Shown here: piece after piece, positions 1-64,000 of the stretch
How positions within the stretch are numbered: the stretch's first letter is position 1
Layout of the letters: each line of letters begins with the position of its first letter
Assembly (NCBI RefSeq): GCF_014695575.1
Contig: NZ_JACJOO010000068.1
Coordinates: 62,001 to 126,000, forward strand
Length of the DNA: 64,000 nucleotides
Source of the DNA: Leptolyngbya sp. FACHB-8
Lineage (GTDB): Bacteria; Cyanobacteriota; Cyanobacteriia; Elainellales; Elainellaceae
Direction of reading: 5' to 3'
The notes under the pieces: model-generated
Seen by the model: only the letters and a program-made list of their open reading frames with translations
The model's database searches: none
What the model was told of the DNA's origin: nothing
Translations under genes and position numbers: made by a program

Positions 1-12
1 TCTGGTATCTGG

Positions 13-927
13 GTGGCTTATCTCAAGGCGCTCAGACCACGCCAATGGACTAAAAACCTCATTATCTTTGCCGCTCCTTTGTTTGCCTTTGCAATTAATT
101 GGCGAACCATTTCTGGAAGCCTTCTCGCATTTACCCTCTTTTGTTGCATCTCAAGTAGCTTTTATCTGATTAACGACCTGATGGATGTCGAAGCTGATCG
201 TCGGCATCCCGTCAAATGCAAACGCCCTATTGCCGCTGGCTTAATCAGCATTCCTACCGCCATCACCATGGCCATTCTTTTGATGGGCGGAGCGTTGCTG
301 GTTGGCGGTCTCTACACACCTATGCTCTCGGTGGTGCTGGCCTGCTATGCCGTTTTGCAGGTGGCCTACAATCTGCGGCTGAAGCACACCGTTGTGTTGG
401 ATGTGATTGCGATCGCCAGCGGCTTCGTTTTACGGGCCTTAGCAGGAGGGGTTGCAACGAGCATCACCCTCTCCTCCTGGTTCCTGCTCTGTACTGCCAT
501 GTTGGCCTTGTTTCTTGCAATTGAGAAGCGCAAGGCCGAGATGCGATTGGCGGTTGCCAAGGGTGGCAGTTCCCGTGCTGTACTGCGCCGCTACTCCCTA
601 TTTCTGTTGCAGCGAATGGAAGGTGTTGTAACCGCCGGGGCCATTCTTACCTACACTCTCTGGAGTTCTGGCCCTGAAGTGGGAGGTGCATCGACATCCT
701 GGATGTTGCTCACCGTACCCTTTGTTCTCTACGGCATTTTCCGGTATCAGTTTCTCAGTGACCCTAAGGAAATCCGGCGGCGGCAACGGCTTGAGGGCAG
801 CATTTCTGCCCGTACCGAGCGCCCTGACGAGGTTTTACTGAGTGATCTGCCAATTCTACTGACCGTTGTTTCCTGGATTGTGGTTACAACGGGAATTTTA
901 GCCCTTGCCAAAATGGGTGTTCTTTAA
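13..927 (+). CDS. UbiA-family prenyltransferase, decaprenyl-phosphate phosphoribosyltransferase-like
   Basis: Integral membrane enzyme of the UbiA superfamily, closest in its N-terminal pattern (RPRQWTKNL) to the branch that transfers phosphoribose to polyprenyl phosphate, the first step toward polyprenyl-linked arabinose-type sugars. The Mg-binding motif NDxxDxxxDR is at residues 54-63 and a second conserved aspartate is at about 130 (LDVIAIASGF). About eight hydrophobic segments cover the 304 residues. The GTG at 13 is the first start available, but the frame is open to base 1, so the true start may lie outside the window. The YqeG gene begins 21 bp downstream on the same strand, so the two are probably cotranscribed. 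The substrate is inferred by family; another aromatic or lipid prenyltransferase remains possible. Confidence 0.75.
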   Translation: MAYLKALRPRQWTKNLIIFAAPLFAFAINWRTISGSLLAFTLFCCISSSFYLINDLMDVEADRRHPVKCKRPIAAGLISIPTAITMAILLMGGALLVGGLYTPMLSVVLACYAVLQVAYNLRLKHTVVLDVIAIASGFVLRALAGGVATSITLSSWFLLCTAMLALFLAIEKRKAEMRLAVAKGGSSRAVLRRYSLFLLQRMEGVVTAGAILTYTLWSSGPEVGGASTSWMLLTVPFVLYGIFRYQFLSDPKEIRRRQRLEGSISARTERPDEVLLSDLPILLTVVSWIVVTTGILALAKMGVL

Positions 928-948
928 CCAGTTCCCAATACCATCCTT

Positions 949-1563
949 ATGCGTCTCTTTCGTCCTTTTCGTAACGCGAGTTGCGCAGGTATCCCATACC
1001 GTTTTTTCCAGCGGCCTACGCTGGCTACCAGCACGCCAAGTTTTGCCCCAACGGTCGCAGACATCGACATTAACGATCTCGTCCGCTCTGGAATTCAGGG
1101 CATCATTCTAGACTTGGATAACACTATTGTGACTGAGGACGATCGCTACCTCTCCCCGGGTATTGAGAATTGGATTCAACTGGCTAAACAACGAGGGCTG
1201 CGCTTTTGCATCCTCTCCAATGGCAAGCGCCGCCACCGCATCAATTACTGGATGCTGCGCTTAGACATACCGGCCCTTAGCCCAGCGCGTAAACCTCTGC
1301 CCTGGGGCTTCTGGAAAGCTCTTAAGCAGATGGGGCTTCGATCTCGGGCTGTTGTGGTGATTGGGGACAGCCTTCACACCGATTTGATTGGAGCCTGGTT
1401 TGTAGGGTGCCGTACCATTCAGGTCGCCTCCCTACCCCACGATCCCCACTGGTGGGAAACCTTGGCCGGGCAATGGCTGCACGTGCCCTACCCCACCCCA
1501 GAACAGCTTCAGGCCATTGAGGTTGACTTTAGTGCAGCACCCCCATCCCTGAAAGCATCCTGA
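949..1563 (+). CDS. YqeG-family HAD-IIIA phosphatase
   Basis: Member of the HAD-IIIA superfamily related to YqeG. HAD motif I is DLDNT at residues 55-59, giving the nucleophile and acid/base aspartates. Motif II is the serine in ILSNG, followed by a lysine in the ARKPLPWGF segment, and motif III is VIGDSLHTD. The canonical family usually has GDQ at motif III, here GDS. At 204 residues it is slightly longer than the usual 170-180 because of an N-terminal extension rich in Arg and Phe. No good Shine-Dalgarno precedes the ATG, and the short 21-bp gap after the UbiA-type gene suggests coupling. Eukaryotic relatives dephosphorylate phosphatidylglycerophosphate, so a lipid-phosphate substrate is plausible but unproven here. 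A terminator follows. Confidence 0.8.
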   Translation: MRLFRPFRNASCAGIPYRFFQRPTLATSTPSFAPTVADIDINDLVRSGIQGIILDLDNTIVTEDDRYLSPGIENWIQLAKQRGLRFCILSNGKRRHRINYWMLRLDIPALSPARKPLPWGFWKALKQMGLRSRAVVVIGDSLHTDLIGAWFVGCRTIQVASLPHDPHWWETLAGQWLHVPYPTPEQLQAIEVDFSAAPPSLKAS

Positions 1564-1582
1564 GCAACGCTAAAAGTCAAAA

Positions 1583-1620
1583 GGCACCAGCCTCTAAACG
1601 ATGCTGGTGCCCTTTATTTA
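1583..1620 (+). terminator. Rho-independent terminator after the YqeG gene
   Basis: Stem GGCACCAGC/GCTGGTGCC with an 11-base loop, followed by a T-rich run (CTTTATTTA). It lies 20 bp after the YqeG stop and probably ends the two-gene transcript. Confidence 0.7.
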
Positions 1621-1738
1621 TAGAGAGAGGTAAAAGTCAGGGTCTTTATAAAGGATGACCCCGTATTAACTTTTTATAGATTGCAGCAATTTGTGAACAT
1701 ACTCGCCAGCTTTAATGTTTTCTTCCGTTTTCAGTCGT

Positions 1739-2044
1739 TCATCGCTCAGAGGTGGCCTTTTCCCGTTCTTTGCGGGCGATCGCTCGATCTACTTTCGCCA
1801 ACCAGACCATTAGAGCCACAACCCCCACTTGTAGGGCGAAATTAGGAAGCGCCCCCATCACATCTCGACCTGCCAGGATTTGGGCCAGAAACACCAGCCC
1901 ACCCACAAATCCGGAGAGACCAAACACAAGGTACATAAACATCCGCAAGCCCCGGTAAGGAGCACGAGCTTCTTCCCGCAAACGGGCATACTTTTCAGGA
2001 GACAATCTCGCGGAAGAACGTGGAGTCTGAGACGGATCTGCCAT
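1739..2044 (-). CDS. DUF3493 family membrane protein
   Basis: Small 101-residue protein with a charged N-terminus (SPEKYARLREEARAPYRGLR) and two predicted transmembrane helices at about 36-58 and 66-88, ending in a basic tail. This matches the DUF3493 family of cyanobacteria and plastids. A plant relative has been linked to photosystem II assembly (LPA3-type), but the role of the bacterial protein is not established. It lies head to tail with the upstream kinase gene, 88 bp away, and could share its transcript. The ATG at 2044 is preceded by AAAGGAGC-like purines only at poor spacing, so the start rests mainly on family length. Confidence 0.75.
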   Translation of the reverse strand: MADPSQTPRSSARLSPEKYARLREEARAPYRGLRMFMYLVFGLSGFVGGLVFLAQILAGRDVMGALPNFALQVGVVALMVWLAKVDRAIARKEREKATSER

Positions 2045-2132
2045 AACGTTGGAATTTAAAGGAGCTTATCTAAGCTACCAGGTGTTCCAGGATGAAGCCA
2101 TGCGATCGCACGGCTTCATCCTGGAATGGGCA

Positions 2133-3761
2133 CTACCAGATGCCACGCTTACCGCTGGGGTGTGTGGTCCCCCAATTCGTCCGAGCCTGGGCCAACTGGG
2201 CATCTGTAATCTTCGCCCCGGTGAGGTTAGCTCCACAGAGGTTCGCCCCTCTCAAGTTGGCATTGCTTAGATAGGCATAGCTGAGGTCTGCTCCCCGCAA
2301 ATCCGCATTCTGAAGATCGGCGTGGCTCAAGTAGGCCCGCGCCAGGTTGGAATCCTTAAGTTGCGCATGGCTCAGCCCAGCTCGTCCAAAATCTGAATTG
2401 AACAGGTTGGCTCCCTGTAAATTGATTTTATGCAGGCGAGCCTGGTGGAAGTTTGCCCCCGTCAGAGTAGCCCTGGCCAAATTTAGCGAACTCAAATCAT
2501 GGAAGGTAAAGTCCCGCCGCCCTTTGGTGTAGGCCAAAACTACATCTTCCGCTGTGAGTTTGGGTTTTGAGTTTCCGCTAGAGTTGTCGCCATTGTTAGG
2601 CGGAATGGAATTGCGACGTTCCAGGGTAGTGGTCGTGACACGAGGGGTAGCAGCGGGGCCCCGACGAATAGACCCACCCGTCATACCCGTAGAATCCATC
2701 CCATTTTTTTGCTGGCGTGCTCGAATTGCTGCTGCCATGCGGGCCGACGGGGAGGACGGGAAGAGGCTACCACTCAAATCGCCGGACGAAGGAGCACTAT
2801 CGTTCCGTAGCGAGTTCGAGCGCGCCGCAGGTTTCACCATACTTTGAGCCAGGCTATCCAGATAGGGCTCCAAATCTAACGCCCGCAGCACTTCATTGGC
2901 ATTCTGGTAGCGATGCCGGACCGACATTTCTAGCATTTTGTGCAGCACGGTCGCGAAATGCTCGCTGACATGCACATGGCGATTCCACATGAGTTCGCCC
3001 GTGGTGGGGTCGTAGTCTAAATCCTTCGGTGATTTGCCCGTCAACAAGTAAACACAGGTAACCCCAACCGCATAAATATCACTGGCATAGACCGGACGCA
3101 TGGACATCTGCTCAGGAGGCGCATAGCCCGGCGTACCGATAGCATAGGCCGTCAAAGCCGTTTGCTCTGAGGCATTGGCTCGGGTAGGGCTGACCTTATC
3201 TTTAACAGCGCCAAAATCGATCAGTACTAGTTTTTTATCTTGACTGCGGCGGATCAGGTTGGCGGGTTTGATGTCCCGATGAATCACCTGACTGGAGTGA
3301 ATGTACTGCAACATCGGCAGCACCTCACTTAAGAACTGCTTCACCCCGGCCTCAGAAAAAGGCCCATTCTTCTTTACTTCCTGCTGCAGGGTTGAGCCAC
3401 TAATATATTCTTGAACAAGATAAAATTCTTGATTGGATTCAAAATAGTCTAATAGCCGGGGGACCTGTGGGTGGTTACCGATTTTACCCAGGGTCTTTGC
3501 CTCTCGTCGGAAGAGGTCACGGGCCATTTGAAGCACGTTAGGAGAAGAGACAGCAGGCCGTAACTGTTTGATAACGCAGTAGGGACTACCGGGCAAAGAC
3601 TCATCCTTAGCTAGGAAGGTTGCCCCAAACCCTCCGCGACCTAGCTCCTGGAGGACGCGGTAGCGATCGCGTAATAATAGCTTGGATCCACAGGCTTGAC
3701 ATAGCTCTGTGTCGAGCAAGTTCTCAGGGTTGGGACAGGCTGGGTTCAGGCAGTAGCTCAT
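2133..3761 (-). CDS. SpkB-like Ser/Thr protein kinase with N-terminal Cys4 knuckle and C-terminal pentapeptide repeats
   Basis: Hanks-type kinase of 542 residues. A four-cysteine putative zinc knuckle (C4, C9, C21, C24) precedes the kinase domain. The Gly-rich loop starts at G41, the ATP lysine is K65 (VIKQL), the catalytic loop HRDIKPANL starts at 161, DFG is at 182-185 and the APE-like segment is YAPPEQ, so all catalytic residues are present. A linker rich in Ser, Asn and Thr (about 310-410) leads into pentapeptide repeats (A[D/N]LXX pattern) from about 425 to 515. This order matches Synechocystis SpkB, a kinase tied to oxidative-stress responses and motility, with the Cys motif needed for activity there. 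No transmembrane segment is apparent, so it is probably cytosolic. Confidence 0.85.
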   Translation of the reverse strand: MSYCLNPACPNPENLLDTELCQACGSKLLLRDRYRVLQELGRGGFGATFLAKDESLPGSPYCVIKQLRPAVSSPNVLQMARDLFRREAKTLGKIGNHPQVPRLLDYFESNQEFYLVQEYISGSTLQQEVKKNGPFSEAGVKQFLSEVLPMLQYIHSSQVIHRDIKPANLIRRSQDKKLVLIDFGAVKDKVSPTRANASEQTALTAYAIGTPGYAPPEQMSMRPVYASDIYAVGVTCVYLLTGKSPKDLDYDPTTGELMWNRHVHVSEHFATVLHKMLEMSVRHRYQNANEVLRALDLEPYLDSLAQSMVKPAARSNSLRNDSAPSSGDLSGSLFPSSPSARMAAAIRARQQKNGMDSTGMTGGSIRRGPAATPRVTTTTLERRNSIPPNNGDNSSGNSKPKLTAEDVVLAYTKGRRDFTFHDLSSLNLARATLTGANFHQARLHKINLQGANLFNSDFGRAGLSHAQLKDSNLARAYLSHADLQNADLRGADLSYAYLSNANLRGANLCGANLTGAKITDAQLAQARTNWGTTHPSGKRGIW

Positions 3762-4543
3762 TCGGCTTCACTCTGTATGCTCGATCGCCGGGAGGTCATC
3801 TCGTTTCGAAGATTGACACCTTTATCTATGATTATCCTTCTATTAGCAACAGCAGGCCGTGCTGTTCTTTCGGGACATCCGTTGAAGACTTGTTAAAGTT
3901 GACCAGGATTTAATTAAAATCCCGATAAAAGCCCATGTTTTCACGGAGTCGACCTGTATCAAAGCATCAACCTTGCATCCCAAACTAAGGGCGAAATCCT
4001 TTCAAGAGATAGGCTCTGAGCGGATTTCAGCAAGAAGCACCTTCCGGTCTTTTTTCTAGTGTTCCCAGAGATATACTCAGGATTTGCGCTTCCCTGCGGA
4101 ATTCGTATCAGGAAAGATACGATGCAACTTTGACTTAAACATTCAAAACAGCCACTCAGATCTTCCCAGTTTTACCTAGGAAAAACAGCGACGTATTGCA
4201 CTGTCTAACAGAAAAACACCCTCTAGACCAGAGGTTGATGCCCCTCACTGAATACTTTGTATCTAAATTTACTTGAATTTGGCGAAACACGGTATTAAAG
4301 GGCATTGGAAGGGTTAATTTGCCGTTGCAGTTAAGTGGAAATTCACGCTTCAAATACTCTCCAGACTAATTATAAACTCTCTGTTCTGTTCTCCAGTAAG
4401 CCGGGTAGCTATTCCAGAATTTTTAAGCCTTCTATATCGTTTTTATATTAAACGCCACATCTCCTATACCGCTTCATGTTGGTTTGGTATTGCGTGGCTT
4501 GTCAGGAAAACTAAAGACAATATTCTCTCGTAGCAATTTCAGT

Positions 4544-4658
4544 TATCTAACAGCGCTTTGCGCTTGAATCAGCCACGGTTGTTTTTGTGAGAGCCGCGCT
4601 CCATGAGGCTCTCACAAAAACAACCGGATTTTAAGCGATTGAAAAGCGCTGTTAGATA
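4544..4658. repeat. Family C palindromic element, copy 1
   Basis: Outer arms TATCTAACAGCGCTTT (4544-4559) and its exact complement (4643-4658) enclose an inner hairpin, GGTTGTTTTTGTGAGAGCC against its complement. About 45 bp of its left half are nearly identical to the reverse complement of the right half of the element at 40086-40190, so it is a dispersed repeat and not a one-off terminator. Confidence 0.85.
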
Positions 4659-5005
4659 TTAGTGGAGTGTGGCAAACGAGGTGTTTCACCCCCCATTACA
4701 ACCACTGTGTACTATAAGCGGGTGAGAACGCTATAATTCATTTGCTTGCCAACTTTACCCATGTAGGGGTTCCCCCGTCTTATAGGGTGCCTAACGAAAG
4801 GCAAAGTCAACTATATTTAGTTTGTCCCTAAAAAACATTGAGGATTCCTAAATAGATCTACTGAGATCTATAGGGAGCTTTGCGCTAGCGTCTCGACCAA
4901 TCAACAAGTTTTTTAGCTAATAAACCCAGGCTACATTTAGAAGCAGTTTGAAAAGCGATTAAATGGGCAGCGGCTCACTTAATGAAATAGGACACAAACA
5001 AGTAT

Positions 5006-5069
5006 CTTTGCTGGGTATGAGCGGGAGTTGAGGGTAATTACTCTCAACTCCCGCTCATACCCAGCAAAG
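5006..5069. repeat. Long hairpin, 27-bp perfect stem
   Basis: Arms beginning CTTTGCTGGGTATGAGCGGG (5006-5032) are complementary to 5043-5069, with the small palindrome GTAATTAC in the loop. It lies 15 bp left of the direct repeat of the family A element at 5095. Confidence 0.85.
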
Positions 5070-5094
5070 GGTAGTTTCTTGAGAGGATGTCGAC

Positions 5095-5183
5095 CAGCCA
5101 TTCTTAATTATGAGCTTTAAAGCCTGAAGACTGCTCGCTTGGAACGAGCAGTCTTCAGGCTGGCTTCCAAAATGAGAATTGCT
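5095..5183. mobile_element. Family A hairpin element, 89-bp single-hairpin copy
   Basis: The ends are CAGCCATTCTTAATTATGAG on the left and the complement of CAGCAATTCTCATTTT on the right, matching the family A ends. Only one hairpin is present, a 16-bp stem starting GCCTGAAGACTGCTCG, where full copies have two. Host repeats GGATGTCGAC (5085-5094) and GGATATCGAC (5184-5193) flank it, matching in 9 of 10 positions, as expected for a target-site duplication. It lies about 160 bp upstream of pheT, possibly in its leader. Confidence 0.8.
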
Positions 5184-5344
5184 GGATATCGACATGCGAG
5201 TGAGATTTGACCTCAACAAAACGATACAATCTTAACGGGTAGGCAAGTACAGGTGCGGTTTTTGGCGCTTTGCACAGGTTCCCCACCCCCTTAACCGGGA
5301 GGCCGCCGGAGGCGATTCTCTCAAAATTTCTGGAACGGTTAGAC

Positions 5345-7804
5345 ATGCGTATTTCTTTAAACTGGTTGCGAGAACTGGTCGATATCTCCATGACCCCCCA
5401 AGAGCTTGCGGAAGCGCTCACCATGGCAGGGTTTGAAGTCGAAGATATTGAAGATCGTCGCACCTGGGCGGATGGAGTCGTCGTGGGGCGAGTTTTAGCC
5501 CGTGAGCAACACCCCAATGCCGATCGTCTGAGTGTTTGCCAGGTGGATATTGGAGCCGCAGAGCCGTCCACGATCGTGTGTGGAGCGGCTAATGTCCGGG
5601 CGGATATCTACGTGCCTGTCGCGACCGTTGGCACCTACCTGCCCACCATTGACCTAAAAATTCGCCCTCGTAAACTACGGGACGTTCCCTCAGCCGGGAT
5701 GATCTGCTCTCTGGCCGAGTTGGGATTAGCGAAGGAATCAGACGGGATTCACATTTTTCCTCAGGAAACTTTGACCCCTGGCCAGGATGTACGACCTTTA
5801 CTGGGTCTGGATGACGTCATTCTAGATTTAACCTCCACCGCGAACCGAGCTGATGCCTTAAGCCTTGTCGGAATTGCCCGGGAGATCGCTGCTATCACGG
5901 GAGCCACCCTCAAGTTGCCAGAAATCCCAGCTACGCCACTTCCCGAAGCTGGTAACGATTTGGTTTTAAAGATTGAGGACACCAAAGCCTGCCCCATCTA
6001 CATCGGTACACTCATCTCAGGGGTGACGATCGCCCCATCTCCTGAATGGCTACAGCGTCGGTTACTGGCCTCTGGCACACGTCCCATCAACAACGTGGTG
6101 GATATCACCAACTATGTGTTGCTGGAATGGGGTCAGCCCCTCCATGCCTTTGATGCGGATCGGTTGCGCGCGATCGCCAACACCCAGAACCTCACCATTG
6201 GTGTACGCACAGCCCATGCCGGAGAAAGCCTGACCACTCTGGACAGCCAATCTCGGACGCTGACCGACCAGACATTGTTAATTACTGCGGGCGATCGCCC
6301 CGTAGCTCTGGCCGGGGTCATGGGTGGCGAAGACAGCGAAGTGCATAGCGGTAGCGTCAACCTGATGCTGGAAGCGGCTTTCTTCGACTCGGTTGCGATC
6401 CGTCGGTCGGCTCGGTCTCAAGGATTAAGGACAGAAGCTTCTGCACGTTATGAGCGGGGGGTTAACCCGGCAGAGTTGCTGCTAGCTTGCCGTCGAGCAC
6501 TGGCTTTAATTAGCGAGTTGGCAGGGGGAACGCCAGATAGCCAGGCGATCGCCGATGCCACCGCTGGACAAGCCTCTACAACCCGCACCATTGAGCTACG
6601 TCTAGAGCGTGTGAATGCAGTGTTGGGCCCGGTTGAATTAGGCGACCCCGATGAAGGTGACTCCGTAATCGGCGAACTTCAGGCCGAGGACGTTGAGCGC
6701 ACACTGACAGCTCTCGGTTGCCAGCTCACTCCCATCACCCCCGATCGCACGATCTGGACAGTAACCGTTCCTCCTTACCGCTACCGCGATTTGGAGCGAG
6801 AGATTGACCTGGTCGAAGAAGTAGCCCGACTCTACGGATTCAATAAATTTGTTGATACCCTGCCAAAGGAAACCGAGCCCGGCTATCTGCCGGTAGACCA
6901 GGAACTGACCCGGGCTGTTCACCAGGCTTTACGAGCGGTGGGCTTAACAGAAGTGGTGCATTATTCCGTCGGTAAACCCGACGGCGACTCACAGGTTGTG
7001 CTGACCAATCCGCTGTTCGCTGAGTACTCCGCCCTACGGCCTGACTTGTTGCAGGGGCTGATTGATGCCTTCCAGTACAACCTGGAGCAAGGGAATGGCC
7101 CCCTCAACGCCTATGAGATTGGCCGTGTCTTCTGGCAAGACGAAGATGGCCTGATGGAAGCCGATCGCGTTGCCGGGATTCTGGGCGGCGATGCAAGCCA
7201 GGGGCGTTGGGTCCGCAGCGGGCGCGAGCAGCCAATGACCTGGTACGAAGCTAAAGGTGTATTGGAAAGTGTCTTCCGTCGGTTGGGTGTTGAAGTGGAG
7301 TATCAACCCGATCGCCGCAATCCTCTTCTACATCCTGGGCGTACCGCGTCCTTATGGGTCGGCGGTGAGCTGTTGGGGCGCTTTGGTCAGTTACATCCTC
7401 AAGTACGCCAGGAGCGGGGGTTGCCCGATGAGGTCTATGCTTTCGAGCTGGAGCTAGATCAATTGTTGAATCAGATGGATCAGGAGACGAACTTAACTCC
7501 CGTCTTCCAGACTTACTCGTCATTCCCGGCAACCGATCGCGACATTGCTTTCTTTGCACCAACTCAGTTCTCGGTGGCAGAAATTGAGCGTGCGGTAGAA
7601 CAAGTGGGTAAGCCCCTGCTGGAATCGGTGGAGCTGTTCGATGAGTATCGAGGGGATAAGGTTCCCGCAGGTCAGCACAGTTTGGCCTTCCGGCTAATCT
7701 ATCGAGCGGGCGATCGCACCCTTACTGATGAGGATGTAGAACCCATCCACCAGAAAGTGCGGGAAGTGCTGGAAGAGAAATTCCAGGCAAACCTTCGCAG
7801 TTAA
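5345..7804 (+). CDS. pheT: Phenylalanine--tRNA ligase beta subunit
   Basis: Beta chain of the alpha2-beta2 PheRS, which charges tRNA-Phe in the cytosol. Of 819 residues, about 40-150 form the EMAP-type tRNA-binding OB domain ([20 protein letters not shown]). The B3/B4 editing domain follows (about 210-380), then B5 and the catalytic-like core ([21 protein letters not shown]). The FDX-ACB anticodon-binding domain ([14 protein letters not shown]) fills the last 95 residues. I start at ATG 5345 because [14 protein letters not shown] is the family N-terminus; the frame is open further upstream, but that extension is untypical. The partner pheS is not in the window, as is usual in cyanobacteria, where the two genes are unlinked. 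Two hairpins follow the stop. Confidence 0.95.
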
Positions 7805-7818
7805 GAGGGGGCTTTAAA

Positions 7819-7859
7819 GGGTTGAATTTCTGTGCATGATGCACACGAAATTCAACCCC
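7819..7859. repeat. Hairpin after pheT, possible terminator
   Basis: Arms GGGTTGAATTTC and its complement surround TGTGCAT-G-ATGCACA, an almost perfect 41-base hairpin with one bulged base, starting 14 bp after the pheT stop. There is no clear T run, so termination is possible but not shown. Confidence 0.65.
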
Positions 7860-7885
7860 TGCTGGAACTTTTCAACCCTCCTCCA

Positions 7886-7940
7886 CCCAGACATAGGCAA
7901 AAGGCAGGTGCTTTGCACCTGCCTTTTGCCTATGTCTGGG
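7886..7940. repeat. Perfect hairpin, 26-bp stem with 3-base loop
   Basis: The arms start CCCAGACATAGGCAAAAGGC; 26 bp pair without a mismatch around the loop TTT. The rest of the 398-bp gap between pheT and the next gene shows nothing else I can support. Confidence 0.9.
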
Positions 7941-8202
7941 TATACGTCCGCTCCCGTCTCAAAAAATATTTCACAAATCATAGAAAAAAGCTGTACAGTT
8001 ATTTTTCATAAGCTTTATCCACAAAAAAGTGCGATATATAACGCTTTTTCAGCGATCGCAACAGCTTCTTGGGAGAACTCATCTTGTCGGGGGATTGCGA
8101 GATGGTGTTTCTTGGCACAGACTTAAGAGACAGTTACGATATCTTAAGGAAGAAGGGCTTTCTGGTTTGACTGGTTTGTCCACACGCAGCTAAAGAGGTT
8201 CT

Positions 8203-8403
8203 ATGATTCCTTCCATCACTCCTCAAAACTCTTCTGTGAACGACTCCAACATTTGGCACAATCTAAAGCAAGCGATCGCTGCTAGTTCCGGGTTCCAAAC
8301 CTGGGAGCAGGAGCGTAACAGTGACGCATCTATTGAAGCGCTTTCCATGGATCAACGCGTGCGTCGTTACCTGCGCGAAACCCTAGAAACGCTAGCTTAC
8401 TAA
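8203..8403 (+). CDS. Small conserved cyanobacterial protein
   Basis: A 66-residue soluble protein with no signal peptide or membrane segment. The block NIWHNLKQAIAASSGFQTWE and the end VRRYLRETLETLAY resemble a short protein family seen in many cyanobacteria, of unknown function. An AAAGAGG Shine-Dalgarno sits 5 bp before the ATG, and a good terminator follows the stop, so it looks like a genuine monocistronic gene. The Arg-rich helical C-terminus could mediate binding to a partner or nucleic acid, but nothing in the sequence decides this. Confidence 0.75.
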   Translation: MIPSITPQNSSVNDSNIWHNLKQAIAASSGFQTWEQERNSDASIEALSMDQRVRRYLRETLETLAY

Positions 8404-8431
8404 TTGGCTTAATCTTTATACCTGACACTCA

Positions 8432-8472
8432 GAGGAATGTGCTGACGGATCGCGACAGCACATTCCTCTTTT
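8432..8472 (+). terminator. Rho-independent terminator
   Basis: Stem GAGGAATGTGCTG/CAGCACATTCCTC, 13 bp, followed by TTTT. It lies 28 bp after the small protein gene and also faces the end of the converging DUF1400 gene. Confidence 0.85.
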
Positions 8473-8520
8473 GGCGTTCGTTGATATCCCTAAATAATTT
8501 TCTATTATACAGGGTTATAT

Positions 8521-9069
8521 CTAACGGGCCAGCCCTTCCAATCGGCCCAAAATATTTAAAACATCTTGGACGGTTTGGCTAGCGCCTTGAATATCGCTGT
8601 AAGCATCGGCCAGCCTTTCAACATCTACATACACTTGAGACGTGGGATAGTTCTGCAGAATTTCGAGCAGCGAAAGTTTGTCATTATCGACGGAAGATAG
8701 GACGATCGCAGCTCGCATAGCGCCCCGTCCGGCAGAGCGCGGTTCTGGATAAATAACCTCACTCACGCGATCCAACAATGCATCGCCCAGAGGATTGTTC
8801 AGTATCCGATCAGCAGCAACACCCTGCATTGGAATTTCCTCCGTCAACAGTTGCCGTACTCTTTCAGGAGATACTTCCGCGCGGTCAAAATAGGAATCGA
8901 GTTGGTTTGTCACCTCACCCAGCTGTACCAAAGCTGTCAATTCTTCCACACCCACCGAACGCTGAAATGAGCCATAGGTCAGGACGATCTCTTCAGCCGC
9001 GATCGCCCGCCCACCTAGTAAACCTGCCGAACCCACCAGAGCTCCTAACACCAAATTCCACCACTTCAT
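8521..9069 (-). CDS. Secreted DUF1400 protein
   Basis: A 182-residue protein with a typical signal peptide (MKWWNLVLGALVGSAGLLGGRAIA, cleavage probably after AIA). The rest matches DUF1400, with pieces such as LTYGSFQRSVGVEELTALVQ and a helical region around ILNNPLGDALLDRVSEVI. In cyanobacteria this domain is often found N-terminal to an alpha/beta hydrolase; here it stands alone, with no hydrolase fold or GxSxG motif, so no catalytic role is evident. It is predicted to be periplasmic. It converges on the small gene at 8203, with a terminator between them. Confidence 0.75.
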   Translation of the reverse strand: MKWWNLVLGALVGSAGLLGGRAIAAEEIVLTYGSFQRSVGVEELTALVQLGEVTNQLDSYFDRAEVSPERVRQLLTEEIPMQGVAADRILNNPLGDALLDRVSEVIYPEPRSAGRGAMRAAIVLSSVDNDKLSLLEILQNYPTSQVYVDVERLADAYSDIQGASQTVQDVLNILGRLEGLAR

Positions 9070-9136
9070 GCGTTTTTTCTCCCCAGTATTTCAGGCCAGC
9101 CGCGACGTATAGACGATTAGGTTGTGCTTCAAATGT

Positions 9137-9191
9137 GTGGTTGGTTGTTGTGGAAGGGGCATTTTGCTCCCCTCCCACAGCAACCAACCAC
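9137..9191. repeat. Imperfect hairpin
   Basis: GTGGTTGGTTG pairs with its complement, with an inner AGGGG/CCCCT stem and a few internal mismatches. It lies in the 510-bp gap between the divergent DUF1400 gene and mazG, and the remainder of that gap to 9423 shows nothing I can name. Confidence 0.65.
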
Positions 9192-9423
9192 GCCCCTAAG
9201 ACAGTACCGACGATCTTTTAGACTCAGAAGTTTCAGCTGAGGCAGAGGGCAGAAGAAAAACAGAACCGGGAAAGACAAACCCTTGTAAGCGCTCGAACGC
9301 CCAAGACAATGCTTGCATCTTACTGACAAACCTTTGCCCACTCCATCTGTCCTTTGCTCTATAGTTTTTCTCCCACTCTCTACCTTTTTTGCCCTCTGCC
9401 TTCTATTCAACAAATACTAAATC

Positions 9424-9548
9424 GACCTCCATCGGGGATAAGTTCAAGTGCCCGTTTTAGAGTTGTACTCTGCGCACGCCAAAATGAGCTTTTTGGGAGG
9501 GCGCACAAAGCGCGTCCCTCAAAAAAGCCCTTAACCCGAACTCAAGTT
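9424..9548. repeat. Family B double-hairpin element, degraded copy
   Basis: The left end (ACCTCCATCGGGGATAAG) and right end (CCCTTAACCCGAACTCAAGTT) match the ends of the better copy at 46927-47050 with several changes. The inner arms, including GAGCTTTTTTGGGAGG-like and complementary segments, are partly decayed. It lies just upstream of mazG. Confidence 0.6.
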
Positions 9549-9579
9549 AAATTAATACTGTTCTACAACGATCGCTCCT

Positions 9580-10416
9580 ATGGCTTACTCAGATACAGTT
9601 GAGGCGGAATTGCCTCCCGTGTTGGCAGCGCTGCAACAGTTGATTGCGGTTGTGGCCCAGTTGCGATCGCCCGATGGAGGGTGCCCATGGGACCTGGCGC
9701 AAACCCCCCAAACCCTCATTCCTTACGTCATTGAAGAAGCCTACGAAGTGGTAGATGCGATTCGGCAGGAGAACCCGGAGGCGATCGCTGACGAACTGGG
9801 CGACCTGCTGCTGCAAGTGGTGCTTCAGGCGCAGATCGCCAGTGAAAGCCAGCAATTTGATCTGGCTACAGTTGCCGATACCATCACCCAAAAACTGATT
9901 CGCCGCCATCCTCATGTGTTTGGCGATGTGACCGTCGCCCACATGGATGAGGTGCATCAAAACTGGGAGCAAATTAAAGCCCAGGAAGACCAGGAGAGCC
10001 ATGGAACCGACAAGCTGGCTCCTCGCCTGAGCCGATATGCGCGATCGCTTCCTCCCCTCACGGCCAGTCTCAAAATCTCCAAGAAGGCCGCTGCCGCCGG
10101 TTTCGAGTGGGAGACAGTGGATGGGGTGTGGGAAAAATTTCAGGAAGAGTTGGGGGAGTTTAAGGAGGCGATCGCTCACGAATCTCCTGCCCGTCAGCAA
10201 GAAGAACTGGGCGATCTATTGTTTACTATCGTCAATTTGGCACGCTGGCATGGCCTCGACCCCGACGAAGCACTGCAATCCACCAACCAGCGTTTCATCC
10301 AGCGGCTCACGTTGATGGAGTCTGTTGCCGATCGCTCCTTGTCAGATTACAGCCTTGACCAACTAGAGGAACTCTGGCAAAAGGCTAAGCAGACATTGAA
10401 GAAAGCAGAGAGCTAA
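9580..10416 (+). CDS. mazG: Nucleoside triphosphate pyrophosphohydrolase MazG
   Basis: House-cleaning enzyme that hydrolyses (d)NTPs to NMP and pyrophosphate in the cytosol. There are two MazG helical domains in 278 residues (E. coli MazG has 263). The first has GGCPWDLAQTPQTL and the acidic metal-binding pair EEAYEVVDAI and DELGDLLLQV. The second has EELGEFKEAI and EELGDLLFTIVNLARW, followed by the ending typical of the family. All metal ligands appear present in both copies. The start at 9580 has no strong Shine-Dalgarno, but upstream in-frame sequence is not conserved in type. It is monocistronic, with a hairpin after the stop and a converging gene beyond it. Confidence 0.92.
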   Translation: MAYSDTVEAELPPVLAALQQLIAVVAQLRSPDGGCPWDLAQTPQTLIPYVIEEAYEVVDAIRQENPEAIADELGDLLLQVVLQAQIASESQQFDLATVADTITQKLIRRHPHVFGDVTVAHMDEVHQNWEQIKAQEDQESHGTDKLAPRLSRYARSLPPLTASLKISKKAAAAGFEWETVDGVWEKFQEELGEFKEAIAHESPARQQEELGDLLFTIVNLARWHGLDPDEALQSTNQRFIQRLTLMESVADRSLSDYSLDQLEELWQKAKQTLKKAES

Positions 10417-10439
10417 GGCGCGTTTTAATCGCTGGAGTG

Positions 10440-10476
10440 GTTGTTTTTTCGTGCGCTGCGCGCACGAAAAAACAAC
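10440..10476. terminator. Hairpin between convergent genes, probable bidirectional terminator
   Basis: A 16-bp stem, GTTGTTTTTTCGTGCG with its complement, and a 5-base loop between the ends of mazG and the minus-strand gene. The T-rich and A-rich arms suit termination in both directions. Confidence 0.6.
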
Positions 10477-10487
10477 TTGTCTTGAAC

Positions 10488-11378
10488 TTAAATCTCCGCC
10501 ACTGCCCGCTCAATTAAGCGACGGGCCAGGGTTTGTGTACCTGTGTGGGAGTAATACTTGACCGTAATATCCAGAAAAGCCCCTACATAGTTCAGCTTAT
10601 CTTTGGAGATGTCGACGACCCGGATCAGGTTGTCCAGCACTTTTTCCTGAGTCAGGCCGTTGTTGGTAACGAAACCGCTCATCCAGCCTTTAACCGAGTC
10701 AAAGCTTTGCCCGATAAAATTCAGTTTGCTTTCGGAATTGTTGCCGGGAATAAGCTCGTTGACGCCTTTGTAGGTCTGATTCTGCTCCAGTTCCTTAGGA
10801 GAGGTGCCTTGTAAAGCTGTGGCGGCCTTTTCAATGAACGGGGCACCCAGGGGAATCAAGCCATCAAAGCAGACCAGAGCCGCCATGCGGGTGAGGGACT
10901 CACCGCTGTAATCACCCAGAGCTGCCAGGAAGTCGCCAATACTGTCGCCGGGAATGCCGTTGATCTGGCAGAAGGCCACCAGTTCCGTCACCAGTTTGAT
11001 ACTCAGATCAAGACTCTGAGCCTTTTCGGGCTTGGGGGTGAGCTTTTCGACCAGACCACCAAAGAGGGGAATACCGCCACCGGCTTGATTGGCCAGAGCT
11101 GCGGCACCCAAAGCACCAGAGGCGCTGTCTACCGTCTCGTAGAGCCACATCGCCCGCTGATAGCCCTGAGATTTATCGTTGTAAAGGTGGACAGCGCGAT
11201 CGCCAATCTGCTGAATCAAGGCGGCATCAGTCTCGCCCGTCACGGCCTTGACGGTGTTCGTAAACCCCGTCAGGTTTTCCCACTTGCCGGGCACGATTGC
11301 ATCTAACGACTTGAGCGCCATAACCGTGATACCGCCTGTTGGCAGCTCATCTACATACTGGTAAATGGCTTTGCTCAT
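10488..11378 (-). CDS. Conserved cyanobacterial hypothetical protein, 296 residues
   Basis: I do not recognise a named domain. The protein is soluble and mostly helical in character, without a signal peptide; a Gly/Ala-rich segment (GALGAAALANQAGGGIPLFGG, about 88-108) could be a membrane-associating or packing region. The N-terminus MSKAIYQYVDELPTGG and the regular helical body look like a protein family restricted to cyanobacteria. The ATG at 11378 has an AGGAG site 9 bp upstream, which fixes the start. The gene lies downstream of and in the same direction as the PsbP-like gene (152 bp gap). Function unknown. Confidence 0.7.
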   Translation of the reverse strand: MSKAIYQYVDELPTGGITVMALKSLDAIVPGKWENLTGFTNTVKAVTGETDAALIQQIGDRAVHLYNDKSQGYQRAMWLYETVDSASGALGAAALANQAGGGIPLFGGLVEKLTPKPEKAQSLDLSIKLVTELVAFCQINGIPGDSIGDFLAALGDYSGESLTRMAALVCFDGLIPLGAPFIEKAATALQGTSPKELEQNQTYKGVNELIPGNNSESKLNFIGQSFDSVKGWMSGFVTNNGLTQEKVLDNLIRVVDISKDKLNYVGAFLDITVKYYSHTGTQTLARRLIERAVAEI

Positions 11379-11530
11379 GGTTGCAAATCTCCTATGCAGA
11401 TATACAGGACTAATGCTATTTCAAGCCGTTTCTTTGTCTTTCTCCAGGGCAGCAGGGAGACGCAGGCTTGCACCTTGGCGAAGCCACTAAAGGTTTGAGC
11501 TGGCCCAACGCCCCATTTATCAGCCCGACA

Positions 11531-12046
11531 CTACTTCAAATTGGAAAGACCCTGCAAGTCAAACTTTTGCAGCCAATCTCGGCGGTCCTGAGGGGCGAAA
11601 GACGAGTCGCGGGAGATGACTTTTACCTGGTAGCGATCGCCCACCAAAACACCGGTCTGAGTATTACCAATCTCCAACAGAGGATAGCCAGCCAGCTTTT
11701 CAGTACTGGACTTATACTTTTCGGCGGCCGCCGGACTGCTGACGGTATCAGAAATGGAAAGCATAGCGACATCGGTGCCGCCCTGCTTCAACTTCGCTTC
11801 AGCAAAGCCTTTTTTCTCTTGAGAAAATACGACGTTGTAGCCTTGCCCAGACGAGGGAAAGAACTTGTTAAACTCACCGCCCTTCTCAGCATCCGCAGAT
11901 ACGGCTGGGGTGGCTCCTCGCTCTGTACTCTCGCGCTGGGCATCTGCATAGGGCGAGTTATCGGTTTGGGCGCATCCCGTTGAGACCAACAGAATCAGCG
12001 ACAGCAGAAGGGCCGCCAAGGGCTTTCGCCAATTAGGCAATATCAT
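11531..12046 (-). CDS. CyanoP/PsbP-family lipoprotein
   Basis: A PsbP-domain protein of 171 residues, a thylakoid-lumen or periplasmic family whose cyanobacterial member CyanoP assists photosystem II assembly. The N-terminus is a lipoprotein signal (MILPNWRKPLAALLLSLILLVSTGC) with cysteine 25 as the lipidated residue. The mature part has family blocks: a GYNVVFSQEKKGF-type strand, ISDTVSSPAAAEKY, and the end RDWLQKFDLQGLSNLK. I place the start at 12046, where AAGGAG lies 8 bp upstream; the frame is open to 12229, but the longer N-terminus would spoil the signal peptide. It could also be a PsbP-like paralogue rather than CyanoP itself. Confidence 0.85.
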   Translation of the reverse strand: MILPNWRKPLAALLLSLILLVSTGCAQTDNSPYADAQRESTERGATPAVSADAEKGGEFNKFFPSSGQGYNVVFSQEKKGFAEAKLKQGGTDVAMLSISDTVSSPAAAEKYKSSTEKLAGYPLLEIGNTQTGVLVGDRYQVKVISRDSSFAPQDRRDWLQKFDLQGLSNLK

Positions 12047-12219
12047 GAACGTCTCCTTCGAGGATGGAATAGGGCCAATCAATCCAGTCGGTAGGCTACA
12101 GACCTGATAGGAACTGCGATCGCACAGCCAGCGCCATTTTATAGGACACAGAATTAATCGGCAGTGCGTGGCAATGTTTCGTGATGTTATGCCAGATACA
12201 TCAAGGACTTCAGCTTGGT

Positions 12220-12753
12220 TTACCACCATTTATGAAGCGATCGCAACCATCCTGGGTGGGTTTTTACAGCAGCAGGATTTGGCTTCCCTGCTCGTAACAG
12301 CGTCCAGGTAACGGGGCACACGGTACCATCCGTCCGCAGGTTGTGACGTTTTTTGAATGTATTCACAGCCTGCTGGGTCTGATCATCAAAAAAGCCGTTG
12401 CGATGCACCATAAAATTATGCACCTGCAACAATCCCTGCAGGTCACGCACATCGCGGCCTCGATGTCCTTGCCGTAGGGTACGAATGCCCGCCTTCACCG
12501 CCGTCGTTAACATCGCCCAAGTTTCTGGGCCGACCATGCCGTCTACCCGCAACCGATGCTCCCGCTGAAATGCCCGTACCGCTGCTTCTGTACGCCAGCC
12601 ATACTCACCATCACTCTTGAGAGGATATCCGTGAGCCGACAGTAGTTCTTGTAATTCAGCCACGAACGGACCCGTATCCCAGGGATAAACTCTGGGGTAG
12701 GGCTCAGGGCGGGAGGGCACATTCGGCGAGTCATTATTCACAGCCAAGACCAT
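12220..12753 (-). CDS. Protein with two peptidoglycan-binding (PG_binding_1) domains
   Basis: Two consecutive PG_binding_1 domains make up most of the 177 residues. The first runs PFVAELQELLSAHGYPL...DGEYGWRTEAAVRAFQREHRL...DGMVGPETWAML, and the second runs DVRDLQGLLQVHNFMV...GFFDDQTQQAVNTFKKRHNL...DGTVCPVTWTLL. No catalytic domain and no clear signal peptide are present, so it may be a cytosolic or non-classically exported binding module. I use ATG 12753 because GGA precedes it closely; the frame begins nine codons earlier at TTG 12780. It lies 173 bp upstream of the PsbP-like gene on the same strand. Confidence 0.8.
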   Translation of the reverse strand: MVLAVNNDSPNVPSRPEPYPRVYPWDTGPFVAELQELLSAHGYPLKSDGEYGWRTEAAVRAFQREHRLRVDGMVGPETWAMLTTAVKAGIRTLRQGHRGRDVRDLQGLLQVHNFMVHRNGFFDDQTQQAVNTFKKRHNLRTDGTVCPVTWTLLRAGKPNPAAVKTHPGWLRSLHKWW

Positions 12754-13222
12754 CCATTCCAAAACAAATGACGGAGGCAAGCTGAGTTAAGAAGCCAGTC
12801 CAATGCCATTCTGTTCTCACTATTTTATAAAGTAGGACACGCTTCAGGCAGTTGTATGGCGTATAGGACGTCTCAGCCGAAGACTATTACAGCTCATAGA
12901 CTGTGCTTCGTATCTCCTGCAGTACTTGAAGTGCCAGGTGTATAAGCACCGCAGGAGAGATTGTCAGAACAAAAATAGGCTGGAAATTCATCCTTTAAGG
13001 CGAAATTGTTCAGAACACCTATCAAACCCGACCCATTAGTCTTTAAGCTGAAGGGGAGAAATGGGTATATCAGAGCCCATAAAGTCCCTTCGGGCTGTAA
13101 ACCGAGTGTATTTCTGGAGCCTTTGCAGGATCAAGGTTCCAGAAATACACTCAGCTTACCAGGGGCGATCTGTCCTTTGCTGATGTTCCCTTTAGCGTTT
13201 GTAAACCCTGCATTTGAAGACT
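12754..13222. other. Divergent intergenic region with one hairpin
   Basis: It lies between the peptidoglycan-binding gene (minus) and glk (plus). It contains a hairpin at 13104-13152, whose arms GAGTGTATTTCTGGA and complement enclose a 19-base loop. No ORF or RNA gene was recognised. Confidence 0.6.
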
Positions 13223-14287
13223 ATGGCAACGCTTCTAGCCGGAGATATTGGCGGCACAAAAACCATTTTGAGCATTGTTTCGACCGCTCCCAGAACAACC
13301 CCCGAAGCGCTGCCAGCGCTCACACCCCTTCTTCAAAAGACCTTTTCCAGCCGGGAGTACACTGATCTAATTCCCCTGGTACAAGAATTTTTGCAGATTG
13401 CTCAGACTGAGCTTGGCGCTCATGTTCAGCCCCAGGGAGCTTGCTTCGGCATTGCTGGCCCTGTCATGGACAACACCTCCGAGCTCACCAACCTGGGTTG
13501 GTTTCTGCAAGCATCTGACCTGAGCCAAGAGCTCACTATCCCTCAAGTCAGCTTGATTAATGATTTTGCCGCCACAGGCTATGGTGTATTGGGCCTTGCG
13601 CCGGAAGACATCTACACGCTACAGGTCGGGGAACCTGATCCAGCCGCTCCGATTGGTGTCATTGGTGCGGGAACAGGCCTGGGACAGGGATTTCTCATTC
13701 GCCATGTGGATGGCTATCGGACATACCCAAGCGAAGGGGGCCATGCCGATTTTGCGCCTCGCTCAGAGCTAGAATTTCAACTGCAACGTTATTTGCTCGA
13801 TCGCTACCACGTCGATCGCATCTCCGCAGAACGGGTCGTATCAGGAATGGGCATTGCTGCTATTTATCAGTTTTTGCGCGATCGCTCCCCTGACCGAGAA
13901 TCCCCTGCCATGAGCGAAATTTACCGCGCCTGGGAACATGAAATTGGCCACGACGCTAAAACCATTGACCTTTCTGCCGAAGTCTCCCGTGCAGCTCAAA
14001 GCGGCCACGATCCGCTCTGCCAGGATGCCATGCACCTATTCGTTGATGCTTACGGTGCCGAAACAGGCAACCTGGCCCTCAAGCTGCTGCCCTACGGCGG
14101 GCTTTACATTGCCGGAGGAATTGCTGCCAAGAACTTGTCACTGTTAAAGTCAGGACGCTTCATGGCAGCCTTTTCCAAAAAAGGTCGTATGAGCGCCCTG
14201 CTCAAGAAAGTACCTGTCCATGTCGTTCTCAACCAGGGTGTAGGGCTAATTGGGGCAGCCCTATATGCAGCGCGCACTGTGGACTAA
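13223..14287 (+). CDS. glk: Glucokinase
   Basis: Phosphorylates glucose to glucose-6-phosphate with ATP in the cytosol, feeding glycogen turnover or mixotrophic sugar use. The 354 residues fit the Glk family (E. coli-type, not ROK, since no Cys zinc motif is seen). The phosphate-binding motif is AGDIGGTKT at residues 6-14. The sugar-binding region contains LINDFAATGYG and the adenosine-side motif IGAGTGLGQGF, followed by PSEGGHADFAP, and the end is GVGLIGAALYAA. A TTG nine bases upstream keeps the frame open, but the ATG at 13223 begins the family sequence MATLLAGDIGG. A perfect hairpin follows. Confidence 0.93.
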   Translation: MATLLAGDIGGTKTILSIVSTAPRTTPEALPALTPLLQKTFSSREYTDLIPLVQEFLQIAQTELGAHVQPQGACFGIAGPVMDNTSELTNLGWFLQASDLSQELTIPQVSLINDFAATGYGVLGLAPEDIYTLQVGEPDPAAPIGVIGAGTGLGQGFLIRHVDGYRTYPSEGGHADFAPRSELEFQLQRYLLDRYHVDRISAERVVSGMGIAAIYQFLRDRSPDRESPAMSEIYRAWEHEIGHDAKTIDLSAEVSRAAQSGHDPLCQDAMHLFVDAYGAETGNLALKLLPYGGLYIAGGIAAKNLSLLKSGRFMAAFSKKGRMSALLKKVPVHVVLNQGVGLIGAALYAARTVD

Positions 14288-14311
14288 AAATTTGGGCCAT
14301 TTTTCAAATGC

Positions 14312-14354
14312 GTAAAGGGTTGTGATGGTGCTAAGCACCATCACAACCCTTTAC
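14312..14354. repeat. Perfect hairpin after glk, 20-bp stem with 3-base loop
   Basis: GTAAAGGGTTGTGATGGTGC pairs exactly with its complement around the loop TAA. A weaker outer repeat, AAATTTGGG/CCCAAATTT, brackets it (about 14289-14377). It may end glk transcription, although no T run follows. The rest of the gap to 14677 includes an imperfect GAAACCCTCTT/AAGAGGGTTC hairpin at about 14398-14436. Confidence 0.85.
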
Positions 14355-14677
14355 ATGTCTAGAACAGAACCCAAATTTGCTGCTGTGCCCAACTACCGAA
14401 ACCCTCTTTGCTGCTTCCATAAACAGCGAAGAGGGTTCTGACATTTAAGGGGGGAATGATCACCAGAGAGAAACAAATTCTATATTTCGGTAGTTTAGTG
14501 CTGGTCTCTATTGACGGATTTTTATATGTAGTGTTTGATGGGAGGGAAATTCCTGGCCTACCGCTACATTTTGTGAGTTGATGCTTACAGGATTGAGGGG
14601 GTCGAGGTACACTTGTATTACAGCTCAGTTCGCTACATCCCTGCCCCGTTCGTCCTCCCAGTCGTCATAATTTTGCT

Positions 14678-15214
14678 ATGGTCTTCCAACTCGAAACCTC
14701 CGTCGTTGGCGCAGAGCGTCCTATTCTTCCCATGATTGAAGGGTTGGTGCGGGTGTTTACCGGCCCCCACCGCAGCTTTTACACCGATGTCATTGCCCAG
14801 GCACTCCGGACTGCGGGTCAGGGTAACTCAGTGCTGGTGGTGCAATTTCTCAAGGGTGGAATTCGGCAGGGTAGTGATCATCCTGTACGCTTGGGGCAAC
14901 GGTTAGACTGGTTTCGCTGTGATCTGCCTCGATACATCGATACGCCAGAACTAGAGGACACTGAACGGCAAGCCCTCCAGAATCTCTGGGAACACACCCG
15001 CCGGATGGTGCGAGAAGGCCGTTATAGCCTGGTTGTCCTGGATGAACTGAGCCTGGCTATTAACTTTGGCCTTATCCCCGAAGCCGAAGTGCTGGAATTC
15101 CTCCGTACCCGTCCCCCAGAAGTTGAGGTCGTGCTAACGGGTCCAAACATGCCAGAATCAGTGTTATCCATCGCCGACCAGATTACTGAGTTAAAACGCA
15201 TGTATTCGCCTTAG
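14678..15214 (+). CDS. CobO/BtuR-like protein lacking the Walker A lysine
   Basis: The fold pattern is that of the CobA/CobO/BtuR ATP:corrinoid adenosyltransferases: VRVFTG, then SVLVVQFLKGG, a Walker B-like LVVLDELSLAINFGLI, and VEVVLTGPNMPESVLSIAD near the end. The Walker A loop, normally GNGKGKTT after YTG, reads GPHRSFYT here (residues 29-36), so the phosphate-binding lysine is missing. The 178-residue length fits the family. The ending is ITELKRMYSP where family members usually have an E-K-H metal-like pattern. It may be a divergent P-loop-derived protein with another role, or an enzyme using a different nucleotide mode. No cobalamin gene is adjacent; cobA and sirB are 34 kb away. Confidence 0.7.
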   Translation: MVFQLETSVVGAERPILPMIEGLVRVFTGPHRSFYTDVIAQALRTAGQGNSVLVVQFLKGGIRQGSDHPVRLGQRLDWFRCDLPRYIDTPELEDTERQALQNLWEHTRRMVREGRYSLVVLDELSLAINFGLIPEAEVLEFLRTRPPEVEVVLTGPNMPESVLSIADQITELKRMYSP

Positions 15215-15243
15215 GCAAAATACTAGGGCATGTTTTAAAGCGG

Positions 15244-15296
15244 CTGGAAGGGTTGTTTTTCCTTACGCTTTGCGCACGAAAAAACAACCCTTCCAG
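15244..15296. terminator. Hairpin after the CobO-like gene
   Basis: A 17-bp stem, CTGGAAGGGTTGTTTTT with its complement and a long loop, starts 30 bp after the stop. It resembles the hairpin at 10440-10476 in its GTTGTTTTT arm. Confidence 0.6.
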
Positions 15297-15364
15297 TAGT
15301 CCTACATTATGAGCAACATGGAGCATCGTTCGTAATCCAGTGCAGGTTAGCTTAGGTGAATTGT

Positions 15365-15495
15365 CAGCAATTCTCAGTATGGAATTAGGCTCGAAAACCG
15401 CTTGCCTTCGGCAAGCGGTTTTCGGGCTTCAAAGCCAAGATTGCGCGCCCGACGGGCGCGCAATCTTGGCTTTGAAGGTCATAACGAGAACTGCT
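15365..15495. mobile_element. Family A double-hairpin element, 131 bp, copy 1
   Basis: Inverted ends CAGCAATTCTCAGTATG and CAGCAGTTCTCGTTATG (complement of the right end) enclose two hairpins. The first has an 18-bp stem with one mismatch starting GCTCGAAAACCGCTTGCC and loop TTC. The second has a perfect 24-bp stem starting CTTCAAAGCCAAGATTGCGC and loop GAC. The flanking host sequence GGTGAATTGT is exactly repeated at 15355-15364 and 15496-15505, as expected for a 10-bp target-site duplication. No ORF is inside. Confidence 0.92.
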
Positions 15496-15637
15496 GGTGA
15501 ATTGTGGGTGGTCTTGTGGGAGCGCAAAGCATCCCTATAAACCCATCCCTTATGTTCCTTGTAGTCGAGGGCCGCTATAGCGTCGTCTTACCGATTACTA
15601 TGGAGCCATTCCCCATGCCAATCTGGTGGAGGCGACA

Positions 15638-16516
15638 ATGCAATACTCATTGATGGCCCGTTTTCGCGGCACTCTGTTGGGAGCGGTGTTAGGCCACACC
15701 ATGGCAGAGAGAGCAGATGAACAGCCGCTAGAGGTCGGGAAGAGCATGGTTGCTCTGCTACGGCATGTTGGTGAAGAGGGCGGTGAATCCATTCCCTGGC
15801 CTGCACTTATAGCAGGTTCACCTTCTAACCCAGGTGCCCGTCTAGCCGTAGTTAGCATTCCTTTGATGTTGTACTACCACGATCGCGAAGCTCAACTGCA
15901 TCAGGCACTTCAGGCCGCTGCGAACGCCTGGAATCTGCCCCCAGGATCAACCCTAGCAGCCATGACTCTCGCAGAAGTGCTGGCTTTGGCATTGGTAGAA
16001 GAGTTGGAGCTGGAGCGGCTACCTCTGCAACTGATTGAGAGTCTAGAATTACCTTCGACCAGCCCTGCGGCTCAACAGTTACACCATCTTCAGATAGCCT
16101 ATCAGGAGCGCTATAGTTGGGCGATCGCCCAGCATCACCTTCAACACCTTGATCTGGAACTATCCAGCGAAACACTTCCCCTATCCTTGCTTCTGGCGAT
16201 CTATAGCTTCCTCCGTAGCCCTCAAGATATGAGGCTGGCCTTCTCGATGCCAGAGCATAAACATGCCGGAGTAACAGGATTAATGGTTGGGGCGATCGCC
16301 GGAAGCTTCAATGGCACTGCCAAGTTACCCTCCCATGGCTGGCCAAGCTCGATAACTACTATGGCCTGGGATCTCGCTCAACCTCAGGAGCTTCAAGCCC
16401 TAAGCGACCAACTCCTTGCCCATTGGGCTGGGGTCTACCGTCCCCACAGCCAGGGAGCAGGCCTGTTGAAAGGGGCGATCGCTGCCCCCCAACTGATACG
16501 AACCTCCATTCAGTAG
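15638..16516 (+). CDS. ADP-ribosylglycohydrolase-like protein, probably inactive
   Basis: The N-terminus RFRGTLLGAVLGHTMAE and the C-terminal AGVTGLMVGAIAGSFNGTAKLP align with the first and last helices of ADP-ribosylglycohydrolase (DraG/ARH fold). The metal-binding residues of that fold are not there: the first motif normally has GDA/GDG where this has LGH, and the GGDTDT signature is replaced by KHAGVTG. The 292 residues are all helical in character, with no signal peptide. GGAGG lies 5 bp before the ATG at 15638, so I prefer it to the in-frame GTG at 15626. The protein may be a catalytically dead relative with a binding or structural role. A very long hairpin follows. Confidence 0.75.
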   Translation: MQYSLMARFRGTLLGAVLGHTMAERADEQPLEVGKSMVALLRHVGEEGGESIPWPALIAGSPSNPGARLAVVSIPLMLYYHDREAQLHQALQAAANAWNLPPGSTLAAMTLAEVLALALVEELELERLPLQLIESLELPSTSPAAQQLHHLQIAYQERYSWAIAQHHLQHLDLELSSETLPLSLLLAIYSFLRSPQDMRLAFSMPEHKHAGVTGLMVGAIAGSFNGTAKLPSHGWPSSITTMAWDLAQPQELQALSDQLLAHWAGVYRPHSQGAGLLKGAIAAPQLIRTSIQ

Positions 16517-16542
16517 GCTACCCGGTACTCCTATTTCTTAAA

Positions 16543-16613
16543 GATGGAGGAAAAAGGCTAGTTTTAGAAGTTGCGCGAAGCGCAACTTCTAAAACTAGCC
16601 TTTTTCCTCCATC
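16543..16613. repeat. Perfect 34-bp hairpin with GAA loop
   Basis: The arms start GATGGAGGAAAAAGGCTAGT and pair over 34 bp with no mismatch; the apex is GCGCGAAGCGC. The next bases outward do not pair, so the element is exactly 71 bases, the same geometry as 42513-42583 and 46062-46132. It starts 26 bp after a stop codon and may also terminate transcription. Confidence 0.92.
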
Positions 16614-16799
16614 CTTTGCGGAAGTACACTACTGGCTACCCGACTACGAGGACTACCTGTACAATAAAAAACATCAGCCAGTGTCCGTATCCGAATTTTT
16701 ATCGACATAGTGGATTTAGCAATATCTGCTCTATGCCGCACAAAAGCTCTAATAGGGCTCATCTACCCCCAATTTTGATATCTAAATTGAGGTAGTAAT

Positions 16800-16956
16800 C
16801 AGCACATTTCACTTTGAAAAAATCAGCCATCGGTTGCCAAATTTCCCTGATGAGTTACGCAAACCAGCGGAAACGGTAACCTGGGCGTCTCTTGTACAAT
16901 ACATTCACCAGGGAGAATCTTAAAAGCCTTCAGCCTGCTGGGGCTTTATCTTTTTT
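16800..16956 (+). ncRNA. Candidate small RNA or leader ending in an orphan terminator
   Basis: A well-formed terminator (AAAGCC-TT-CAGC-CT-GCTG-G-GGCTTT, then ATCTTTTTT; 16922-16956) has no gene within 400 bp upstream on its strand. Before it a small stem CCAG/CTGG holds a loop with CGGAAACGG. A GGAAAC-containing loop is reminiscent of the Yfr2 group of cyanobacterial small RNAs, but I cannot confirm that match. The start of the transcript is unknown and the left boundary is a guess. It could instead be an attenuator for the gene at 17318. The rest of the 801-bp gap (16614-17317) shows no ORF. Confidence 0.35.
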
Positions 16957-17317
16957 AGCCTGTTATTATTTGTCAATTAGGAATTCCTAGTCTGGCTGGT
17001 GATGTATAAATGTCACCGGGTGCATCTACCGACAGGAGCGTTCGTTTTAGTTAGGCTTTTAGCCATTTCAAGAGAAACTAACAGTATTCAGAAATCATTC
17101 TTCGGGACAGTGTAGAAGTAATCGCATTCCTTCTCAGAAAAGGCCAAACAAATGGATAGCTTTCGATAGTGCGGGAACAAGGGAGCACTCTCCCATTGAG
17201 CCAATCTAATCAAAGGCTATTCCTGGTTCCCGTTAATGGCGTTAGTCAGGGGCCGGGTACTAATACATTCACTCAAGCCAGGGTTCTTCTCCTCCAGAAC
17301 GAACAAAAAGGGTTGTA

Positions 17318-18718
17318 ATGGTTTTAAACAAAGTGCAAGAGGGTCATCTGTCGGGGTCTACAGCCAAACCAGGCCGCATCCAGCGGGACATCCCACGGGC
17401 CCAGGAAACAATTTACAACTACCTGCTTGAGATCGTTAAAGAATGGTCTCCAGAAGAGGTACTGGAAGAATTCCGGCGGCTATTTATCCACCATGTCAAT
17501 ACCGTTAGCTCCCATACTTTACCTTCGCTATACGAAATTGTTTTTGCAAATCAAGAGGAAGAGTTTCGCAACACCCTCAAACGATCCTGTTATATCCTGA
17601 TTAACAACTGGGACCTGCGCCGTAACCATATCTATATCCAGCAATTAATCAAAATCTTTGAAGACCCTATTCTTGAAAAACCTTCAATGTCGCCGACCTT
17701 GCGGCGACTGCGAGTCTGGCTACAAAACTTCGTTCAAAGCGACGATTTTCAGCAACTAAAGCTGTTTGCTGCCCGGTATGATACCCAGTCCTTTACCCAC
17801 TGGTCAGAACGATACACCTCCTACCTGTTGGTGCCTCAATATATTGATTTAAGAAACTCGGCTGAACAACGTCACGCGGCCCGCGCTCTATCCAAGCAGC
17901 TCAAAGAAAAATTTAAATTTGATTTGGCGTTTTATACGGCCCATTCCGCCAATTCAACGGTAGTACAAACCAATCTGAAAAACCCTACGACTCTGGGTGA
18001 CAATGTACTGCGGCTAGTCAAGATGATTGTGGCGCGGCAGGGCAAATTTAGCTACACCAATCTAGCTAATATTTTTCTCAGGCAAACCCAAAACCTTCGC
18101 TATTCCGATTTCAAGCGAAGCCTGCGAAAGTACCTTCTATTCTCCATTAACAACCAGGACTTCGTTAAAACTCTGACCGATCAGCTCTCTGAACGCCTCA
18201 ATGGGCTGTATGTGGATTACCACGACAAAAATATTGATGATGCGCTATTACTACGAACCTGCAACCGAGTCATCGAATACCTGACCACAGAAAACCACCG
18301 GGAACCCTCCGCGCTGTTTATCCAGATTCTCTCGCACGGCAACCCGCTGCTTCTGGTCGTACTTTTGCTTAAGTTGGTGATTGTCTGCCGCTATGCTCGC
18401 ACCCATTTAGAAGCCCGTATTGCTGACCTGGTGAAGTATTACAAAGATTACTCTGAGGAGGAATGTAAGTGGGTTATCCACTTCTTCGAAATCTTTGACA
18501 TCACCATGGCCATTTATGCCGAGAATATAGAATTTAACCTCATCAGTATGCAGGGGCATTCTCGCATTGAAGAAAAGCTATCTGTTCACCTTACTGAGCT
18601 GGATCAATATCGCATTTTCTCGCAAATGCGGGTGGAGAACGACGAAACCTTCGAAATTGACAATCTAGAGACCGCACTCCTGGAAGTTTTGTCGGAGGAG
18701 CAAAACTCCTCTCCTTAA
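17318..18718 (+). CDS. Conserved cyanobacterial hypothetical protein, 466 residues
   Basis: No named domain recognised. The protein is soluble, without a signal peptide, and appears almost entirely helical, with many aromatic and charged residues. A hydrophobic stretch, LLLVVLLLKLVIVCRYA (about 349-365), could be a membrane or buried helix. An opening of about 30 polar residues leads into AQETIYNYLLEIVKEWSPEEVLEEFRRLF. The length and composition suggest a cyanobacterium-restricted family of unknown role. An AAAAGGG purine stretch precedes the ATG by 5 bp. It stands alone, with long hairpins after the stop and a possible RNA leader upstream. Confidence 0.7.
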   Translation: MVLNKVQEGHLSGSTAKPGRIQRDIPRAQETIYNYLLEIVKEWSPEEVLEEFRRLFIHHVNTVSSHTLPSLYEIVFANQEEEFRNTLKRSCYILINNWDLRRNHIYIQQLIKIFEDPILEKPSMSPTLRRLRVWLQNFVQSDDFQQLKLFAARYDTQSFTHWSERYTSYLLVPQYIDLRNSAEQRHAARALSKQLKEKFKFDLAFYTAHSANSTVVQTNLKNPTTLGDNVLRLVKMIVARQGKFSYTNLANIFLRQTQNLRYSDFKRSLRKYLLFSINNQDFVKTLTDQLSERLNGLYVDYHDKNIDDALLLRTCNRVIEYLTTENHREPSALFIQILSHGNPLLLVVLLLKLVIVCRYARTHLEARIADLVKYYKDYSEEECKWVIHFFEIFDITMAIYAENIEFNLISMQGHSRIEEKLSVHLTELDQYRIFSQMRVENDETFEIDNLETALLEVLSEEQNSSP

Positions 18719-18761
18719 CCTAATGTCGTTGGATACGGAATCCGCTTATAGAGTAGCAGTA

Positions 18762-18807
18762 TGTTTTTTGTTGGGATGCCGTGTAGAAAGCATCCCAACA
18801 AAAAACA
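18762..18807. terminator. Hairpin downstream of the 17318 gene
   Basis: An 18-bp stem, TGTTTTTTGTTGGGATGC with its complement and a 10-base loop, lies 43 bp after the stop. A terminator role is inferred from position only. Confidence 0.55.
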
Positions 18808-18914
18808 CACCGTTTCTATACGAGGCAGAGTTCGTATGAGACGTTAATTTCAGGCGTACTGCCTGCAAAATCACCTCTTCAAGCACGCATTACAGAACTC
18901 ATTGCTAGTGTCGA

Positions 18915-18969
18915 GTTAGTTAGGATATCAGGAGCAAGCGGCAACAGTGCTCCTGATGTCCTAACTAAC
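18915..18969. repeat. Hairpin in the convergent gap before the STAND gene end
   Basis: GTTAGTTAGGATATCAGGAG pairs with its complement around an 11-base loop, with one mismatch. It lies about 110 bp from the end of the minus-strand gene at 19079 and could act on its 3' end. Confidence 0.8.
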
Positions 18970-19078
18970 CTGACGGAGGTTATGCATAGCGCTACGCACC
19001 AGAAGATTATTCTTGAAGAAGGGCGCGCAGCATAGTTTCCAAAAATAACCTGTCCTTACCAACTTACGTCAGGCTATA

Positions 19079-22000
19079 TCAGGGGGTAGGGGCAACTTCT
19101 CCCTGGCCAGAGCCTGTTAGGCTGCTCCGAATTTCGCCATTCGGATCATTGCTGGGGATAATTAGTTGGCCCTGGCGATCGCCCGCTTCCAACGGCCCAA
19201 AGAGGATCTGGAGCTGACACCGCTGCCCCGGTTCAAGCACCGTATTTGAACAGGCAATTTGGGTAAAGCTGCCTGTATTTGCCGGGATAAAGTCATTAGC
19301 ATTGGCTCCACCAATGGCGAGATTGCCAATATTCAAGGGCACCCCACCACTGTTGAGCAGGGTGATGGTTTGAGGCGGGCTGCTGCTACCGACCGGAATG
19401 ACTCCAAAGGAGAGACTGGCCGGGCTAACGGATAGGGTAGGGAAGCGCTGGACCTGCCCCTGCCCGCGCAGTTGAACCGCTACAGACCCTTGAGGTGCAT
19501 CACTGGGAATAGTGATTTGAGCCACGCGATCGCCCTCTACATAAGGCAAAAACACGACCCCAAAGCGGCATTCTTCCCCAGGCTGCAAGGCACGGTTAGT
19601 ACAAACCTGACCAATCGCTCCATCAGTATCGCTGACAAAATCTCCGTTACCGCTGGCACGAATTTGACCAATCGTCAGTCCCGCCGTGCCCGTGTTACGC
19701 AAGGTAACCGTTTGGGGACGGCTGGAGCTTTCTAACTCGATCGCACCAAAATCGAGATTGATTGGAGTAATTGTGAGCTGAGCGGCACTGGGCACCGTAC
19801 CCGTACCCGTCAGGAAAATGCGAGCATTTCCTCGAGGATCATTGCTGGCAACGGTTAACTGGCCGCTCTGGGCATTGCCCGCTTGAGGGCTGAACACAAC
19901 CCCAACAGTACAGTCGTTACCAGGTTCTAATGGGGTACGGGTACAGGTATTGCGACGAATGGCAAAGGCGTTACCACTTTCCACCCCAATCTGAGAGATG
20001 TTAAGGGTCTGGGTACCACTATTGCTGAGGGTAACAACTTGCTCCGCACTGGAGGTTTGCACAGGCTGTTCCCCGAAGTTTAGGGTACCCGGCCGAATAC
20101 TAAGGGCAGGCACCTGGGGCTGATCCGTGACGCCGTTACCACTGAGCGGTACATTCCATAAATTATTGGCGGTATCGGTGACGGCCAGATTAGCAGCCCG
20201 ACGACCGGCCACACTGGGCCGGAAGATCATATTGATGGAGCAGCTCTGCCCTGGTACCAGGGGCGCACCCGTACAATCGTGAGTAGTTGGAAAGTCCAAA
20301 CGAGCCTCTCCAACCGGGCTGATTCCCTGAATTGTGATAGGTTGCCCACTCTCGTTACGCAGCACGATACGACGGGATTCACTGGCCTGGTTGACAGCGT
20401 AGTCGCCAAAATCGAGGTTGCCCGGTTGGAAGCTGAGGGTAATAGGGTTGCCCGGGGCCGTGGCTGAGCTAGTACCGCTAAGTTGAACTCGACGTTCGAT
20501 CCGCTGGTTGCGATCGCTCAAGGTTAATTCTGCCAACCGGGTTCCATCCCCCTGAGGCGTGAAGGTAATCTGTACCTCACAAGATTGGTCAGGGGCCAGG
20601 GGCACCCCTTCACAGGCATTGGATGCAATTTGGAAATCTGTCGGCTGGTTGCCCTCCAGGCTCACCCGAGTAATCTCCAACACGTCGTCCCCAGTGTTCT
20701 GTACCCGTACTGTTTGGGGCTGGCTGGTGCGATGTTGCGGCTGAGCACTAAAAGTAAGCTGAGTCGGGTTCACAGCCAGACCGGGCTGATTACGATACAT
20801 ATACACCGCCAGTAAGCTGCCGACCCCCAAGAAGGCGGCGGCCATTAGCGCTACCTGGGCAGCAGGCGGCAACCCCTCGCGCTCAGCCTTGGCAGGAGGA
20901 GCCATGAGGGTAAAGCTCCGCTCTGCTTCGGCGCTATCAGGAGGATAAGCGACGGTTGCATCCGGAGTGATCGCCCCCTGTAATTCCGTTGCGACCCCAG
21001 GATTGAGCCCCGCAGGAGCGGCCGAAAGCCATTGCAGATTGTGGTAACTCGCATTGGCGGCAGTAGGTTGACCGAAGCTTTCGCGCATCACCCGTGCCTG
21101 GGCCAGATAGGCATTGGCGGTGAAGGGGTCATCCAGACAGAGGGCACGGGTGCCCAGTTGATGGTAAGCATGGGCGATCGCCTCCTGATCTCCCAGGGCT
21201 TCACTCGCCTGCAAGCCAAACCGCCAGATTTGTTCCCAACGCCCCCACAACCCCGATACCAGAAAGGAACCATCCATTGCCCGGGCTAACCGCAGTACCT
21301 CACTCCATTGCTGGTGATGAGCTGCTCGCTCCATGACCCAGAGCAACAAGTGGCTTTCCTGGGCTAGGGCTCCAGTCACAGGGGCATGTTTTTGCGCCCA
21401 TAGTAAGAAATAGTTAATGACAGGCTGCACCCAACCGGCCAGGTTCCAGTGCTTCTGCAGCAAAGGCAGAAGATTAGCTGCCAGGGTGTAAGACTGCCCA
21501 TCCGACACGACTAAACCCCGCTGTTCCAGATGATCCAGCGCTCCCTGAGGGCTCTGAAGACCCGTCATGCCAGCAAAATGGTGGCTCCGAACTGGCACGG
21601 CTCCCAGCACCCCAAGCGCCGCGAGAATACGACGCTCGGGTTCTGGCAAGGTGGCACAGGCCCGGAGCACCAGCAGCTCCAGAGCCGCTGGGTTTTGCAT
21701 ATGCTGCGCCAGTCCGGGCAGCGTCAGGTGGCGGTTGCGTACGAGGGCGATTGCCTGTCGCAGGCGCAACGGATTGCCCATCACCGCCCGACACAGGGTT
21801 TCGGCAGCCACTTGATTTTCGGGACCCAGGCTACGCCCCAACTGGGTTTCCAGAAAGGCGATCGCTTCGGGCATGGGCAGCCCTGCCAGAGGCATGGCAA
21901 AACTCTCTGGCAACCCATGATGGTTGGGACTGCCCAGCAGTAAATGTAGACTGGGAAGCTGGTTTGCCAGGGCAGCGACCTGGACCGAGTTCAACTGCAC

Positions 22001-22852
22001 ATCATCCAGAGCAATTAAGGCCCGCCGCCCCCGGAAAGATTGGTAGATCTGATCGGGGGTTGGCTTGTGGGGAATGGGCTCGTCGTATTCAAAGAAGGTG
22101 TCAAACAGGTATTTCAGTAGGTCATCCGGGGGTTCATCCTGCACATTGTGGTAGAGGATCCCATCGGGACAGGCCGTTCGGACGGCCGGATGATACACGA
22201 GCGATCGCACCAACGTCGTCTTACCAACCCCCAAGTCGCCATAAAATTCAACGGGTTGGGATTGCAGAGCGGCAATTGCCCCTTCCAATTCCTCCTGGCG
22301 GCCGATAGGAGCAGCCATAGGGCGAATAAAAGCTTCGGGTTCCGGGACAGGACGGGTACGAATGGCCGGAGCCTGGTGATAAGCACTGGCCATAACAACA
22401 GCCCCGTGGGGAGTAAGTTGCAGGGCCTTGTCGCCATAGACAATTTGTTGGCCTACCGCACTGCCACTGCCCACTTCAAATTGGGTCAGGGGAAAGCCAC
22501 TACCCCCAGCAGGTGGACTGGGAGAACTGGGTCGATAGAGGGCGGTCGCCTCCTGCCAGGCGTAATCAGCCTGCCCGATCTGCCTTCCCACACAGCGCAC
22601 TCGCTGCACATTGGGGATATGCAATTGCGAAAGCCCCTGTTGGATAAAGGGCACCCATTGCTGCTGGGAGGGCACCTGAGCCGACTCCAGCAAAACGGTT
22701 AGCCCGTCTCCCGTGTCTGGTTGTACCTGTGCCCGTACCCCACGAGGGTTCAAGGCCCGATTGAGGAGGAAGGCGATCGCCTCAGGGTTACCCTGCTGCG
22801 CCTGTGTCAATAGTTGCCCTTGGTCTGTCCGCGTCGATCCATACGGAACCAT
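19079..22852 (-). CDS. Membrane-anchored STAND ATPase with five ASH (choice-of-anchor D) domains
   Basis: A three-part protein of 1257 residues. The N-terminal part (1-110) is a small domain rich in Gln and Pro. A STAND/NB-ARC-type NTPase follows, with Walker A GDLGVGKTT at 205-213, Walker B ALIALDDVQ near 278-286, a winged-helix-like region and a helical stretch to about 600. One transmembrane helix is at about 664-686 (AAQVALMAAAFLGVGSLLAV). The rest is five ASH repeats of about 110 residues, each starting like LTFSAQP or LDFGDYAV and carrying a C-x-L-x-PG-x-x-C pair. With the ATPase in the cytosol, the ASH array would be periplasmic or external. The architecture suggests a signalling or structural receptor; I know of no assigned function. 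No neighbour gives a partner. Confidence 0.8.
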   Translation of the reverse strand: MVPYGSTRTDQGQLLTQAQQGNPEAIAFLLNRALNPRGVRAQVQPDTGDGLTVLLESAQVPSQQQWVPFIQQGLSQLHIPNVQRVRCVGRQIGQADYAWQEATALYRPSSPSPPAGGSGFPLTQFEVGSGSAVGQQIVYGDKALQLTPHGAVVMASAYHQAPAIRTRPVPEPEAFIRPMAAPIGRQEELEGAIAALQSQPVEFYGDLGVGKTTLVRSLVYHPAVRTACPDGILYHNVQDEPPDDLLKYLFDTFFEYDEPIPHKPTPDQIYQSFRGRRALIALDDVQLNSVQVAALANQLPSLHLLLGSPNHHGLPESFAMPLAGLPMPEAIAFLETQLGRSLGPENQVAAETLCRAVMGNPLRLRQAIALVRNRHLTLPGLAQHMQNPAALELLVLRACATLPEPERRILAALGVLGAVPVRSHHFAGMTGLQSPQGALDHLEQRGLVVSDGQSYTLAANLLPLLQKHWNLAGWVQPVINYFLLWAQKHAPVTGALAQESHLLLWVMERAAHHQQWSEVLRLARAMDGSFLVSGLWGRWEQIWRFGLQASEALGDQEAIAHAYHQLGTRALCLDDPFTANAYLAQARVMRESFGQPTAANASYHNLQWLSAAPAGLNPGVATELQGAITPDATVAYPPDSAEAERSFTLMAPPAKAEREGLPPAAQVALMAAAFLGVGSLLAVYMYRNQPGLAVNPTQLTFSAQPQHRTSQPQTVRVQNTGDDVLEITRVSLEGNQPTDFQIASNACEGVPLAPDQSCEVQITFTPQGDGTRLAELTLSDRNQRIERRVQLSGTSSATAPGNPITLSFQPGNLDFGDYAVNQASESRRIVLRNESGQPITIQGISPVGEARLDFPTTHDCTGAPLVPGQSCSINMIFRPSVAGRRAANLAVTDTANNLWNVPLSGNGVTDQPQVPALSIRPGTLNFGEQPVQTSSAEQVVTLSNSGTQTLNISQIGVESGNAFAIRRNTCTRTPLEPGNDCTVGVVFSPQAGNAQSGQLTVASNDPRGNARIFLTGTGTVPSAAQLTITPINLDFGAIELESSSRPQTVTLRNTGTAGLTIGQIRASGNGDFVSDTDGAIGQVCTNRALQPGEECRFGVVFLPYVEGDRVAQITIPSDAPQGSVAVQLRGQGQVQRFPTLSVSPASLSFGVIPVGSSSPPQTITLLNSGGVPLNIGNLAIGGANANDFIPANTGSFTQIACSNTVLEPGQRCQLQILFGPLEAGDRQGQLIIPSNDPNGEIRSSLTGSGQGEVAPTP

Positions 22853-22967
22853 AGTTTGTCCCGCCCTTCAAAGCCGCTCACGAATGGAATTCAGTACAGT
22901 TGGAATCATTTCAAACAGCATAGACCGACCCTAGAGAAAGCAGTCATTTTTTTGGACAGAATCACCA

Positions 22968-23062
22968 TATAGCGATGTGCAAGTGCGTTAAGTACAGCAA
23001 CGGTGGTGTGGGGCACTTCGTGCCCCACACCACCGTACTTAATCAACGTGCACAGCGCTATA
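22968..23062. mobile_element. Family D element, IS630/mariner-like MITE candidate, 95 bp
   Basis: The ends match in 23 of 28 positions as inverted repeats: TATAGCGATGTGCAAGTGCG on the left and TATAGCGCTGTGCACGTTGA as the complement of the right. The inside is a perfect 15-bp stem, GGTGGTGTGGGGCAC with loop TTC. The TA dinucleotide at each edge fits the TA target duplication of the IS630-Tc1/mariner group. It holds no ORF. Confidence 0.75.
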
Positions 23063-23086
23063 GTCGTTCACTGAGCCATCTCAGTT

Positions 23087-23197
23087 CGAGATAAGCTGAA
23101 GTGCCTATTTGCGTGCGCTTCGCGTACACAAAATCGACGTTTTTGAGTGCCGCAGGGTGCGTGGCACTCAAAAATGTCCCGAACTCGAACTCAGGTT
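23087..23197. repeat. Family B double-hairpin element, copy 2
   Basis: The left end CATCTCAGTTCGAGATAAGC and the right end GAACTCGAACTCAGGTT are inverted matches to the family B ends. Two hairpins lie inside: one around GCGTGCGCTTCGCGT, partly decayed, and one TTTTTGAGTGCC/GGCACTCAAAAA. It lies next to the family D element and together they occupy most of the gap upstream of the TPR gene. Confidence 0.75.
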
Positions 23198-23432
23198 GAG
23201 TAGTGTTCTAGAGGTGTATGGCTTTTAACAAGCCAATTGCGGTGTGGAATTGAAGTGGGCGAACCGTATCTCATCCCACGGCCACCATGGGTCGGTGAAC
23301 GATGAGTGCTACATGTTGCCTACGCCCGTCCCCGGGTTGTCTATCTAAAATTTCTCTAACGACATGGGGAAAATCATGCTGCATACTATGGGGAACGTTC
23401 TCCTGTTGGTTTCGAGATAGATCAGAGCGGCC

Positions 23433-24296
23433 ATGAATTATCGGAATTATTCCTGGGCTTTTTCTATGGCTCTAGGTTTGCATGTGCTCATGCCAGGGGT
23501 ACCGGCGATCGCCCAATCTGCCAATACCCTCGTCGAACGAGCTCAGTCTGCCTATGAATCCGGAAATTTGCCTCAAGCCGCCCGGCTCTGGCAGGCGGTA
23601 GTACAAGCACAGCCTGACAATGGGTACGCCTATGCCTGGTTGGGCTACGTATTGGAACAGCAAGGGCAGACGGGAGAGGCGATCGCCACCTACCGTCAGG
23701 CCATCGAGCTCAGTCCAAATGACGCTGTTACTCTCAACAATTTGGGTGGCCTCCTGACAGGGCAAGGTGAACTTGAAGAAGCCATTCAGCTACTTCGCAG
23801 AGCCGTGCGGTTGAATCGCAACTACGCCCGTGCTTACAACAATTTAGGTATTGCACTTCGGCAAAATGGGCAAGCGGCTGATGCAGTAGGCGTATACCGC
23901 CGGGCCATTCGGCTTGAACCGGAGTATGCCGAGGTATACGACAACTTGGGGGTAGCCCTGGCGAGCCTGGGGCAATTGGAGGAAGCCGTCCTGGCCCATC
24001 GACAGGCCATCGCCCTGAGACCAGAAAATCCGGCGATCGCTTATACCAACCTGGGGGTTTCTTTACTGGAGTTGGGCCAATCGGGCGCGGCGATCGCGGC
24101 CTATCAACGAGCGATTCAGCTCAATCCCGACTATGCCCTGGCCTATCGCAACCTGGGAGATGCCTGGGTGTCAGTAGGCCGAACCGCCGAGGCTGCTGCC
24201 GCCTATCGGGAAGCACTTGACCTCAATCCCCGCGATGCGATCGCCCGTCGTGCCCTGGAACGCTTAGAACCCCGGCAATATCGACGGCGCTCCTAA
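23433..24296 (+). CDS. Secreted tetratricopeptide repeat protein
   Basis: A signal peptide (hydrophobic core SWAFSMALGLHVLMPGVPAIAQ, cleavage probably after AIA or IAQ) leads into about seven TPR units of 34 residues that fill the rest of the 287 residues. Each carries the W/L-G-Y/A...A..-P pattern, for example AYAWLGYVLEQQGQTGEAIA and ALAYRNLGDAWVSVGRTAEA. TPRs are protein-protein scaffolds; the partner is not evident here. The protein is predicted periplasmic. It lies 580 bp from the divergently transcribed STAND ATPase gene, and the tRNA-Gln gene follows. No enzyme domain is present. Confidence 0.85.
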   Translation: MNYRNYSWAFSMALGLHVLMPGVPAIAQSANTLVERAQSAYESGNLPQAARLWQAVVQAQPDNGYAYAWLGYVLEQQGQTGEAIATYRQAIELSPNDAVTLNNLGGLLTGQGELEEAIQLLRRAVRLNRNYARAYNNLGIALRQNGQAADAVGVYRRAIRLEPEYAEVYDNLGVALASLGQLEEAVLAHRQAIALRPENPAIAYTNLGVSLLELGQSGAAIAAYQRAIQLNPDYALAYRNLGDAWVSVGRTAEAAAAYREALDLNPRDAIARRALERLEPRQYRRRS

Positions 24297-24431
24297 TTCA
24301 GAAAAGTGCGATCGGGCTACTGTGCTCTCACCCTCTGGCTTTGTTGGTGGGCAGGAGCCCTTGTGCCGTCGCACTTCTAGAGCTCGCAAACCTGAGTCAG
24401 AATAATAATTGCTGATATTCTTTCAAAATTC

Positions 24432-24462
24432 TTGACAAACCTCCGGCTAAGCCTGTTAATAT
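24432..24462 (+). promoter_or_regulatory. Sigma70-type promoter of tRNA-Gln
   Basis: The -35 box TTGACA (24432-24437) and -10 box TAATAT (24457-24462) have 19-bp spacing (18 to TTAATA), and the tRNA starts 18 bp after the -10. This is the clearest consensus promoter in the window. Confidence 0.7.
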
Positions 24463-24479
24463 GTAAAACGTGAACGCGA

Positions 24480-24551
24480 TGGGGCGTCGCCAAGCGGTAA
24501 GGCAGCGGGTTTTGGTCCCGCCATTCCTAGGTTCGAATCCTAGCGCCCCAG
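24480..24551 (+). tRNA. trnQ: tRNA-Gln (anticodon TTG)
   Basis: A 72-base cloverleaf. The acceptor stem is TGGGGCG/CGCCCCA with G as the discriminator base. The D-arm is GCC..GGTAAGGC. The anticodon stem GCGGG/CCCGC holds a loop with TTG. The T-arm is CCTAG-GTTCGAATC-CTAGC type. CCA is not encoded. It has its own promoter upstream and terminator downstream, so it is an independent unit. Confidence 0.97.
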
Positions 24552-24567
24552 TTCTAAAAACGAATCA

Positions 24568-24600
24568 TAAAAAGGGCACGACTAAGTCGCGCCCTTTTTG
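24568..24600 (+). terminator. Terminator of tRNA-Gln
   Basis: AAAAAGGGC pairs with GCCCTTTTT, with an inner GACT/AGTC stem, directly after the tRNA. Confidence 0.8.
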
Positions 24601-24914
24601 ATTTTCACGGCTTCGAAAAGAATGCCAGGGGAGTGCATGAGCCCACCGACTTTGCTTGGAGCACAAGCACCTGATGCGGCATCTTAGCCAGCCCAACGCT
24701 TCAGAGCAGACGGAGGCCTGCTATAACCTGGGGCATTTTTGCTCGATGTAGCGTATTCTGCATCCAACAAATTGTAGGTTCTGTCCTACGTTTATTCACC
24801 AAGCAGAGGATTGATGAGCATTTCAGCCTCCCAACAAAAGCATTAATATTTCTTAATATGCCGGTCAGAGCAGACCTGGATCGACGTAATTATTCCATCC
24901 ACGGGAGAGCTGTC

Positions 24915-25751
24915 ATGAACATGGGTTTGTTTGGACGACGAGAGCTACTTGCAGGAACACTAGCCGCCGGGTTTGCCATGGCGGTGCGGCCGATTGCAGC
25001 CGCCACCATTACTACCGATGCCACGGGGCTAATAGCCGACGAAGTTAGAATTCCCGTATCCGACGGGTTTATTCCGGCGTATCATGCCATGCCCGCTTCC
25101 GGAACAAACCTGCCCGTCGTGCTGGTGGTGCAAGAGATCTTTGGCGTTCACGAACACATTCAAGATGTTTGCCGCCGCTTTGCGAAGCTAGGGTATTTGG
25201 CGATCGCCCCTGAACTTTTCTACCGCCAGGGCGACGTCTCTCAACTGGCAAGCGTTGACGAAATTCGGCCTATTGTGGCTCAGGTGCCTGATACTCAAGT
25301 CCTGTCCGATTTGGATGCAACAGTGCTGTGGGCAGCCAGTACGGGCAAAGCTGATACCGACAAGCTCGGCATCACCGGGTTTTGCTGGGGAGGACGAACC
25401 GTCTGGCTTTACGCCGCCCACAGCTCTAAACTGAAAGCGGGCGTGGCGTGGTATGGCCGCCTCGTTGGCAATCCTACGCCTTTGCAACCCACAACTCCAG
25501 TGCAAATGGCTCCTCACCTCAAGGCCCCAGTGCTTGGGCTCTATGGCGGCATGGATGAAGGCATCCCCATCGAGACGGTAGAAACCATGCGTGCCGCGAT
25601 CGCCCAGGCAAACGGTTCCTCCGAGATCATTGTCTATCCCGACGCCCCGCACGGTTTCCACTCCGACTACCGCCCCTCCTATCGAGAAGATGCGGCGACA
25701 GATGGCTGGGCTAAGCTCCAGGCATGGTTCCGGCAACAGGGCGTGGTTTAA
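24915..25751 (+). CDS. Dienelactone hydrolase family protein, Tat-exported
   Basis: An alpha/beta hydrolase of the dienelactone hydrolase family. The nucleophile is the cysteine in [13 protein letters not shown], the acid is the aspartate in YGGMDEGIP and the base is the histidine in [11 protein letters not shown], so the Cys-Asp-His triad is complete. The N-terminus [20 protein letters not shown] contains the twin-arginine pattern GRRELLAG with an AAAT-type cleavage region, which points to export by Tat. I start at ATG 24915, preceded by GGGAG, although the frame is open to 24858; the longer N-terminus would bury the Tat signal. The substrate is not known; family members act on lactones and small esters. 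278 residues. Confidence 0.85.
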
Positions 25752-25796
25752 AGCCTCCAAGTTGCAAACCGCTAAGAGGCTTAGATAGCGTCACCG

Positions 25797-26120
25797 CCTC
25801 ACACCTCGTTGAAAAGAGGTTAAACGTTCCGATCGCCTTATCACCGTTAAAGTGTGAGGATGCATTGCATCCTCACACTTCGTTGAAAATCGCTATGAGG
25901 TTAAATGTGGCGATCACCGCATCATTGTTGAGGTGAATGGGATGCAATGCATCCAGCAATTCTCATTATGAGCTTCAAAGCCGAGAGTTCGCGCCCGACG
26001 GGCGCGAACTCTCGGCTTTGAAGCCTGAAAATAGCCCGCCTTCGGCGGGCTATTTTCAGGCTTCAATTCAAAATGAGAATTGCTGCAATACATCCCATCC
26101 ACCTCGTTGAAAACCGCTAT
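25797..26120. repeat. Tandem array of hairpin units interrupted by a mobile element
   Basis: Three units share TCGTTGAAAA (25806, 25880 and 26104) preceded by CCTCACAC- or CATCCACC-type sequence. Spacing is 74 bp between the first two, and 83 bp between the last two once the 131-bp element and 10-bp repeat are removed. Within the units, arms such as GTGTGAGGATGC pair with GCATCCTCACAC around ATT (about 25853-25879). The array fills the gap between the dienelactone hydrolase gene and ddl. Confidence 0.75.
25954..26084. mobile_element. Family A double-hairpin element, 131 bp, copy 2
   Basis: The ends CAGCAATTCTCATTATGAG and CAGCAATTCTCATTTTGAA (complement) enclose a perfect 24-bp stem starting CTTCAAAGCCGAGAGTTCGC (loop GAC) and an 18-bp stem starting GCCTGAAAATAGCCCGCC (loop TTC). 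The flanks GCAATGCATC (25944-25953) and GCAATACATC (26085-26094) match at 9 of 10. Removing the element and one flank rejoins GGGATGC-AAT-GCATCCC, an older hairpin, so it entered that hairpin's loop. Confidence 0.92.
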
Positions 26121-26162
26121 ATGGTACGCTAGCTGCGATCGCCGCAGTGGTGGGAGGTAAAG

Positions 26163-27269
26163 ATGGCGAAATTGCGTGTCGGGCTATTATTTGGTGGATG
26201 CTCCGGAGAGCACGAAGTATCGTTACGTTCGGCCCAGGCGATCGCCGCAGGTTTGCAACAGAACGCCACCCAGTATGAGTTGACCCCCATCTACATCCAG
26301 AAGGATGGTCGTTGGCAAAGTGGTGAGCTCGCTCAACAAGTTCTCGCCGCTGGGGTGCCACCGCTGCTAAGTGCCGAAGCCGAAGCTGAACCCGAGACCC
26401 CCACACCTGCAGGAGCCCTGCAAGCTACAACCGCTCAGGCCATGGAGCGCTGGCAATCGACCGCCCAGGCCGCTGCTGTAGATGTCTGGTTCCCGGTACT
26501 ACACGGCCCTAATGGAGAAGATGGAACCGTTCAAGGCTTACTGAAACTGATGCAGGTGCCCTTTGTGGGCTCCGGAGTTCTGGGCTCGGCTCTGGGGATG
26601 GACAAAATTGCCATGAAAATGGCCTTTGCCCAGGCCGGGTTGCCCCAGGTGAAGTATGTAGCGATTAATCGCAGGCAGATCTGGTCAAACCCCTGCGTAT
26701 TTCCCAAGTTGTGCGATCGCGTCGAAACAGAACTCGGCTATCCCTGCTTCGTCAAGCCCGCTAACCTTGGTTCCTCGGTTGGTATAGCCAAAGTTCGTAC
26801 CCGGGCTGAGCTGGAAACCGCGCTGGACAATGCCGCCAGCTACGATCGCCGCATTATTGTTGAAGCCGGGTTGCCCAGCCCTCGAGAAGTCGAATGTGCA
26901 GTTTTGGGCAATGACGATCCGAAAGCCTCCGTTATTGGCGAAATCACCTTCAGCAGTGACTTTTACGACTACGAAACGAAATATACCGAGGGGCTAGCCG
27001 ACCTCATCATCCCAGCTGATCTGCCCGAGGATGTGATCCGCCGGATTCAGGAGATGGCGATCGAGGCATTTCTCGCGGTTGATGCCGCTGGCCTAGCTCG
27101 GGTTGACTTCTTCTATGTTGAATCGACAGGCGAGGTCTACATTAACGAAATCAACACTATGCCCGGCTTCACCGCCACGAGTATGTATCCTCGCCTGTGG
27201 GAAGCCTCAGGCGTCCCCTTTGCCGAACTGGTGGATCGGTTGGTGCAGTTAGCATTGGAGGAACGGTAG
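26163..27269 (+). CDS. ddl: D-alanine--D-alanine ligase
   Basis: ATP-grasp enzyme that joins two D-alanines for peptidoglycan precursors in the cytosol. The 368 residues fit the family. Visible blocks are [20 protein letters not shown] at the N-terminus, [36 protein letters not shown] in the ATP-grasp domain, and the metal-binding end [38 protein letters not shown] lies 6 bp before the ATG. It is the only cell-wall synthesis gene here and appears monocistronic. A short hairpin overlaps the region right after the stop. Confidence 0.95.
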
Positions 27270-27270
27270 C

Positions 27271-27301
27271 TCAAGAAGTACGGTTTCACCGTACTTCTTG
27301 A
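27271..27301 (+). terminator. Hairpin right after ddl
   Basis: TCAAGAAGTACGGT pairs exactly with its complement around the loop TTC, beginning 2 bp after the ddl stop. There is no T run; a 3'-end role is inferred from position. Confidence 0.6.
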
Positions 27302-27407
27302 AGCCGATGTGTAAGCATTCTTAACATCGACCGCTCTCATCCGTAGTAGCGAAGTTTTTCGAATGTTTTTAGAATGAGTCAACACACCTGTATGGTTTCT
27401 AAAACCT

Positions 27408-28136
27408 ATGGACAGGGATCCGCTGGAGTCAGAGGCGATCGCGCCGGAAGAACCATCCTCCCGGTCTGATGCAGCGCGTTCGCTGGGGATTTGGGAAATT
27501 TTAGGTCAGCTATGGCGGCAATACCCGCTACTGTTTTGGAGTGGAATTTGGACGTCAATGCTGGTGATGGCGGCGATCGCTATGTCTGGGCTCATGAACC
27601 CGGAGTTGTCGCAACCAGTGCATCTTAAGATATCAGAGCATCCCATTGCCAATGACGACCCTGAGGCACCGATGCCGCCAGTGATGGCAAATACTGGGCT
27701 GGGAAAACCGACAGATGCTGCTGGAAGTGAGAAAGACTCGCCCCTATGGTTATTCCTCTTGCTAGCCGCCAGCTGTGGTATGGGCTGTGTAGCGCTGTCT
27801 GCCAAACTTCAGAGCAGTCGCACTATCACCCGACAACGGTTGCAACGACTGGAAGCTTTGGCCCAATCACTCCCTACAGAACTCGAAGCCCCTCCGCTGA
27901 ATACCTCCCTAACGACCGGGCTTGAACGCTTTATACCACCTGTGCCATCCAACGGGATTCTAGATGCAGAGCCGGAATCTGGAGCCGAAATGCCTTCCCA
28001 AGTCTCTGCATCCGATCGCCCTTCTTTGGATGTGCCTCACAACAGCCGCCTACGGGAACTAGACCGATGGGCTCCAGGTCTGGCCGAGCTGTTGGATATT
28101 CAGCGTCGACGGGAAGGCAAAAAGTGGGAGCCATGA
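27408..28136 (+). CDS. Membrane protein with two transmembrane helices, hypothetical
   Basis: Not recognised. The 242 residues have a polar N-terminus, one helix at about 42-60 (PLLFWSGIWTSMLVMAAIAM), a loop of some 50 residues that would lie outside the cytosol, a second helix at about 111-130 (PLWLFLLLAASCGMGCVALS), and a long basic and Pro/Ser-rich C-terminal tail ending RELDRWAPGLAELLDIQRRREGKKWEP. No catalytic motif is seen. It lies between ddl and the converging CHAT gene without an obvious operon partner. Function unknown. Confidence 0.65.
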   Translation: MDRDPLESEAIAPEEPSSRSDAARSLGIWEILGQLWRQYPLLFWSGIWTSMLVMAAIAMSGLMNPELSQPVHLKISEHPIANDDPEAPMPPVMANTGLGKPTDAAGSEKDSPLWLFLLLAASCGMGCVALSAKLQSSRTITRQRLQRLEALAQSLPTELEAPPLNTSLTTGLERFIPPVPSNGILDAEPESGAEMPSQVSASDRPSLDVPHNSRLRELDRWAPGLAELLDIQRRREGKKWEP

Positions 28137-28164
28137 TTTTGTAGAAGCGATGCAGCCAACCGTA

Positions 28165-28277
28165 AAGCTGCCCCCGAAACACCACTGGAGCGGGCGTGGC
28201 GCAAAGCGCCTCTCGAAAAAGCCCATTTTGTCGTGCGCTCTGCGCACGACAAAATGGGCTTTTGGGCTTATCTCTAA
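28165..28277. repeat. Family B element, degraded copy, in a convergent gap
   Basis: A strong inner hairpin, AAGCCCATTTTGTCGTGCGC with its complement (loop TCT), matches one hairpin of the 46927-47050 copy. The right end GCTTATCTCTAATTGAGGTT matches the family end, while the left end is no longer clear. It lies between the ends of the 27408 gene and the CHAT gene. Confidence 0.65.
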
Positions 28278-28286
28278 TTGAGGTTA

Positions 28287-30887
28287 TTAAGGAGTGGGTG
28301 CACCTCGAAGGGCCTGCCATTCCTGAATGAACTCCGTCGTCCACAGCCAACCGTCCGGCAGGGTAGTCGGGTTATCGGCTTTAGGGTTACTGCGCAGAAT
28401 GAGCTGGTGTAAATCCGTAGCGCGCGTCGTCAGGTCAGGCGTATTTGCGAATTCAGGCACCGTGGTGGCCTTTTGAAAGGCCAACGAAATACCCGCGTAA
28501 GGAGACAGGGCCGCATTGGTGCTAACCGGGCCATCGGGCATAGGGCACTTCATGTCCTGCACCGAAGCATCCTCAACAAAGGCTGCCGGATCCTGAATCA
28601 AGGTAATGGTTTGGCACCAGGATTGCACCGCCTCCGTCAACTTGCCTTCCTTGTAGTAGGCAAAACCAAGAGCATTGCGGTACTGGGCGGAATCCGGTTT
28701 CTTCTCAACAGCCGTTTCCCAAAAACGACGGACATCATCATTGGAATAATCCGTATTGCCCTGGGCGATCGCCTGCCAGGCTACCCGCCCCCGCAAAAAT
28801 AGCATCTCCGGATCACCCATTTGCTCCGGCGTGAGCACCCGCAGAGCTGTGTTAGCCGGCTCGACGGCATTGCGATTGAGCAGCTCAGCGATCGCCGCTC
28901 CTCCCGCTGCCAACTCTCCCTTGCTGAACCGATCCATAGCCACCAGGGTTACATCCTCCGTTGTGGCTTTAGCCAAATCCACCTTGGCAGGATCGATAGT
29001 CGGCACAGGCGAATTGACCGCTGCTGGAGGCAGCAGATCATTAGGAGACGGATCGCGATTCAAAACATGGGTAACACCCAGCCCAATGACCATCGCTGTA
29101 GCCCCCACCAGGGGTAGGAGGAGGTAGGGCGATCGCCATCGAGGAGCTAACCTGGAAGCCGAACTGCTGTCCTGAATCATCTGCTCCGCAGCATCCAGGG
29201 GGCGGGCACTGAGGGGCCGCGCCTCCGGCATCAGGGGCAGTAGAGGGGCTTCTTCTGCGTCCTCCGCTTCAGGCTCTGCGGACAGCGGGTCATAGAGAGT
29301 CTGATGAGGCTCCTGATCAGGAGCAAACAAATCCTCATCGAAGTCGTCGGATAGCGGAGCTTCGTCAGCATCGGGGGTCAGCTGCTTCAGCAAATCCGCC
29401 ATATCGTTGGCTTCCTCGTAAACGAGGTCATCCAATGGCTCGATGGTAGCAGGGGCAGGCTGTGAAGTAGGTTGCGCTGGGGGCAGGTCATCCTCCAACA
29501 GCACCGCTCGCGAAATCATTTCCAGCTCATCGTCTGGGTCGGGCAGATTGCTCGGCGGTGGCGGGGGCGTCGCTGAATCGCCGCTGCGATCGGGGGGCCT
29601 GTCGTATACATGCGGGGCCAGTAGTAGCCGATCTGCTGGATTAAGGCGATCGCGCTCCCCCGGCACCAAATACCCATCCCATTCAGGATGTAGGTATAGC
29701 ACTGGCAACGCCCAGTAGAACTGGTGTGAACTGTAAGCGGAAATTAATCCCTGCCGTGCGCGGCTCAGGCTCAGATCCAGAGGATAGCCCTGCTTTAAGT
29801 TGCGATAGAACAATCGGGTTAGCGTCAACGCCACATCATCAGGGATTTTCTCGGCCATCGCCAGCACCGCTGGAATGCCACGCCCTACGAGGGCTTCCGC
29901 CAGGTTACGCTCAGCCCGATTATCTTTCAGATCACCTTCCCCATTGGTGTAGTTACCAATGGCGCTATGGGCCCCCCGACAGGAGTTGAACACCACCATG
30001 CGGATACCATTGTTCACCAGCAGACCCGCCAAGTCGTCGCCACTCAGCACTTCTGTCAGCCCAGTCCGACGATTCACCAGGTATAGGTTACCGCCAGAAA
30101 CTCCCAGGTTGCTGTGCCCCGCATAGTGCAGAATGTGGTACTGTCCCTGCTCTAGGGCCTGGGTCAGTTCTTCCCGCCCTGGTTGTTCCAACAGGGTTAG
30201 TTCGAAGTTGGGTGTGAGGGTATCTCCGTTGGAACGGGTATGGGCCAGTTCCTGTTGCAGGTTCATCGCCTCCCGCTTCAGCTCTAGCTGCTCCTTATCC
30301 GTAGGGGCGGCGATCGCCATCAAAATTCGAATGGGCTGATTTCGTTCTAGCGGTGGCAGATAGCCCCCCATCATGCCGATACCGGGGGTGTAACGCGAAA
30401 AGATGACATCTGTCCCGGTAGCAATGGGACGACGCATGGTGCCGAGACCGTCGCGATCGCCTCCATTCAGCACTTCCCAGGGCAATCGTGGCAGTTTTGG
30501 CCCCTTTAACCCCAGGCGCAACCGCAGCATTTCCCCTTTATGTTGCGCAATTCCACGGGCCGTCATCCAGCTATCTCGCAGGGTGCCCTTAAACAGACTG
30601 TTGTAAAGGTTTTGCCCTAATTCCATCAAGGAGGGAGGCACAGGCAGGTCATCACCAGACCCTCCACTGTTGCGGGGAAACTCAAAGCCTCCGACTCGGG
30701 TACCGTTGCCCTGAAGCAACTCCAGCAACGGATTGTTCATCAGTTGACGGGCCTGGCTCAGCCAGGTATCCACCGTCCACACCACCTGTTCTTCGGCAAG
30801 GGGGACACCGGGCGCGACCCGTTCGGTACGCACCAAATATTCATCACTCCCGACCGGGGTGACCGAAATGTGAAACTCCTGGGTCAC
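28287..30887 (-). CDS. CHAT-domain protein with a transmembrane helix and C-terminal TPR-like region
   Basis: An N-terminal region (TQEFHISVTPVGSDEYLVRTE) leads into a CHAT domain, a caspase-like protease fold. The probable dyad is the histidine in HILHYAGHS (about residue 258) and the cysteine in VVFNSCRGAH (about 303), so it appears catalytically intact. An acidic, Pro-rich linker of some 180 residues follows, then one transmembrane helix at about 590-610 (LLLPLVGATAMVIGLGVTHVL), and then a helical TPR-like part (RFWETAVEKKPDSAQYRNALGFAYYKEGKL). I use GTG 30887 because TQEFH is the usual family beginning; a TTG at 30920 would also be in frame. About 866 residues. The protease would be cytosolic, with the TPR part outside or the reverse. 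No target substrate is encoded next to it. Confidence 0.8.
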   Translation of the reverse strand: MTQEFHISVTPVGSDEYLVRTERVAPGVPLAEEQVVWTVDTWLSQARQLMNNPLLELLQGNGTRVGGFEFPRNSGGSGDDLPVPPSLMELGQNLYNSLFKGTLRDSWMTARGIAQHKGEMLRLRLGLKGPKLPRLPWEVLNGGDRDGLGTMRRPIATGTDVIFSRYTPGIGMMGGYLPPLERNQPIRILMAIAAPTDKEQLELKREAMNLQQELAHTRSNGDTLTPNFELTLLEQPGREELTQALEQGQYHILHYAGHSNLGVSGGNLYLVNRRTGLTEVLSGDDLAGLLVNNGIRMVVFNSCRGAHSAIGNYTNGEGDLKDNRAERNLAEALVGRGIPAVLAMAEKIPDDVALTLTRLFYRNLKQGYPLDLSLSRARQGLISAYSSHQFYWALPVLYLHPEWDGYLVPGERDRLNPADRLLLAPHVYDRPPDRSGDSATPPPPPSNLPDPDDELEMISRAVLLEDDLPPAQPTSQPAPATIEPLDDLVYEEANDMADLLKQLTPDADEAPLSDDFDEDLFAPDQEPHQTLYDPLSAEPEAEDAEEAPLLPLMPEARPLSARPLDAAEQMIQDSSSASRLAPRWRSPYLLLPLVGATAMVIGLGVTHVLNRDPSPNDLLPPAAVNSPVPTIDPAKVDLAKATTEDVTLVAMDRFSKGELAAGGAAIAELLNRNAVEPANTALRVLTPEQMGDPEMLFLRGRVAWQAIAQGNTDYSNDDVRRFWETAVEKKPDSAQYRNALGFAYYKEGKLTEAVQSWCQTITLIQDPAAFVEDASVQDMKCPMPDGPVSTNAALSPYAGISLAFQKATTVPEFANTPDLTTRATDLHQLILRSNPKADNPTTLPDGWLWTTEFIQEWQALRGAPTP

Positions 30888-31452
30888 GGTTTCGGTATTC
30901 TCCTCGTTGGACAAATTCAACGCTTAGTTTGCTCTGTAGCGCATGAAGGGGGCAGAGCCGCGTGAAGTCTGAGAACAGGGGGTGCCCTCAGGTTTCACCG
31001 GGAGGCCGACATGATCCGGAAAATCTACTCATGCCAAAAAAATAAGACGGCGCTCCTACTCACTAGGATAACGTCCTCACCAGGATAGATCCCACCATCA
31101 CTACATCTCAGGACAGGGGGCGAAATATATTAGTTCCCGTAGAGAAATAAAGATCGTCAAACCACTTCACTAGAATCTTTCTGCAACCCTTCTGCCAAAG
31201 GTTAATCTTCTGTACTCGCAAGGTACGAAAAGTTAACGTTTCAACATCTTTCAAACCGCTGATCCGCAAGGTAAATGGGACGGCAGCCCAGATTCTTCTG
31301 GGATTTTTCGCGTTAATCTGCCGAGAGTCTTCCGGATAGGAAGGGTTTCCCTAGAAAACTGAAGTGGTAGATGCACCCTGATTCTAATCTCCCGATCCCT
31401 CTTTTGAGGGGAGGGAGGTTTTCTTTTTTAAAGAGATTTCATGTAGGTAAAC
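30888..31452 (+). ncRNA. Gene-free region ending in an orphan terminator, candidate small RNA
   Basis: No ORF stands out in this stretch. At 31389-31430 there is a strong plus-strand terminator: CTCCC/GGGAG and CCCTC/GAGGG nested stems, then GTTTTCTTTTTT. No plus-strand gene lies upstream, since both neighbours are on the minus strand. A second weak hairpin with T run (CCCAGA/TCTGGG, then ATTTTT) lies near 31290-31311. A small RNA ending at about 31430 would explain this; the 5' end and identity are unknown. Confidence 0.35.
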
Positions 31453-31560
31453 CTGAGTTCGGCTCAGGCGTTTTTGAGGGCCATGGGTTAGGCAGCCCTT
31501 GAAAACGCCTGTTTTGGCATGCACGGAGCGCACACTCAAAATGAGCCCTTCAGAGCGTTC
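31453..31560. repeat. Family B element, degraded copy
   Basis: The left end AACCTGAGTTCGG is a good match to the family ends. GGCGTTTTTGAGGG...CCCTTGAAAACGCC forms one inner hairpin, and a second around GCATGCACGGAGCGCAC is decayed. It borders the 3' end of the LpxB-like gene. Confidence 0.6.
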
Positions 31561-31576
31561 CGTATCGATCATGTGG

Positions 31577-32827
31577 TTAGACGAGTTCAATCAGCATCGA
31601 TTCCACGATGTCGGCAATTTTGCGAGCCGCACCGGAAGCACCACGAGCCTTGTGGAGGCGATCGCGCATGCCCTGCAACATGTCTGGATGCTCCAGTAAA
31701 TCCAAAACATCCTTCGCCAGTGTCGCCGGGTCTAACTCGCCAATCCGTTCCGGTACAATTTCTTCTCCGGCCCAAATATTAGGCCACGCTAACAGCCGCT
31801 TTTTTCGCAAAAACCACCCGTTGATCACGCGGGCAAAGAGAGAACCCATACCTGGCAGGTTAGCCAACAGGCCCGGAATACCATCCCACGCCCGCATGGC
31901 ATCCAGTTGTTGCGTTGGCAGCAGCACGATCATCGGCACACCCAAGGAACCCAATTCAGCTGTGTTGGCTCCAACGCTGGTCAGGCACAGCTGGCATTGC
32001 CGAAACAGATCATAGGCCGGAAACTCTTGATGTAATGCGATTTTCAGCCCATCCTCGGTCATCAGAGATGGGGGTTCGCCTTCGACGAGGGTGGCTCGCA
32101 GTCCGCCAAAGTAATGGGCGATCGGGTTCTGCTCTGGATCTGCGAACTGGGCTAAGGTGGGCAGATCCAGCGTGGGAGCAACGGGCAGCACAAAGCGCAA
32201 CGTGGGGTCAGCCTGGCGTAGATGGCGGGCGATCGCCAACATCAACGGGACTCCCTGGGTCAACTTTGCCGCTTTAGAACCGGGTAACAAACCAATCTGT
32301 CGCCCATCAGGAGGAGGAGCAGCCCCAGCATGAGCCCCTGCCTCTGCCATTAAGTCTCCCACGACGGCCACCTTATCCTGAAACTCGGCAGCACAACGCT
32401 CTTTGACCGTTGGAGACATGACCGCAAACCGATCCACCCAGCGCAACCATCGGGCTTCCCACTCGGCATAAATGAGCGTGCGATAGCCCAGGCGTTTGCC
32501 AATGATCACAGGGTAAATCTGGTCGCCCCCCAGAAAGAGAACAATCCCGCGATCGCCCCACTCCCAGCCTTCCGCTGTCTTTCCCCACAGCAGAAAGGGG
32601 AAAAAGTGTTCAGCTCCCTGCACTCGATCGATCTCAGGATAGGTCTGGGCGATCGCCACCTCCTTCCCCGTCCCATTAGGGCAAGGGGATAGTACCAAGG
32701 AAATGCGAAATAGCGCACGGTCGTTTCCCAGGGATTCTCGCAGAGCTTTCACCACTGGTCTGACCCAGGTTGTTACCTCGCCAGGGCCATTGGACAGGAT
32801 GAGAATATCGATGGGAGAGGAGGGCAT
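31577..32827 (-). CDS. LpxB-related glycosyltransferase (lipid-A-disaccharide synthase-like)
   Basis: A GT-B-like fold protein of about 416 residues related to lipid-A-disaccharide synthase but of a distinct branch. It begins PIDILILSNGPGEVTTWVRPVVKAL, then has FFLGGDQ-like LFLGGDQIYPVIIGKRLGYR, a nucleotide-sugar half with IGLLPGSKAAKL (the GSR-like motif), and TSVGANTAELGSLGVPMIVLLP. This branch is common in cyanobacteria, whose outer membranes lack typical lipid A, so the acceptor may be another lipid. I start at ATG 32827; a GTG five codons upstream (32842) is also in frame. It is monocistronic on its strand. Confidence 0.75.
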   Translation of the reverse strand: MPSSPIDILILSNGPGEVTTWVRPVVKALRESLGNDRALFRISLVLSPCPNGTGKEVAIAQTYPEIDRVQGAEHFFPFLLWGKTAEGWEWGDRGIVLFLGGDQIYPVIIGKRLGYRTLIYAEWEARWLRWVDRFAVMSPTVKERCAAEFQDKVAVVGDLMAEAGAHAGAAPPPDGRQIGLLPGSKAAKLTQGVPLMLAIARHLRQADPTLRFVLPVAPTLDLPTLAQFADPEQNPIAHYFGGLRATLVEGEPPSLMTEDGLKIALHQEFPAYDLFRQCQLCLTSVGANTAELGSLGVPMIVLLPTQQLDAMRAWDGIPGLLANLPGMGSLFARVINGWFLRKKRLLAWPNIWAGEEIVPERIGELDPATLAKDVLDLLEHPDMLQGMRDRLHKARGASGAARKIADIVESMLIELV

Positions 32828-33022
32828 GGGGCGATCGTCCACGAGCTATAGCCATCCAGATTAGGACAAAAAGAGCGATTGGGTGCTTCACATCACACCG
32901 GTAAAATCCCTGCGGTGCCGTAGTACTCTGAATGGCTATGAATATTGCCAGACTAGTTCAGTGGTACGGCTCCTCGGTAAGCTTATGGATGTTCATTACG
33001 TTTGAAGTAAGCGATCAAAGCT

Positions 33023-33433
33023 ATGGTGAGTGGCACGACCCCATCTCCTGAGGAGTTGCTGCGAGAAGCCGCAGAAGTTGGGAACTTAGTAACTGTCAAA
33101 GATCTACTGGCTCAAGGAACAGCTGTGGATGCAGGGGATGAAGACGGCTGGACCGCTTTGATGGCCGCCGCGGCTGCCGGGCATGAGGAGATTGTTTCCC
33201 TGCTATTAGAGCAGGGGGCTGACGTGAACAGCAAGACAGCATTTGGTCTAACCCCATTGATGAGCGCAGCGGCCCAGGGGCAGACGGCGATCGCCCAACT
33301 CCTCATCGATCAAGGAGCCGATCTCCGGGCTCGTGATCAGAACAATTGGACGGCATTAATCTGGGCTGCCGAGGGAAAACATGACGCTACTATAGAAACT
33401 TTAAAACGAGCGCGAGATGCCCAGGCAAGCTAA
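33023..33433 (+). CDS. Ankyrin repeat protein
   Basis: Four ankyrin repeats fill the 136 residues: EELLREAAEVGNLVTVKDLL, then DGWTALMAAAAAGHEEIVSLLLEQGADVN, FGLTPLMSAAAQGQTAIAQLLIDQGADLR, and NNWTALIWAAEGKHDATIETL. There is no signal peptide or membrane segment. Its stop TAA overlaps the ATG of the next gene by one base (TAATG), so translation of the two is probably coupled. Ankyrin proteins act as binding modules; a function with the glycosyltransferase is suggested by the overlap but not shown. Confidence 0.85.
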   Translation: MVSGTTPSPEELLREAAEVGNLVTVKDLLAQGTAVDAGDEDGWTALMAAAAAGHEEIVSLLLEQGADVNSKTAFGLTPLMSAAAQGQTAIAQLLIDQGADLRARDQNNWTALIWAAEGKHDATIETLKRARDAQAS

Positions 33434-35067
33434 TGCCCCAACGCGTCATTTTCCAGAAAAATAGCTTTCTCAAGGCCGCTGCCCCCTTTCCCATGCTGGC
33501 TCTCGTGCCGCTCATGGTGGTGGCGGTCTTTCTACATACCTATCGGCTAGATGGCAAACTCTACTGGCACGACGAGGTTTATACCTCCATACGAGCTGCT
33601 GGCTACCAGCGTCATGAAATTGGAGACGAGATATTTCGCGATCGCCTCCTCCACCCCTCCGATCTCTTAGCCTATCAAGCCATCAAACCCGGCAGTTCAT
33701 CTCAAGACACCATTCGCTCCCTTGCCATAGAAGACCCGCAACATCCTCCTCTCTACTTTTTAATGCAGCGCTGGTGGATGCAGATGTTTGGCAGTTCCAT
33801 TGCTGCATCCCGAAGTTTGGCGGTTTTGTTTAGCCTGCTGGCCCTACCTGGCATGTATTGGCTCAGCCTGGAGCTATTTTCCTCACCCCTGGCAGCCTGG
33901 CTCACAACGCTACTCCTGGCGCTCTCCCCGTTTGACATCCTGTTTGCCCAAGTAGCGAGGCAATACAGTTTGCTGACCCTATTCACCATCCTCAGCAGCT
34001 GGTTTCTGCTACGGGCACTTCGCTTACCCGAACGGCCTTTTTGGCACTGGGGTTTGTATACAAGCACTGCCGTTGGAGGGCTCTACACCCATCCCTTCTT
34101 TGGGCTAACCCTCATTGCCCACGGGCTTTATGTGCTGGCACGTCAGGTGTTAATGCCCCCCACCCGTTTCGCCTTGGGCAGTGGCGCCAGAAAGGGGCGA
34201 TCGCCCTTCCGCCCTTTCCTGTTGTCGATGGCCGCCGCGACCTTGCTCTTTTCCCCCTGGCTCTGGGTCATTCTGAGCAATTTTGGTCGAGCCATGGCCA
34301 CAACGGATTGGGCCGCCATTTTTCCCGGCTACGTGACCCTCATCAAGTTTTGGGTTCTGAGTTTTACCGCCCTATTTTTTGATCTGGATTTTGGATTCAA
34401 TAATCCCGTCACCTTCTGGTTGCGGGTTCCCTATGTCTTGCTCATTCTGATGTCGTGTTATGAGGTGTGGCGGCGATCGCCCTCCAAAATCTGGCTCTTT
34501 ATTCTGGTGATGATTCTCGTTCCCTTTCTGCTATTGGTGCTACCCGATCTCCTGTTAGGAAATAAGCGATCGACTGTGAGCCGCTATCTCATTCCCTGTT
34601 TTCCTGGAGTGCAGTTGGCAGTCGGATTTTGGCTAGCAGATAGCTGGGCCAGAATACGGCGATCGCTCTGGTATAGCATTGCCGGACTGTTACTGGTAGG
34701 CAGCCTCACCTCAATCCTGGTTAGTTCGCAGGCTAATACTTGGTGGAATAAGGATTTGAGCTATTTCAACGGAGCGATCGCAGAATACATTAATGCTCTG
34801 CCCCAACCCCTTGTTATCAGTGATGAAGGAAATGACTGGACAAATCTTGGAGATTTGATATCCCTCAGCTATTTGCTGAAGGAGCAGACTCAGTTTCTTC
34901 TTCTTAGCCCTGAGGCCAGATTATCCAAACCAGAGATGCTTTCAGCCTCTAAAGACGTCATTTATTTCCGTCCTTCTAGCAGGATTAAGGCTCAAGCCGA
35001 GGCCTACAGAATCCCCTTAAAAGGCATAATTGATAATGACATCTTTCAGCCAGCAGAAACTCCATAA
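33433..35067 (+). CDS. GT39-type membrane glycosyltransferase
   Basis: A large polytopic protein of 544 residues with about ten transmembrane segments, of the GT39/ArnT-like GT-C fold. The first periplasmic loop has the acidic pair in LYWHDEVYTSIRAAG, as expected for the catalytic aspartate region of GT-C enzymes using polyprenyl-phosphate sugars. The later loop (HPSDLLAYQAIK...DPQHPPLYFLMQRWW) has the PPLYF pattern common in the family. The C-terminal 120 residues are soluble. It overlaps the ankyrin gene by one base. The donor and acceptor are unknown; the polyprenyl-type enzyme at 13 is too far away to claim a link. Confidence 0.8.
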   Translation: MPQRVIFQKNSFLKAAAPFPMLALVPLMVVAVFLHTYRLDGKLYWHDEVYTSIRAAGYQRHEIGDEIFRDRLLHPSDLLAYQAIKPGSSSQDTIRSLAIEDPQHPPLYFLMQRWWMQMFGSSIAASRSLAVLFSLLALPGMYWLSLELFSSPLAAWLTTLLLALSPFDILFAQVARQYSLLTLFTILSSWFLLRALRLPERPFWHWGLYTSTAVGGLYTHPFFGLTLIAHGLYVLARQVLMPPTRFALGSGARKGRSPFRPFLLSMAAATLLFSPWLWVILSNFGRAMATTDWAAIFPGYVTLIKFWVLSFTALFFDLDFGFNNPVTFWLRVPYVLLILMSCYEVWRRSPSKIWLFILVMILVPFLLLVLPDLLLGNKRSTVSRYLIPCFPGVQLAVGFWLADSWARIRRSLWYSIAGLLLVGSLTSILVSSQANTWWNKDLSYFNGAIAEYINALPQPLVISDEGNDWTNLGDLISLSYLLKEQTQFLLLSPEARLSKPEMLSASKDVIYFRPSSRIKAQAEAYRIPLKGIIDNDIFQPAETP

Positions 35068-35198
35068 ACCCATCCCAAGGCGGAGGACAACCTTTTTGGT
35101 TACGAGAGCTACCTTCCCGCCAGAGAGCCAACAACGTAGAGCTTCTCAAGCCAATCTCTAGGGTTTCAATGACTCAAACAATCTCAATAAATCTAAAA

Positions 35199-35236
35199 AA
35201 GAGGTGGAGTGTGCCAAGCATGTTCCACCTCTTAAA
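35199..35236 (+). terminator. Terminator after the GT39 gene
   Basis: AAGAGGTGGA pairs with TCCACCTCTT around a 15-base loop, followed by AAAATC rather than a T run, 132 bp after the stop. The preceding A run (CTAAAAAA) would make it a better terminator on the minus strand. Confidence 0.5.
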
Positions 35237-35740
35237 ATCTAACTTCAGTAATTAGAATTAAGCTCTATTGAACTCAGGATTAACTCAATTCAATCCAGAA
35301 ACATAGAAGACAATGAAAATTTTATTCTATAGATTTTACGAGTGGAAGCAAAGAGAAATAAGGAAATTTTTCAGAGGCAAGCTAAAGACTTGAAAACGCC
35401 AAAAGGCTTGCAGACGGACAATTCAGATCACCCACCTCCCAAAAGGCCTGCCTAACACACGAAATATTAAGAGTATTTTGAGCAGATGCTTTCAAATTTG
35501 TCAAGTTTTGTAAATTATCATCTCACCTTTCTTATCAATTTGTGTCAGATGCCAGGTGAAAAGGTTATTTTGCAAGGGTTTTCTGGTACAAACTAATCTG
35601 TAACACTTTTTATCTTTGCCGATGGCGGCCTGGGTCTTGGCCAGTGATAAAGGGACCTATCTAAAAAGGATTCCCCCTTTGTCTGGTTTGACTACTGGCT
35701 GACCGGGTTTTTCCCGATGCTTTGAGAAGGAGCCTATTGA
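35237..35740 (+). promoter_or_regulatory. Upstream region of chlH
   Basis: 504 bp without an ORF, AT-rich in its first half. It must contain the chlH promoter and leader. AAGGAG lies 9 bp before the chlH start. I cannot identify a named operator or riboswitch. Confidence 0.4.
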
Positions 35741-38700
35741 ATGTTCACAAACGTCAAGCCCGCCATTCGCCACATCGCCCCGGATGATCTGAACGGCCGT
35801 GCGCTTGTCAAAGTGGTTTACGTCGTTCTGGAACCTCAATATCAGAGCGCGCTGTCCGCGGCGGTGCGATCCATTAACCAAAACAACCCTAATATCGCCG
35901 TTGAGATCAGTGGCTACCTCCTCGAAGAACTCCGTGGTGCTGAGAACTACGAAGCTTTCAAGAAGGATGTCGCTGAGGCCAACGTATTTATTGCTTCGCT
36001 GATCTTTATTGAAGAGCTAGCCGAGAAGGTAACTGCAGCGGTAGAACCCGTGCGCGATCGCCTTGACGTTGCCGTTGTCTTCCCCTCCATGCCCCAGGTG
36101 ATGCGCCTGAACAAGATGGGCACCTTTTCCATGGCACAGCTCGGCCAATCGAAGAGTGCGATCGGCCAGTTCATGAAGAAGCGCAAGGAGCAATCCGGCA
36201 GTAGCTTCCAGGATGCCATGCTGAAGCTGCTCAACACCTTACCCAAGGTGCTGAAATACCTGCCCATGGATAAGGCCCAGGATGCTCGGAACTTCATGCT
36301 CAGCTTCCAATATTGGCTGGGTGGCTCCTCCGACAACCTGGAAAACTTCTTGCTGATGCTGGTAGACAAGTACGTCAAGCCAGAAATTCCCAATCCTAAG
36401 CCCACAGCTGATTACCTGGAGCCTGTCACCTACCCGGATATGGGTATCTGGCATCCTCTAGCCCCTCAGATGTATGAGGATCTGAAGGAGTATTTGAACT
36501 GGAACACCTCCCGTCGAGACATTGGGGATGATTTGAAAGATCCTCTGGCTCCTACGGTAGGTCTGGTGCTGCAACGGACGCACCTGGTCACCGGAGACGA
36601 TGCCCACTATGTAGCGATGGTACAAGAGCTGGAATGCATGGGTGCGCGGGTAATCCCCGTGTTCGCAGGCGGTCTAGACTTCTCCAAGCCAGTAGATGCT
36701 TATTTCTTCGACCCCATTTCGGGCAATCCCCTGGTGGATGTGGTGGTGTCCCTCACAGGCTTTGCGCTGGTCGGTGGCCCCGCTCGTCAGGATCACCCCA
36801 AGGCGATCGACTCCCTGAAACGACTGAACCGTCCCTATATGGTGGCGCTACCTCTGGTATTCCAGACAACCGAAGAGTGGCAGGATAGCGACCTCGGCCT
36901 ACATCCCATTCAGGTGGCCTTGCAGATCGCAATTCCTGAGCTGGATGGGGCGATCGAACCCATCATCATGTCGGGTCGGGATGGTGCAACGGGTAAAGCC
37001 ATTGCACTGCAAGACCGGGTTGAGGCGATCGCCCAGCGCGCCATGAAGTGGGCTAACCTGCGCCGCAAGCCCAAGCTCGATAAGAAAGTTGCCATCACCG
37101 TTTTCAGCTTCCCTCCTGACAAAGGGAACGTGGGTACCGCCGCTTACTTGGATGTATTCGGCTCCATCTTTGAAGTGATGAAGGCCCTCCAGAACAACGG
37201 CTACACCGTTGAAGAGCTGCCCGATTCTCCGATGGCTCTGATGGAAGCGGTAATTCACGACGCTCAAGCTCAATACGCCAGCCCCGAGCTGAATGTGGCC
37301 TACCGGATGTCGGTGCCCGAGTACGAAGCCCTGACTCCTTATTCCAAGCGTCTGGAAGAAAACTGGGGAGCACCTCCGGGACACCTCAACACTGATGGGC
37401 AAAACCTGCTGGTGTTCGGGAAGCAGTTCGGCAACGTGTTCATCGGCGTACAGCCCACCTTTGGTTACGAAGGCGACCCGATGCGGCTGCTGTTCTCCCG
37501 TTCTGCCAGCCCCCACCATGGCTTCGCCGCCTACTACACCTACCTGGAGCAAATTTGGAAAGCTGACGCGGTGCTGCACTTTGGCACCCACGGTTCTCTG
37601 GAATTTATGCCCGGTAAGCAGATGGGGATGTCGGGCGACTGCTACCCCGATAACCTGATTGGGAATATCCCCAACCTGTACTACTACGCGGCGAACAACC
37701 CGTCTGAGGCGACGATCGCCAAGCGTCGGAGCTACGCCGAAACCATCAGCTACCTCACCCCTCCCGCTGAAAACGCAGGCCTGTACAAGGGACTGAAGGA
37801 ACTGAGCGAACTGATCAGCTCTTACCAGACCTTGAAGGATGGCGGTCGGGCCACCTCGATTATCAATGCGATTGTTGAGAAGTGCCGTCAGGTGAACCTC
37901 GACAAGGACATTGAGCTGCCGGAGGAAGGCGTCGAGTTATCAGTAGAGGCTCGTGACACTCTGGTGGGTAAGGTCTACATCAAGCTGATGGAGATTGAGT
38001 CCCGTCTGCTGCCTTGCGGTCTGCACGTGGTGGGTAAACCCCCAAGTGCGGAGGAGGCGATCGCCACCCTGGTCAACATCGCCGGTCTGGATCGCCCCGA
38101 GGACAATATCAAGAGCCTCCAGCGGATCATTGCGGAGAGCCTGGGTCGTGATCTGGATGAAGTGTATCGGAATAGCGATCGCGGCGTCCTCGACGATGTG
38201 CAATTGCTGTTCGACATCAACCAGGCCGTTCGCAAAGCAGTAGCCGCCATGGTGAAGGAACAGACTGATGCCGAAGGTCGTGTCTCCTTCATCACCAAGC
38301 TCAACTTCTTCAACATTGGTCGCAAGGAACCCTGGGTAGAAGCCCTCGCAGAAGCAGGTTATCCCAAGGTCAGCAACGACGACCTGAAGCCCCTGTTCGA
38401 GTATCTGGAGTTCTGCCTGCAACAAGTTTGCGCGGATAACGAACTGGGTGCCCTGCTCAAGGGTCTGGAAGGCGAATACATCCTTCCCGGCCCCGGTGGC
38501 GACCCCATCCGTAACCCCGATGTACTGCCCACGGGCAAGAACATCCACGCGCTGGATCCCCAATCCATTCCCACCGCAGCGGCAGTCCAGTCTGCTCAGG
38601 TGGTCGTGGAACGGCTCCTGGCAAGGGAAATGGCAAACAACGGTGGTAATTACCCCGAAACTATTTCCTTCGTGCTGTGGGGTACCGATAACATCAAGAC

Positions 38701-39721
38701 CTACGGCGAATCTCTAGCTCAGGTGATGTGGCTGGTGGGTGTGCGTCCTGTGCCCGATTCCCTGGGCCGGGTAAACAAGTTGGAACTGATTCCCCTGGAA
38801 GATCTGGGTCGCCCCCGGGTAGACGTAGTGGTGAACTGCTCTGGTGTGTTCCGTGACCTGTTCATCAACCAGATGAACCTGCTCGATCGCGCCATCAAGA
38901 TGGCTGCCGAAGCAGACGAGCCTTTGGAGATGAACTTCGTCCGTAAACATGCTCTAAAGCAAGCGGAAGAGATGAAGATCGATGTGCGCCAGGCTGCAAC
39001 TCGCGTCTTCTCCAACGCCTCCGGTTCCTACTCCTCCAACGTCAACCTGGCGGTGGAAAATAGCACCTGGGAAAACGAGTCCGAGCTTCAGGATATGTAC
39101 CTGGCACGGAAGGGCTTTGCCTTCAACTCCGACAACCCCGGTGTGATGGTGGAATCGAAGGAAATCTTCGAGACTGCGCTGAAGACGGTAGATGTCACCT
39201 TCCAAAACCTGGATTCGTCAGAAATCTCCCTGACAGATGTATCCCACTACTTCGACTCTGACCCCACCAAGCTGGTCGGTCGTCTACGGGGCGATGGTAA
39301 GCAGCCCACCGCTTACATTGCCGACACCACCACCGCCAACGCTCAGGTGCGGACCCTGTCAGAAACTGTCCGTCTGGATGCTCGTACCAAACTACTGAAT
39401 CCTAAGTGGTATGAGGGGATGCTGTCCCACGGCTACGAAGGGGTGCGCGAGGTGTCGAAGCGCCTGGTGAACACGATGGGTTGGTCGGCCACCGCTGGCG
39501 CAGTAGACAACTGGGTCTATGAAGATGTGAACACCACCTTCATCGAAGATGAGGAAATGCGGAAACGCCTCCTCAACCTCAACCCCCACTCCTTCCGCAA
39601 GATTGTTGGCACTCTGCTTGAGGTCAACGGTCGCGGTTATTGGGAAACTAGCGAGGAGAACCTCGATCGCCTCCGCGAACTGTATCAAGAAGTGGAAGAT
39701 CGTATTGAAGGGATTGAGTAA
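35741..39721 (+). CDS. chlH: Magnesium chelatase subunit H
   Basis: Large porphyrin-binding subunit of Mg-chelatase, which with ChlI and ChlD inserts Mg into protoporphyrin IX, the committed step of chlorophyll synthesis. The 1326 residues match the cyanobacterial length. Family blocks are an N-terminal region to about 160 (DUF3479-type), the [25 protein letters not shown] segment, and the C-terminal cobN/Mg-chelatase part with [23 protein letters not shown] and [20 protein letters not shown]-like sequence. AAGGAG precedes the ATG. The codon use is strongly biased to C-ending codons, typical of a highly expressed gene. ChlI, ChlD and Gun4 are not in the window. Confidence 0.97.
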
Positions 39722-39745
39722 TCGCTTCTAAGTAACGCGAAAATT

Positions 39746-39782
39746 AGATCCCCGGTTTCTTCAAGAAACCGGGGATCTTTTT
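39746..39782 (+). terminator. Terminator of chlH
   Basis: AGATCCCCGGTTTCT pairs exactly with its complement around TCA, followed by TTTTT. It starts 25 bp after the stop and is the best terminator in the window. Confidence 0.93.
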
Positions 39783-39867
39783 GCGAGAAATATAATTCGC
39801 CATTTCAAAATCAGATCGACATAATTTGGGAAGGATGTTCATCCACCAGGCTCTAACGTTGCTATAA

Positions 39868-39998
39868 CAGCAATTCTCAGTATGGAATTAGGCCCGAAAA
39901 CCGCTTGCCTTCGGCAAGCGGTTTTCGGGCTTCAAAGCCAAGATTGCGCGCCCCTCGGGCGCGCAATCTTGGCTTTGAAGCTCATAATGAGAACTGCT
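39868..39998. mobile_element. Family A double-hairpin element, 131 bp, copy 3
   Basis: Nearly identical to copy 1 and in the same orientation. The ends are CAGCAATTCTCAGTATG and the complement CAGCAGTTCTCATTATGAG. The first stem (18 bp, starting GCCCGAAAACCGCTTGCC) is perfect here, and the second 24-bp stem has loop CTC where copy 1 has GAC. The flanking host sequence GTTGCTATAA is repeated exactly at 39858-39867 and 39999-40008. Confidence 0.95.
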
Positions 39999-40085
39999 GT
40001 TGCTATAAGCAGCACCAACACCAGCACAGAATAATCATCTAGGCCAGGCATCCCCTAATGGAAAAGTATGAGCAGATTTCCTAAC

Positions 40086-40190
40086 TACAGCGCTTTCCAA
40101 ACGCTTAAAATTTGGTTGTTTTTGTGAGAGCCGCGCGGAGCACGGCTCTCACAAAAACAACCGTGGCTGATTCAAGCGCAAAGCGCTGTA
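40086..40190. repeat. Family C palindromic element, copy 2
   Basis: The reverse complement of the element at 4544-4658 over most of its length. Outer arms TACAGCGCTTT and complement enclose a hairpin of GGTTGTTTTTGTGAGAGCC and its complement. It lies just before the end of the hybrid kinase gene and may also serve as its terminator. Confidence 0.85.
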
Positions 40191-40203
40191 AGTGTAGGAA
40201 ACG

Positions 40204-41946
40204 TCAAGTTGCTCCCCCTCCTAAAAGAGTTTCTATCATCGCTACTAAGGCTTTTAGTTGAACAGGTTTGCTGATGTATTCGTCAGCCCCTGCTTCAAGG
40301 CAGCGATCGCGATCGCCTGGCATCGTCAAGGCCGTGAGCGCAATGATTGGCACATGCTTTAGAGGCGGATGCTCACGAATTTGGCGGATTGCCTCCAGAC
40401 CATCAATACCTGGCATTTGAATGTCCATGAGAATCAGGTCAGGATTTTGAGCCTGGGCGATCGCTACCGCTTCATACCCATCATGCGCCAACACCACCTG
40501 ATACCCCTTATTTTCTAGATAGGCCAGCAAGGTTTCCTGATTTGCTTCGTTGTCTTCGGCCAGGAGAATAAGAGGAGAGGAATTTTCAGGGCCGGAGGGC
40601 AATGGCTTTGAAGGCTTTATAGCCGTAGATTCCTGAGGTGATGCGGGGGTTGGGCGAGGGGAAGCAAACGCTAAATAAGGCTGGGGTAGATAAACTGTAA
40701 AGCAACTTCCCTCTCCAACCCGACTATTGAGGGTAATCCACCCTTCATGCAAATTTGCAATACGTTGAGACAGTGCCAATCCTAACCCGGTGCCCTGGTA
40801 CTGCCGGTTCAAACTACCATCGATCTGAATAAACGGTTGAAAAAGACGCTCCTGGTTTTCGCGGGAAATGCCAATTCCGTTGTCACGGACAGCAATGCAA
40901 ACAAAAGGAGTTGAAGCAGGAAAGCGATCGCCACTCCGCTCCTCCAGCATCTCACCAGGTTGTTTGACGGCCACCTCTAAGCAAATATTGCCTCCATCCG
41001 GCGTAAATTTGACAGCATTGCTGAGAAGGTTAATGAGTACCTGACGCATCCTCCGCTCATCAAATTGGCACGTTTCTAATGTATTCGATATCTCTAAAGA
41101 GAGTCGAATCCGTTTGTTGGAAGCAACCTGTCTGATAAAAGTTAGACTGTCTTCACAGAGATGACGAATATCAATATCTTTGATTTCTAAATCTAGTTTT
41201 CCAGACTCAATCTTAGATAGATCAAGAATGTCATTAATCAATTCTAATAAATGCCTGCCACTACTCTCAACCGTTGAAATCATCTTTTTCTGGCGCTCGT
41301 TTAATGGGCCAAAAACTTCATCATGCAAACTCTCAGACATACCGAGAATGGCATTGAGAGGAGAACGAAGTTCATGGCTCATGTTGGCCAGGAATTCATC
41401 TTTAAGTTGAGTGGCTCGATCTAATTCTGTGTTGACTTGGGCCAGACGATTAATACTATGCCGAAGTTCTAGCTGGCTGATGACCTGGCGAGAAAGGGCT
41501 TCCAGTGCTTCCAATTGTGCATCCGTCAAGTTCCGGGGCACTCGATCGATCACGCATAAGGTTCCCAGGGGCAAACCTTGAGGGGTTACCAGAGGGGCAC
41601 CTGCATAAAACCGAATATTAGGGTACGTCATCACCAAAGGATTATCTGCAAAGCGAGGATCCTGAAGTGGATCAGGCACAACCATTATGTCGTTGGGTTG
41701 CATAATGGCGTGGGCACAAAAAGCAGAGTCTCGACTGGTTTCGCTGACCGTTAAACCAACTTTGGACTTAAACCATTGGCGATCGTGATCAATCAACGTA
41801 ATGAGAGCAATGGGTACTCCACAGATGCGAGAAGCCAGCTGAGTCAAGTCATCAAATGCCTCCTCCGCTTCCGTGTCTAGGATCTGATATTGCAAAAGTG
41901 CCGCGATTCTCTCGTGTTCATTGTCAGGAATGGGGGCCCTGGGCAT
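40204..41946 (-). CDS. GAF-domain hybrid histidine kinase with receiver domain
   Basis: A two-component hybrid kinase of 580 residues, cytosolic, with no membrane segment. Residues 20-165 are a GAF domain (FDDLTQLASRICGVPIALITLIDHDRQWFK, YAGAPLVTPQGLPLGTLCVID). HisKA follows, with the phospho-accepting H191 in ANMSHELRSPLN, then a HATPase domain with NAVKFTPDGG, DNGIGISRE and GTGLGLALS boxes. A linker leads to a receiver domain at about 459-575, with D508 in LMDIQMPG and the switch lysine in SKPV. All phosphotransfer residues are present. The GAF domain has no conserved bilin-binding cysteine that I can point to, so the input signal is unknown. Confidence 0.9.
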   Translation of the reverse strand: MPRAPIPDNEHERIAALLQYQILDTEAEEAFDDLTQLASRICGVPIALITLIDHDRQWFKSKVGLTVSETSRDSAFCAHAIMQPNDIMVVPDPLQDPRFADNPLVMTYPNIRFYAGAPLVTPQGLPLGTLCVIDRVPRNLTDAQLEALEALSRQVISQLELRHSINRLAQVNTELDRATQLKDEFLANMSHELRSPLNAILGMSESLHDEVFGPLNERQKKMISTVESSGRHLLELINDILDLSKIESGKLDLEIKDIDIRHLCEDSLTFIRQVASNKRIRLSLEISNTLETCQFDERRMRQVLINLLSNAVKFTPDGGNICLEVAVKQPGEMLEERSGDRFPASTPFVCIAVRDNGIGISRENQERLFQPFIQIDGSLNRQYQGTGLGLALSQRIANLHEGWITLNSRVGEGSCFTVYLPQPYLAFASPRPTPASPQESTAIKPSKPLPSGPENSSPLILLAEDNEANQETLLAYLENKGYQVVLAHDGYEAVAIAQAQNPDLILMDIQMPGIDGLEAIRQIREHPPLKHVPIIALTALTMPGDRDRCLEAGADEYISKPVQLKALVAMIETLLGGGAT

Positions 41947-42973
41947 GGCAATGTTACACCTGAAAACTATGGGAAATACTTCTATAGATGAGTAACATCA
42001 TGTTCGATAGAAAGATAGTTTCAGTGCCTCACTTAGTTATTATGCCCAGATTCGGACTGATACTTGACGGTTTAAGTTTGCCTATGTGTGGTGATGTGAG
42101 GCACTTCGCACCTCACATCACCACACATAGGTTGATGTTCGCCGTGCAGTACTAAGCTGAAATCCCGCTTCTAAAAAACACTTTCAAGATCAGACTATCA
42201 AGACTGAATTTATATTCTTGAGGACGGAAAGCAGCTCCCGAAACATCTAACTCCTACAATTTATATCAACATTGATTGAATAACCATAAAACCGAAACAC
42301 CGAGTAAGTAGGGTCTTGTGTTTAATTGAGTAGAGTTACTTATAACCCTTCCTAACCGAGTGAGATATGAGAGATAGATGTAGGTCTATGCTCTACATCA
42401 ACCTGTCGCACCTCGCCCGAGCGAAAAACGCTGTATTACTCCTTTGGAGCCTCTGGAAAGAATTAGCGTTCCCATGAAGTCAGTCTTGTTCGAGAAACTA
42501 AACCTAAAATGACAGGACTTACGCATTTGTGTTGTGGGTGGGGTGCGAAGCACCCCACCCACAACACAAATACGTAAGTCCTGAATGACTTGCCATACAT
42601 GTAATGCATCAAGTTTTTCTAAGGCATAACCGTTTACATGTATGACTGACAGAAGAAATGTATGAATTTTCAGTTCTTTTCAAAAAATGTAACTTCTGTA
42701 TGAGGAAGGCTTACATAAAGACCTTCACTGTTTTTTCTAATACCTTCATATGAATGTATGAAGTTACACAGAATGAGAGAGGCTACACTCAATGTCTTTC
42801 TTTTGTGCAGCCGTCTGTGAAAACGGTATTACTTGTCTATCAACTTAATGAATAGCCAATCAAAGTTCTTCAGGACTCACATCAGTTAGCTGTGGGTTAT
42901 GCATTATGGGTGAAGCGGTATATGCAATTCACGACATCTAGCATCAACACATCAGCCTGCTTCTTCTACCGTA
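41947..42973. other. 1.0-kb intergenic region with two hairpin elements
   Basis: A divergent gap between the hybrid kinase and the ABC exporter. It contains a hairpin of CCTATGTGTGGTGATGTGAG arms at about 42081-42131 and the 71-base hairpin at 42513-42583. From 42590 to 42930 it is AT-rich, with several repeats of TGTATGA- and ATGTATG-like words. No ORF or RNA gene was recognised. Confidence 0.55.
42513..42583. mobile_element. Family D-like 71-base hairpin with flanking 5-bp direct repeats
   Basis: The arms start CAGGACTTACGCATTTGTGT and run 34 bp, with one mismatch, around the loop GAA. AATGA occurs directly on both sides (42508-42512 and 42584-42588), as expected for a short target duplication. 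Its arm differs at only about seven positions from the hairpin arm at 44928-44961. Confidence 0.75.
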
Positions 42974-44869
42974 ATGCCACGGGCGATCGCTGTAATCAGC
43001 ATAATGAAAAAGACATCTATTCCCCCGACGGTTTCTGTGGCACGTAAACGACCGACTGAGACGAATCAAACTCGTTTTTGGCAAATGGTGGCAAACACGC
43101 CCCGGCTGCTCAAACTAGTCTGGGAAGCGACCCCGGGCACGTTAACCCTAACCCTGATCGTCACCCTGGCTCTGGCTTTAATTCCCGTTGGACAGCTTTA
43201 CGTGAACAAGCTGATTGTTGACCGAGTTATTGGCGAACTGACGCAACCGGGCATTGAATGGACGCCCCTCCTCTGGTTGGTTGCCGCAGGTTTGGGGCTG
43301 ATGCTGGCCCAGGGGGGGTTTACCCAGGCCAATAATTACCTATCGCAGGTGTTGAGCGATCGCTTCACCCTCTATGCCAACCGCGTCCTGTTGCAACAGG
43401 CCATTCAACTCGATTTAGCCCACTACGAATTACCCGATTTTTACGACACTCTCAGCCGTGCTCAGCAAAGCGGCAGTAGCTATCCAGTCAGGGTGTTGGG
43501 CACACTCACCAGCCTCATGGGCCAAGTCGTGACCTTTACAGGTTTGCTGACTCTGCTGCTCAGTTTCAACCCGATGATCGTATTTCTGCTGCTGCTCAGC
43601 GCCCTCCCGGCCCTCTGGGTAGGCATTCGCTTCTCAGGGGTGCGCTTTCGGTTGATGCGGCGGCAAACCCAGAGCGGGCGCATGGCTGAATACTTGCAAA
43701 AAGTGCTGACAACCCAGGAGTTCGTCAAAGAGGTGCGGCTCTTTAACCTGGGGGGTTATTTGCTGGGCGAATGGCAGGAAATTCGCGATCGCTTTAACCG
43801 GGAACTCGCCGAAATGGCAAGCCAGCAGGCATGGCTACGCTTTGGTGTGGGTCTGGTATCTTCTATGGGCTTTTATGGGGCCTACGCCTGGGTAATTATC
43901 GGCACGCTGAGGCAGCACATTACAGTGGGCGATTTGACCATGTACACGGGGGCCTTTCAGCAATCTCAAGGGCTAATCCAGGGCATTCTTTTCAACATTG
44001 CTTTGGTATACGAATTCAACCTTTACGTCTCGCAGTATTTTGAATTTCTCAACCTCGAACCCCAGGTCGTTAACCGACCTCATCCTGAGCCCTTCCCAAC
44101 TCCCATGCGCAAGGGTTTGGAGTTGCGGAATGTGGGATTTGCCTATCCCGGTGCCCCAGAACCGACCTTGCGAGACATTAACTTGACGGTAGCCCCCGGC
44201 GAAAGCATTGCCTTAGTAGGCCTCAACGGAGCGGGGAAAACGACCCTGTTGAAGCTTCTCACCCGTTTCTATGACGTTCAACAGGGAGAAATTACCATTG
44301 ATGGTATTCCCCTTCATGAGTTTGAGCTAAGCGATTTACGGCGCAACGTAGGGGTCGTCTTCCAAGACTTTTCCCGCTACAACTTGAGCGTGCAGGACAA
44401 TATTGGCTTTGGTGACCTTCCCCAACGGGAGAACCTGGACCGCATCCAGGAAGCTGCTCAGAATGCTGGGGCCTCTGGTGTCATTGATGCCCTGGAATTT
44501 GGCTATCAAACTATTCTCGGCAAAACCTTTTCTGAAAGTGCTGAACTTTCTGGTGGGCAGTGGCAGAAGATTGGGCTGGCACGAGCTTTCATGACCCCAG
44601 CACAGATTTTGATTCTGGATGAGCCTACAGCAGCATTAGACGCGATCGCTGAGTTTGACCTGTTCGAACGCTTCCAACAACTGACTCAGGGAAAAATGAC
44701 CTTCCTGGTCAGCCACCGCTTCTCTACGGTTCGTATGGCCGATCGCATTGTCGTCCTCGAACATGGCACCATCATCGAAATGGGCAGCCACAACGAACTG
44801 ATGCGCCAAGGCGGCACTTATGCAGAAATGTTCCGATTGCAGGCCTCTAGTTATAGCGATCGCAATTAA
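42974..44869 (+). CDS. ABC exporter, fused permease and ATPase
   Basis: A half-transporter of about 631 residues with six transmembrane helices (first about 55-75, GTLTLTLIVTLALALIPVG) and a C-terminal nucleotide-binding domain, expected to act as a dimer in the inner membrane. Walker A is GLNGAGKTT, the signature is LSGGQWQKIGLARAF, Walker B is LILDEPTAALDA and the H-loop is in VSHRFST, all intact. The intracellular loops and ATPase resemble lipid or peptide exporters (type I ABC exporter, LapB/MsbA-like). The N-terminal start is uncertain: a second ATG at 43004 would give a shorter leader and neither has a clear Shine-Dalgarno. The substrate cannot be deduced. Confidence 0.87.
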   Translation: MPRAIAVISIMKKTSIPPTVSVARKRPTETNQTRFWQMVANTPRLLKLVWEATPGTLTLTLIVTLALALIPVGQLYVNKLIVDRVIGELTQPGIEWTPLLWLVAAGLGLMLAQGGFTQANNYLSQVLSDRFTLYANRVLLQQAIQLDLAHYELPDFYDTLSRAQQSGSSYPVRVLGTLTSLMGQVVTFTGLLTLLLSFNPMIVFLLLLSALPALWVGIRFSGVRFRLMRRQTQSGRMAEYLQKVLTTQEFVKEVRLFNLGGYLLGEWQEIRDRFNRELAEMASQQAWLRFGVGLVSSMGFYGAYAWVIIGTLRQHITVGDLTMYTGAFQQSQGLIQGILFNIALVYEFNLYVSQYFEFLNLEPQVVNRPHPEPFPTPMRKGLELRNVGFAYPGAPEPTLRDINLTVAPGESIALVGLNGAGKTTLLKLLTRFYDVQQGEITIDGIPLHEFELSDLRRNVGVVFQDFSRYNLSVQDNIGFGDLPQRENLDRIQEAAQNAGASGVIDALEFGYQTILGKTFSESAELSGGQWQKIGLARAFMTPAQILILDEPTAALDAIAEFDLFERFQQLTQGKMTFLVSHRFSTVRMADRIVVLEHGTIIEMGSHNELMRQGGTYAEMFRLQASSYSDRN

Positions 44870-44899
44870 CCAGGTCTTACACAAGCCCGCTATGTTTAG

Positions 44900-44961
44900 T
44901 GCATTTTTGTTGTGTGTGGTGGGCGAAGCCCACCACACACAACAAAAATGCGTCAGTCTTG
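44900..44961. repeat. Family D-like hairpin after the ABC exporter
   Basis: GCATTTTTGTTGTGTGTGGT pairs with its complement over 24 bp around the loop GAA, with the apex GGGCGAAGCCC. Outside this the left arm has diverged, while the right arm still matches the element at 42513. It probably ends the ABC transcript as well. Confidence 0.8.
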
Positions 44962-45053
44962 TTAACCAAAATTTCGCGTTTTTCACCAGGTGTAACGGTT
45001 TTCCCAACTACACCTGACGAAAGCAAAAGCTGAATGAACGTTAGCGTTCCATA

Positions 45054-46019
45054 ATGGGAAGCATTAATGAGTCAGACTCATGCATTGATACTCTCCCCTT
45101 CCCTATGGATGAATCTCGTCCCTGGTTTCTCTATGCGCTGCGATGGCGGGGTTCCGTCATTCCATCGATCCTGCCACGAACACTAATCTGCGGGTTATTT
45201 GGACTGCTGATTGCAGTGTTATATCACTATGGGCTTCCAGTTTATGTTCCCGTACTGGTGAGCATTATTCCCAATGTGGTGCTAGGTCTAATGCTGGTCT
45301 TTCGCACCAATACAGCCTACGAGCGTTATTGGGAGGGCCGCAAGCTATGGGGCAATCTGATTAACAATATCCGTAACTTGGCCCGAAATATCTGGGTGGT
45401 GGTACAGGAACAGGAGGCGGGCGATCGCGCTGATAAAGAAGCTGCACTCTATACACTGGCAGCTTTTGCAGTTGCGACCAAACTGCATTTACGAGACGAA
45501 CCTACTAATGAAGAACTGGCCGAGTTAATTACTCTGGAGCGCTACCAAAAGCTTCAATCTATGAATAATCCTCCTTTAGAGGTGGCATTCTGGATTAGTG
45601 ATTTTCTGCAACAAAAATTTCATCAAGGGGCCATTAACGTCTACCAGCTCAATGGTATGCAGGAATTGCTTAACGCCCTGGTCGATAACCTTGGCGGTTG
45701 TGAGCGTATTCTCAAGACACCCATTCCAATGGCTTATGCTATTCACCTAAAGCAATTGCTCCTGCTGTACTGCTTCACGCTACCGTTTCAACTCGTTCAA
45801 GATCTGGGGTTCTGGACAGGCCCCATGGTAATTCTGATTAGTTTCACGCTGTTTGGCATTGAAGAAATCGGCATCGAGATTGAAAACCCGTTTGGGCGTG
45901 ACTCTAACGACCTCCCCTTAGATACCATCTGCAAAACGATTGAGCGTAACATCAATGACTTAATGTCATTAGAGCCTTCTACAGCTCGCCTCAAAGCCAG
46001 TTCTGACAGATTGGACTGA
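45054..46019 (+). CDS. Bestrophin-family ion channel
   Basis: A member of the bestrophin/UPF0187 family of pentameric anion channels. About 321 residues with two N-terminal helices (IPSILPRTLICGLFGLLIAVLYH and VYVPVLVSIIPNVVLGLMLVF) and two later ones (MAYAIHLKQLLLLYCFTLPF, GFWTGPMVILISFTLFGIEEIG). Family motifs are FRTNTAYERYWEGRKLWG after the second helix and the acidic EEIGIEIENPFGRDSNDLPLD near the end. Related cyanobacterial and algal proteins carry anions, including bicarbonate in thylakoids. A later start at 45105 (MDESRPWF) is equally plausible. It follows the ABC exporter by 184 bp with a hairpin between, so separate transcription is likely. Confidence 0.87.
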   Translation: MGSINESDSCIDTLPFPMDESRPWFLYALRWRGSVIPSILPRTLICGLFGLLIAVLYHYGLPVYVPVLVSIIPNVVLGLMLVFRTNTAYERYWEGRKLWGNLINNIRNLARNIWVVVQEQEAGDRADKEAALYTLAAFAVATKLHLRDEPTNEELAELITLERYQKLQSMNNPPLEVAFWISDFLQQKFHQGAINVYQLNGMQELLNALVDNLGGCERILKTPIPMAYAIHLKQLLLLYCFTLPFQLVQDLGFWTGPMVILISFTLFGIEEIGIEIENPFGRDSNDLPLDTICKTIERNINDLMSLEPSTARLKASSDRLD

Positions 46020-46061
46020 AGGGACGCAAAATATGAGGTGAGCTACTGATCAATACTCTGG

Positions 46062-46132
46062 ACCGTTTTTCTGAAACTCCTGATTTTGCGTGCGCTTCGC
46101 GCACGCAAAATCAGGAGTTTCAGAAAAACGGT
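46062..46132. repeat. Perfect 34-bp hairpin with TTC loop
   Basis: The arms start ACCGTTTTTCTGAAACTCCT and pair over 34 bp; the inner apex is GTGCGCTTCGCGCAC. The outward bases do not pair, giving exactly 71 bases, as at 16543 and 42513. It lies 42 bp after the bestrophin stop. Confidence 0.92.
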
Positions 46133-46283
46133 TCAAACTAATGGGATAACAACAAGTTTGAAATAGAACCAAAAATTTACAGCTATGTAAAGGTATGCCA
46201 AGAAATTACGCATGAGGGCGTCATCTTGCAAAACCCTGACGATAATCGGAAAATGACACACGTTGATCTTGAGAAGAAGCAAC

Positions 46284-46721
46284 ATGGGGCTGAGTGACGG
46301 AATTCGTAATCCAGATACACGGGCTAATGTAGTCGCAGATTGCGTCAAGTTGATGGATGAGCAAGTTGCCGCCAAAGGTGGACTGGGAGGCCTAGCGTTT
46401 AAAGCGACCTATGGCGCTGTCAAAGGCGTTGAGCCCGGTTACATTCCGGGGGCTATCCAACGGCTTTTACCCGAGGCGGTTGCCGCCCTTGAGCCCATCT
46501 GGAATGAGGGCGTTCAGTCTGGTGACCCCGTGCAATACTTGAGTGAACATCGCTCTCGAACCGCTGATATGCTGCTAAGCACAACAGATGCCCGTATTGA
46601 GAAGGCAAAGAATGGCGTTGTGCGTGCTTCCTACAATAAACTGCGCAAGTCAGTAAAGACAGATATTGAAGAGGCCGTTCCTGGGCTGGCTAAGATTCTC
46701 AATACGCATCTTCAGGGCTAA
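46284..46721 (+). CDS. DUF6918 family protein
   Basis: A 145-residue soluble protein with no signal peptide or membrane segment. The body LSDGIRNPDTRANVVADCVKLMDEQVAAKGGLGG...AFKATYGAVKGVEPGYIPGAI, followed by a helical half ending VKTDIEEAVPGLAKILNTHLQG, matches a family found in cyanobacteria and actinobacteria, with no assigned function. I start at ATG 46284, the beginning of the conserved block; an upstream in-frame start at 46263 adds seven residues. A clean terminator follows the stop. It stands alone between the bestrophin gene and a large non-coding gap. Confidence 0.75.
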   Translation: MGLSDGIRNPDTRANVVADCVKLMDEQVAAKGGLGGLAFKATYGAVKGVEPGYIPGAIQRLLPEAVAALEPIWNEGVQSGDPVQYLSEHRSRTADMLLSTTDARIEKAKNGVVRASYNKLRKSVKTDIEEAVPGLAKILNTHLQG

Positions 46722-46748
46722 ACCCAACGTACCGAGACTCAAATTCTA

Positions 46749-46778
46749 AGGGTGCTGTATAGAGCAGCACCTTTTTTG
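46749..46778 (+). terminator. Terminator after the DUF6918 gene
   Basis: GGTGCTG pairs with CAGCACC around a 7-base loop, followed by TTTTTT, 28 bp after the stop. Confidence 0.88.
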
Positions 46779-46926
46779 TTTGTGGCGATCGCCTGTTGCC
46801 CCTGGCTATAGCGCTCTCGCGTAACGTTACCCTAATCATGCAATGCAATAACTTACCGCCATTTCATCTCCAAAACCTTATTTAGCACTACTTTCACCAA
46901 ACTGATATATCTTTTCCGATCTAATG

Positions 46927-47050
46927 AACCTCAGTTCGGGATAAGCTGAAGTGCTCATTTTGTCGTGCGCAAAGCGCACGACAAAATGAGCGTTTTCGAG
47001 TGCCGCACGACGCGCGCCACTCGAAAACGCCCTTAACCCGAACTCAGGTT
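46927..47050. repeat. Family B double-hairpin element, best copy
   Basis: The ends AACCTCAGTTCGGGATAAGC and the complement AACCTGAGTTCGGGTTAAGG match closely. The first hairpin is CTCATTTTGTCGTGCGC and complement with loop AAA; the second is GCGTTTTCGAGTG and complement with a 15-base loop. TAATGA occurs at both edges (46922-46927 and 47050-47055, sharing one base with the element), a possible short target duplication. Confidence 0.82.
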
Positions 47051-47055
47051 AATGA

Positions 47056-47104
47056 GGTATGAGAGAGGGGCATAGGACGACGTCTCACGCCCCTCTCTCA
47101 TACC
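47056..47104. repeat. Hairpin adjacent to the family B element
   Basis: GGTATGAGAGAGGGGC pairs exactly with its complement, 16 bp, with a 17-base loop. Confidence 0.8.
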
Positions 47105-47237
47105 CCAAGCCCTATTCGAACCTGTAGATAAAAACTCAGCTAGGCGTTAATTCGTTTATCTACTGATTGAACGTGTCCATGCTCATCTAAGTAGCTAACG
47201 CAAGTAACTCTAAAGAAGTAGGCCGTTACGATTAAAG

Positions 47238-47296
47238 TAAGGCCCACAAAAGCTGTGTGACCCGCCTTGTACGTAGCACAACTTTTGTGGGCCTTA
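47238..47296. repeat. Hairpin with 15-bp arms
   Basis: TAAGGCCCACAAAAG pairs with its complement, with a looser AG.TGTG/CACA.CT stem inside. It ends in a TTTT run, so it could be a terminator, though no gene lies upstream on the plus strand within 500 bp. Confidence 0.7.
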
Positions 47297-47729
47297 TTTT
47301 AATTGACCTGAGCAAGTGATGGGTACTCTAAAAGATGTATTTATAAAAACATTTTTAGAATGAATTCAATTTTCTCTAGCTTTTCTTAAAAATTCTGTGC
47401 CGCAAAAATTTAAGCTTCTTATCTGAGTTTATCTATACTCTCTTAATACTGACCCTTAAGTGAAATAACTTCTCATTTTTAGAGGAGCCTTGCTGTAGAA
47501 GTATCACCAGGCAAAGAGAAGCCAGGATCAACAGATTTCCGAAAGCGTTTATTAGGAATAATTTGCAGTTATGACAGTAAACTTCATTTGAATTTTCTTG
47601 AACATTTTAGACCAGTTAACAACATGTTCAGTTTTTCACTCCAAAAACCGTACGACCTTTATAGAGTAGGGCATTCTTCGTTACTGTTTCGTTCAATACG
47701 TCCTCTAGAATAATCCCATTCACCTATTA

Positions 47730-47778
47730 GAGCAGGAGGAGAGATGCGGTATAGCACACTGTATCTCTCCTCCTGCTC
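47730..47778. repeat. Hairpin upstream of dps
   Basis: GAGCAGGAGGAGAGAT pairs exactly with its complement, 16 bp around a 17-base loop, about 175 bp before the dps start. Confidence 0.8.
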
Positions 47779-47952
47779 GAACAAATGAATATAGTGAGAT
47801 AATGATGAGGGATTGACGCCCAATAAAGAGGTGGTAGATTGAGAGTGACTGACCTCTAAGAATGCTGGATATAATTTTTATAAGAGCCCAGAAACTTATT
47901 GCATTCTTAAGCTCTGTTGGTGCACACGGATGTTGTTTTCTAGGGGAAAACC

Positions 47953-48510
47953 ATGGACGCGACAGCAAATTTAGTTCAAAGTTTCACGACAATGGGGCCT
48001 AATCCAATCGGGCTAGAGTCCAATGTAACGTTGCCAATTTGTGAGGGGTTCAATATTACCCTGGCAAGTTTTCAAGCCTTGTACTTGCAGTATCAAAAGC
48101 ATCACTTTGTTGTGGAAGGAGCTGAATTTTATTCTCTCCATCAGTTCTTCAACGAAAGCTATGACGAAGTGCAAGGCCATGTGCATGAAATTGGAGAGCG
48201 CCTGAATGGATTAGGCGGTGTTCCCGTTGCTAGCTTCTCCAAATTAGCGGAACTTTGCTGCTTTACCCCTGAGCCCGATGGTCAATATAGCTGCCGTCAA
48301 ATGGTCGAAAATGACCTGGCTGCGGAGCAAGCCATCATTCAACTTCTGAGGCGGCAGGCGGGGCAAGCTGAGAGCTTAGGCGATCGCGCGACCCGTTACC
48401 TCTACGAAAAAATCCTACTCGAAACCGAAGACCGGGCATTCCACCTGGCCCACTTCCTGGCTCGCGAAAGCTTGACCCCCGCGTTTCAACTTATGAACGG
48501 GCACTCATAA
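47953..48510 (+). CDS. Dps-family ferritin-like protein with substituted ferroxidase site
   Basis: A Dps mini-ferritin that stores iron or detoxifies peroxide as a 12-mer in the cytosol. The four-helix core shows [24 protein letters not shown] and [18 protein letters not shown]. In typical Dps the inter-subunit ferroxidase centre uses two His, one Asp and one Glu. Here the His residues (HH and LHQFF) and the Glu of HEIGER are kept, but the Asp position in VDE is His (HVHE). This fits the His-type ferroxidase class described for Nostoc punctiforme Dps4. AGGGGAAA precedes the ATG by 4 bp. 185 residues; a terminator follows. Confidence 0.85.
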
Positions 48511-48530
48511 GCTCTTGCACACCGCAATCG

Positions 48531-48582
48531 ATCCAGCATGTTTCAAGGAGTCTAAGCTTCCTTACAACATGCTGGATTTTTA
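48531..48582 (+). terminator. Terminator after dps
   Basis: ATCCAGCATGTT pairs with AACATGCTGGAT, with an inner GGAGT-containing loop, followed by TTTTT, about 20 bp after the stop. Confidence 0.85.
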
Positions 48583-48684
48583 ATTTGCCTGGCCGGACAT
48601 CGCCTCAGGAAAGGGGCTATGATCTGACTATGGGCCGGGTAGAATCCGCGCCTTTCCTGCTGACCGTGCCACTTCACTGACCCT

Positions 48685-49461
48685 ATGCCCACATCTGCAT
48701 ACCTTCTGGTCGCCCACGGCAGTCGCGATCCCCGTCCGCAACTTGCCCTGGAAACCCTGGGGCAGCGCGTTCAACAAGCTTTGGCTCAAACAACCCCGGC
48801 ATTGGCAACGACTCCCTCTTCAACAACGACTCAGCCGGCAACCACCATCCCTCTAGTTGAAACAGCCTGTTTAGAACTTCAACCCCAGCCTCTGCATCAG
48901 CAAATCCAGAACTTTGCAGAGCAAGCAATCGTTGCTCATATCTCAACCCTGGAGATCGTGCCCCTGTTCCTATTGCCGGGGGTGCATGTGATGGATGACA
49001 TTCCAGCGGAAGTGGCGATCGCCCAACAAGCCCTGGGACAAGGCGTTCAACTTCACATTCGCCCTTACCTGGGCGCAAACCCACAGCTCTTTGAATCCCT
49101 GAGGTCAGTACTTCCCAGGCCACGTCCCGGTGGAATGATCATTATGTCCCATGGGAGCCGCCGTCCGGGCGGCAATGACCCTATCGAGTCTCTCGCACAA
49201 CGTCTGGGGGCGATCGCCGCCTATTGGTCAGTATCTCCCACCCTGGAAGAGCAAGTCACAGCACAAATCCGCCAGGGATGTCAGGAAATCATCGTTTTTC
49301 CCTACATCCTATTTCCAGCGGGCATTACCGACGCGATCGCCACGACCCTGAATGAACTTTCCCAGCGATACCCTTACGTCCGATTCCAGGCCCTGCCAGC
49401 CCTGAGCGAAATTGCCCCCCTGGAACAATGGGTATTGACAAATGTGTTGAATCTTCATTAA
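48685..49461 (+). CDS. Sirohydrochlorin chelatase, CbiX/SirB family
   Basis: A chelatase that inserts a metal (iron for siroheme, or cobalt for cobalamin) into sirohydrochlorin. Two CbiX-type halves make up 258 residues. The first has YLLVAHGSRDPRPQLAL and the active-site histidine in PLFLLPGVHVMDDIPAEV. The second has IIMSHGSRRPGGNDPIESLA and FPYILFPAGITDAI. A Thr/Pro-rich stretch (TTPALATTPSSTTTQPATT, about 36-54) in the first half is unusual and may be a surface insert. The gene lies immediately before cobA, 148 bp away, and both are consistent with one siroheme branch. No Shine-Dalgarno is obvious. Confidence 0.88.
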   Translation: MPTSAYLLVAHGSRDPRPQLALETLGQRVQQALAQTTPALATTPSSTTTQPATTIPLVETACLELQPQPLHQQIQNFAEQAIVAHISTLEIVPLFLLPGVHVMDDIPAEVAIAQQALGQGVQLHIRPYLGANPQLFESLRSVLPRPRPGGMIIMSHGSRRPGGNDPIESLAQRLGAIAAYWSVSPTLEEQVTAQIRQGCQEIIVFPYILFPAGITDAIATTLNELSQRYPYVRFQALPALSEIAPLEQWVLTNVLNLH

Positions 49462-49609
49462 TCATGCGAAAATTGCATTTCATCTCTACATGAAATGCAT
49501 TCGAGAGCACATTCGTAACAAAAGATACGATCTGCCACCGTATGCCGAAGGATAATCCTCAAAAGTCTGCGACGCTCCGTTCTTTAGATTCTTTTAACTA
49601 TTTGCCTCC

Positions 49610-50374
49610 ATGCAACATTCTCCTGGAAAGGTGTATCTCGTTGGCGCAGGTCCCGGTGATCCCGGCTTGTTTACCTTGAAGGGCAAGACGCTGCTGGAAC
49701 ATGCCGATGTGGTCGTTTATGACGCCCTGGTCAGCCCTCAGATTCTCGCAATGTGCAACCCTAACGCCGAAATGATTAACGCTGGAAAACGTCGGGGGCG
49801 GCACTCGCTAATGCAGGAGGACACTACACAACTCCTGATTGAGAAGGCCCAGACCCATGCCGTCATTGTTCGGCTCAAAGGCGGCGATCCCTTCGTTTTT
49901 GGGCGTGGCGGCGAAGAGATGGAGGACTTGGTGCAAGCTGGCATCTCTGTGGAAGTAGTACCCGGGATCACCTCCGGTATTGCGGCCCCTGCCTATGCCG
50001 GCATTCCCCTGACCCACCGCGCCTATAGCTCCTCGGTAACCTTCGTAACTGGCCATGAAATGGCTGGGAAGTATCGCCCAGTTGTGAATTGGCGGGCGAT
50101 CGCCCAGGGCAGCGAAACCATCGTCATCTACATGGGTGTTCACAACCTGGCTTATATTGTTCAAGAATTACAAGCCGGAGGGCTTTCAGGCAGAACCCCT
50201 GTCGCGTTGGTGCGCTGGGGTACCCGGCCTGAACAGGAAGAACTGATCGGTACCCTGGAAACGATTGCCGAGCAAGTGCAACAGGCGGGTTTTGAAGCTC
50301 CTGCGATCGCCGTCATCGGTTCCATTGTCGCTATGCACGACATCCTTGCAGGATGCCGTCCTCTCGTTAATTAG
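49610..50374 (+). CDS. cobA: Uroporphyrinogen-III C-methyltransferase
   Basis: SUMT, which transfers two methyl groups from SAM to uroporphyrinogen III to give precorrin-2, the branch point to siroheme and cobalamin. A single-domain type of 254 residues (no CysG fusion). Motifs are VYLVGAGPGDPGLFTLKG at residues 7-24, VIVRLKGGDPFVFGRGGEE, VVPGITSGIAAPAYAGIPLTHR and, near the end, GRTPVALVRWGTRPEQEEL. It follows the sirohydrochlorin chelatase gene on the same strand, and hemB comes next. A strong terminator right after it shows that hemB is transcribed separately. No cobalamin riboswitch is seen upstream. Confidence 0.95.
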   Translation: MQHSPGKVYLVGAGPGDPGLFTLKGKTLLEHADVVVYDALVSPQILAMCNPNAEMINAGKRRGRHSLMQEDTTQLLIEKAQTHAVIVRLKGGDPFVFGRGGEEMEDLVQAGISVEVVPGITSGIAAPAYAGIPLTHRAYSSSVTFVTGHEMAGKYRPVVNWRAIAQGSETIVIYMGVHNLAYIVQELQAGGLSGRTPVALVRWGTRPEQEELIGTLETIAEQVQQAGFEAPAIAVIGSIVAMHDILAGCRPLVN

Positions 50375-50383
50375 TCCTTATCG

Positions 50384-50427
50384 AAAGAAGTGGCTCGGTG
50401 CAACGCACCGAGCCACTTCTTTTTTTA
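50384..50427 (+). terminator. Terminator after cobA
   Basis: AAAGAAGTGGCTCGGTGC pairs exactly with its complement around AAC, followed by a run of seven T. It starts 10 bp after the stop. Confidence 0.93.
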
Positions 50428-50561
50428 GCAATCGCCATCGTGATTAGATGAGGGCGAAGAGTATAGGCCCTATGCAATTTCACAGAACGTAACGTAAACC
50501 CTGACAGTTTCGCTCATTCAAAGCTTTAGACTCTTTAATACGTGAATTCTGCTCAATCCCT

Positions 50562-51545
50562 ATGTTTCCAGTTCATCGTCCCCGTCGCCTTCGCTCTAAC
50601 CCTCAGCTGCGCCGTATGGTGGCTGAGAACCAGCTGACCACCAGCGACCTCATCTACCCGTTGTTTGCCGTACCCGGAAGCGGGATTGCGAATGAAGTGC
50701 GCTCGATGCCGGGGGTTTATCAACTATCCGTTGACAAAATCGTTGAAGAAGCAAAAGAAACTTACGATTTGGGTATTCCGGCTATCATTCTGTTTGGTAT
50801 TCCGGAAGATAAGGATCTTGATGCAACAGGTGCATGGCACGATTGTGGCATTGTTCAGAAAGCCACAGAAGCCGTTAAAAAGGCTGTTCCCGACCTCGTC
50901 GTCATGGTTGATACCTGTCTTTGTGAATACACCTCCCATGGCCACTGTGGCTATCTCGAAACAGGGGATTTAACCGGTCGTGTATTAAACGATCCTACCC
51001 TTGAGTTACTGAAGAAAACTGCCGTTTCTCAAGCCAATGCCGGGGCCGATATTATTGCCCCTTCTGGCATGATGGATGGCTTTGTAACCTCCATCCGTCA
51101 AGGGTTAGATGAGAATGGATTCGAGGACATTCCTATCATGTCCTATGCGGCAAAATACGCCTCGGCTTATTACGGGCCGTTCCGTGATGCGGCGGATTCA
51201 ACCCCTCAATTTGGCGATCGCCGTACTTATCAAATGGATCCGGCCAATGGTGAAGAAGCTCTGAAAGAAATTGAGCTTGACATTGCCGAAGGAGCGGATA
51301 TGCTCATGGTTAAACCAGCACTCGCCTATATGGATATTATTTGGCGGGTTAAGCAGGCAACTCATCTACCCGTAGCTGCATACAACGTTTCTGGTGAGTA
51401 CGCTATGATCAAGGCGTCTGCTCTTAATGGTTGGATTGACGAACAACGCGTTGTAATCGAAACATTAACTGGATTCAAACGTGCGGGTGCAGACTTAATT
51501 TTGACCTATCATGCCAAGGATGCAGCCCGCTGGCTGCAGTCTTGA
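50562..51545 (+). CDS. hemB: Delta-aminolevulinic acid dehydratase (porphobilinogen synthase)
   Basis: Condenses two 5-aminolevulinate molecules to porphobilinogen, the entry to heme, chlorophyll and bilin synthesis. The 327 residues carry both Schiff-base lysines, in [19 protein letters not shown] and [13 protein letters not shown]. The metal site reads [15 protein letters not shown], a three-cysteine arrangement typical of zinc-dependent enzymes, unlike the Asp-rich site of plants. The start [15 protein letters not shown] fits the family. This gene and chlH in the window represent the first common and the committed steps of chlorophyll synthesis; hemB has its own upstream gap of 187 bp. Confidence 0.96.
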
Positions 51546-51700
51546 TCAGGGTTAGGTTAAAAACCAAGAACAGCCCTGTCCATCTACCCGATTCAGATTG
51601 AGCAAATGAGTCCTGCTCCTTGGCAAGACTCCTGGCTATCTGATGTGTTTTGGCTGTTAGGTCGCAGAAACATCACATTGCCCCCTTCTCAATCTGAATT

Positions 51701-51907
51701 ATGAAATACACAATTACCAATACCGGCACAGACTGGTTGTTGAAGATATGGGAACCTGCTCCTGTCACTAACGATCGCGAGTTACCGTTTCTTTATAAGG
51801 TCAAACTTCGCTTTCCCAGCGAACAGGAAGCCAAGCAAGCTTTGGAACATTACTGGTATATGCACCGGGATGTTTCTCAGCGTGACTTGGTACTCTCTAG
51901 AGCTTAA
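51701..51907 (+). CDS. Small conserved protein, 68 residues
   Basis: A short soluble protein with no signal. The pattern MKYTITNTGTDWLLKIWEP and FPSEQEAKQALEHYWYMHRD suggests a compact mixed fold, and similar small proteins occur in cyanobacteria as far as I recall, without assigned function. It lies 155 bp after hemB on the same strand and could be transcribed with it. No strong Shine-Dalgarno is visible. A hairpin and a terminator follow. A real gene is likely from composition, but confidence is moderate because of its size. Confidence 0.6.
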   Translation: MKYTITNTGTDWLLKIWEPAPVTNDRELPFLYKVKLRFPSEQEAKQALEHYWYMHRDVSQRDLVLSRA

Positions 51908-51949
51908 AAGCTCTGTGTAGAATCACCTCAATTTTCGGTCTGGTTACTA

Positions 51950-52000
51950 ATTCCATAAAGAAGGGGCAGATGCTTTGCATCTGCCCCTTCTTTATGGAAT
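51950..52000. repeat. Perfect hairpin, 24-bp stem with 3-base loop
   Basis: ATTCCATAAAGAAGGGGCAG and the rest of the 24-base arm pair exactly around TTT. It has the same 24+3+24 geometry as the second hairpin of family A but unrelated sequence and no family A ends. Confidence 0.9.
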
Positions 52001-52024
52001 AAAAGCCTTCTGATGGCCTATCAA

Positions 52025-52062
52025 AAGAGCGGGTAGACGTCATCTTCTACCCGCTCTTCTTG
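52025..52062. terminator. Bidirectional terminator between convergent genes
   Basis: AAGAGCGGGTAGA pairs with TCTACCCGCTCTT, with CTTGTCC following on the plus strand and a preceding AAAA giving a T run on the minus strand. Confidence 0.75.
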
Positions 52063-52088
52063 TCCTCACACAATAGGCGATCGCCGTG

Positions 52089-53531
52089 TTAGAAGGAACT
52101 GAACGTATACACAATACCGAGCAGAGCACCGATATCAAAACTATCGAGTAACCCAGCGTTAACGGACGATGTGAAGGCCAAATTCGAGGTAATCGGAATA
52201 TCGACCCCAGCGGTTAATAGCAGGTCAAACTCATTATCGTCATCATCGAAGGAGAACGCTGTTCCTGCTCCAATGAAGGGATAGAACGAGAGAAATTCAG
52301 TTGAGAATCCATCAAAATCATAGGTCACTGGAACCAAAGCTGACACGCCATCCTCGATCAGCAGACTCGGACGAATCGAAATAGATGGAGCAACGGTAAT
52401 TTTGCTTACGACTGCGAAGCTGGTGTCACCCAGAGCTGTGTCGCCACCAATTCCCAAGTTAGCGCCAACTCCAATAAAGCTGGGATTATTGCGGCGGCTG
52501 GATAGCCCTAATTCCGCAGCCGTTTCTTCAACTTCCGATTCGGCTTCGGAGAGACTAGCTTCGACAGCATCATCCGTAGTGATGACGCCCCCGAAGGTGT
52601 AAGCCACTGCTGCAAACACTCCCAGGTCAAACTCATCAAAAGGAGCCGCATTCAAACCTGCAGTAATGGCGAAGTTCTCATTCAGGGGAATGTCAAGCCC
52701 TGCGGATAGGAGCAAATCCAGATTAGAGTCATCACCTGTGCTTAGAGTGAGACCACCGCCCACATAGGGAGCAATTCCACCGGGACCAGAGATGGGAAGG
52801 TCGTAGGTTACAGGCAGCAGAATGCTGACATCATCTTCAATGAAGACTGCTGGACGAACCGAGAAGGCGGGGGTAACGGCGAATCGACTGACGATCGCAA
52901 AACTCGTGTCACCAATGGCGGTATCCCCTGTAATGCCAACGTTGGGGCCAATCCCGATGAAGTTGTAACGGTAACGGGTTCCTACTCGCTGGGCGATTTC
53001 AGTCCCATCTTGAGTTTGAATGAGCTGTAGGGTATTCGGCTCGTCTGTGGAAAGACTGGCTGGCTCTTGATTAGCAGGGCTCTCTAAGTCGACTGCCGCT
53101 GCACTATCTTCGTTCAGTGCAAAGGGAGCAGGCGTCTCAACGACAGGTTCGTCTGCAACGATAGGCTCGTCTGCAACGACAGGCGAACCCATTGACTCAG
53201 TAATACTGGGAGCCCCAGGTTCCGGTTCGTTCATGGGGGCATCCATGGTTCCGGAATCCATGGGGTCTACTGCCTGGGCGATTTGTGTGGGGTTAGCAGC
53301 ACTGGAGACCTCTGCATCCCAATTTTTGGTGGGCTGAGGAGTAGCCATTCCCGTTGGGATGGTAGGGGCGATCGCTCCCTCCTGCACCAACATTCCCGCC
53401 TGAGACGTTGCAGTACTACCTTCAGACTCAGGGGTTGCAGCCAACGCACCAGCCTGACCTACCATCAGCGCTGAAGCCAATAAACCCATGGCAACGAGCG
53501 CTTGCTTGAAAAGAAAATCAAATTTCACCAT
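52089..53531 (-). CDS. Outer-membrane-like protein with two duplicated beta-rich domains
   Basis: A 480-residue protein with a signal peptide (FLFKQALVAMGLLASALMVGQAGALA), a Pro/Glu/Ala-rich acidic linker to about 190, and two similar domains of about 125 residues. Each begins FIGIGPNVGITGDTAIGDTSF or FIGVGANLGIGGDTALGDTSF and continues with SRFAVTPAFSVRPAVFIEDD-like alternating strands and VPVTYD. The second ends in phenylalanine, as do many outer-membrane beta-barrels. This suggests an internal duplication of a barrel-like unit. I start at ATG 53531, where GGAGGAG lies 2-3 bp upstream; the frame is open to 53657. Function unknown; secretion and outer-membrane location are inferred. Confidence 0.75.
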   Translation of the reverse strand: MVKFDFLFKQALVAMGLLASALMVGQAGALAATPESEGSTATSQAGMLVQEGAIAPTIPTGMATPQPTKNWDAEVSSAANPTQIAQAVDPMDSGTMDAPMNEPEPGAPSITESMGSPVVADEPIVADEPVVETPAPFALNEDSAAAVDLESPANQEPASLSTDEPNTLQLIQTQDGTEIAQRVGTRYRYNFIGIGPNVGITGDTAIGDTSFAIVSRFAVTPAFSVRPAVFIEDDVSILLPVTYDLPISGPGGIAPYVGGGLTLSTGDDSNLDLLLSAGLDIPLNENFAITAGLNAAPFDEFDLGVFAAVAYTFGGVITTDDAVEASLSEAESEVEETAAELGLSSRRNNPSFIGVGANLGIGGDTALGDTSFAVVSKITVAPSISIRPSLLIEDGVSALVPVTYDFDGFSTEFLSFYPFIGAGTAFSFDDDDNEFDLLLTAGVDIPITSNLAFTSSVNAGLLDSFDIGALLGIVYTFSSF

Positions 53532-54153
53532 ACTCCTCCACCTCAATGAATACAAAAAGCTCGAAGTTAACGAACTGTTTGCCTGCTTAGTACAGTCTGT
53601 TTCAAGCTTTCCTTGAAGCAGTTTGTAGAAATAAGTTGACGACCTTAAATAGCACAAAGAAACAAATCCGAAGGCTTATGCCTCCGAGTGGTCAAGTTAT
53701 TTCCAATGGATTCCTTAACCGTAGTTTCACCCGGAATTATAAGGGATTTAGACCGTAAAAGGAGATAGGCCCAAAGATAGAAAAAAAACGTAAAAGCCTT
53801 TTACGGACTGATCTCTTCGCAAAAGAAGTATATTTTTATACACAAAGATAGAATGAAAGATAATATTTTTATAAACTCTTACCTGTAATGGCTTAAAAAT
53901 TTTTAAAACTCTCTTCTTAGCCCAAACAAATCAAATATAAAATCCATTTTTTCAACTAATCTTGATACCTATACTAGGGGTATAGTCCTTTAGCCAATAC
54001 AGTTACAAACATAATCGCAGTAGCACATCTTTCCCGTAACATCTCTCTACCCAGTGAAGCATAGCGAGTGTGTAGAAGCTTTCCGAATAAACGACGCTTC
54101 GCCCGAGTAAAAATTGCCATAGCGATCGCCAGCTAGCGTCTACTCACATCTTT

Positions 54154-54216
54154 CCAAAACCTAAAAGGATAATTTTGCGTCACGACGCGACGCAAAATTA
54201 TCCTTTTAGGTTTTGG
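54154..54216. repeat. Hairpin with 28-bp perfect arms
   Basis: CCAAAACCTAAAAGGATAAT and the rest of the 28-base arm pair exactly with the complement around a 7-base loop. Confidence 0.88.
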
Positions 54217-54230
54217 TGTAAGACTTACCT

Positions 54231-54262
54231 AAAAGAGAGGCGGGGCTATGCCCCGCCTCTCT
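54231..54262 (-). terminator. Terminator of hom
   Basis: AGAGAGGCGGGGC pairs exactly with its complement around a 3-base loop and is followed by TTTT on the minus strand, about 27 bp after the hom stop. Confidence 0.8.
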
Positions 54263-54289
54263 CGTCGATATAGGCTTTGTGACAACTCC

Positions 54290-55603
54290 CTACAAAACTC
54301 GTAAAACGCTAGGAATTTCAGCTACGGCACTAAACTGCCGGATCTCCTCCAGTGCTTTACGGAAATTTCCCTCTTGAACATCATGGGTTACAACAACAAT
54401 TTCCACTAATTGATCTTGAGAATCGATCTGAACGATCGATTCCAAACTCACATCGTGATTTCCAAAACAAGTTCCAATTTTACCAATCACACCGGATTGA
54501 TCCCGAGTCAGAAACCGGGCATAAAACCGTGTCACTAGCGATTCCATGGGGCTAATGGTGCAGTAATGCTCATGAATGCAGGCCATTAAGGGGTGCAACG
54601 GCCATACCTGTTGACCCGAAGATGTTAGCAACGCCGCAATGTTTTGAATATCGGACACGATCGCACTTGCTGTCGGCCCCATGCCTGCACCAGGCCCAAA
54701 GAACATGACCTGGCCGATCGGCTCCCCTTCTACCAGAATGGCGTTATAGACATCGTTCACACTGGCAAGGGGATGCACCTTGGGCAAGAGCGTAGGATGA
54801 ACGCGCACTTGCAGATGGTCGGTTGGATCGTTGGGTTCTGGGGATGCTTCGCGCTGCGCCGTGGCAATGAGCTTGATCACAAACCCTAGTTTGTCGGCAT
54901 AACTAATGTCGCTGGCACTAATGTTGCGAATGCCCTCGCAGTAGACCTCGGGGAGTTTTACCCGGCCGCCAAACGCTAAAGCCGCCAGAATCGCGATTTT
55001 GTCAGCCGCATCCAGGCCATCTACATCTGCTGTAGGATCAGCCTCGGCATAGCCTAACCGCTGAGCATCGGCCAGCACCGCTGCGAAGTCAGCCCCCTCC
55101 CGCTGCATTCGCGTCAGGATGTAGTTGGTGGTGCCATTGATAATTCCCATCACCCGGTGGATTCGGTTGACACTGAGGGATTGCTTCAGGGGTTGAATCA
55201 CAGGAATGCCCCCCGCGACCGCCGCCTCGATCATGACGTAAACGCCAGCCTCATTAGCGGCATCAAAGATTTCGTCGCTGTAGCGGGCAATCACTGCTTT
55301 GTTGGCCGTAACGACGTGCTTCTTGTGGGCGATCGCCTTCAAGATGAGCGATCGCGCAGGCTCCAGGCCACCAATCACCTCCACCACAACATCCACATCA
55401 GGGTCGCTCACAATGGACTCCAGGTCAGTGGTCAGGAGGGATGTCGGGAGCGAAATCGGACGCGGTTTGTCGAGGGAACGTACGCCCACTCGATGCAGCT
55501 CAATTTCCCCTAATAGAGGATGCCGCCCGTTGAGATCTTGCAAAATTTGTACTGTTCCGGCTCCAACTGTCCCAAGGCCCAACAAACCAACCTTAAATGT
55601 CAC
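54290..55603 (-). CDS. hom: Homoserine dehydrogenase
   Basis: Reduces aspartate semialdehyde to homoserine, the branch to threonine and methionine. Residues 1-130 form the NAD(P)-binding domain with GLLGLGTVGAGTVQ at 6-19. The catalytic part has ANKAVIARY, a MIEAAVAGGIPVIQPLK block, MGIINGTTNYILTRM and AEADPTADVDGLDAADK. The last 80 residues are an ACT domain (SGVIGKIGTCFGNHDVSLESIVQ), the usual threonine-sensing regulator. 437 residues match the monofunctional form. The start is GTG 55603 with AGG 11 bp upstream. It is monocistronic, with its own terminator. Confidence 0.95.
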   Translation of the reverse strand: MTFKVGLLGLGTVGAGTVQILQDLNGRHPLLGEIELHRVGVRSLDKPRPISLPTSLLTTDLESIVSDPDVDVVVEVIGGLEPARSLILKAIAHKKHVVTANKAVIARYSDEIFDAANEAGVYVMIEAAVAGGIPVIQPLKQSLSVNRIHRVMGIINGTTNYILTRMQREGADFAAVLADAQRLGYAEADPTADVDGLDAADKIAILAALAFGGRVKLPEVYCEGIRNISASDISYADKLGFVIKLIATAQREASPEPNDPTDHLQVRVHPTLLPKVHPLASVNDVYNAILVEGEPIGQVMFFGPGAGMGPTASAIVSDIQNIAALLTSSGQQVWPLHPLMACIHEHYCTISPMESLVTRFYARFLTRDQSGVIGKIGTCFGNHDVSLESIVQIDSQDQLVEIVVVTHDVQEGNFRKALEEIRQFSAVAEIPSVLRVL

Positions 55604-55776
55604 CGTTTAACCTGCCTCTATTCTTAAATTTGATTTTTAAGTACCGGGTGCCCGGCCCTCAAAAATTGTCATAATTCCGCTTCCATATTGTAGGAGGGAT
55701 AGGTTCGGTTCTAGGAATCTATCCTAGAAAGCACAACCCATTGCGTTGCGGATAGGTGGTCCTGTTTCAGATGTGT

Positions 55777-55829
55777 GGATGGGATGTGGTGAAAGGGGCA
55801 CTTCGTCCCCCTTTCACCACATCCCATCC
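55777..55829. repeat. Hairpin with 22-bp arms
   Basis: GGATGGGATGTGGTGAAAGG and following bases pair with the complement with one bulge, loop CACTTCGT. It lies in the 414-bp divergent gap upstream of hom. Confidence 0.85.
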
Positions 55830-56017
55830 CTATCAGGGCGTAATGGGTGGAGCAAAAATAATACAACTGTAGTATTGTTCCGGAGCGCAAAAGTGCGCCG
55901 TTGTAGTTAGAAATACATCAACAGTACACAGCAACAAGCCATTGAGTCGAATGGTGGTAATCTGCCACCCCAATGCTGACGTGCTGTATGCTACACCCCT
56001 CGTCACTTCCCTGTATT

Positions 56018-56317
56018 ATGACCGGAACGTATCTGTCTCGTGAGCAACTGCAGCACTGGCTCCAGAAGCAGTTGCGCCATTCTTACCAAGAAGGGTTTCA
56101 CAAAGGCCAGTACGACGGCATGCGGCGAGGACAGGTTCACGGTGCTGTCAACATCCTCTACATCAGTTTAGAGGAACAGTTCGGTTCGCTGGATCATGAA
56201 TTACAGGCTTGGATTGCCGGGCTGTCCTTTTCAGATTTGCAAGCCCTGGCTCGCCAGTCATCTCACTTAAAATCTCTGGCTGACTTACAAAGTTGGTTAA
56301 AACAACGGGCACGTTAG
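56018..56317 (+). CDS. Small cyanobacterial protein with DUF4351-like end
   Basis: A 99-residue soluble protein. The N-terminal half is basic and helical (QLQHWLQKQLRHSYQEGFHKGQYDGMRRGQ). The end, LSFSDLQALARQSSHLKSLADLQSWLKQ, recalls the DUF4351 tail seen at the end of Rpn/PD-(D/E)XK transposase-like proteins, but no nuclease domain is present here. I take ATG 56018 as the start, although the frame is open to 55973, because the upstream residues have no family character. It may be a free-standing remnant or a genuine small protein. It lies 234 bp before thiD. Confidence 0.55.
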   Translation: MTGTYLSREQLQHWLQKQLRHSYQEGFHKGQYDGMRRGQVHGAVNILYISLEEQFGSLDHELQAWIAGLSFSDLQALARQSSHLKSLADLQSWLKQRAR

Positions 56318-56356
56318 AGCGTACGGCTGTCTTGTAGGCTGCAATTAAAACCAGGA

Positions 56357-56405
56357 AGGTTCGTTTTGAAAAGCTTTACTCAGCACCGCTTTTCAAAACG
56401 AACCT
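56357..56405. terminator. Hairpin after the 56018 gene
   Basis: AGGTTCGTTTTGAAAAGC pairs exactly with its complement, 18 bp with a 13-base loop, 40 bp after the stop. Confidence 0.65.
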
Positions 56406-56550
56406 GTTCTAATTGGCGAGCGTAGGGTCACGCCCTACCAGAAATAAAATCAGCCACCTCTGGGGGTTTGCAAATCCACTACACTGCAAAAAGGCTGCTC
56501 CACTTATGCAAAGGAGCGATCGCCCGATTGTTTCCCCATTCCGCACCGTT

Positions 56551-57363
56551 ATGACTGCTATCCCTGATTCTTCCATTCCCATCGCCATGACCATTGCAGG
56601 TTCCGATAGTGGCGGTGGGGCTGGCATCCAGGCTGACCTACGCACCTTCGCCTTTCATCGAGTGCATGGTACTAGCGCCCTTACCTGCATCACCGCGCAA
56701 AACACTCAAGGTGTAACACGGGTAGATGCACTCCCACCCGAAGCGGTTACCGCTCAGGTCGGCGCTGTGTTGAATGACATCGGTGTCCAGGCTGTAAAAA
56801 CGGGGATGTTACTGAACTCAGACATTATTGCCGCCGTAGCCCAGCAGGCCGCCGAGCGTCACTTGCCAAACCTGGTCGTTGATCCAGTCATGGTATCGCG
56901 AACAGGAGCTCAGCTCATTGCCGATGAAGCGATCGCCAAACTGCGACACGATCTCATTCCCCTGGCCCACATCCTCACCCCCAACCGCTACGAGGCCCAA
57001 ATGCTTAGTGGCCTGGAAATTCAAACCCTGGAGGATATGAAAACGGCTGCGCAGAAAATCCTACCCCTGGGAGCCCATGCCGTGCTGGTCAAAGGCGGCG
57101 GCATGAATGGCGAATTACGAGGCGTGGATGTGTTTTTTGATGGCGATCGCCTGGAAATCCTACAGACCGAAACCGTGGACACGGCAGATACCCATGGAAC
57201 CGGCTGTACTCTGTCCGCTGCGATCGCAGCCAATCTTGCCCTGGGGCATCCTCTTCTTAGCGCCGTTCAGCAGGCCAAGGCGTATGTTACTGAAGCCCTG
57301 CGTCATTCTCTGCGAATAGGCCACGGACAGGGGCCAGTAGGTCATTTTTACGCGCTGCTATAG
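56551..57363 (+). CDS. thiD: Hydroxymethylpyrimidine/phosphomethylpyrimidine kinase
   Basis: Phosphorylates HMP and then HMP-phosphate in thiamine synthesis, in the cytosol. A ribokinase-like fold of 270 residues: AMTIAGSDSGGGAGIQADLRTF at the N-terminus, GVQAVKTGMLLNSDIIAAVA, VDPVMVSRTGAQLI, and the anion-hole segment VDTADTHGTGCTLSAAIAANLALG. The catalytic residues of the DTHGTGC box are intact. The frame is open to 56413, but ATG 56551 starts the family sequence. No TPP riboswitch is apparent upstream. It is followed by a bidirectional terminator and convergent genes. Confidence 0.93.
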   Translation: MTAIPDSSIPIAMTIAGSDSGGGAGIQADLRTFAFHRVHGTSALTCITAQNTQGVTRVDALPPEAVTAQVGAVLNDIGVQAVKTGMLLNSDIIAAVAQQAAERHLPNLVVDPVMVSRTGAQLIADEAIAKLRHDLIPLAHILTPNRYEAQMLSGLEIQTLEDMKTAAQKILPLGAHAVLVKGGGMNGELRGVDVFFDGDRLEILQTETVDTADTHGTGCTLSAAIAANLALGHPLLSAVQQAKAYVTEALRHSLRIGHGQGPVGHFYALL

Positions 57364-57379
57364 CGATCGTTTTCCAATA

Positions 57380-57414
57380 AAAATGTGCGCCGTGATTAAC
57401 ACAGCGCACATTTT
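57380..57414. terminator. Bidirectional terminator between thiD and the 57430 gene
   Basis: AAAATGTGCGC pairs with GCGCACATTTT around a 13-base loop. The A and T runs at the edges allow termination in both directions. Confidence 0.82.
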
Positions 57415-57429
57415 CTCTCAAGGCGATCG

Positions 57430-57867
57430 TTAGTTCTGAGGAGGGTCGCCCCAGGTCGATTCCCAATCCGGGCACTTTTCCCCCTCCCAACCGTAGGGAT
57501 ACATGCCACAGACAAACATAACGCCGTTGTAGGCATGCCCATGGTAATGGCGGCAACCAACACAGGCTGGATGCTCATTAAACATGGGTTCTACTGTTTG
57601 GGTAATGGGGGCTGTAGTGTCTAGCAGCGAGGATTCCAGGGTTGTTACCAACTCCAAAAAGGGGTCAAGCCAGCCATACATCTCCCGTTCCAGCACATCG
57701 AGTTGTGGCATCATCGCCTCCTCGACCTGCTCCATAACCGCTTCGGAAAAATCGGCCAGGGATTCTACCGCCTCGTCAACCCCCCGGGCGACATCATCAA
57801 AAAACTGCTCAACATCCCGCGCAATGGTTTCTAGCATTTTTTCCCAATCCTGTTGCCAATTATCCAT
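57430..57867 (-). CDS. Hypothetical protein with C-terminal cysteine-rich segment
   Basis: A 145-residue protein, acidic and helical over most of its length (MDNWQQDWEKMLETIARDVEQFFDDVARGVDEAVESL). The end is different: ACVGCRHYHGHAY...MFVCGMYPYGWEGEKCPDWE, with four cysteines and several histidines that could bind a metal. It follows the phasin-like gene on the same strand by only 26 bp, so the two form an operon. No named family is recognised. Location cytosolic by lack of signals. The Cys/His tail is its main functional hint. Confidence 0.68.
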   Translation of the reverse strand: MDNWQQDWEKMLETIARDVEQFFDDVARGVDEAVESLADFSEAVMEQVEEAMMPQLDVLEREMYGWLDPFLELVTTLESSLLDTTAPITQTVEPMFNEHPACVGCRHYHGHAYNGVMFVCGMYPYGWEGEKCPDWESTWGDPPQN

Positions 57868-57893
57868 GGGTCTGATCCGGCTGAACGGCCCCC

Positions 57894-58262
57894 TTACTCA
57901 CGGCTAAGTCGCCGCAGTTCCTCTTGTAATTTTTCCACCTGTTGACGCAAATTGTCGGCCTCTGGTCGGGGAGGGGTTGATGCGGACGGCCCATCCTCGT
58001 CTTCTAGAATCTCGATACGTCGAGGTTCTGAGGCAGACCCCGGTTCTGAAGCGGTCGGTTGCTGAGCCTTCCGCATCATTTCATCAACCATGCGTTTGGC
58101 ATCCTCGGCGGTAATTTCCCCCCGAGCTACCATTTCATCCGCCAGCTTTTGGGCTTGCGATCGCAAATCTGCCAGGGTGCTTCCGGCCTTTTCTCCCGCA
58201 TAGGAGGCCAGACCCACTCCTAAATAAAATGCTCGTTGGACGAGATCTCCGAATCCCGGCAT
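57894..58262 (-). CDS. Helical phasin-like small protein
   Basis: A 122-residue protein: FGDLVQRAFYLGVGLASYAGEKAGSTL near the start, then a charged helix (DLRSQAQKLADEMVARGEITAEDAKRMVDEMMRKAQ), a Pro/Ser-rich linker and a coiled-coil end (LRQQVEKLQEELRRLSRE). The pattern resembles phasin and PhaF-like helical proteins that coat granules or membranes. A TAGGAG site lies about 11 bp before the start. It is the first gene of a two-gene unit with the cysteine-rich protein. No polyhydroxyalkanoate gene is near, so granule binding is only a guess. Confidence 0.68.
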   Translation of the reverse strand: MPGFGDLVQRAFYLGVGLASYAGEKAGSTLADLRSQAQKLADEMVARGEITAEDAKRMVDEMMRKAQQPTASEPGSASEPRRIEILEDEDGPSASTPPRPEADNLRQQVEKLQEELRRLSRE

Positions 58263-58446
58263 CGTCCATATACTCCTATTAACGAAACAATAAAGAATGG
58301 GCCTTTGCTGAATACAGAGAAAACGGTGGTTACTCTATTTTGCTAGCTCGCCCACGCTTCCAGCATAGGAAATACATGCTTCTTTGCCTATGGGGAGAAA
58401 CGTTCAGGAAACCGAACTAACCCATCTACTATCCAAACCAGGACAG

Positions 58447-58500
58447 CTGCACGGCATGGGGGGTGTGGCGCGTGCGCGCCACACCCCCCATGCCGTGCAG
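58447..58500. repeat. Perfect hairpin, 25-bp stem, upstream of SRP RNA gene
   Basis: CTGCACGGCATGGGGGGTGT and the following bases pair exactly over 25 bp around GTGC. It lies downstream of the minus-strand SRP RNA gene and may end its transcript. Confidence 0.88.
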
Positions 58501-58562
58501 TTAAAAGTTATTAAAAGCCTGTTGGTACTGGGCGGAATGGCCTTACACCCTTTAAAACCAAA

Positions 58563-58658
58563 AGACCCGGAGTCCACGCCTGCGTCGAGCATCCCGTATT
58601 GCTGCTACCTTCCGGTCCTGACAAGATTTGGGCGTCGAAGCTGCATGGGTCCGAGTCA
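58563..58658 (-). ncRNA. ffs: Signal recognition particle RNA, small bacterial type
   Basis: On the minus strand the conserved core GTCAGG-CCGGAAGG-AGCAGC of the SRP RNA apical loop is present (sequence GTCAGGACCGGAAGGTAGCA). The flanks pair: GACTCGGACCCATGCAG at the 5' end with a complement near the 3' end, giving one long hairpin of about 96 bases. That is the size of the bacterial 4.5S RNA without an Alu domain. It binds Ffh to target membrane proteins. Ends are approximate. Confidence 0.93.
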
Positions 58659-58884
58659 ATTTAAGAATAACACGTTATGCCAGCATGTGGGGCGATCGCT
58701 CTACCTTCTATGACAATTTCCCTCCCATACTGTTGAATCCTTACAAATCAGGTTCATAAATTAAATTTTTTCCTAATTCTCCAGCTTGGTAGTCACGAAT
58801 CTTTATTTCTGGGAAGGATAAGCCATAATTCGTTTAATATCCAGCCCGTCCTCTGACCCTGACTCCTGGCGATTAGTAAAGTCC

Positions 58885-61140
58885 ATGAGCATTTCCAATC
58901 AATCTGCGTCAGATAACCCCGTCTCCCTGACGCGGTTGCTCAGTAGCCTTCCTGGGATGGTTTACCGATGCCCTAACGATCAGGCCTGGTCTATGGACTA
59001 TGTCAGTTCAGGCAGCCTTGCCCTAACGGGCTACCATCCTCAACAACTGACTAAGAACCAGGAGGTTTCCTACGCCAGCCTGATTCATCCTGAGGATCGC
59101 GATCGCATCTGGAATGCCGTGCAACAGGCACTCGAACGGCACCATCCCTTCCAACTGGTCTACCGAATTCGAGATGTGGGTGGGCAGGAAAAATGGGTTT
59201 GGGAACAGGGGCAGGGAGTTTGGACGGAGCACCAGCTTGAGGCATTAGAGGGCTTCGTCTTTGACATTACTGCCCACAAAGTTTTAGAGGCTAAACAGCA
59301 AGAAGCGGCAGCAGAGTTACAAATGACTCAACGGTTCTTGCAATCGGTTCTTGAAAACCTGCCGGTCGCTGTGATCGCCAAAAATGCCACAGACTTCCGG
59401 TTCGTTCTTTGGAATGCGACAGCCACAAAATTATTTCGTCTCTCGCCCGAACAAGTGCTGGGACGAACAGGGTTTGACGTGTTTCCTCAGGCCATTGCTA
59501 AGGCCCGGCGACAGCGTGATTTGCAGGCGCTCCGGAGTGATGCCATCATCCACATTCCTGTGGAAGAGACTCAGATAGAGGGTAAATTACGGCTGTTACA
59601 AACCTGGCAAACACGAATTGTGGATGTGGATGGGACGCCCCAGTACTTGCTCACCATTGCCAATGACGTTACCGAGCGGGAGCAGTTAAGGGAAACCCAA
59701 CGTCAGGCTGAAGAACGCCTGCGAACTTATAGCCAGGCTCTGGGTCAACTGGTCAGGAGTAAGACTCGGGCGCAGGAGGATTTGCACGCCAATTTGCGCG
59801 AGATTACAGAGGTCGCCTGTCGAGCTATGCCGGTGGCGATCGCCGGGATCTGGCTGTTTGCCGAAGAGGGCATGGTCTTACGGTTGACCGAGTGTTACAC
59901 CCAGAAAACCCAGGAACACAGCAATGGCATCGATTTAGTTGCGGCTGACTATCCGAACTACTTCAAAGCACTCGCCTCTGCCCGACTGCTGGCCGTGGTA
60001 GATGCCTGCCAGGATCCTCGTACCCATGAATTTTGCACAACCTACCTCAAACCTCAGGGTATTACTAGCTTGCTAGATGCCCCGATCTGGCTGAGCGGTG
60101 AAATGATTGGTGTGCTGTGTCTGGAGCATGAAGGCGAACCGCGAACCTGGACTATGGAGGAGGAAAACTTTGCGGCGTCCCTTGCCGACTTTGTAAGCCT
60201 GGCCCTGGAAACCTGGAACCGCCAGCAAGCCGAAGCAGCCCTCCGCCAAAAAACTGAGCATCTGGAAGCGGCTCTGAACGAACTGCAATGCACCCAGACC
60301 CAACTGGTGCAGAGCGAAAAAATGTCGAGCCTGGGCCAGTTGGTGGCCGGTGTTGCCCACGAAATTAATAACCCCGTCAACTTCATCTACGGCAACCTGG
60401 ATCCCGCCCAAAGTTACATTGATGACCTGCTGGAGCTGATTCGGCTATATCAGAAGCAGTATCCAGAACCGGGGGGCGTGATTGCTCAACACATCGACAC
60501 CATCGAATTGGATTTTGTGAAGGAGGATCTGCCCCGTCTGCTTAGCTCGATGCGCATGGGAGCCGAGCGGATTCAGAAAATCGTCAAATCCTTACGGAAT
60601 TTTTCGCGAACGGATGAATCGGAAATCAAGGCCGTTGACCTGCTCGAAGGCATTGAGAGTACGTTGATGATTTTGCAGAATCGGCTCAAGCGCAAGGCCG
60701 ACCATCCCGAAATTCGCCTGGTGAAGGAGTACGGACCTCTACCACCTGTCGAGTGCTACGTTGGGCAAATCAATCAGGTATTTATGAACTTGTTGAGTAA
60801 TGCGATCGATGCTCTAGAAGAAAAGCTCACGCAATGCCCACCTTCTGAGGAGCAGCTTTGGCTTCCCCAAATTCGAATTGTGACAGAACAGCTCCAGGAG
60901 AACTGGGTCACAATTCGTATTGCCGACAATGGGCCAGGGCTCACCCCCTCTGCCCGGCAAAACTTATTTCAAGCCTTTTTTACCACTAAACCCCTCGGCA
61001 AGGGGACGGGCTTGGGCCTATCTATCAGCTACCAGATTGTGACCGAGAAGCACAGCGGCACTTTGCAATGCTTCTCCGCACCTGGGGAAGGGGTCGAGTT
61101 TGTGATTGAAATTCCGGTAACACAATCCAGGCCTGCTTAA
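58885..61140 (+). CDS. PAS-PAS-GAF sensor histidine kinase
   Basis: A soluble two-component kinase of 751 residues. PAS domains cover about 15-130 and 148-268 (second: FLQSVLENLPVAVIAKNA...LWNATATKLFRLSPEQVLG), a GAF domain about 290-445 (ITSLLDAPIWLSGEMIGVLCLEH), and a coiled-coil linker follows. HisKA has H492 in VAGVAHEINNPVNF, a four-helix region of the HisKA_4-like type with an insert, and the HATPase has NLLSNAIDAL, IADNGPGL and KGTGLGLSISY boxes. There is no receiver or output domain, so a separate response regulator is needed; none is next to it. No conserved chromophore cysteine is evident in the GAF domain. Confidence 0.9.
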   Translation: MSISNQSASDNPVSLTRLLSSLPGMVYRCPNDQAWSMDYVSSGSLALTGYHPQQLTKNQEVSYASLIHPEDRDRIWNAVQQALERHHPFQLVYRIRDVGGQEKWVWEQGQGVWTEHQLEALEGFVFDITAHKVLEAKQQEAAAELQMTQRFLQSVLENLPVAVIAKNATDFRFVLWNATATKLFRLSPEQVLGRTGFDVFPQAIAKARRQRDLQALRSDAIIHIPVEETQIEGKLRLLQTWQTRIVDVDGTPQYLLTIANDVTEREQLRETQRQAEERLRTYSQALGQLVRSKTRAQEDLHANLREITEVACRAMPVAIAGIWLFAEEGMVLRLTECYTQKTQEHSNGIDLVAADYPNYFKALASARLLAVVDACQDPRTHEFCTTYLKPQGITSLLDAPIWLSGEMIGVLCLEHEGEPRTWTMEEENFAASLADFVSLALETWNRQQAEAALRQKTEHLEAALNELQCTQTQLVQSEKMSSLGQLVAGVAHEINNPVNFIYGNLDPAQSYIDDLLELIRLYQKQYPEPGGVIAQHIDTIELDFVKEDLPRLLSSMRMGAERIQKIVKSLRNFSRTDESEIKAVDLLEGIESTLMILQNRLKRKADHPEIRLVKEYGPLPPVECYVGQINQVFMNLLSNAIDALEEKLTQCPPSEEQLWLPQIRIVTEQLQENWVTIRIADNGPGLTPSARQNLFQAFFTTKPLGKGTGLGLSISYQIVTEKHSGTLQCFSAPGEGVEFVIEIPVTQSRPA

Positions 61141-61199
61141 GATTGGGGTGGCTACTTGAGGAAGGTATTGCCTGCTCAAGCGGCTACCCAGCAGGATTG

Positions 61200-62264
61200 T
61201 TACACCTGAGCGAGTTCGCGGATGTCGGGAGTGCTGTCCGATTCAGGCCAGGAGTAGGTGCTGAGGTAGGCGATCGCCCCATCCAACAACTCCAATCCCT
61301 GCTCCAGAGACTCCATCACGGCCAACCGCCCCCGCAAATCTGCCGCATTCGGAAAACCTTTGGCATACCAGGTCATATGCTTGCGCGCCTGTCGAATGCC
61401 CCGTATTCCCTTGTACTCCCACAACATTTGCAGGTGATCGCGGGCACATTGCAGCTTTTCTACAGGGGTGGGAGGGACTCGCTCCTCTCCAGTCTTCAGG
61501 AAGTGGTCAATTTCGCCCACCAGGAAGGGATAGCCCAGCGTCCCTCGGGCACACATCACCCCATCTGCCCCAGTCTGCTCCAGGCAATTCACAGCCGCTT
61601 CCACCGAGAAAATATCGCCATTGGCAATCACCGGAATGGAAAGAACTTCTTTTACCCGAGCAATCCACTCCCATCGCGCCGGGCCGTTGTAGCCCTGGGC
61701 ACGGGTACGACCATGGAGCGTGAGCATTTTTGCCCCGGCGTCTTCCATACGCTTGGCAAATTCAACCGCGTTAATTTCGCTATCGCACCAGCCAATCCGG
61801 GTTTTAACCGTCACAGGCACATCGACCGCTGCCACAACGGAACGCACGATTTCTGCTGCCAGCTCCGGCTGGCGTAGCAAGGAGGAGCCACCCCCGTTCT
61901 TGGTAATCTTGTTGACTGGGCAGCCCATGTTTAGATCCACGGTATCGGCCCCTTCCCCTACGGCCTTCTGTGCCGCTTCTGCCAAAAAATCAGGCCGACA
62001 ATCGAATAGCTGAATACTGATAGGCCGCTCACCCGGATCAATCTCCATCAAAATTGGCAACTGCTTGACGTAGTGCAGCCCCGTCGCGTTCACCATCTCG
62101 GTATACATCATCGAGTCGGGTGCATACCGTCGCACTAACCGTCGAAACACCAGATCCGTCACTCCCGACAACGGCGATTGCAGTACCCGGCTTTGAAGCT
62201 GCACAGAACCAATGTTCAATGGGCCAGCCAGACGGGCTTTCAGTACGGGAGAGAGCGTAACCAT
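61200..62264 (-). CDS. dusB: tRNA-dihydrouridine synthase
   Basis: A flavoenzyme reducing specific uridines of tRNA to dihydrouridine. A TIM barrel of 354 residues: QSPLSGVTDLVFRRLVRRY at the N-terminus, VDLNMGCPVNKITKNGGGSSLL with the catalytic cysteine, PVTVKTRIGW for the FMN phosphate, LTLHGRTRAQGY, VIANGDIFSV and ADGVMCARGTLGYPF. The C-terminal helical domain follows (RQARKHMTWYAKGFPNAADLR). It fits the DusB group common in bacteria. It converges with the PAS kinase gene, 59 bp apart. It is apparently monocistronic. Confidence 0.93.
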   Translation of the reverse strand: MVTLSPVLKARLAGPLNIGSVQLQSRVLQSPLSGVTDLVFRRLVRRYAPDSMMYTEMVNATGLHYVKQLPILMEIDPGERPISIQLFDCRPDFLAEAAQKAVGEGADTVDLNMGCPVNKITKNGGGSSLLRQPELAAEIVRSVVAAVDVPVTVKTRIGWCDSEINAVEFAKRMEDAGAKMLTLHGRTRAQGYNGPARWEWIARVKEVLSIPVIANGDIFSVEAAVNCLEQTGADGVMCARGTLGYPFLVGEIDHFLKTGEERVPPTPVEKLQCARDHLQMLWEYKGIRGIRQARKHMTWYAKGFPNAADLRGRLAVMESLEQGLELLDGAIAYLSTYSWPESDSTPDIRELAQV

Positions 62265-62342
62265 AGTGTGGGCGATCGCTTGTGAGTGGCTTTACGATTC
62301 TACTGCTTTGTTGAGGGCCGGTGGTTAGATGAGTAGCCTATT

Positions 62343-62483
62343 CAGCAATTCTCAGTATGGGCATCAAAGCCAAGAGTTCACGCCCTACGGGCGTGAACTC
62401 TTGGCTTTGATGCCCGAGAACCGCGCGCCATTGGCGCGCGGTTCTCGGGCCTGATTTCAAAATGAGAATTAATGAGAGTTGCT
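62343..62483. mobile_element. Family A double-hairpin element, 141-bp copy with a 10-bp internal duplication
   Basis: The left end is CAGCAATTCTCAGTATG and the right end is CAGCAACTCTCATT (complement). The stems start GCATCAAAGCCAAGAGTTCA (loop TAC) and GCCCGAGAACCGCGCGCC (loop ATT), both perfect. The 10 extra bases come from a tandem near-repeat AATGAGAATT-AATGAGAGTT just inside the right end. The flanks GTAGCCTATT (62333-62342) and GTAGCCTGCT (62484-62493) match at 8 of 10. Confidence 0.88.
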
Positions 62484-62493
62484 GTAGCCTGCT

Positions 62494-62828
62494 ACTGATC
62501 CAATCTCATAAACTTCTGGCGGCAACCCCTACCCATTCCTATACGGTTCCCCACCAGGTAACGGGGTAAAGAGTGCGTAGACTTAAAAAGTTGACGGCAG
62601 ATTCAAGGCCGCTTGAGTCGTACCCTAGTTTGCCCCCTTATTCAACCGTCCCTTTGGTTGTTCGGTAAATACGCCTTCATCGTTGAGCGCAAACGCACAC
62701 AGTATATAGAAAGAATTAAGTTGCGGCTTCTTGCGATCGCTCGACCCGTTCCGAGGGCGGTGCAACTTCCAAAGTATTTGGACGAACCCAAATCCACATA
62801 GACCACAGAAACCGGAGCACCATTCACT
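62494..62828 (+). promoter_or_regulatory. Upstream region of dnaK
   Basis: 335 bp without a convincing gene (a 62-codon ORF at 62613-62801 has no features). It must contain the dnaK promoter. I do not see the CIRCE operator (TTAGCACTC-type arms) here. Confidence 0.45.
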
Positions 62829-64000
62829 ATGGCCAAAGTTGTAGGAATTGACCTGGGAACCACGAACTCCTGCGTCGCCGTGATGGAGGGGGGTAAGCCC
62901 ACCGTCATCGCTAACGCAGAAGGTTTTCGCACCACTCCCTCGGTTGTTGCCTTCGACCCCAAGACCAAGGAACGTCGGGTCGGGCAGATCGCCAAGCGGC
63001 AATCTGTAATCAACCCCGAAAATACCTTCTATTCCGTTAAGCGCTTCATTGGTCGCCGCTTCGACGAAGTGACCCATGAAACCACGGAAGTTCCTTACAA
63101 GGTGCTGAACGTCAATGGCAACGTTAAGCTGGATTGCACCGCCGAAGGCAAGCAATTCGCCCCTGAAGAAATCTCGGCACAGGTGCTGCGCAAGCTGGTC
63201 GAAGATGCCAGCAAGTACCTGGGCGAAACCGTAACTCAGGCCGTTATCACGGTTCCTGCTTACTTCAACGACTCCCAGCGTCAGGCTACCAAAGACGCCG
63301 GTAAGATTGCCGGGATTGAAGTACTGCGGATTATCAACGAGCCCACTGCTGCATCCCTGGCCTACGGGATGGATAAGAAAAACAACGAAACCGTCCTGGT
63401 TTTTGACTTAGGGGGCGGTACGTTCGACGTATCCATTCTGGAAGTGGGCGAAGGCGTGTTTGAAGTAATGGCCACCTCTGGGGATACTCACCTGGGTGGT
63501 GATGACTTCGACAAGAAGATCGTGGATTACCTGGCCGAGTCCTTCAGATCCCAAGAAGGAATTGACCTGCGCAAGGACAAGCAAGCCCTCCAGCGTCTGA
63601 CGGAAGCTGCGGAGAAAGCCAAGATTGAGCTGTCCAGCGTGACTCAGGCAGAAATCAACCTGCCCTTTATCACGGCAACTCAGGATGGGCCAAAGCACCT
63701 GGATACCACCCTGACTCGAGCCAAGTTCGAGGAGCTATGCTCTGACCTGATCGATCGCTGCCGCATCCCCGTTGAGAATGCGCTGCGTGACGCTAAGCTC
63801 AGCAAAACCGATATTGACGAAGTGGTAATGGTGGGTGGTTCAACCCGCATTCCTGCGATTCAAGATTTGGTCAAGCGCATTCTGGACAAGTCTCCCAACC
63901 AGACCGTAAACCCTGATGAAGTTGTAGCCGTAGGTGCTGCAATTCAGGCGGGTGTACTGGCGGGTGAAGTGAAAGACATCCTGCTGCTTGACGTCACTCC
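62829..64000 (+). CDS. dnaK: Molecular chaperone DnaK, N-terminal part, cut by the window end
   Basis: Hsp70 chaperone; about 390 codons are visible, covering the complete ATPase domain, and the substrate-binding part lies beyond base 64000. Motifs are [19 protein letters not shown] (phosphate 1), [48 protein letters not shown] (phosphate 2), and [14 protein letters not shown] (adenosine), all intact. The last bases read into LLLDVTP, the start of the linker and substrate domain. The ATG at 62829 begins [12 protein letters not shown]. Cyanobacteria usually carry several dnaK genes; which paralogue this is (dnaK2 is the housekeeping one) cannot be told here. Confidence 0.96.

Follow-up and report, generated by a model that had tools for sequence, protein, structure and literature searches.

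A high-copy MITE family with palindromic interiors in Leptolyngbya sp. FACHB-8 and the same-ended insertion sequence of its relatives

Results

Five elements with common ends in a 64-kb stretch

The window, by which we mean the whole stretch of 64,000 nucleotides analysed from Leptolyngbya sp. FACHB-8, carries the ends of one repeat family (family A) at five places, exactly those named in a preliminary description of this DNA. Delimited symmetrically from CAG to CTG, the elements are 90, 132, 132, 132 and 142 bp long. The copy at 15365 serves as the reference; positions are those of the window.

5095-5184, + strand: MITE copy 1, 90 bp, one hairpin, diverged left end
5086-5094 and 5185-5193: target duplication of copy 1, GATGTCGAC/GATATCGAC, 8/9 match
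15365-15496, + strand: MITE copy 2, the reference copy, 132 bp, two palindromes
15389-15427 and 15427-15477: palindromes of the reference copy, 39 and 51 bp
15356-15364, no strand: left 9-bp target duplication of copy 2, GTGAATTGT, 9/9
15497-15505, no strand: right 9-bp target duplication of copy 2, GTGAATTGT, 9/9
15365-15381, + strand: left terminal inverted repeat of copy 2, CAGCAATTCTCAGTATG
15480-15496, - strand: right terminal inverted repeat of copy 2, one mismatch to the 17-base pattern
25954-26085, - strand: MITE copy 3, 132 bp, interior in opposite orientation
25945-25953 and 26086-26094: target duplication of copy 3, CAATGCATC/CAATACATC, 8/9
39868-39999, + strand: MITE copy 4, 132 bp, 96% identity to copy 2
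39859-39867 and 40000-40008: target duplication of copy 4, TTGCTATAA on both sides, 9/9
62343-62484, - strand: MITE copy 5, 142 bp, with a 10-bp internal tandem repeat near the right end
62334-62342 and 62485-62493: target duplication of copy 5, TAGCCTATT/TAGCCTGCT, 7/9

The preliminary description had given lengths of 131, 141 and 89 bp, each copy bordered by a 10-bp direct repeat. Three equal copies, a longer one and a one-hairpin one are indeed present, and every copy has a duplication, but the lengths are 132, 142 and 90 bp and the duplication is 9 bp. The alternative that it had offered, 132 bp with a 9-bp duplication, is the right reading, because symmetric CAG...CTG ends give 9-bp duplications. 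The G said to begin all five repeats belongs, on the right-hand side, to the element itself as its last base; on the left it follows no rule, the base at -10 being G in 25, T in 20, C in 19 and A in 16 of 80 sampled elements with a duplication of at least 8/9. An Rfam search of the window returned three matches, none at an element. An Rfam match to NsiR1 (nitrogen stress-induced RNA 1) lies at 31365-31425 on the + strand (42.8 bits), another repeat (GGCTCTCACAAAAACAACCG...) forms an inverted pair at 4547-4652 and 40087-40192 (92% over 106 nt), and GCGATCGC sites number 95. These sites, the NsiR1 match and the presence of such elements in named cyanobacteria point to a cyanobacterial host.

Copy number and target duplications in the host genome

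The ends of the family read CAGCARTTCTCANTWTG, and its elements are mostly 132 bp, run from CAG to CTG and are flanked by a 9-bp target duplication. With up to two mismatches the 17-bp end occurs at 341 sites in the 6.93-Mb genome, against three for a reversed control pattern, and the genome therefore holds about 170 elements. From 100 of the 341 end sites and from a set of 30 loci we obtained 108 raw end pairs. Those with over five end mismatches, 14 in all and among them the window copy at 5095, were left out, and the remaining 94 elements with two good ends form the sample. Six loci gave no end pair (L081, L082 and L087, truncated by contig ends; L161, L168 and L196). As delimited by the script, 78 of the 94 are 132 bp long, a figure that includes the mis-delimited copy at 62343.

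The 9-bp duplication is perfect in 66 sampled elements and reaches 8/9 in 14 and 7/9 in six, so that 86 of the 94 score at least 7/9, where 1.27 would be expected from right flanks shuffled among elements. The preliminary description had proposed this genome-wide listing of ends and flanks, and had named copies without direct repeats as the sign that would speak against transposition: only eight fall below 7/9, and one of these is the 62343 copy, whose right end was set 10 bp early by the script and whose true value is 7/9. The middle of the duplicated 9-mers is mildly A+T-rich; beyond that, their sequences vary. The elements are mostly intergenic: among 29 whose neighbouring open reading frames were inspected (frames of at least 100 aa, not gene calls), 16 lie between tandem, six between divergent and three between convergent frames, three are spanned by a frame after excision and one lacks a frame on one side. 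Tandem pairs of elements, about one target 9-mer apart, occur at L170:93-365, L130:20-289 and L197:100-370; the second copy at L170 resembles a chimera of two subfamilies, joined within the second hairpin.

Paralogous empty sites

The flanks of 92 elements were joined with one copy of the duplication and compared with a retrieved portion of the same genome. The elements at L165 and L152 sit within a 124-bp hairpin repeat, of which the window holds an uninterrupted copy:

46927-47050 (to 47052 in the family listing), + strand: uninterrupted 124-bp hairpin repeat, paralogous empty site for the L165 and L152 copies

The element at L131 sits within a repeat resembling window positions 22968-23062. 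In all three cases the alignment crosses the junction, for L131 with a 1-base gap there; these empty sites are paralogous, not orthologous. An orthologous empty site of the 25954 copy was not seen in relatives, where its target is not visible because the matching genomes align to the downstream flank only, the upstream flank being too diverged. The hairpin repeat belongs to a second family (CTCAGTTCGGGATAAGCTGAAGTG..., about 124 bp), found in the window at 9427-9550, 23080-23199, 28206-28285 and 46927-47052 and in more copies in the genome; some repeats of this type are interrupted by inserted MITE copies.

An insertion sequence with the same ends in relatives

The 17-bp end, with at most one mismatch, is present in 33 of the 60 genomes searched (host genome included) and absent from the sole congener among them. 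In G018, two facing ends 1420 bp apart enclose one open reading frame of 435 aa from the first listed start codon (446 aa from stop to stop), and G023 carries nine copies of this insertion sequence, all of 1420 bp, eight with a perfect 9-bp duplication and one without. The single full copies in G018, G015, G010 and G007 have no such duplication (1/9, 3/9, 2/9 and 0/9, respectively); CAG ends are found on all full copies in these five genomes. The transposase is matched in 24 of the 60 genomes, in many only by fragments.

Eight partner proteins were compared with curated models. Pfam DDE_Tnp_1 matches five of them, two barely over the cut-off (23.5 and 24.1 against 23 bits), and DDE_Tnp_1_assoc matches six, with every score below the cut-off. 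The G023 protein scores 20.5 bits against the NCBIfam model IS701_3 (cut-off 170) and 20.4 bits against IS4_2 (cut-off 152); none of the NCBIfam insertion-sequence cut-offs is reached by the partner transposase, and the partner proteins have no NCBIfam match to the ISAs1 model NF033564. A search of solved structures gave five matches at chance level.

Relatives on plasmids are annotated as 'transposase', as 'hypothetical protein', not at all or, in Gloeothece verrucosa, as 'ISNCY family transposase' (WP_013335080.1, 47% identity to the G023 transposase). Both ends of the Gloeothece relative fit the 17-base pattern exactly, with no 9-bp duplication seen; the ends of the Calothrix and Anabaena plasmid relatives lie within one mismatch of it and are flanked by a 9-bp duplication. 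Such a duplication also borders a distant Saccharobesus relative, whose ends are CAGCAATTATTGG, and two copies in G043, whose ends read CAGCARTTT; no good end pair was found for a Methylomagnum relative. By the one annotation from Gloeothece, the partner would be a DDE insertion sequence of ISNCY type.

A remnant in the host genome

No transposase of this kind was found in the host genome by single-protein search or by profile at E 0.001, in agreement with its reported absence from the window. The profile search gave one weak match (E 0.137), pointing to a DNA remnant of the insertion sequence (G000:C93:10878-10930) in which 46 of 53 bp are identical to the transposase gene (E 2.2e-10 by DNA comparison). 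The partner or a close relative was therefore once present in the lineage and is now gone or lies in an assembly gap. A full transposase bounded by the family's ends, which the preliminary description had proposed to look for, thus exists in relatives; the host keeps only the remnant. In locus L198, a hairpin similar to the GGCTCTCACAAAAACAACCG repeat adjoins the remnant. A blastn search of the 131-bp stretch against plasmids found no relatives.

ISAs1 was considered as the partner and rejected, the curated model NF033564 having no match in the host genome, where there is no intact partner. The earlier guess of an IS4- or ISAs1-type transposase is thus only roughly right: the partner shows weak similarity to the IS4, ISAs1 and IS701 families through DDE_Tnp_1, DDE_Tnp_1_assoc, IS701_3 and IS4_2, but lies far below the curated cut-offs for IS4 and IS701.

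Elements with the same ends across phyla

The exact two-end pattern with 82-112 bases between was found in at least 101 stretches of a prokaryote genome collection, of which 80 loci with 81 elements were examined; 57 of these elements have a perfect 9-bp duplication and 67 score at least 7/9. The record titles name nine phyla, some through a single element: Cyanobacteria, Verrucomicrobia, Kiritimatiellae, Chloroflexi, Acidobacteria, Proteobacteria, Thermodesulfobacteriota (with Desulfatirhabdium), Omnitrophota and Bacteroidetes (Marinifilum, whose element has no clear duplication, 3/9); because most records are MAGs, single phylum labels (e.g. Akkermansia) may be wrong. The interiors of these far elements vary by lineage and strong folding is not universal; hairpin-bearing cousins of the host element occur in three genomes (G012, G025 and G013).

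Among the 31 genomes with such elements, 14 have a transposase match, several as fragments only, and 17 have none. Nine transposase loci were checked for ends: the four full-length ones all have paired ends, three of them with a 9-bp duplication, and the other five have no usable end pair. The insertion sequence of Pseudanabaena biceps has matching ends and a 9-bp duplication, and the ends of those in one Anaerolineae and one Proteobacteria MAG deviate from the pattern by 2 and 4, respectively, of the 17 bases of each end. No transposase was found beside the far elements at E 0.001 in the examined loci. In viral contigs, an exact-pattern search found no element, and none of 42 candidate stretches held a relative of the transposase.

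Palindrome arms and loops

The interior of the reference copy consists of two abutting palindromes, with fold z-scores of -13.7 as DNA and -15.1 as RNA. Covariation was measured on 77 aligned copies (74 distinct) of the 78 elements of 132 bp, other lengths being left out: 98.0% of the stem cells are paired, against 88.5% after shuffling and 25-47% when the structure is slid by 1-3 columns. Changes on both sides are seen in 24 of 41 pairs, against 13.6 shuffled and 3 to 8 slid. When 70 elements of the three main subfamilies (132-mers only) are compared with their subfamily consensus, 48 two-sided stem departures are seen on 23 distinct pair changes, all 48 of them Watson-Crick, where 2.4 would be expected if the sides were independent (shared descent ignored). 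There are also 75 one-sided departures, so that the homogenisation of the arms would be incomplete. Hairpin A is bordered by AAAA/TTTT in many copies of the alignment. In two copies of the host genome (L129 and L139), the second hairpin is shorter yet palindromic, as if both arms had lost the same bases.

Each loop has 3 nt, and every one of the three subfamilies contains loops of either orientation, the two forms of the main pairs standing between 1:1 and about 2:1 (GTA 19 / TAC 15, AAA 14 / TTT 13, GAC 6 / GTC 6, TTC 12 / GAA 6). Sixteen pairs of elements match fully once the loops are set aside, and in 12 of them one or both loops are inverted between the two members; the pairs share elements and are not independent. 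By the counts, the orientation of one loop in an element appears not to depend on that of the other. Reversal of the loop tips also seems more frequent than change at other bases, in one draft assembly with orientation taken from the assembled contigs.

Discussion

By every sequence feature examined, the element is a MITE: it is short, present in many copies and devoid of a transposase gene, it has terminal inverted repeats and a target duplication of fixed length, and it has its ends in common with an autonomous element found in relatives. It is not a new class of element, but a MITE variant with new traits. The non-autonomous, MITE-like mobility proposed in the preliminary description from the window copies is upheld by the duplications throughout the genome, by the empty sites and by the same-ended autonomous insertion sequence of relatives. 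The ends, the duplications, the paralogous empty sites, the complete insertion sequence of relatives and the 53-bp remnant are all directly seen, and we hold it to be highly probable that they reflect a high-copy MITE family for which a same-ended 1.4-kb insertion sequence, lost or unassembled here, supplied the DDE transposase in trans, the palindromes of the MITE being kept up by template switching.

A transposase of the partner type probably moved the copies of the host, a trans-acting step proposed by analogy because no transposase was found in this genome. Also weighing against this account are the full insertion sequences that have no 9-bp duplication (the single ones of G018, G015, G010 and G007, one of nine in G023 and that of Gloeothece), the few sampled elements below 7/9, and the paralogous nature of the empty sites. 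It would act in trans, cutting at CAG/CTG with a 9-bp staggered cut of the target; this cut and stagger are evident from the anatomy of the insertion sequence in relatives and would apply by extension to the MITE. At replication, the new strand would fold back or switch to the other strand, copying one arm as the other; to judge from the pattern of changes, such copying would fix mismatches and may turn the 3-nt loop. Selection for the folded strand may contribute, but would not be needed. A bolder scheme, which we think distinctly improbable, would have the palindromes take part in the multiplication of the element: each round of transposition or tied replication would copy arm onto arm, re-setting the loop at random in almost every new copy and proofreading the stem, and the 17-bp ends would mark one insertion-sequence superfamily over many phyla, whose passengers have repeatedly gained palindromic interiors.

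The turning of the loops could instead be an artefact of assembly, which we consider unlikely, with some weight still due to it. An assembler with short k-mers picks the orientation of a loop at random, because the k-mers of a hairpin recur in its reverse complement, and mixed and independent orientations are thus expected from it as well. The assembly is a draft in 95 contigs, some of which break inside elements, and no clear inversion is apparent by eye in MAG elements with longer loops (uncounted, in part of the data). Four contigs, however, end 99-113 bp within elements, which may mean that the k-mer exceeded both palindromes (39 and 51 bp) in length, and the evidence for transposition would be unaffected by such an artefact.

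It is likewise doubtful that the hairpins are maintained because selection favours a structure in RNA or DNA, such as a portable two-way terminator or an mRNA-stabilising element, with the double changes as ordinary compensatory evolution. The very strong fold, the strong covariation and the AAAA/TTTT edges of hairpin A would suit this explanation; the inverted loops between otherwise identical copies are left unexplained by it, the flanking frames are not mainly convergent (3/29), and a terminator scan around the reference copy gave no site inside it. We consider it very unlikely that a host-encoded transposase from outside the partner family mobilises the elements: it is the partner insertion sequence of relatives to which the same ends and 9-bp duplication belong, and a remnant of it persists in the host, even though no transposase of its family was found there or in 17 of the 31 other element-bearing genomes. 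That the elements are immobile palindromic repeats of the REP or terminator type, as their mostly intergenic position, palindromic nature and high copy number might suggest, has next to no probability in view of the target duplications, the empty sites and the autonomous partner.

The closest known systems are of two kinds, mobile elements and palindrome correction. ISMae2-type elements of ISNCY have CAG ends and 9-bp duplications and are 1.4-2.4 kb long; the CAG ends and 9-bp duplication of the partner make the likeness to this group a lead. The literature passages naming ISMae2 give no ends. Nezha is a MITE of cyanobacteria. Passages on a 187-bp MITE of Microcystis describe ends common to an insertion sequence and a target duplication; that element is short, gene-free, intergenic and folded like the one studied here, but differs in its ISL3-like ends (GGCTCTTCG), its 8-bp duplication and its ISL3 partner (PMC11448079). 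In Anabaena sp. 90, the available account reports 147 MITEs with several inverted-repeat regions, called type II, for which a partner was not found; these are also short, gene-free, intergenic and folded, and, compared by description, may overlap with the present family (PMC3542288).

The behaviour of the arms and loops resembles quasipalindrome correction, in which arm homogenisation is accompanied by spacer inversion, as appears to be the case in the host element (PMC8604942, PMC8794818). Passages on yeast hairpins attribute both to template switching, including an inversion of GAA to TTC (PMC8604942), and loop inversion by template switching is described for the stems of bacterial rRNA (PMC8794818). 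In these passages the correction appears as events in genes, whereas the present case spans many copies of one mobile element. Among the papers listed by topic searches of a library with few subscription papers there was no description of the element, and those listed by searches for strings of its end were, judged by title, on unrelated subjects. The preliminary description knew of no described element of this structure; the structure is not isolated, since same-ended elements exist in records of many phyla and hairpin-bearing cousins in other genomes.

Two features look new: a palindromic interior whose loops appear to turn, and a single 17-bp end that reaches across many phyla. Since no NCBIfam cut-off is reached by the partner and DDE_Tnp_1 is at best grazed, annotation that leans on such models can miss both the insertion sequence and its passengers, for which the 17-bp ends are a ready probe in many phyla. 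Dozens of two-palindrome copies at independent sites constitute a natural record of template switching, from which the frequency of arm copying and of loop inversion relative to ordinary substitution can be read in a single genome.
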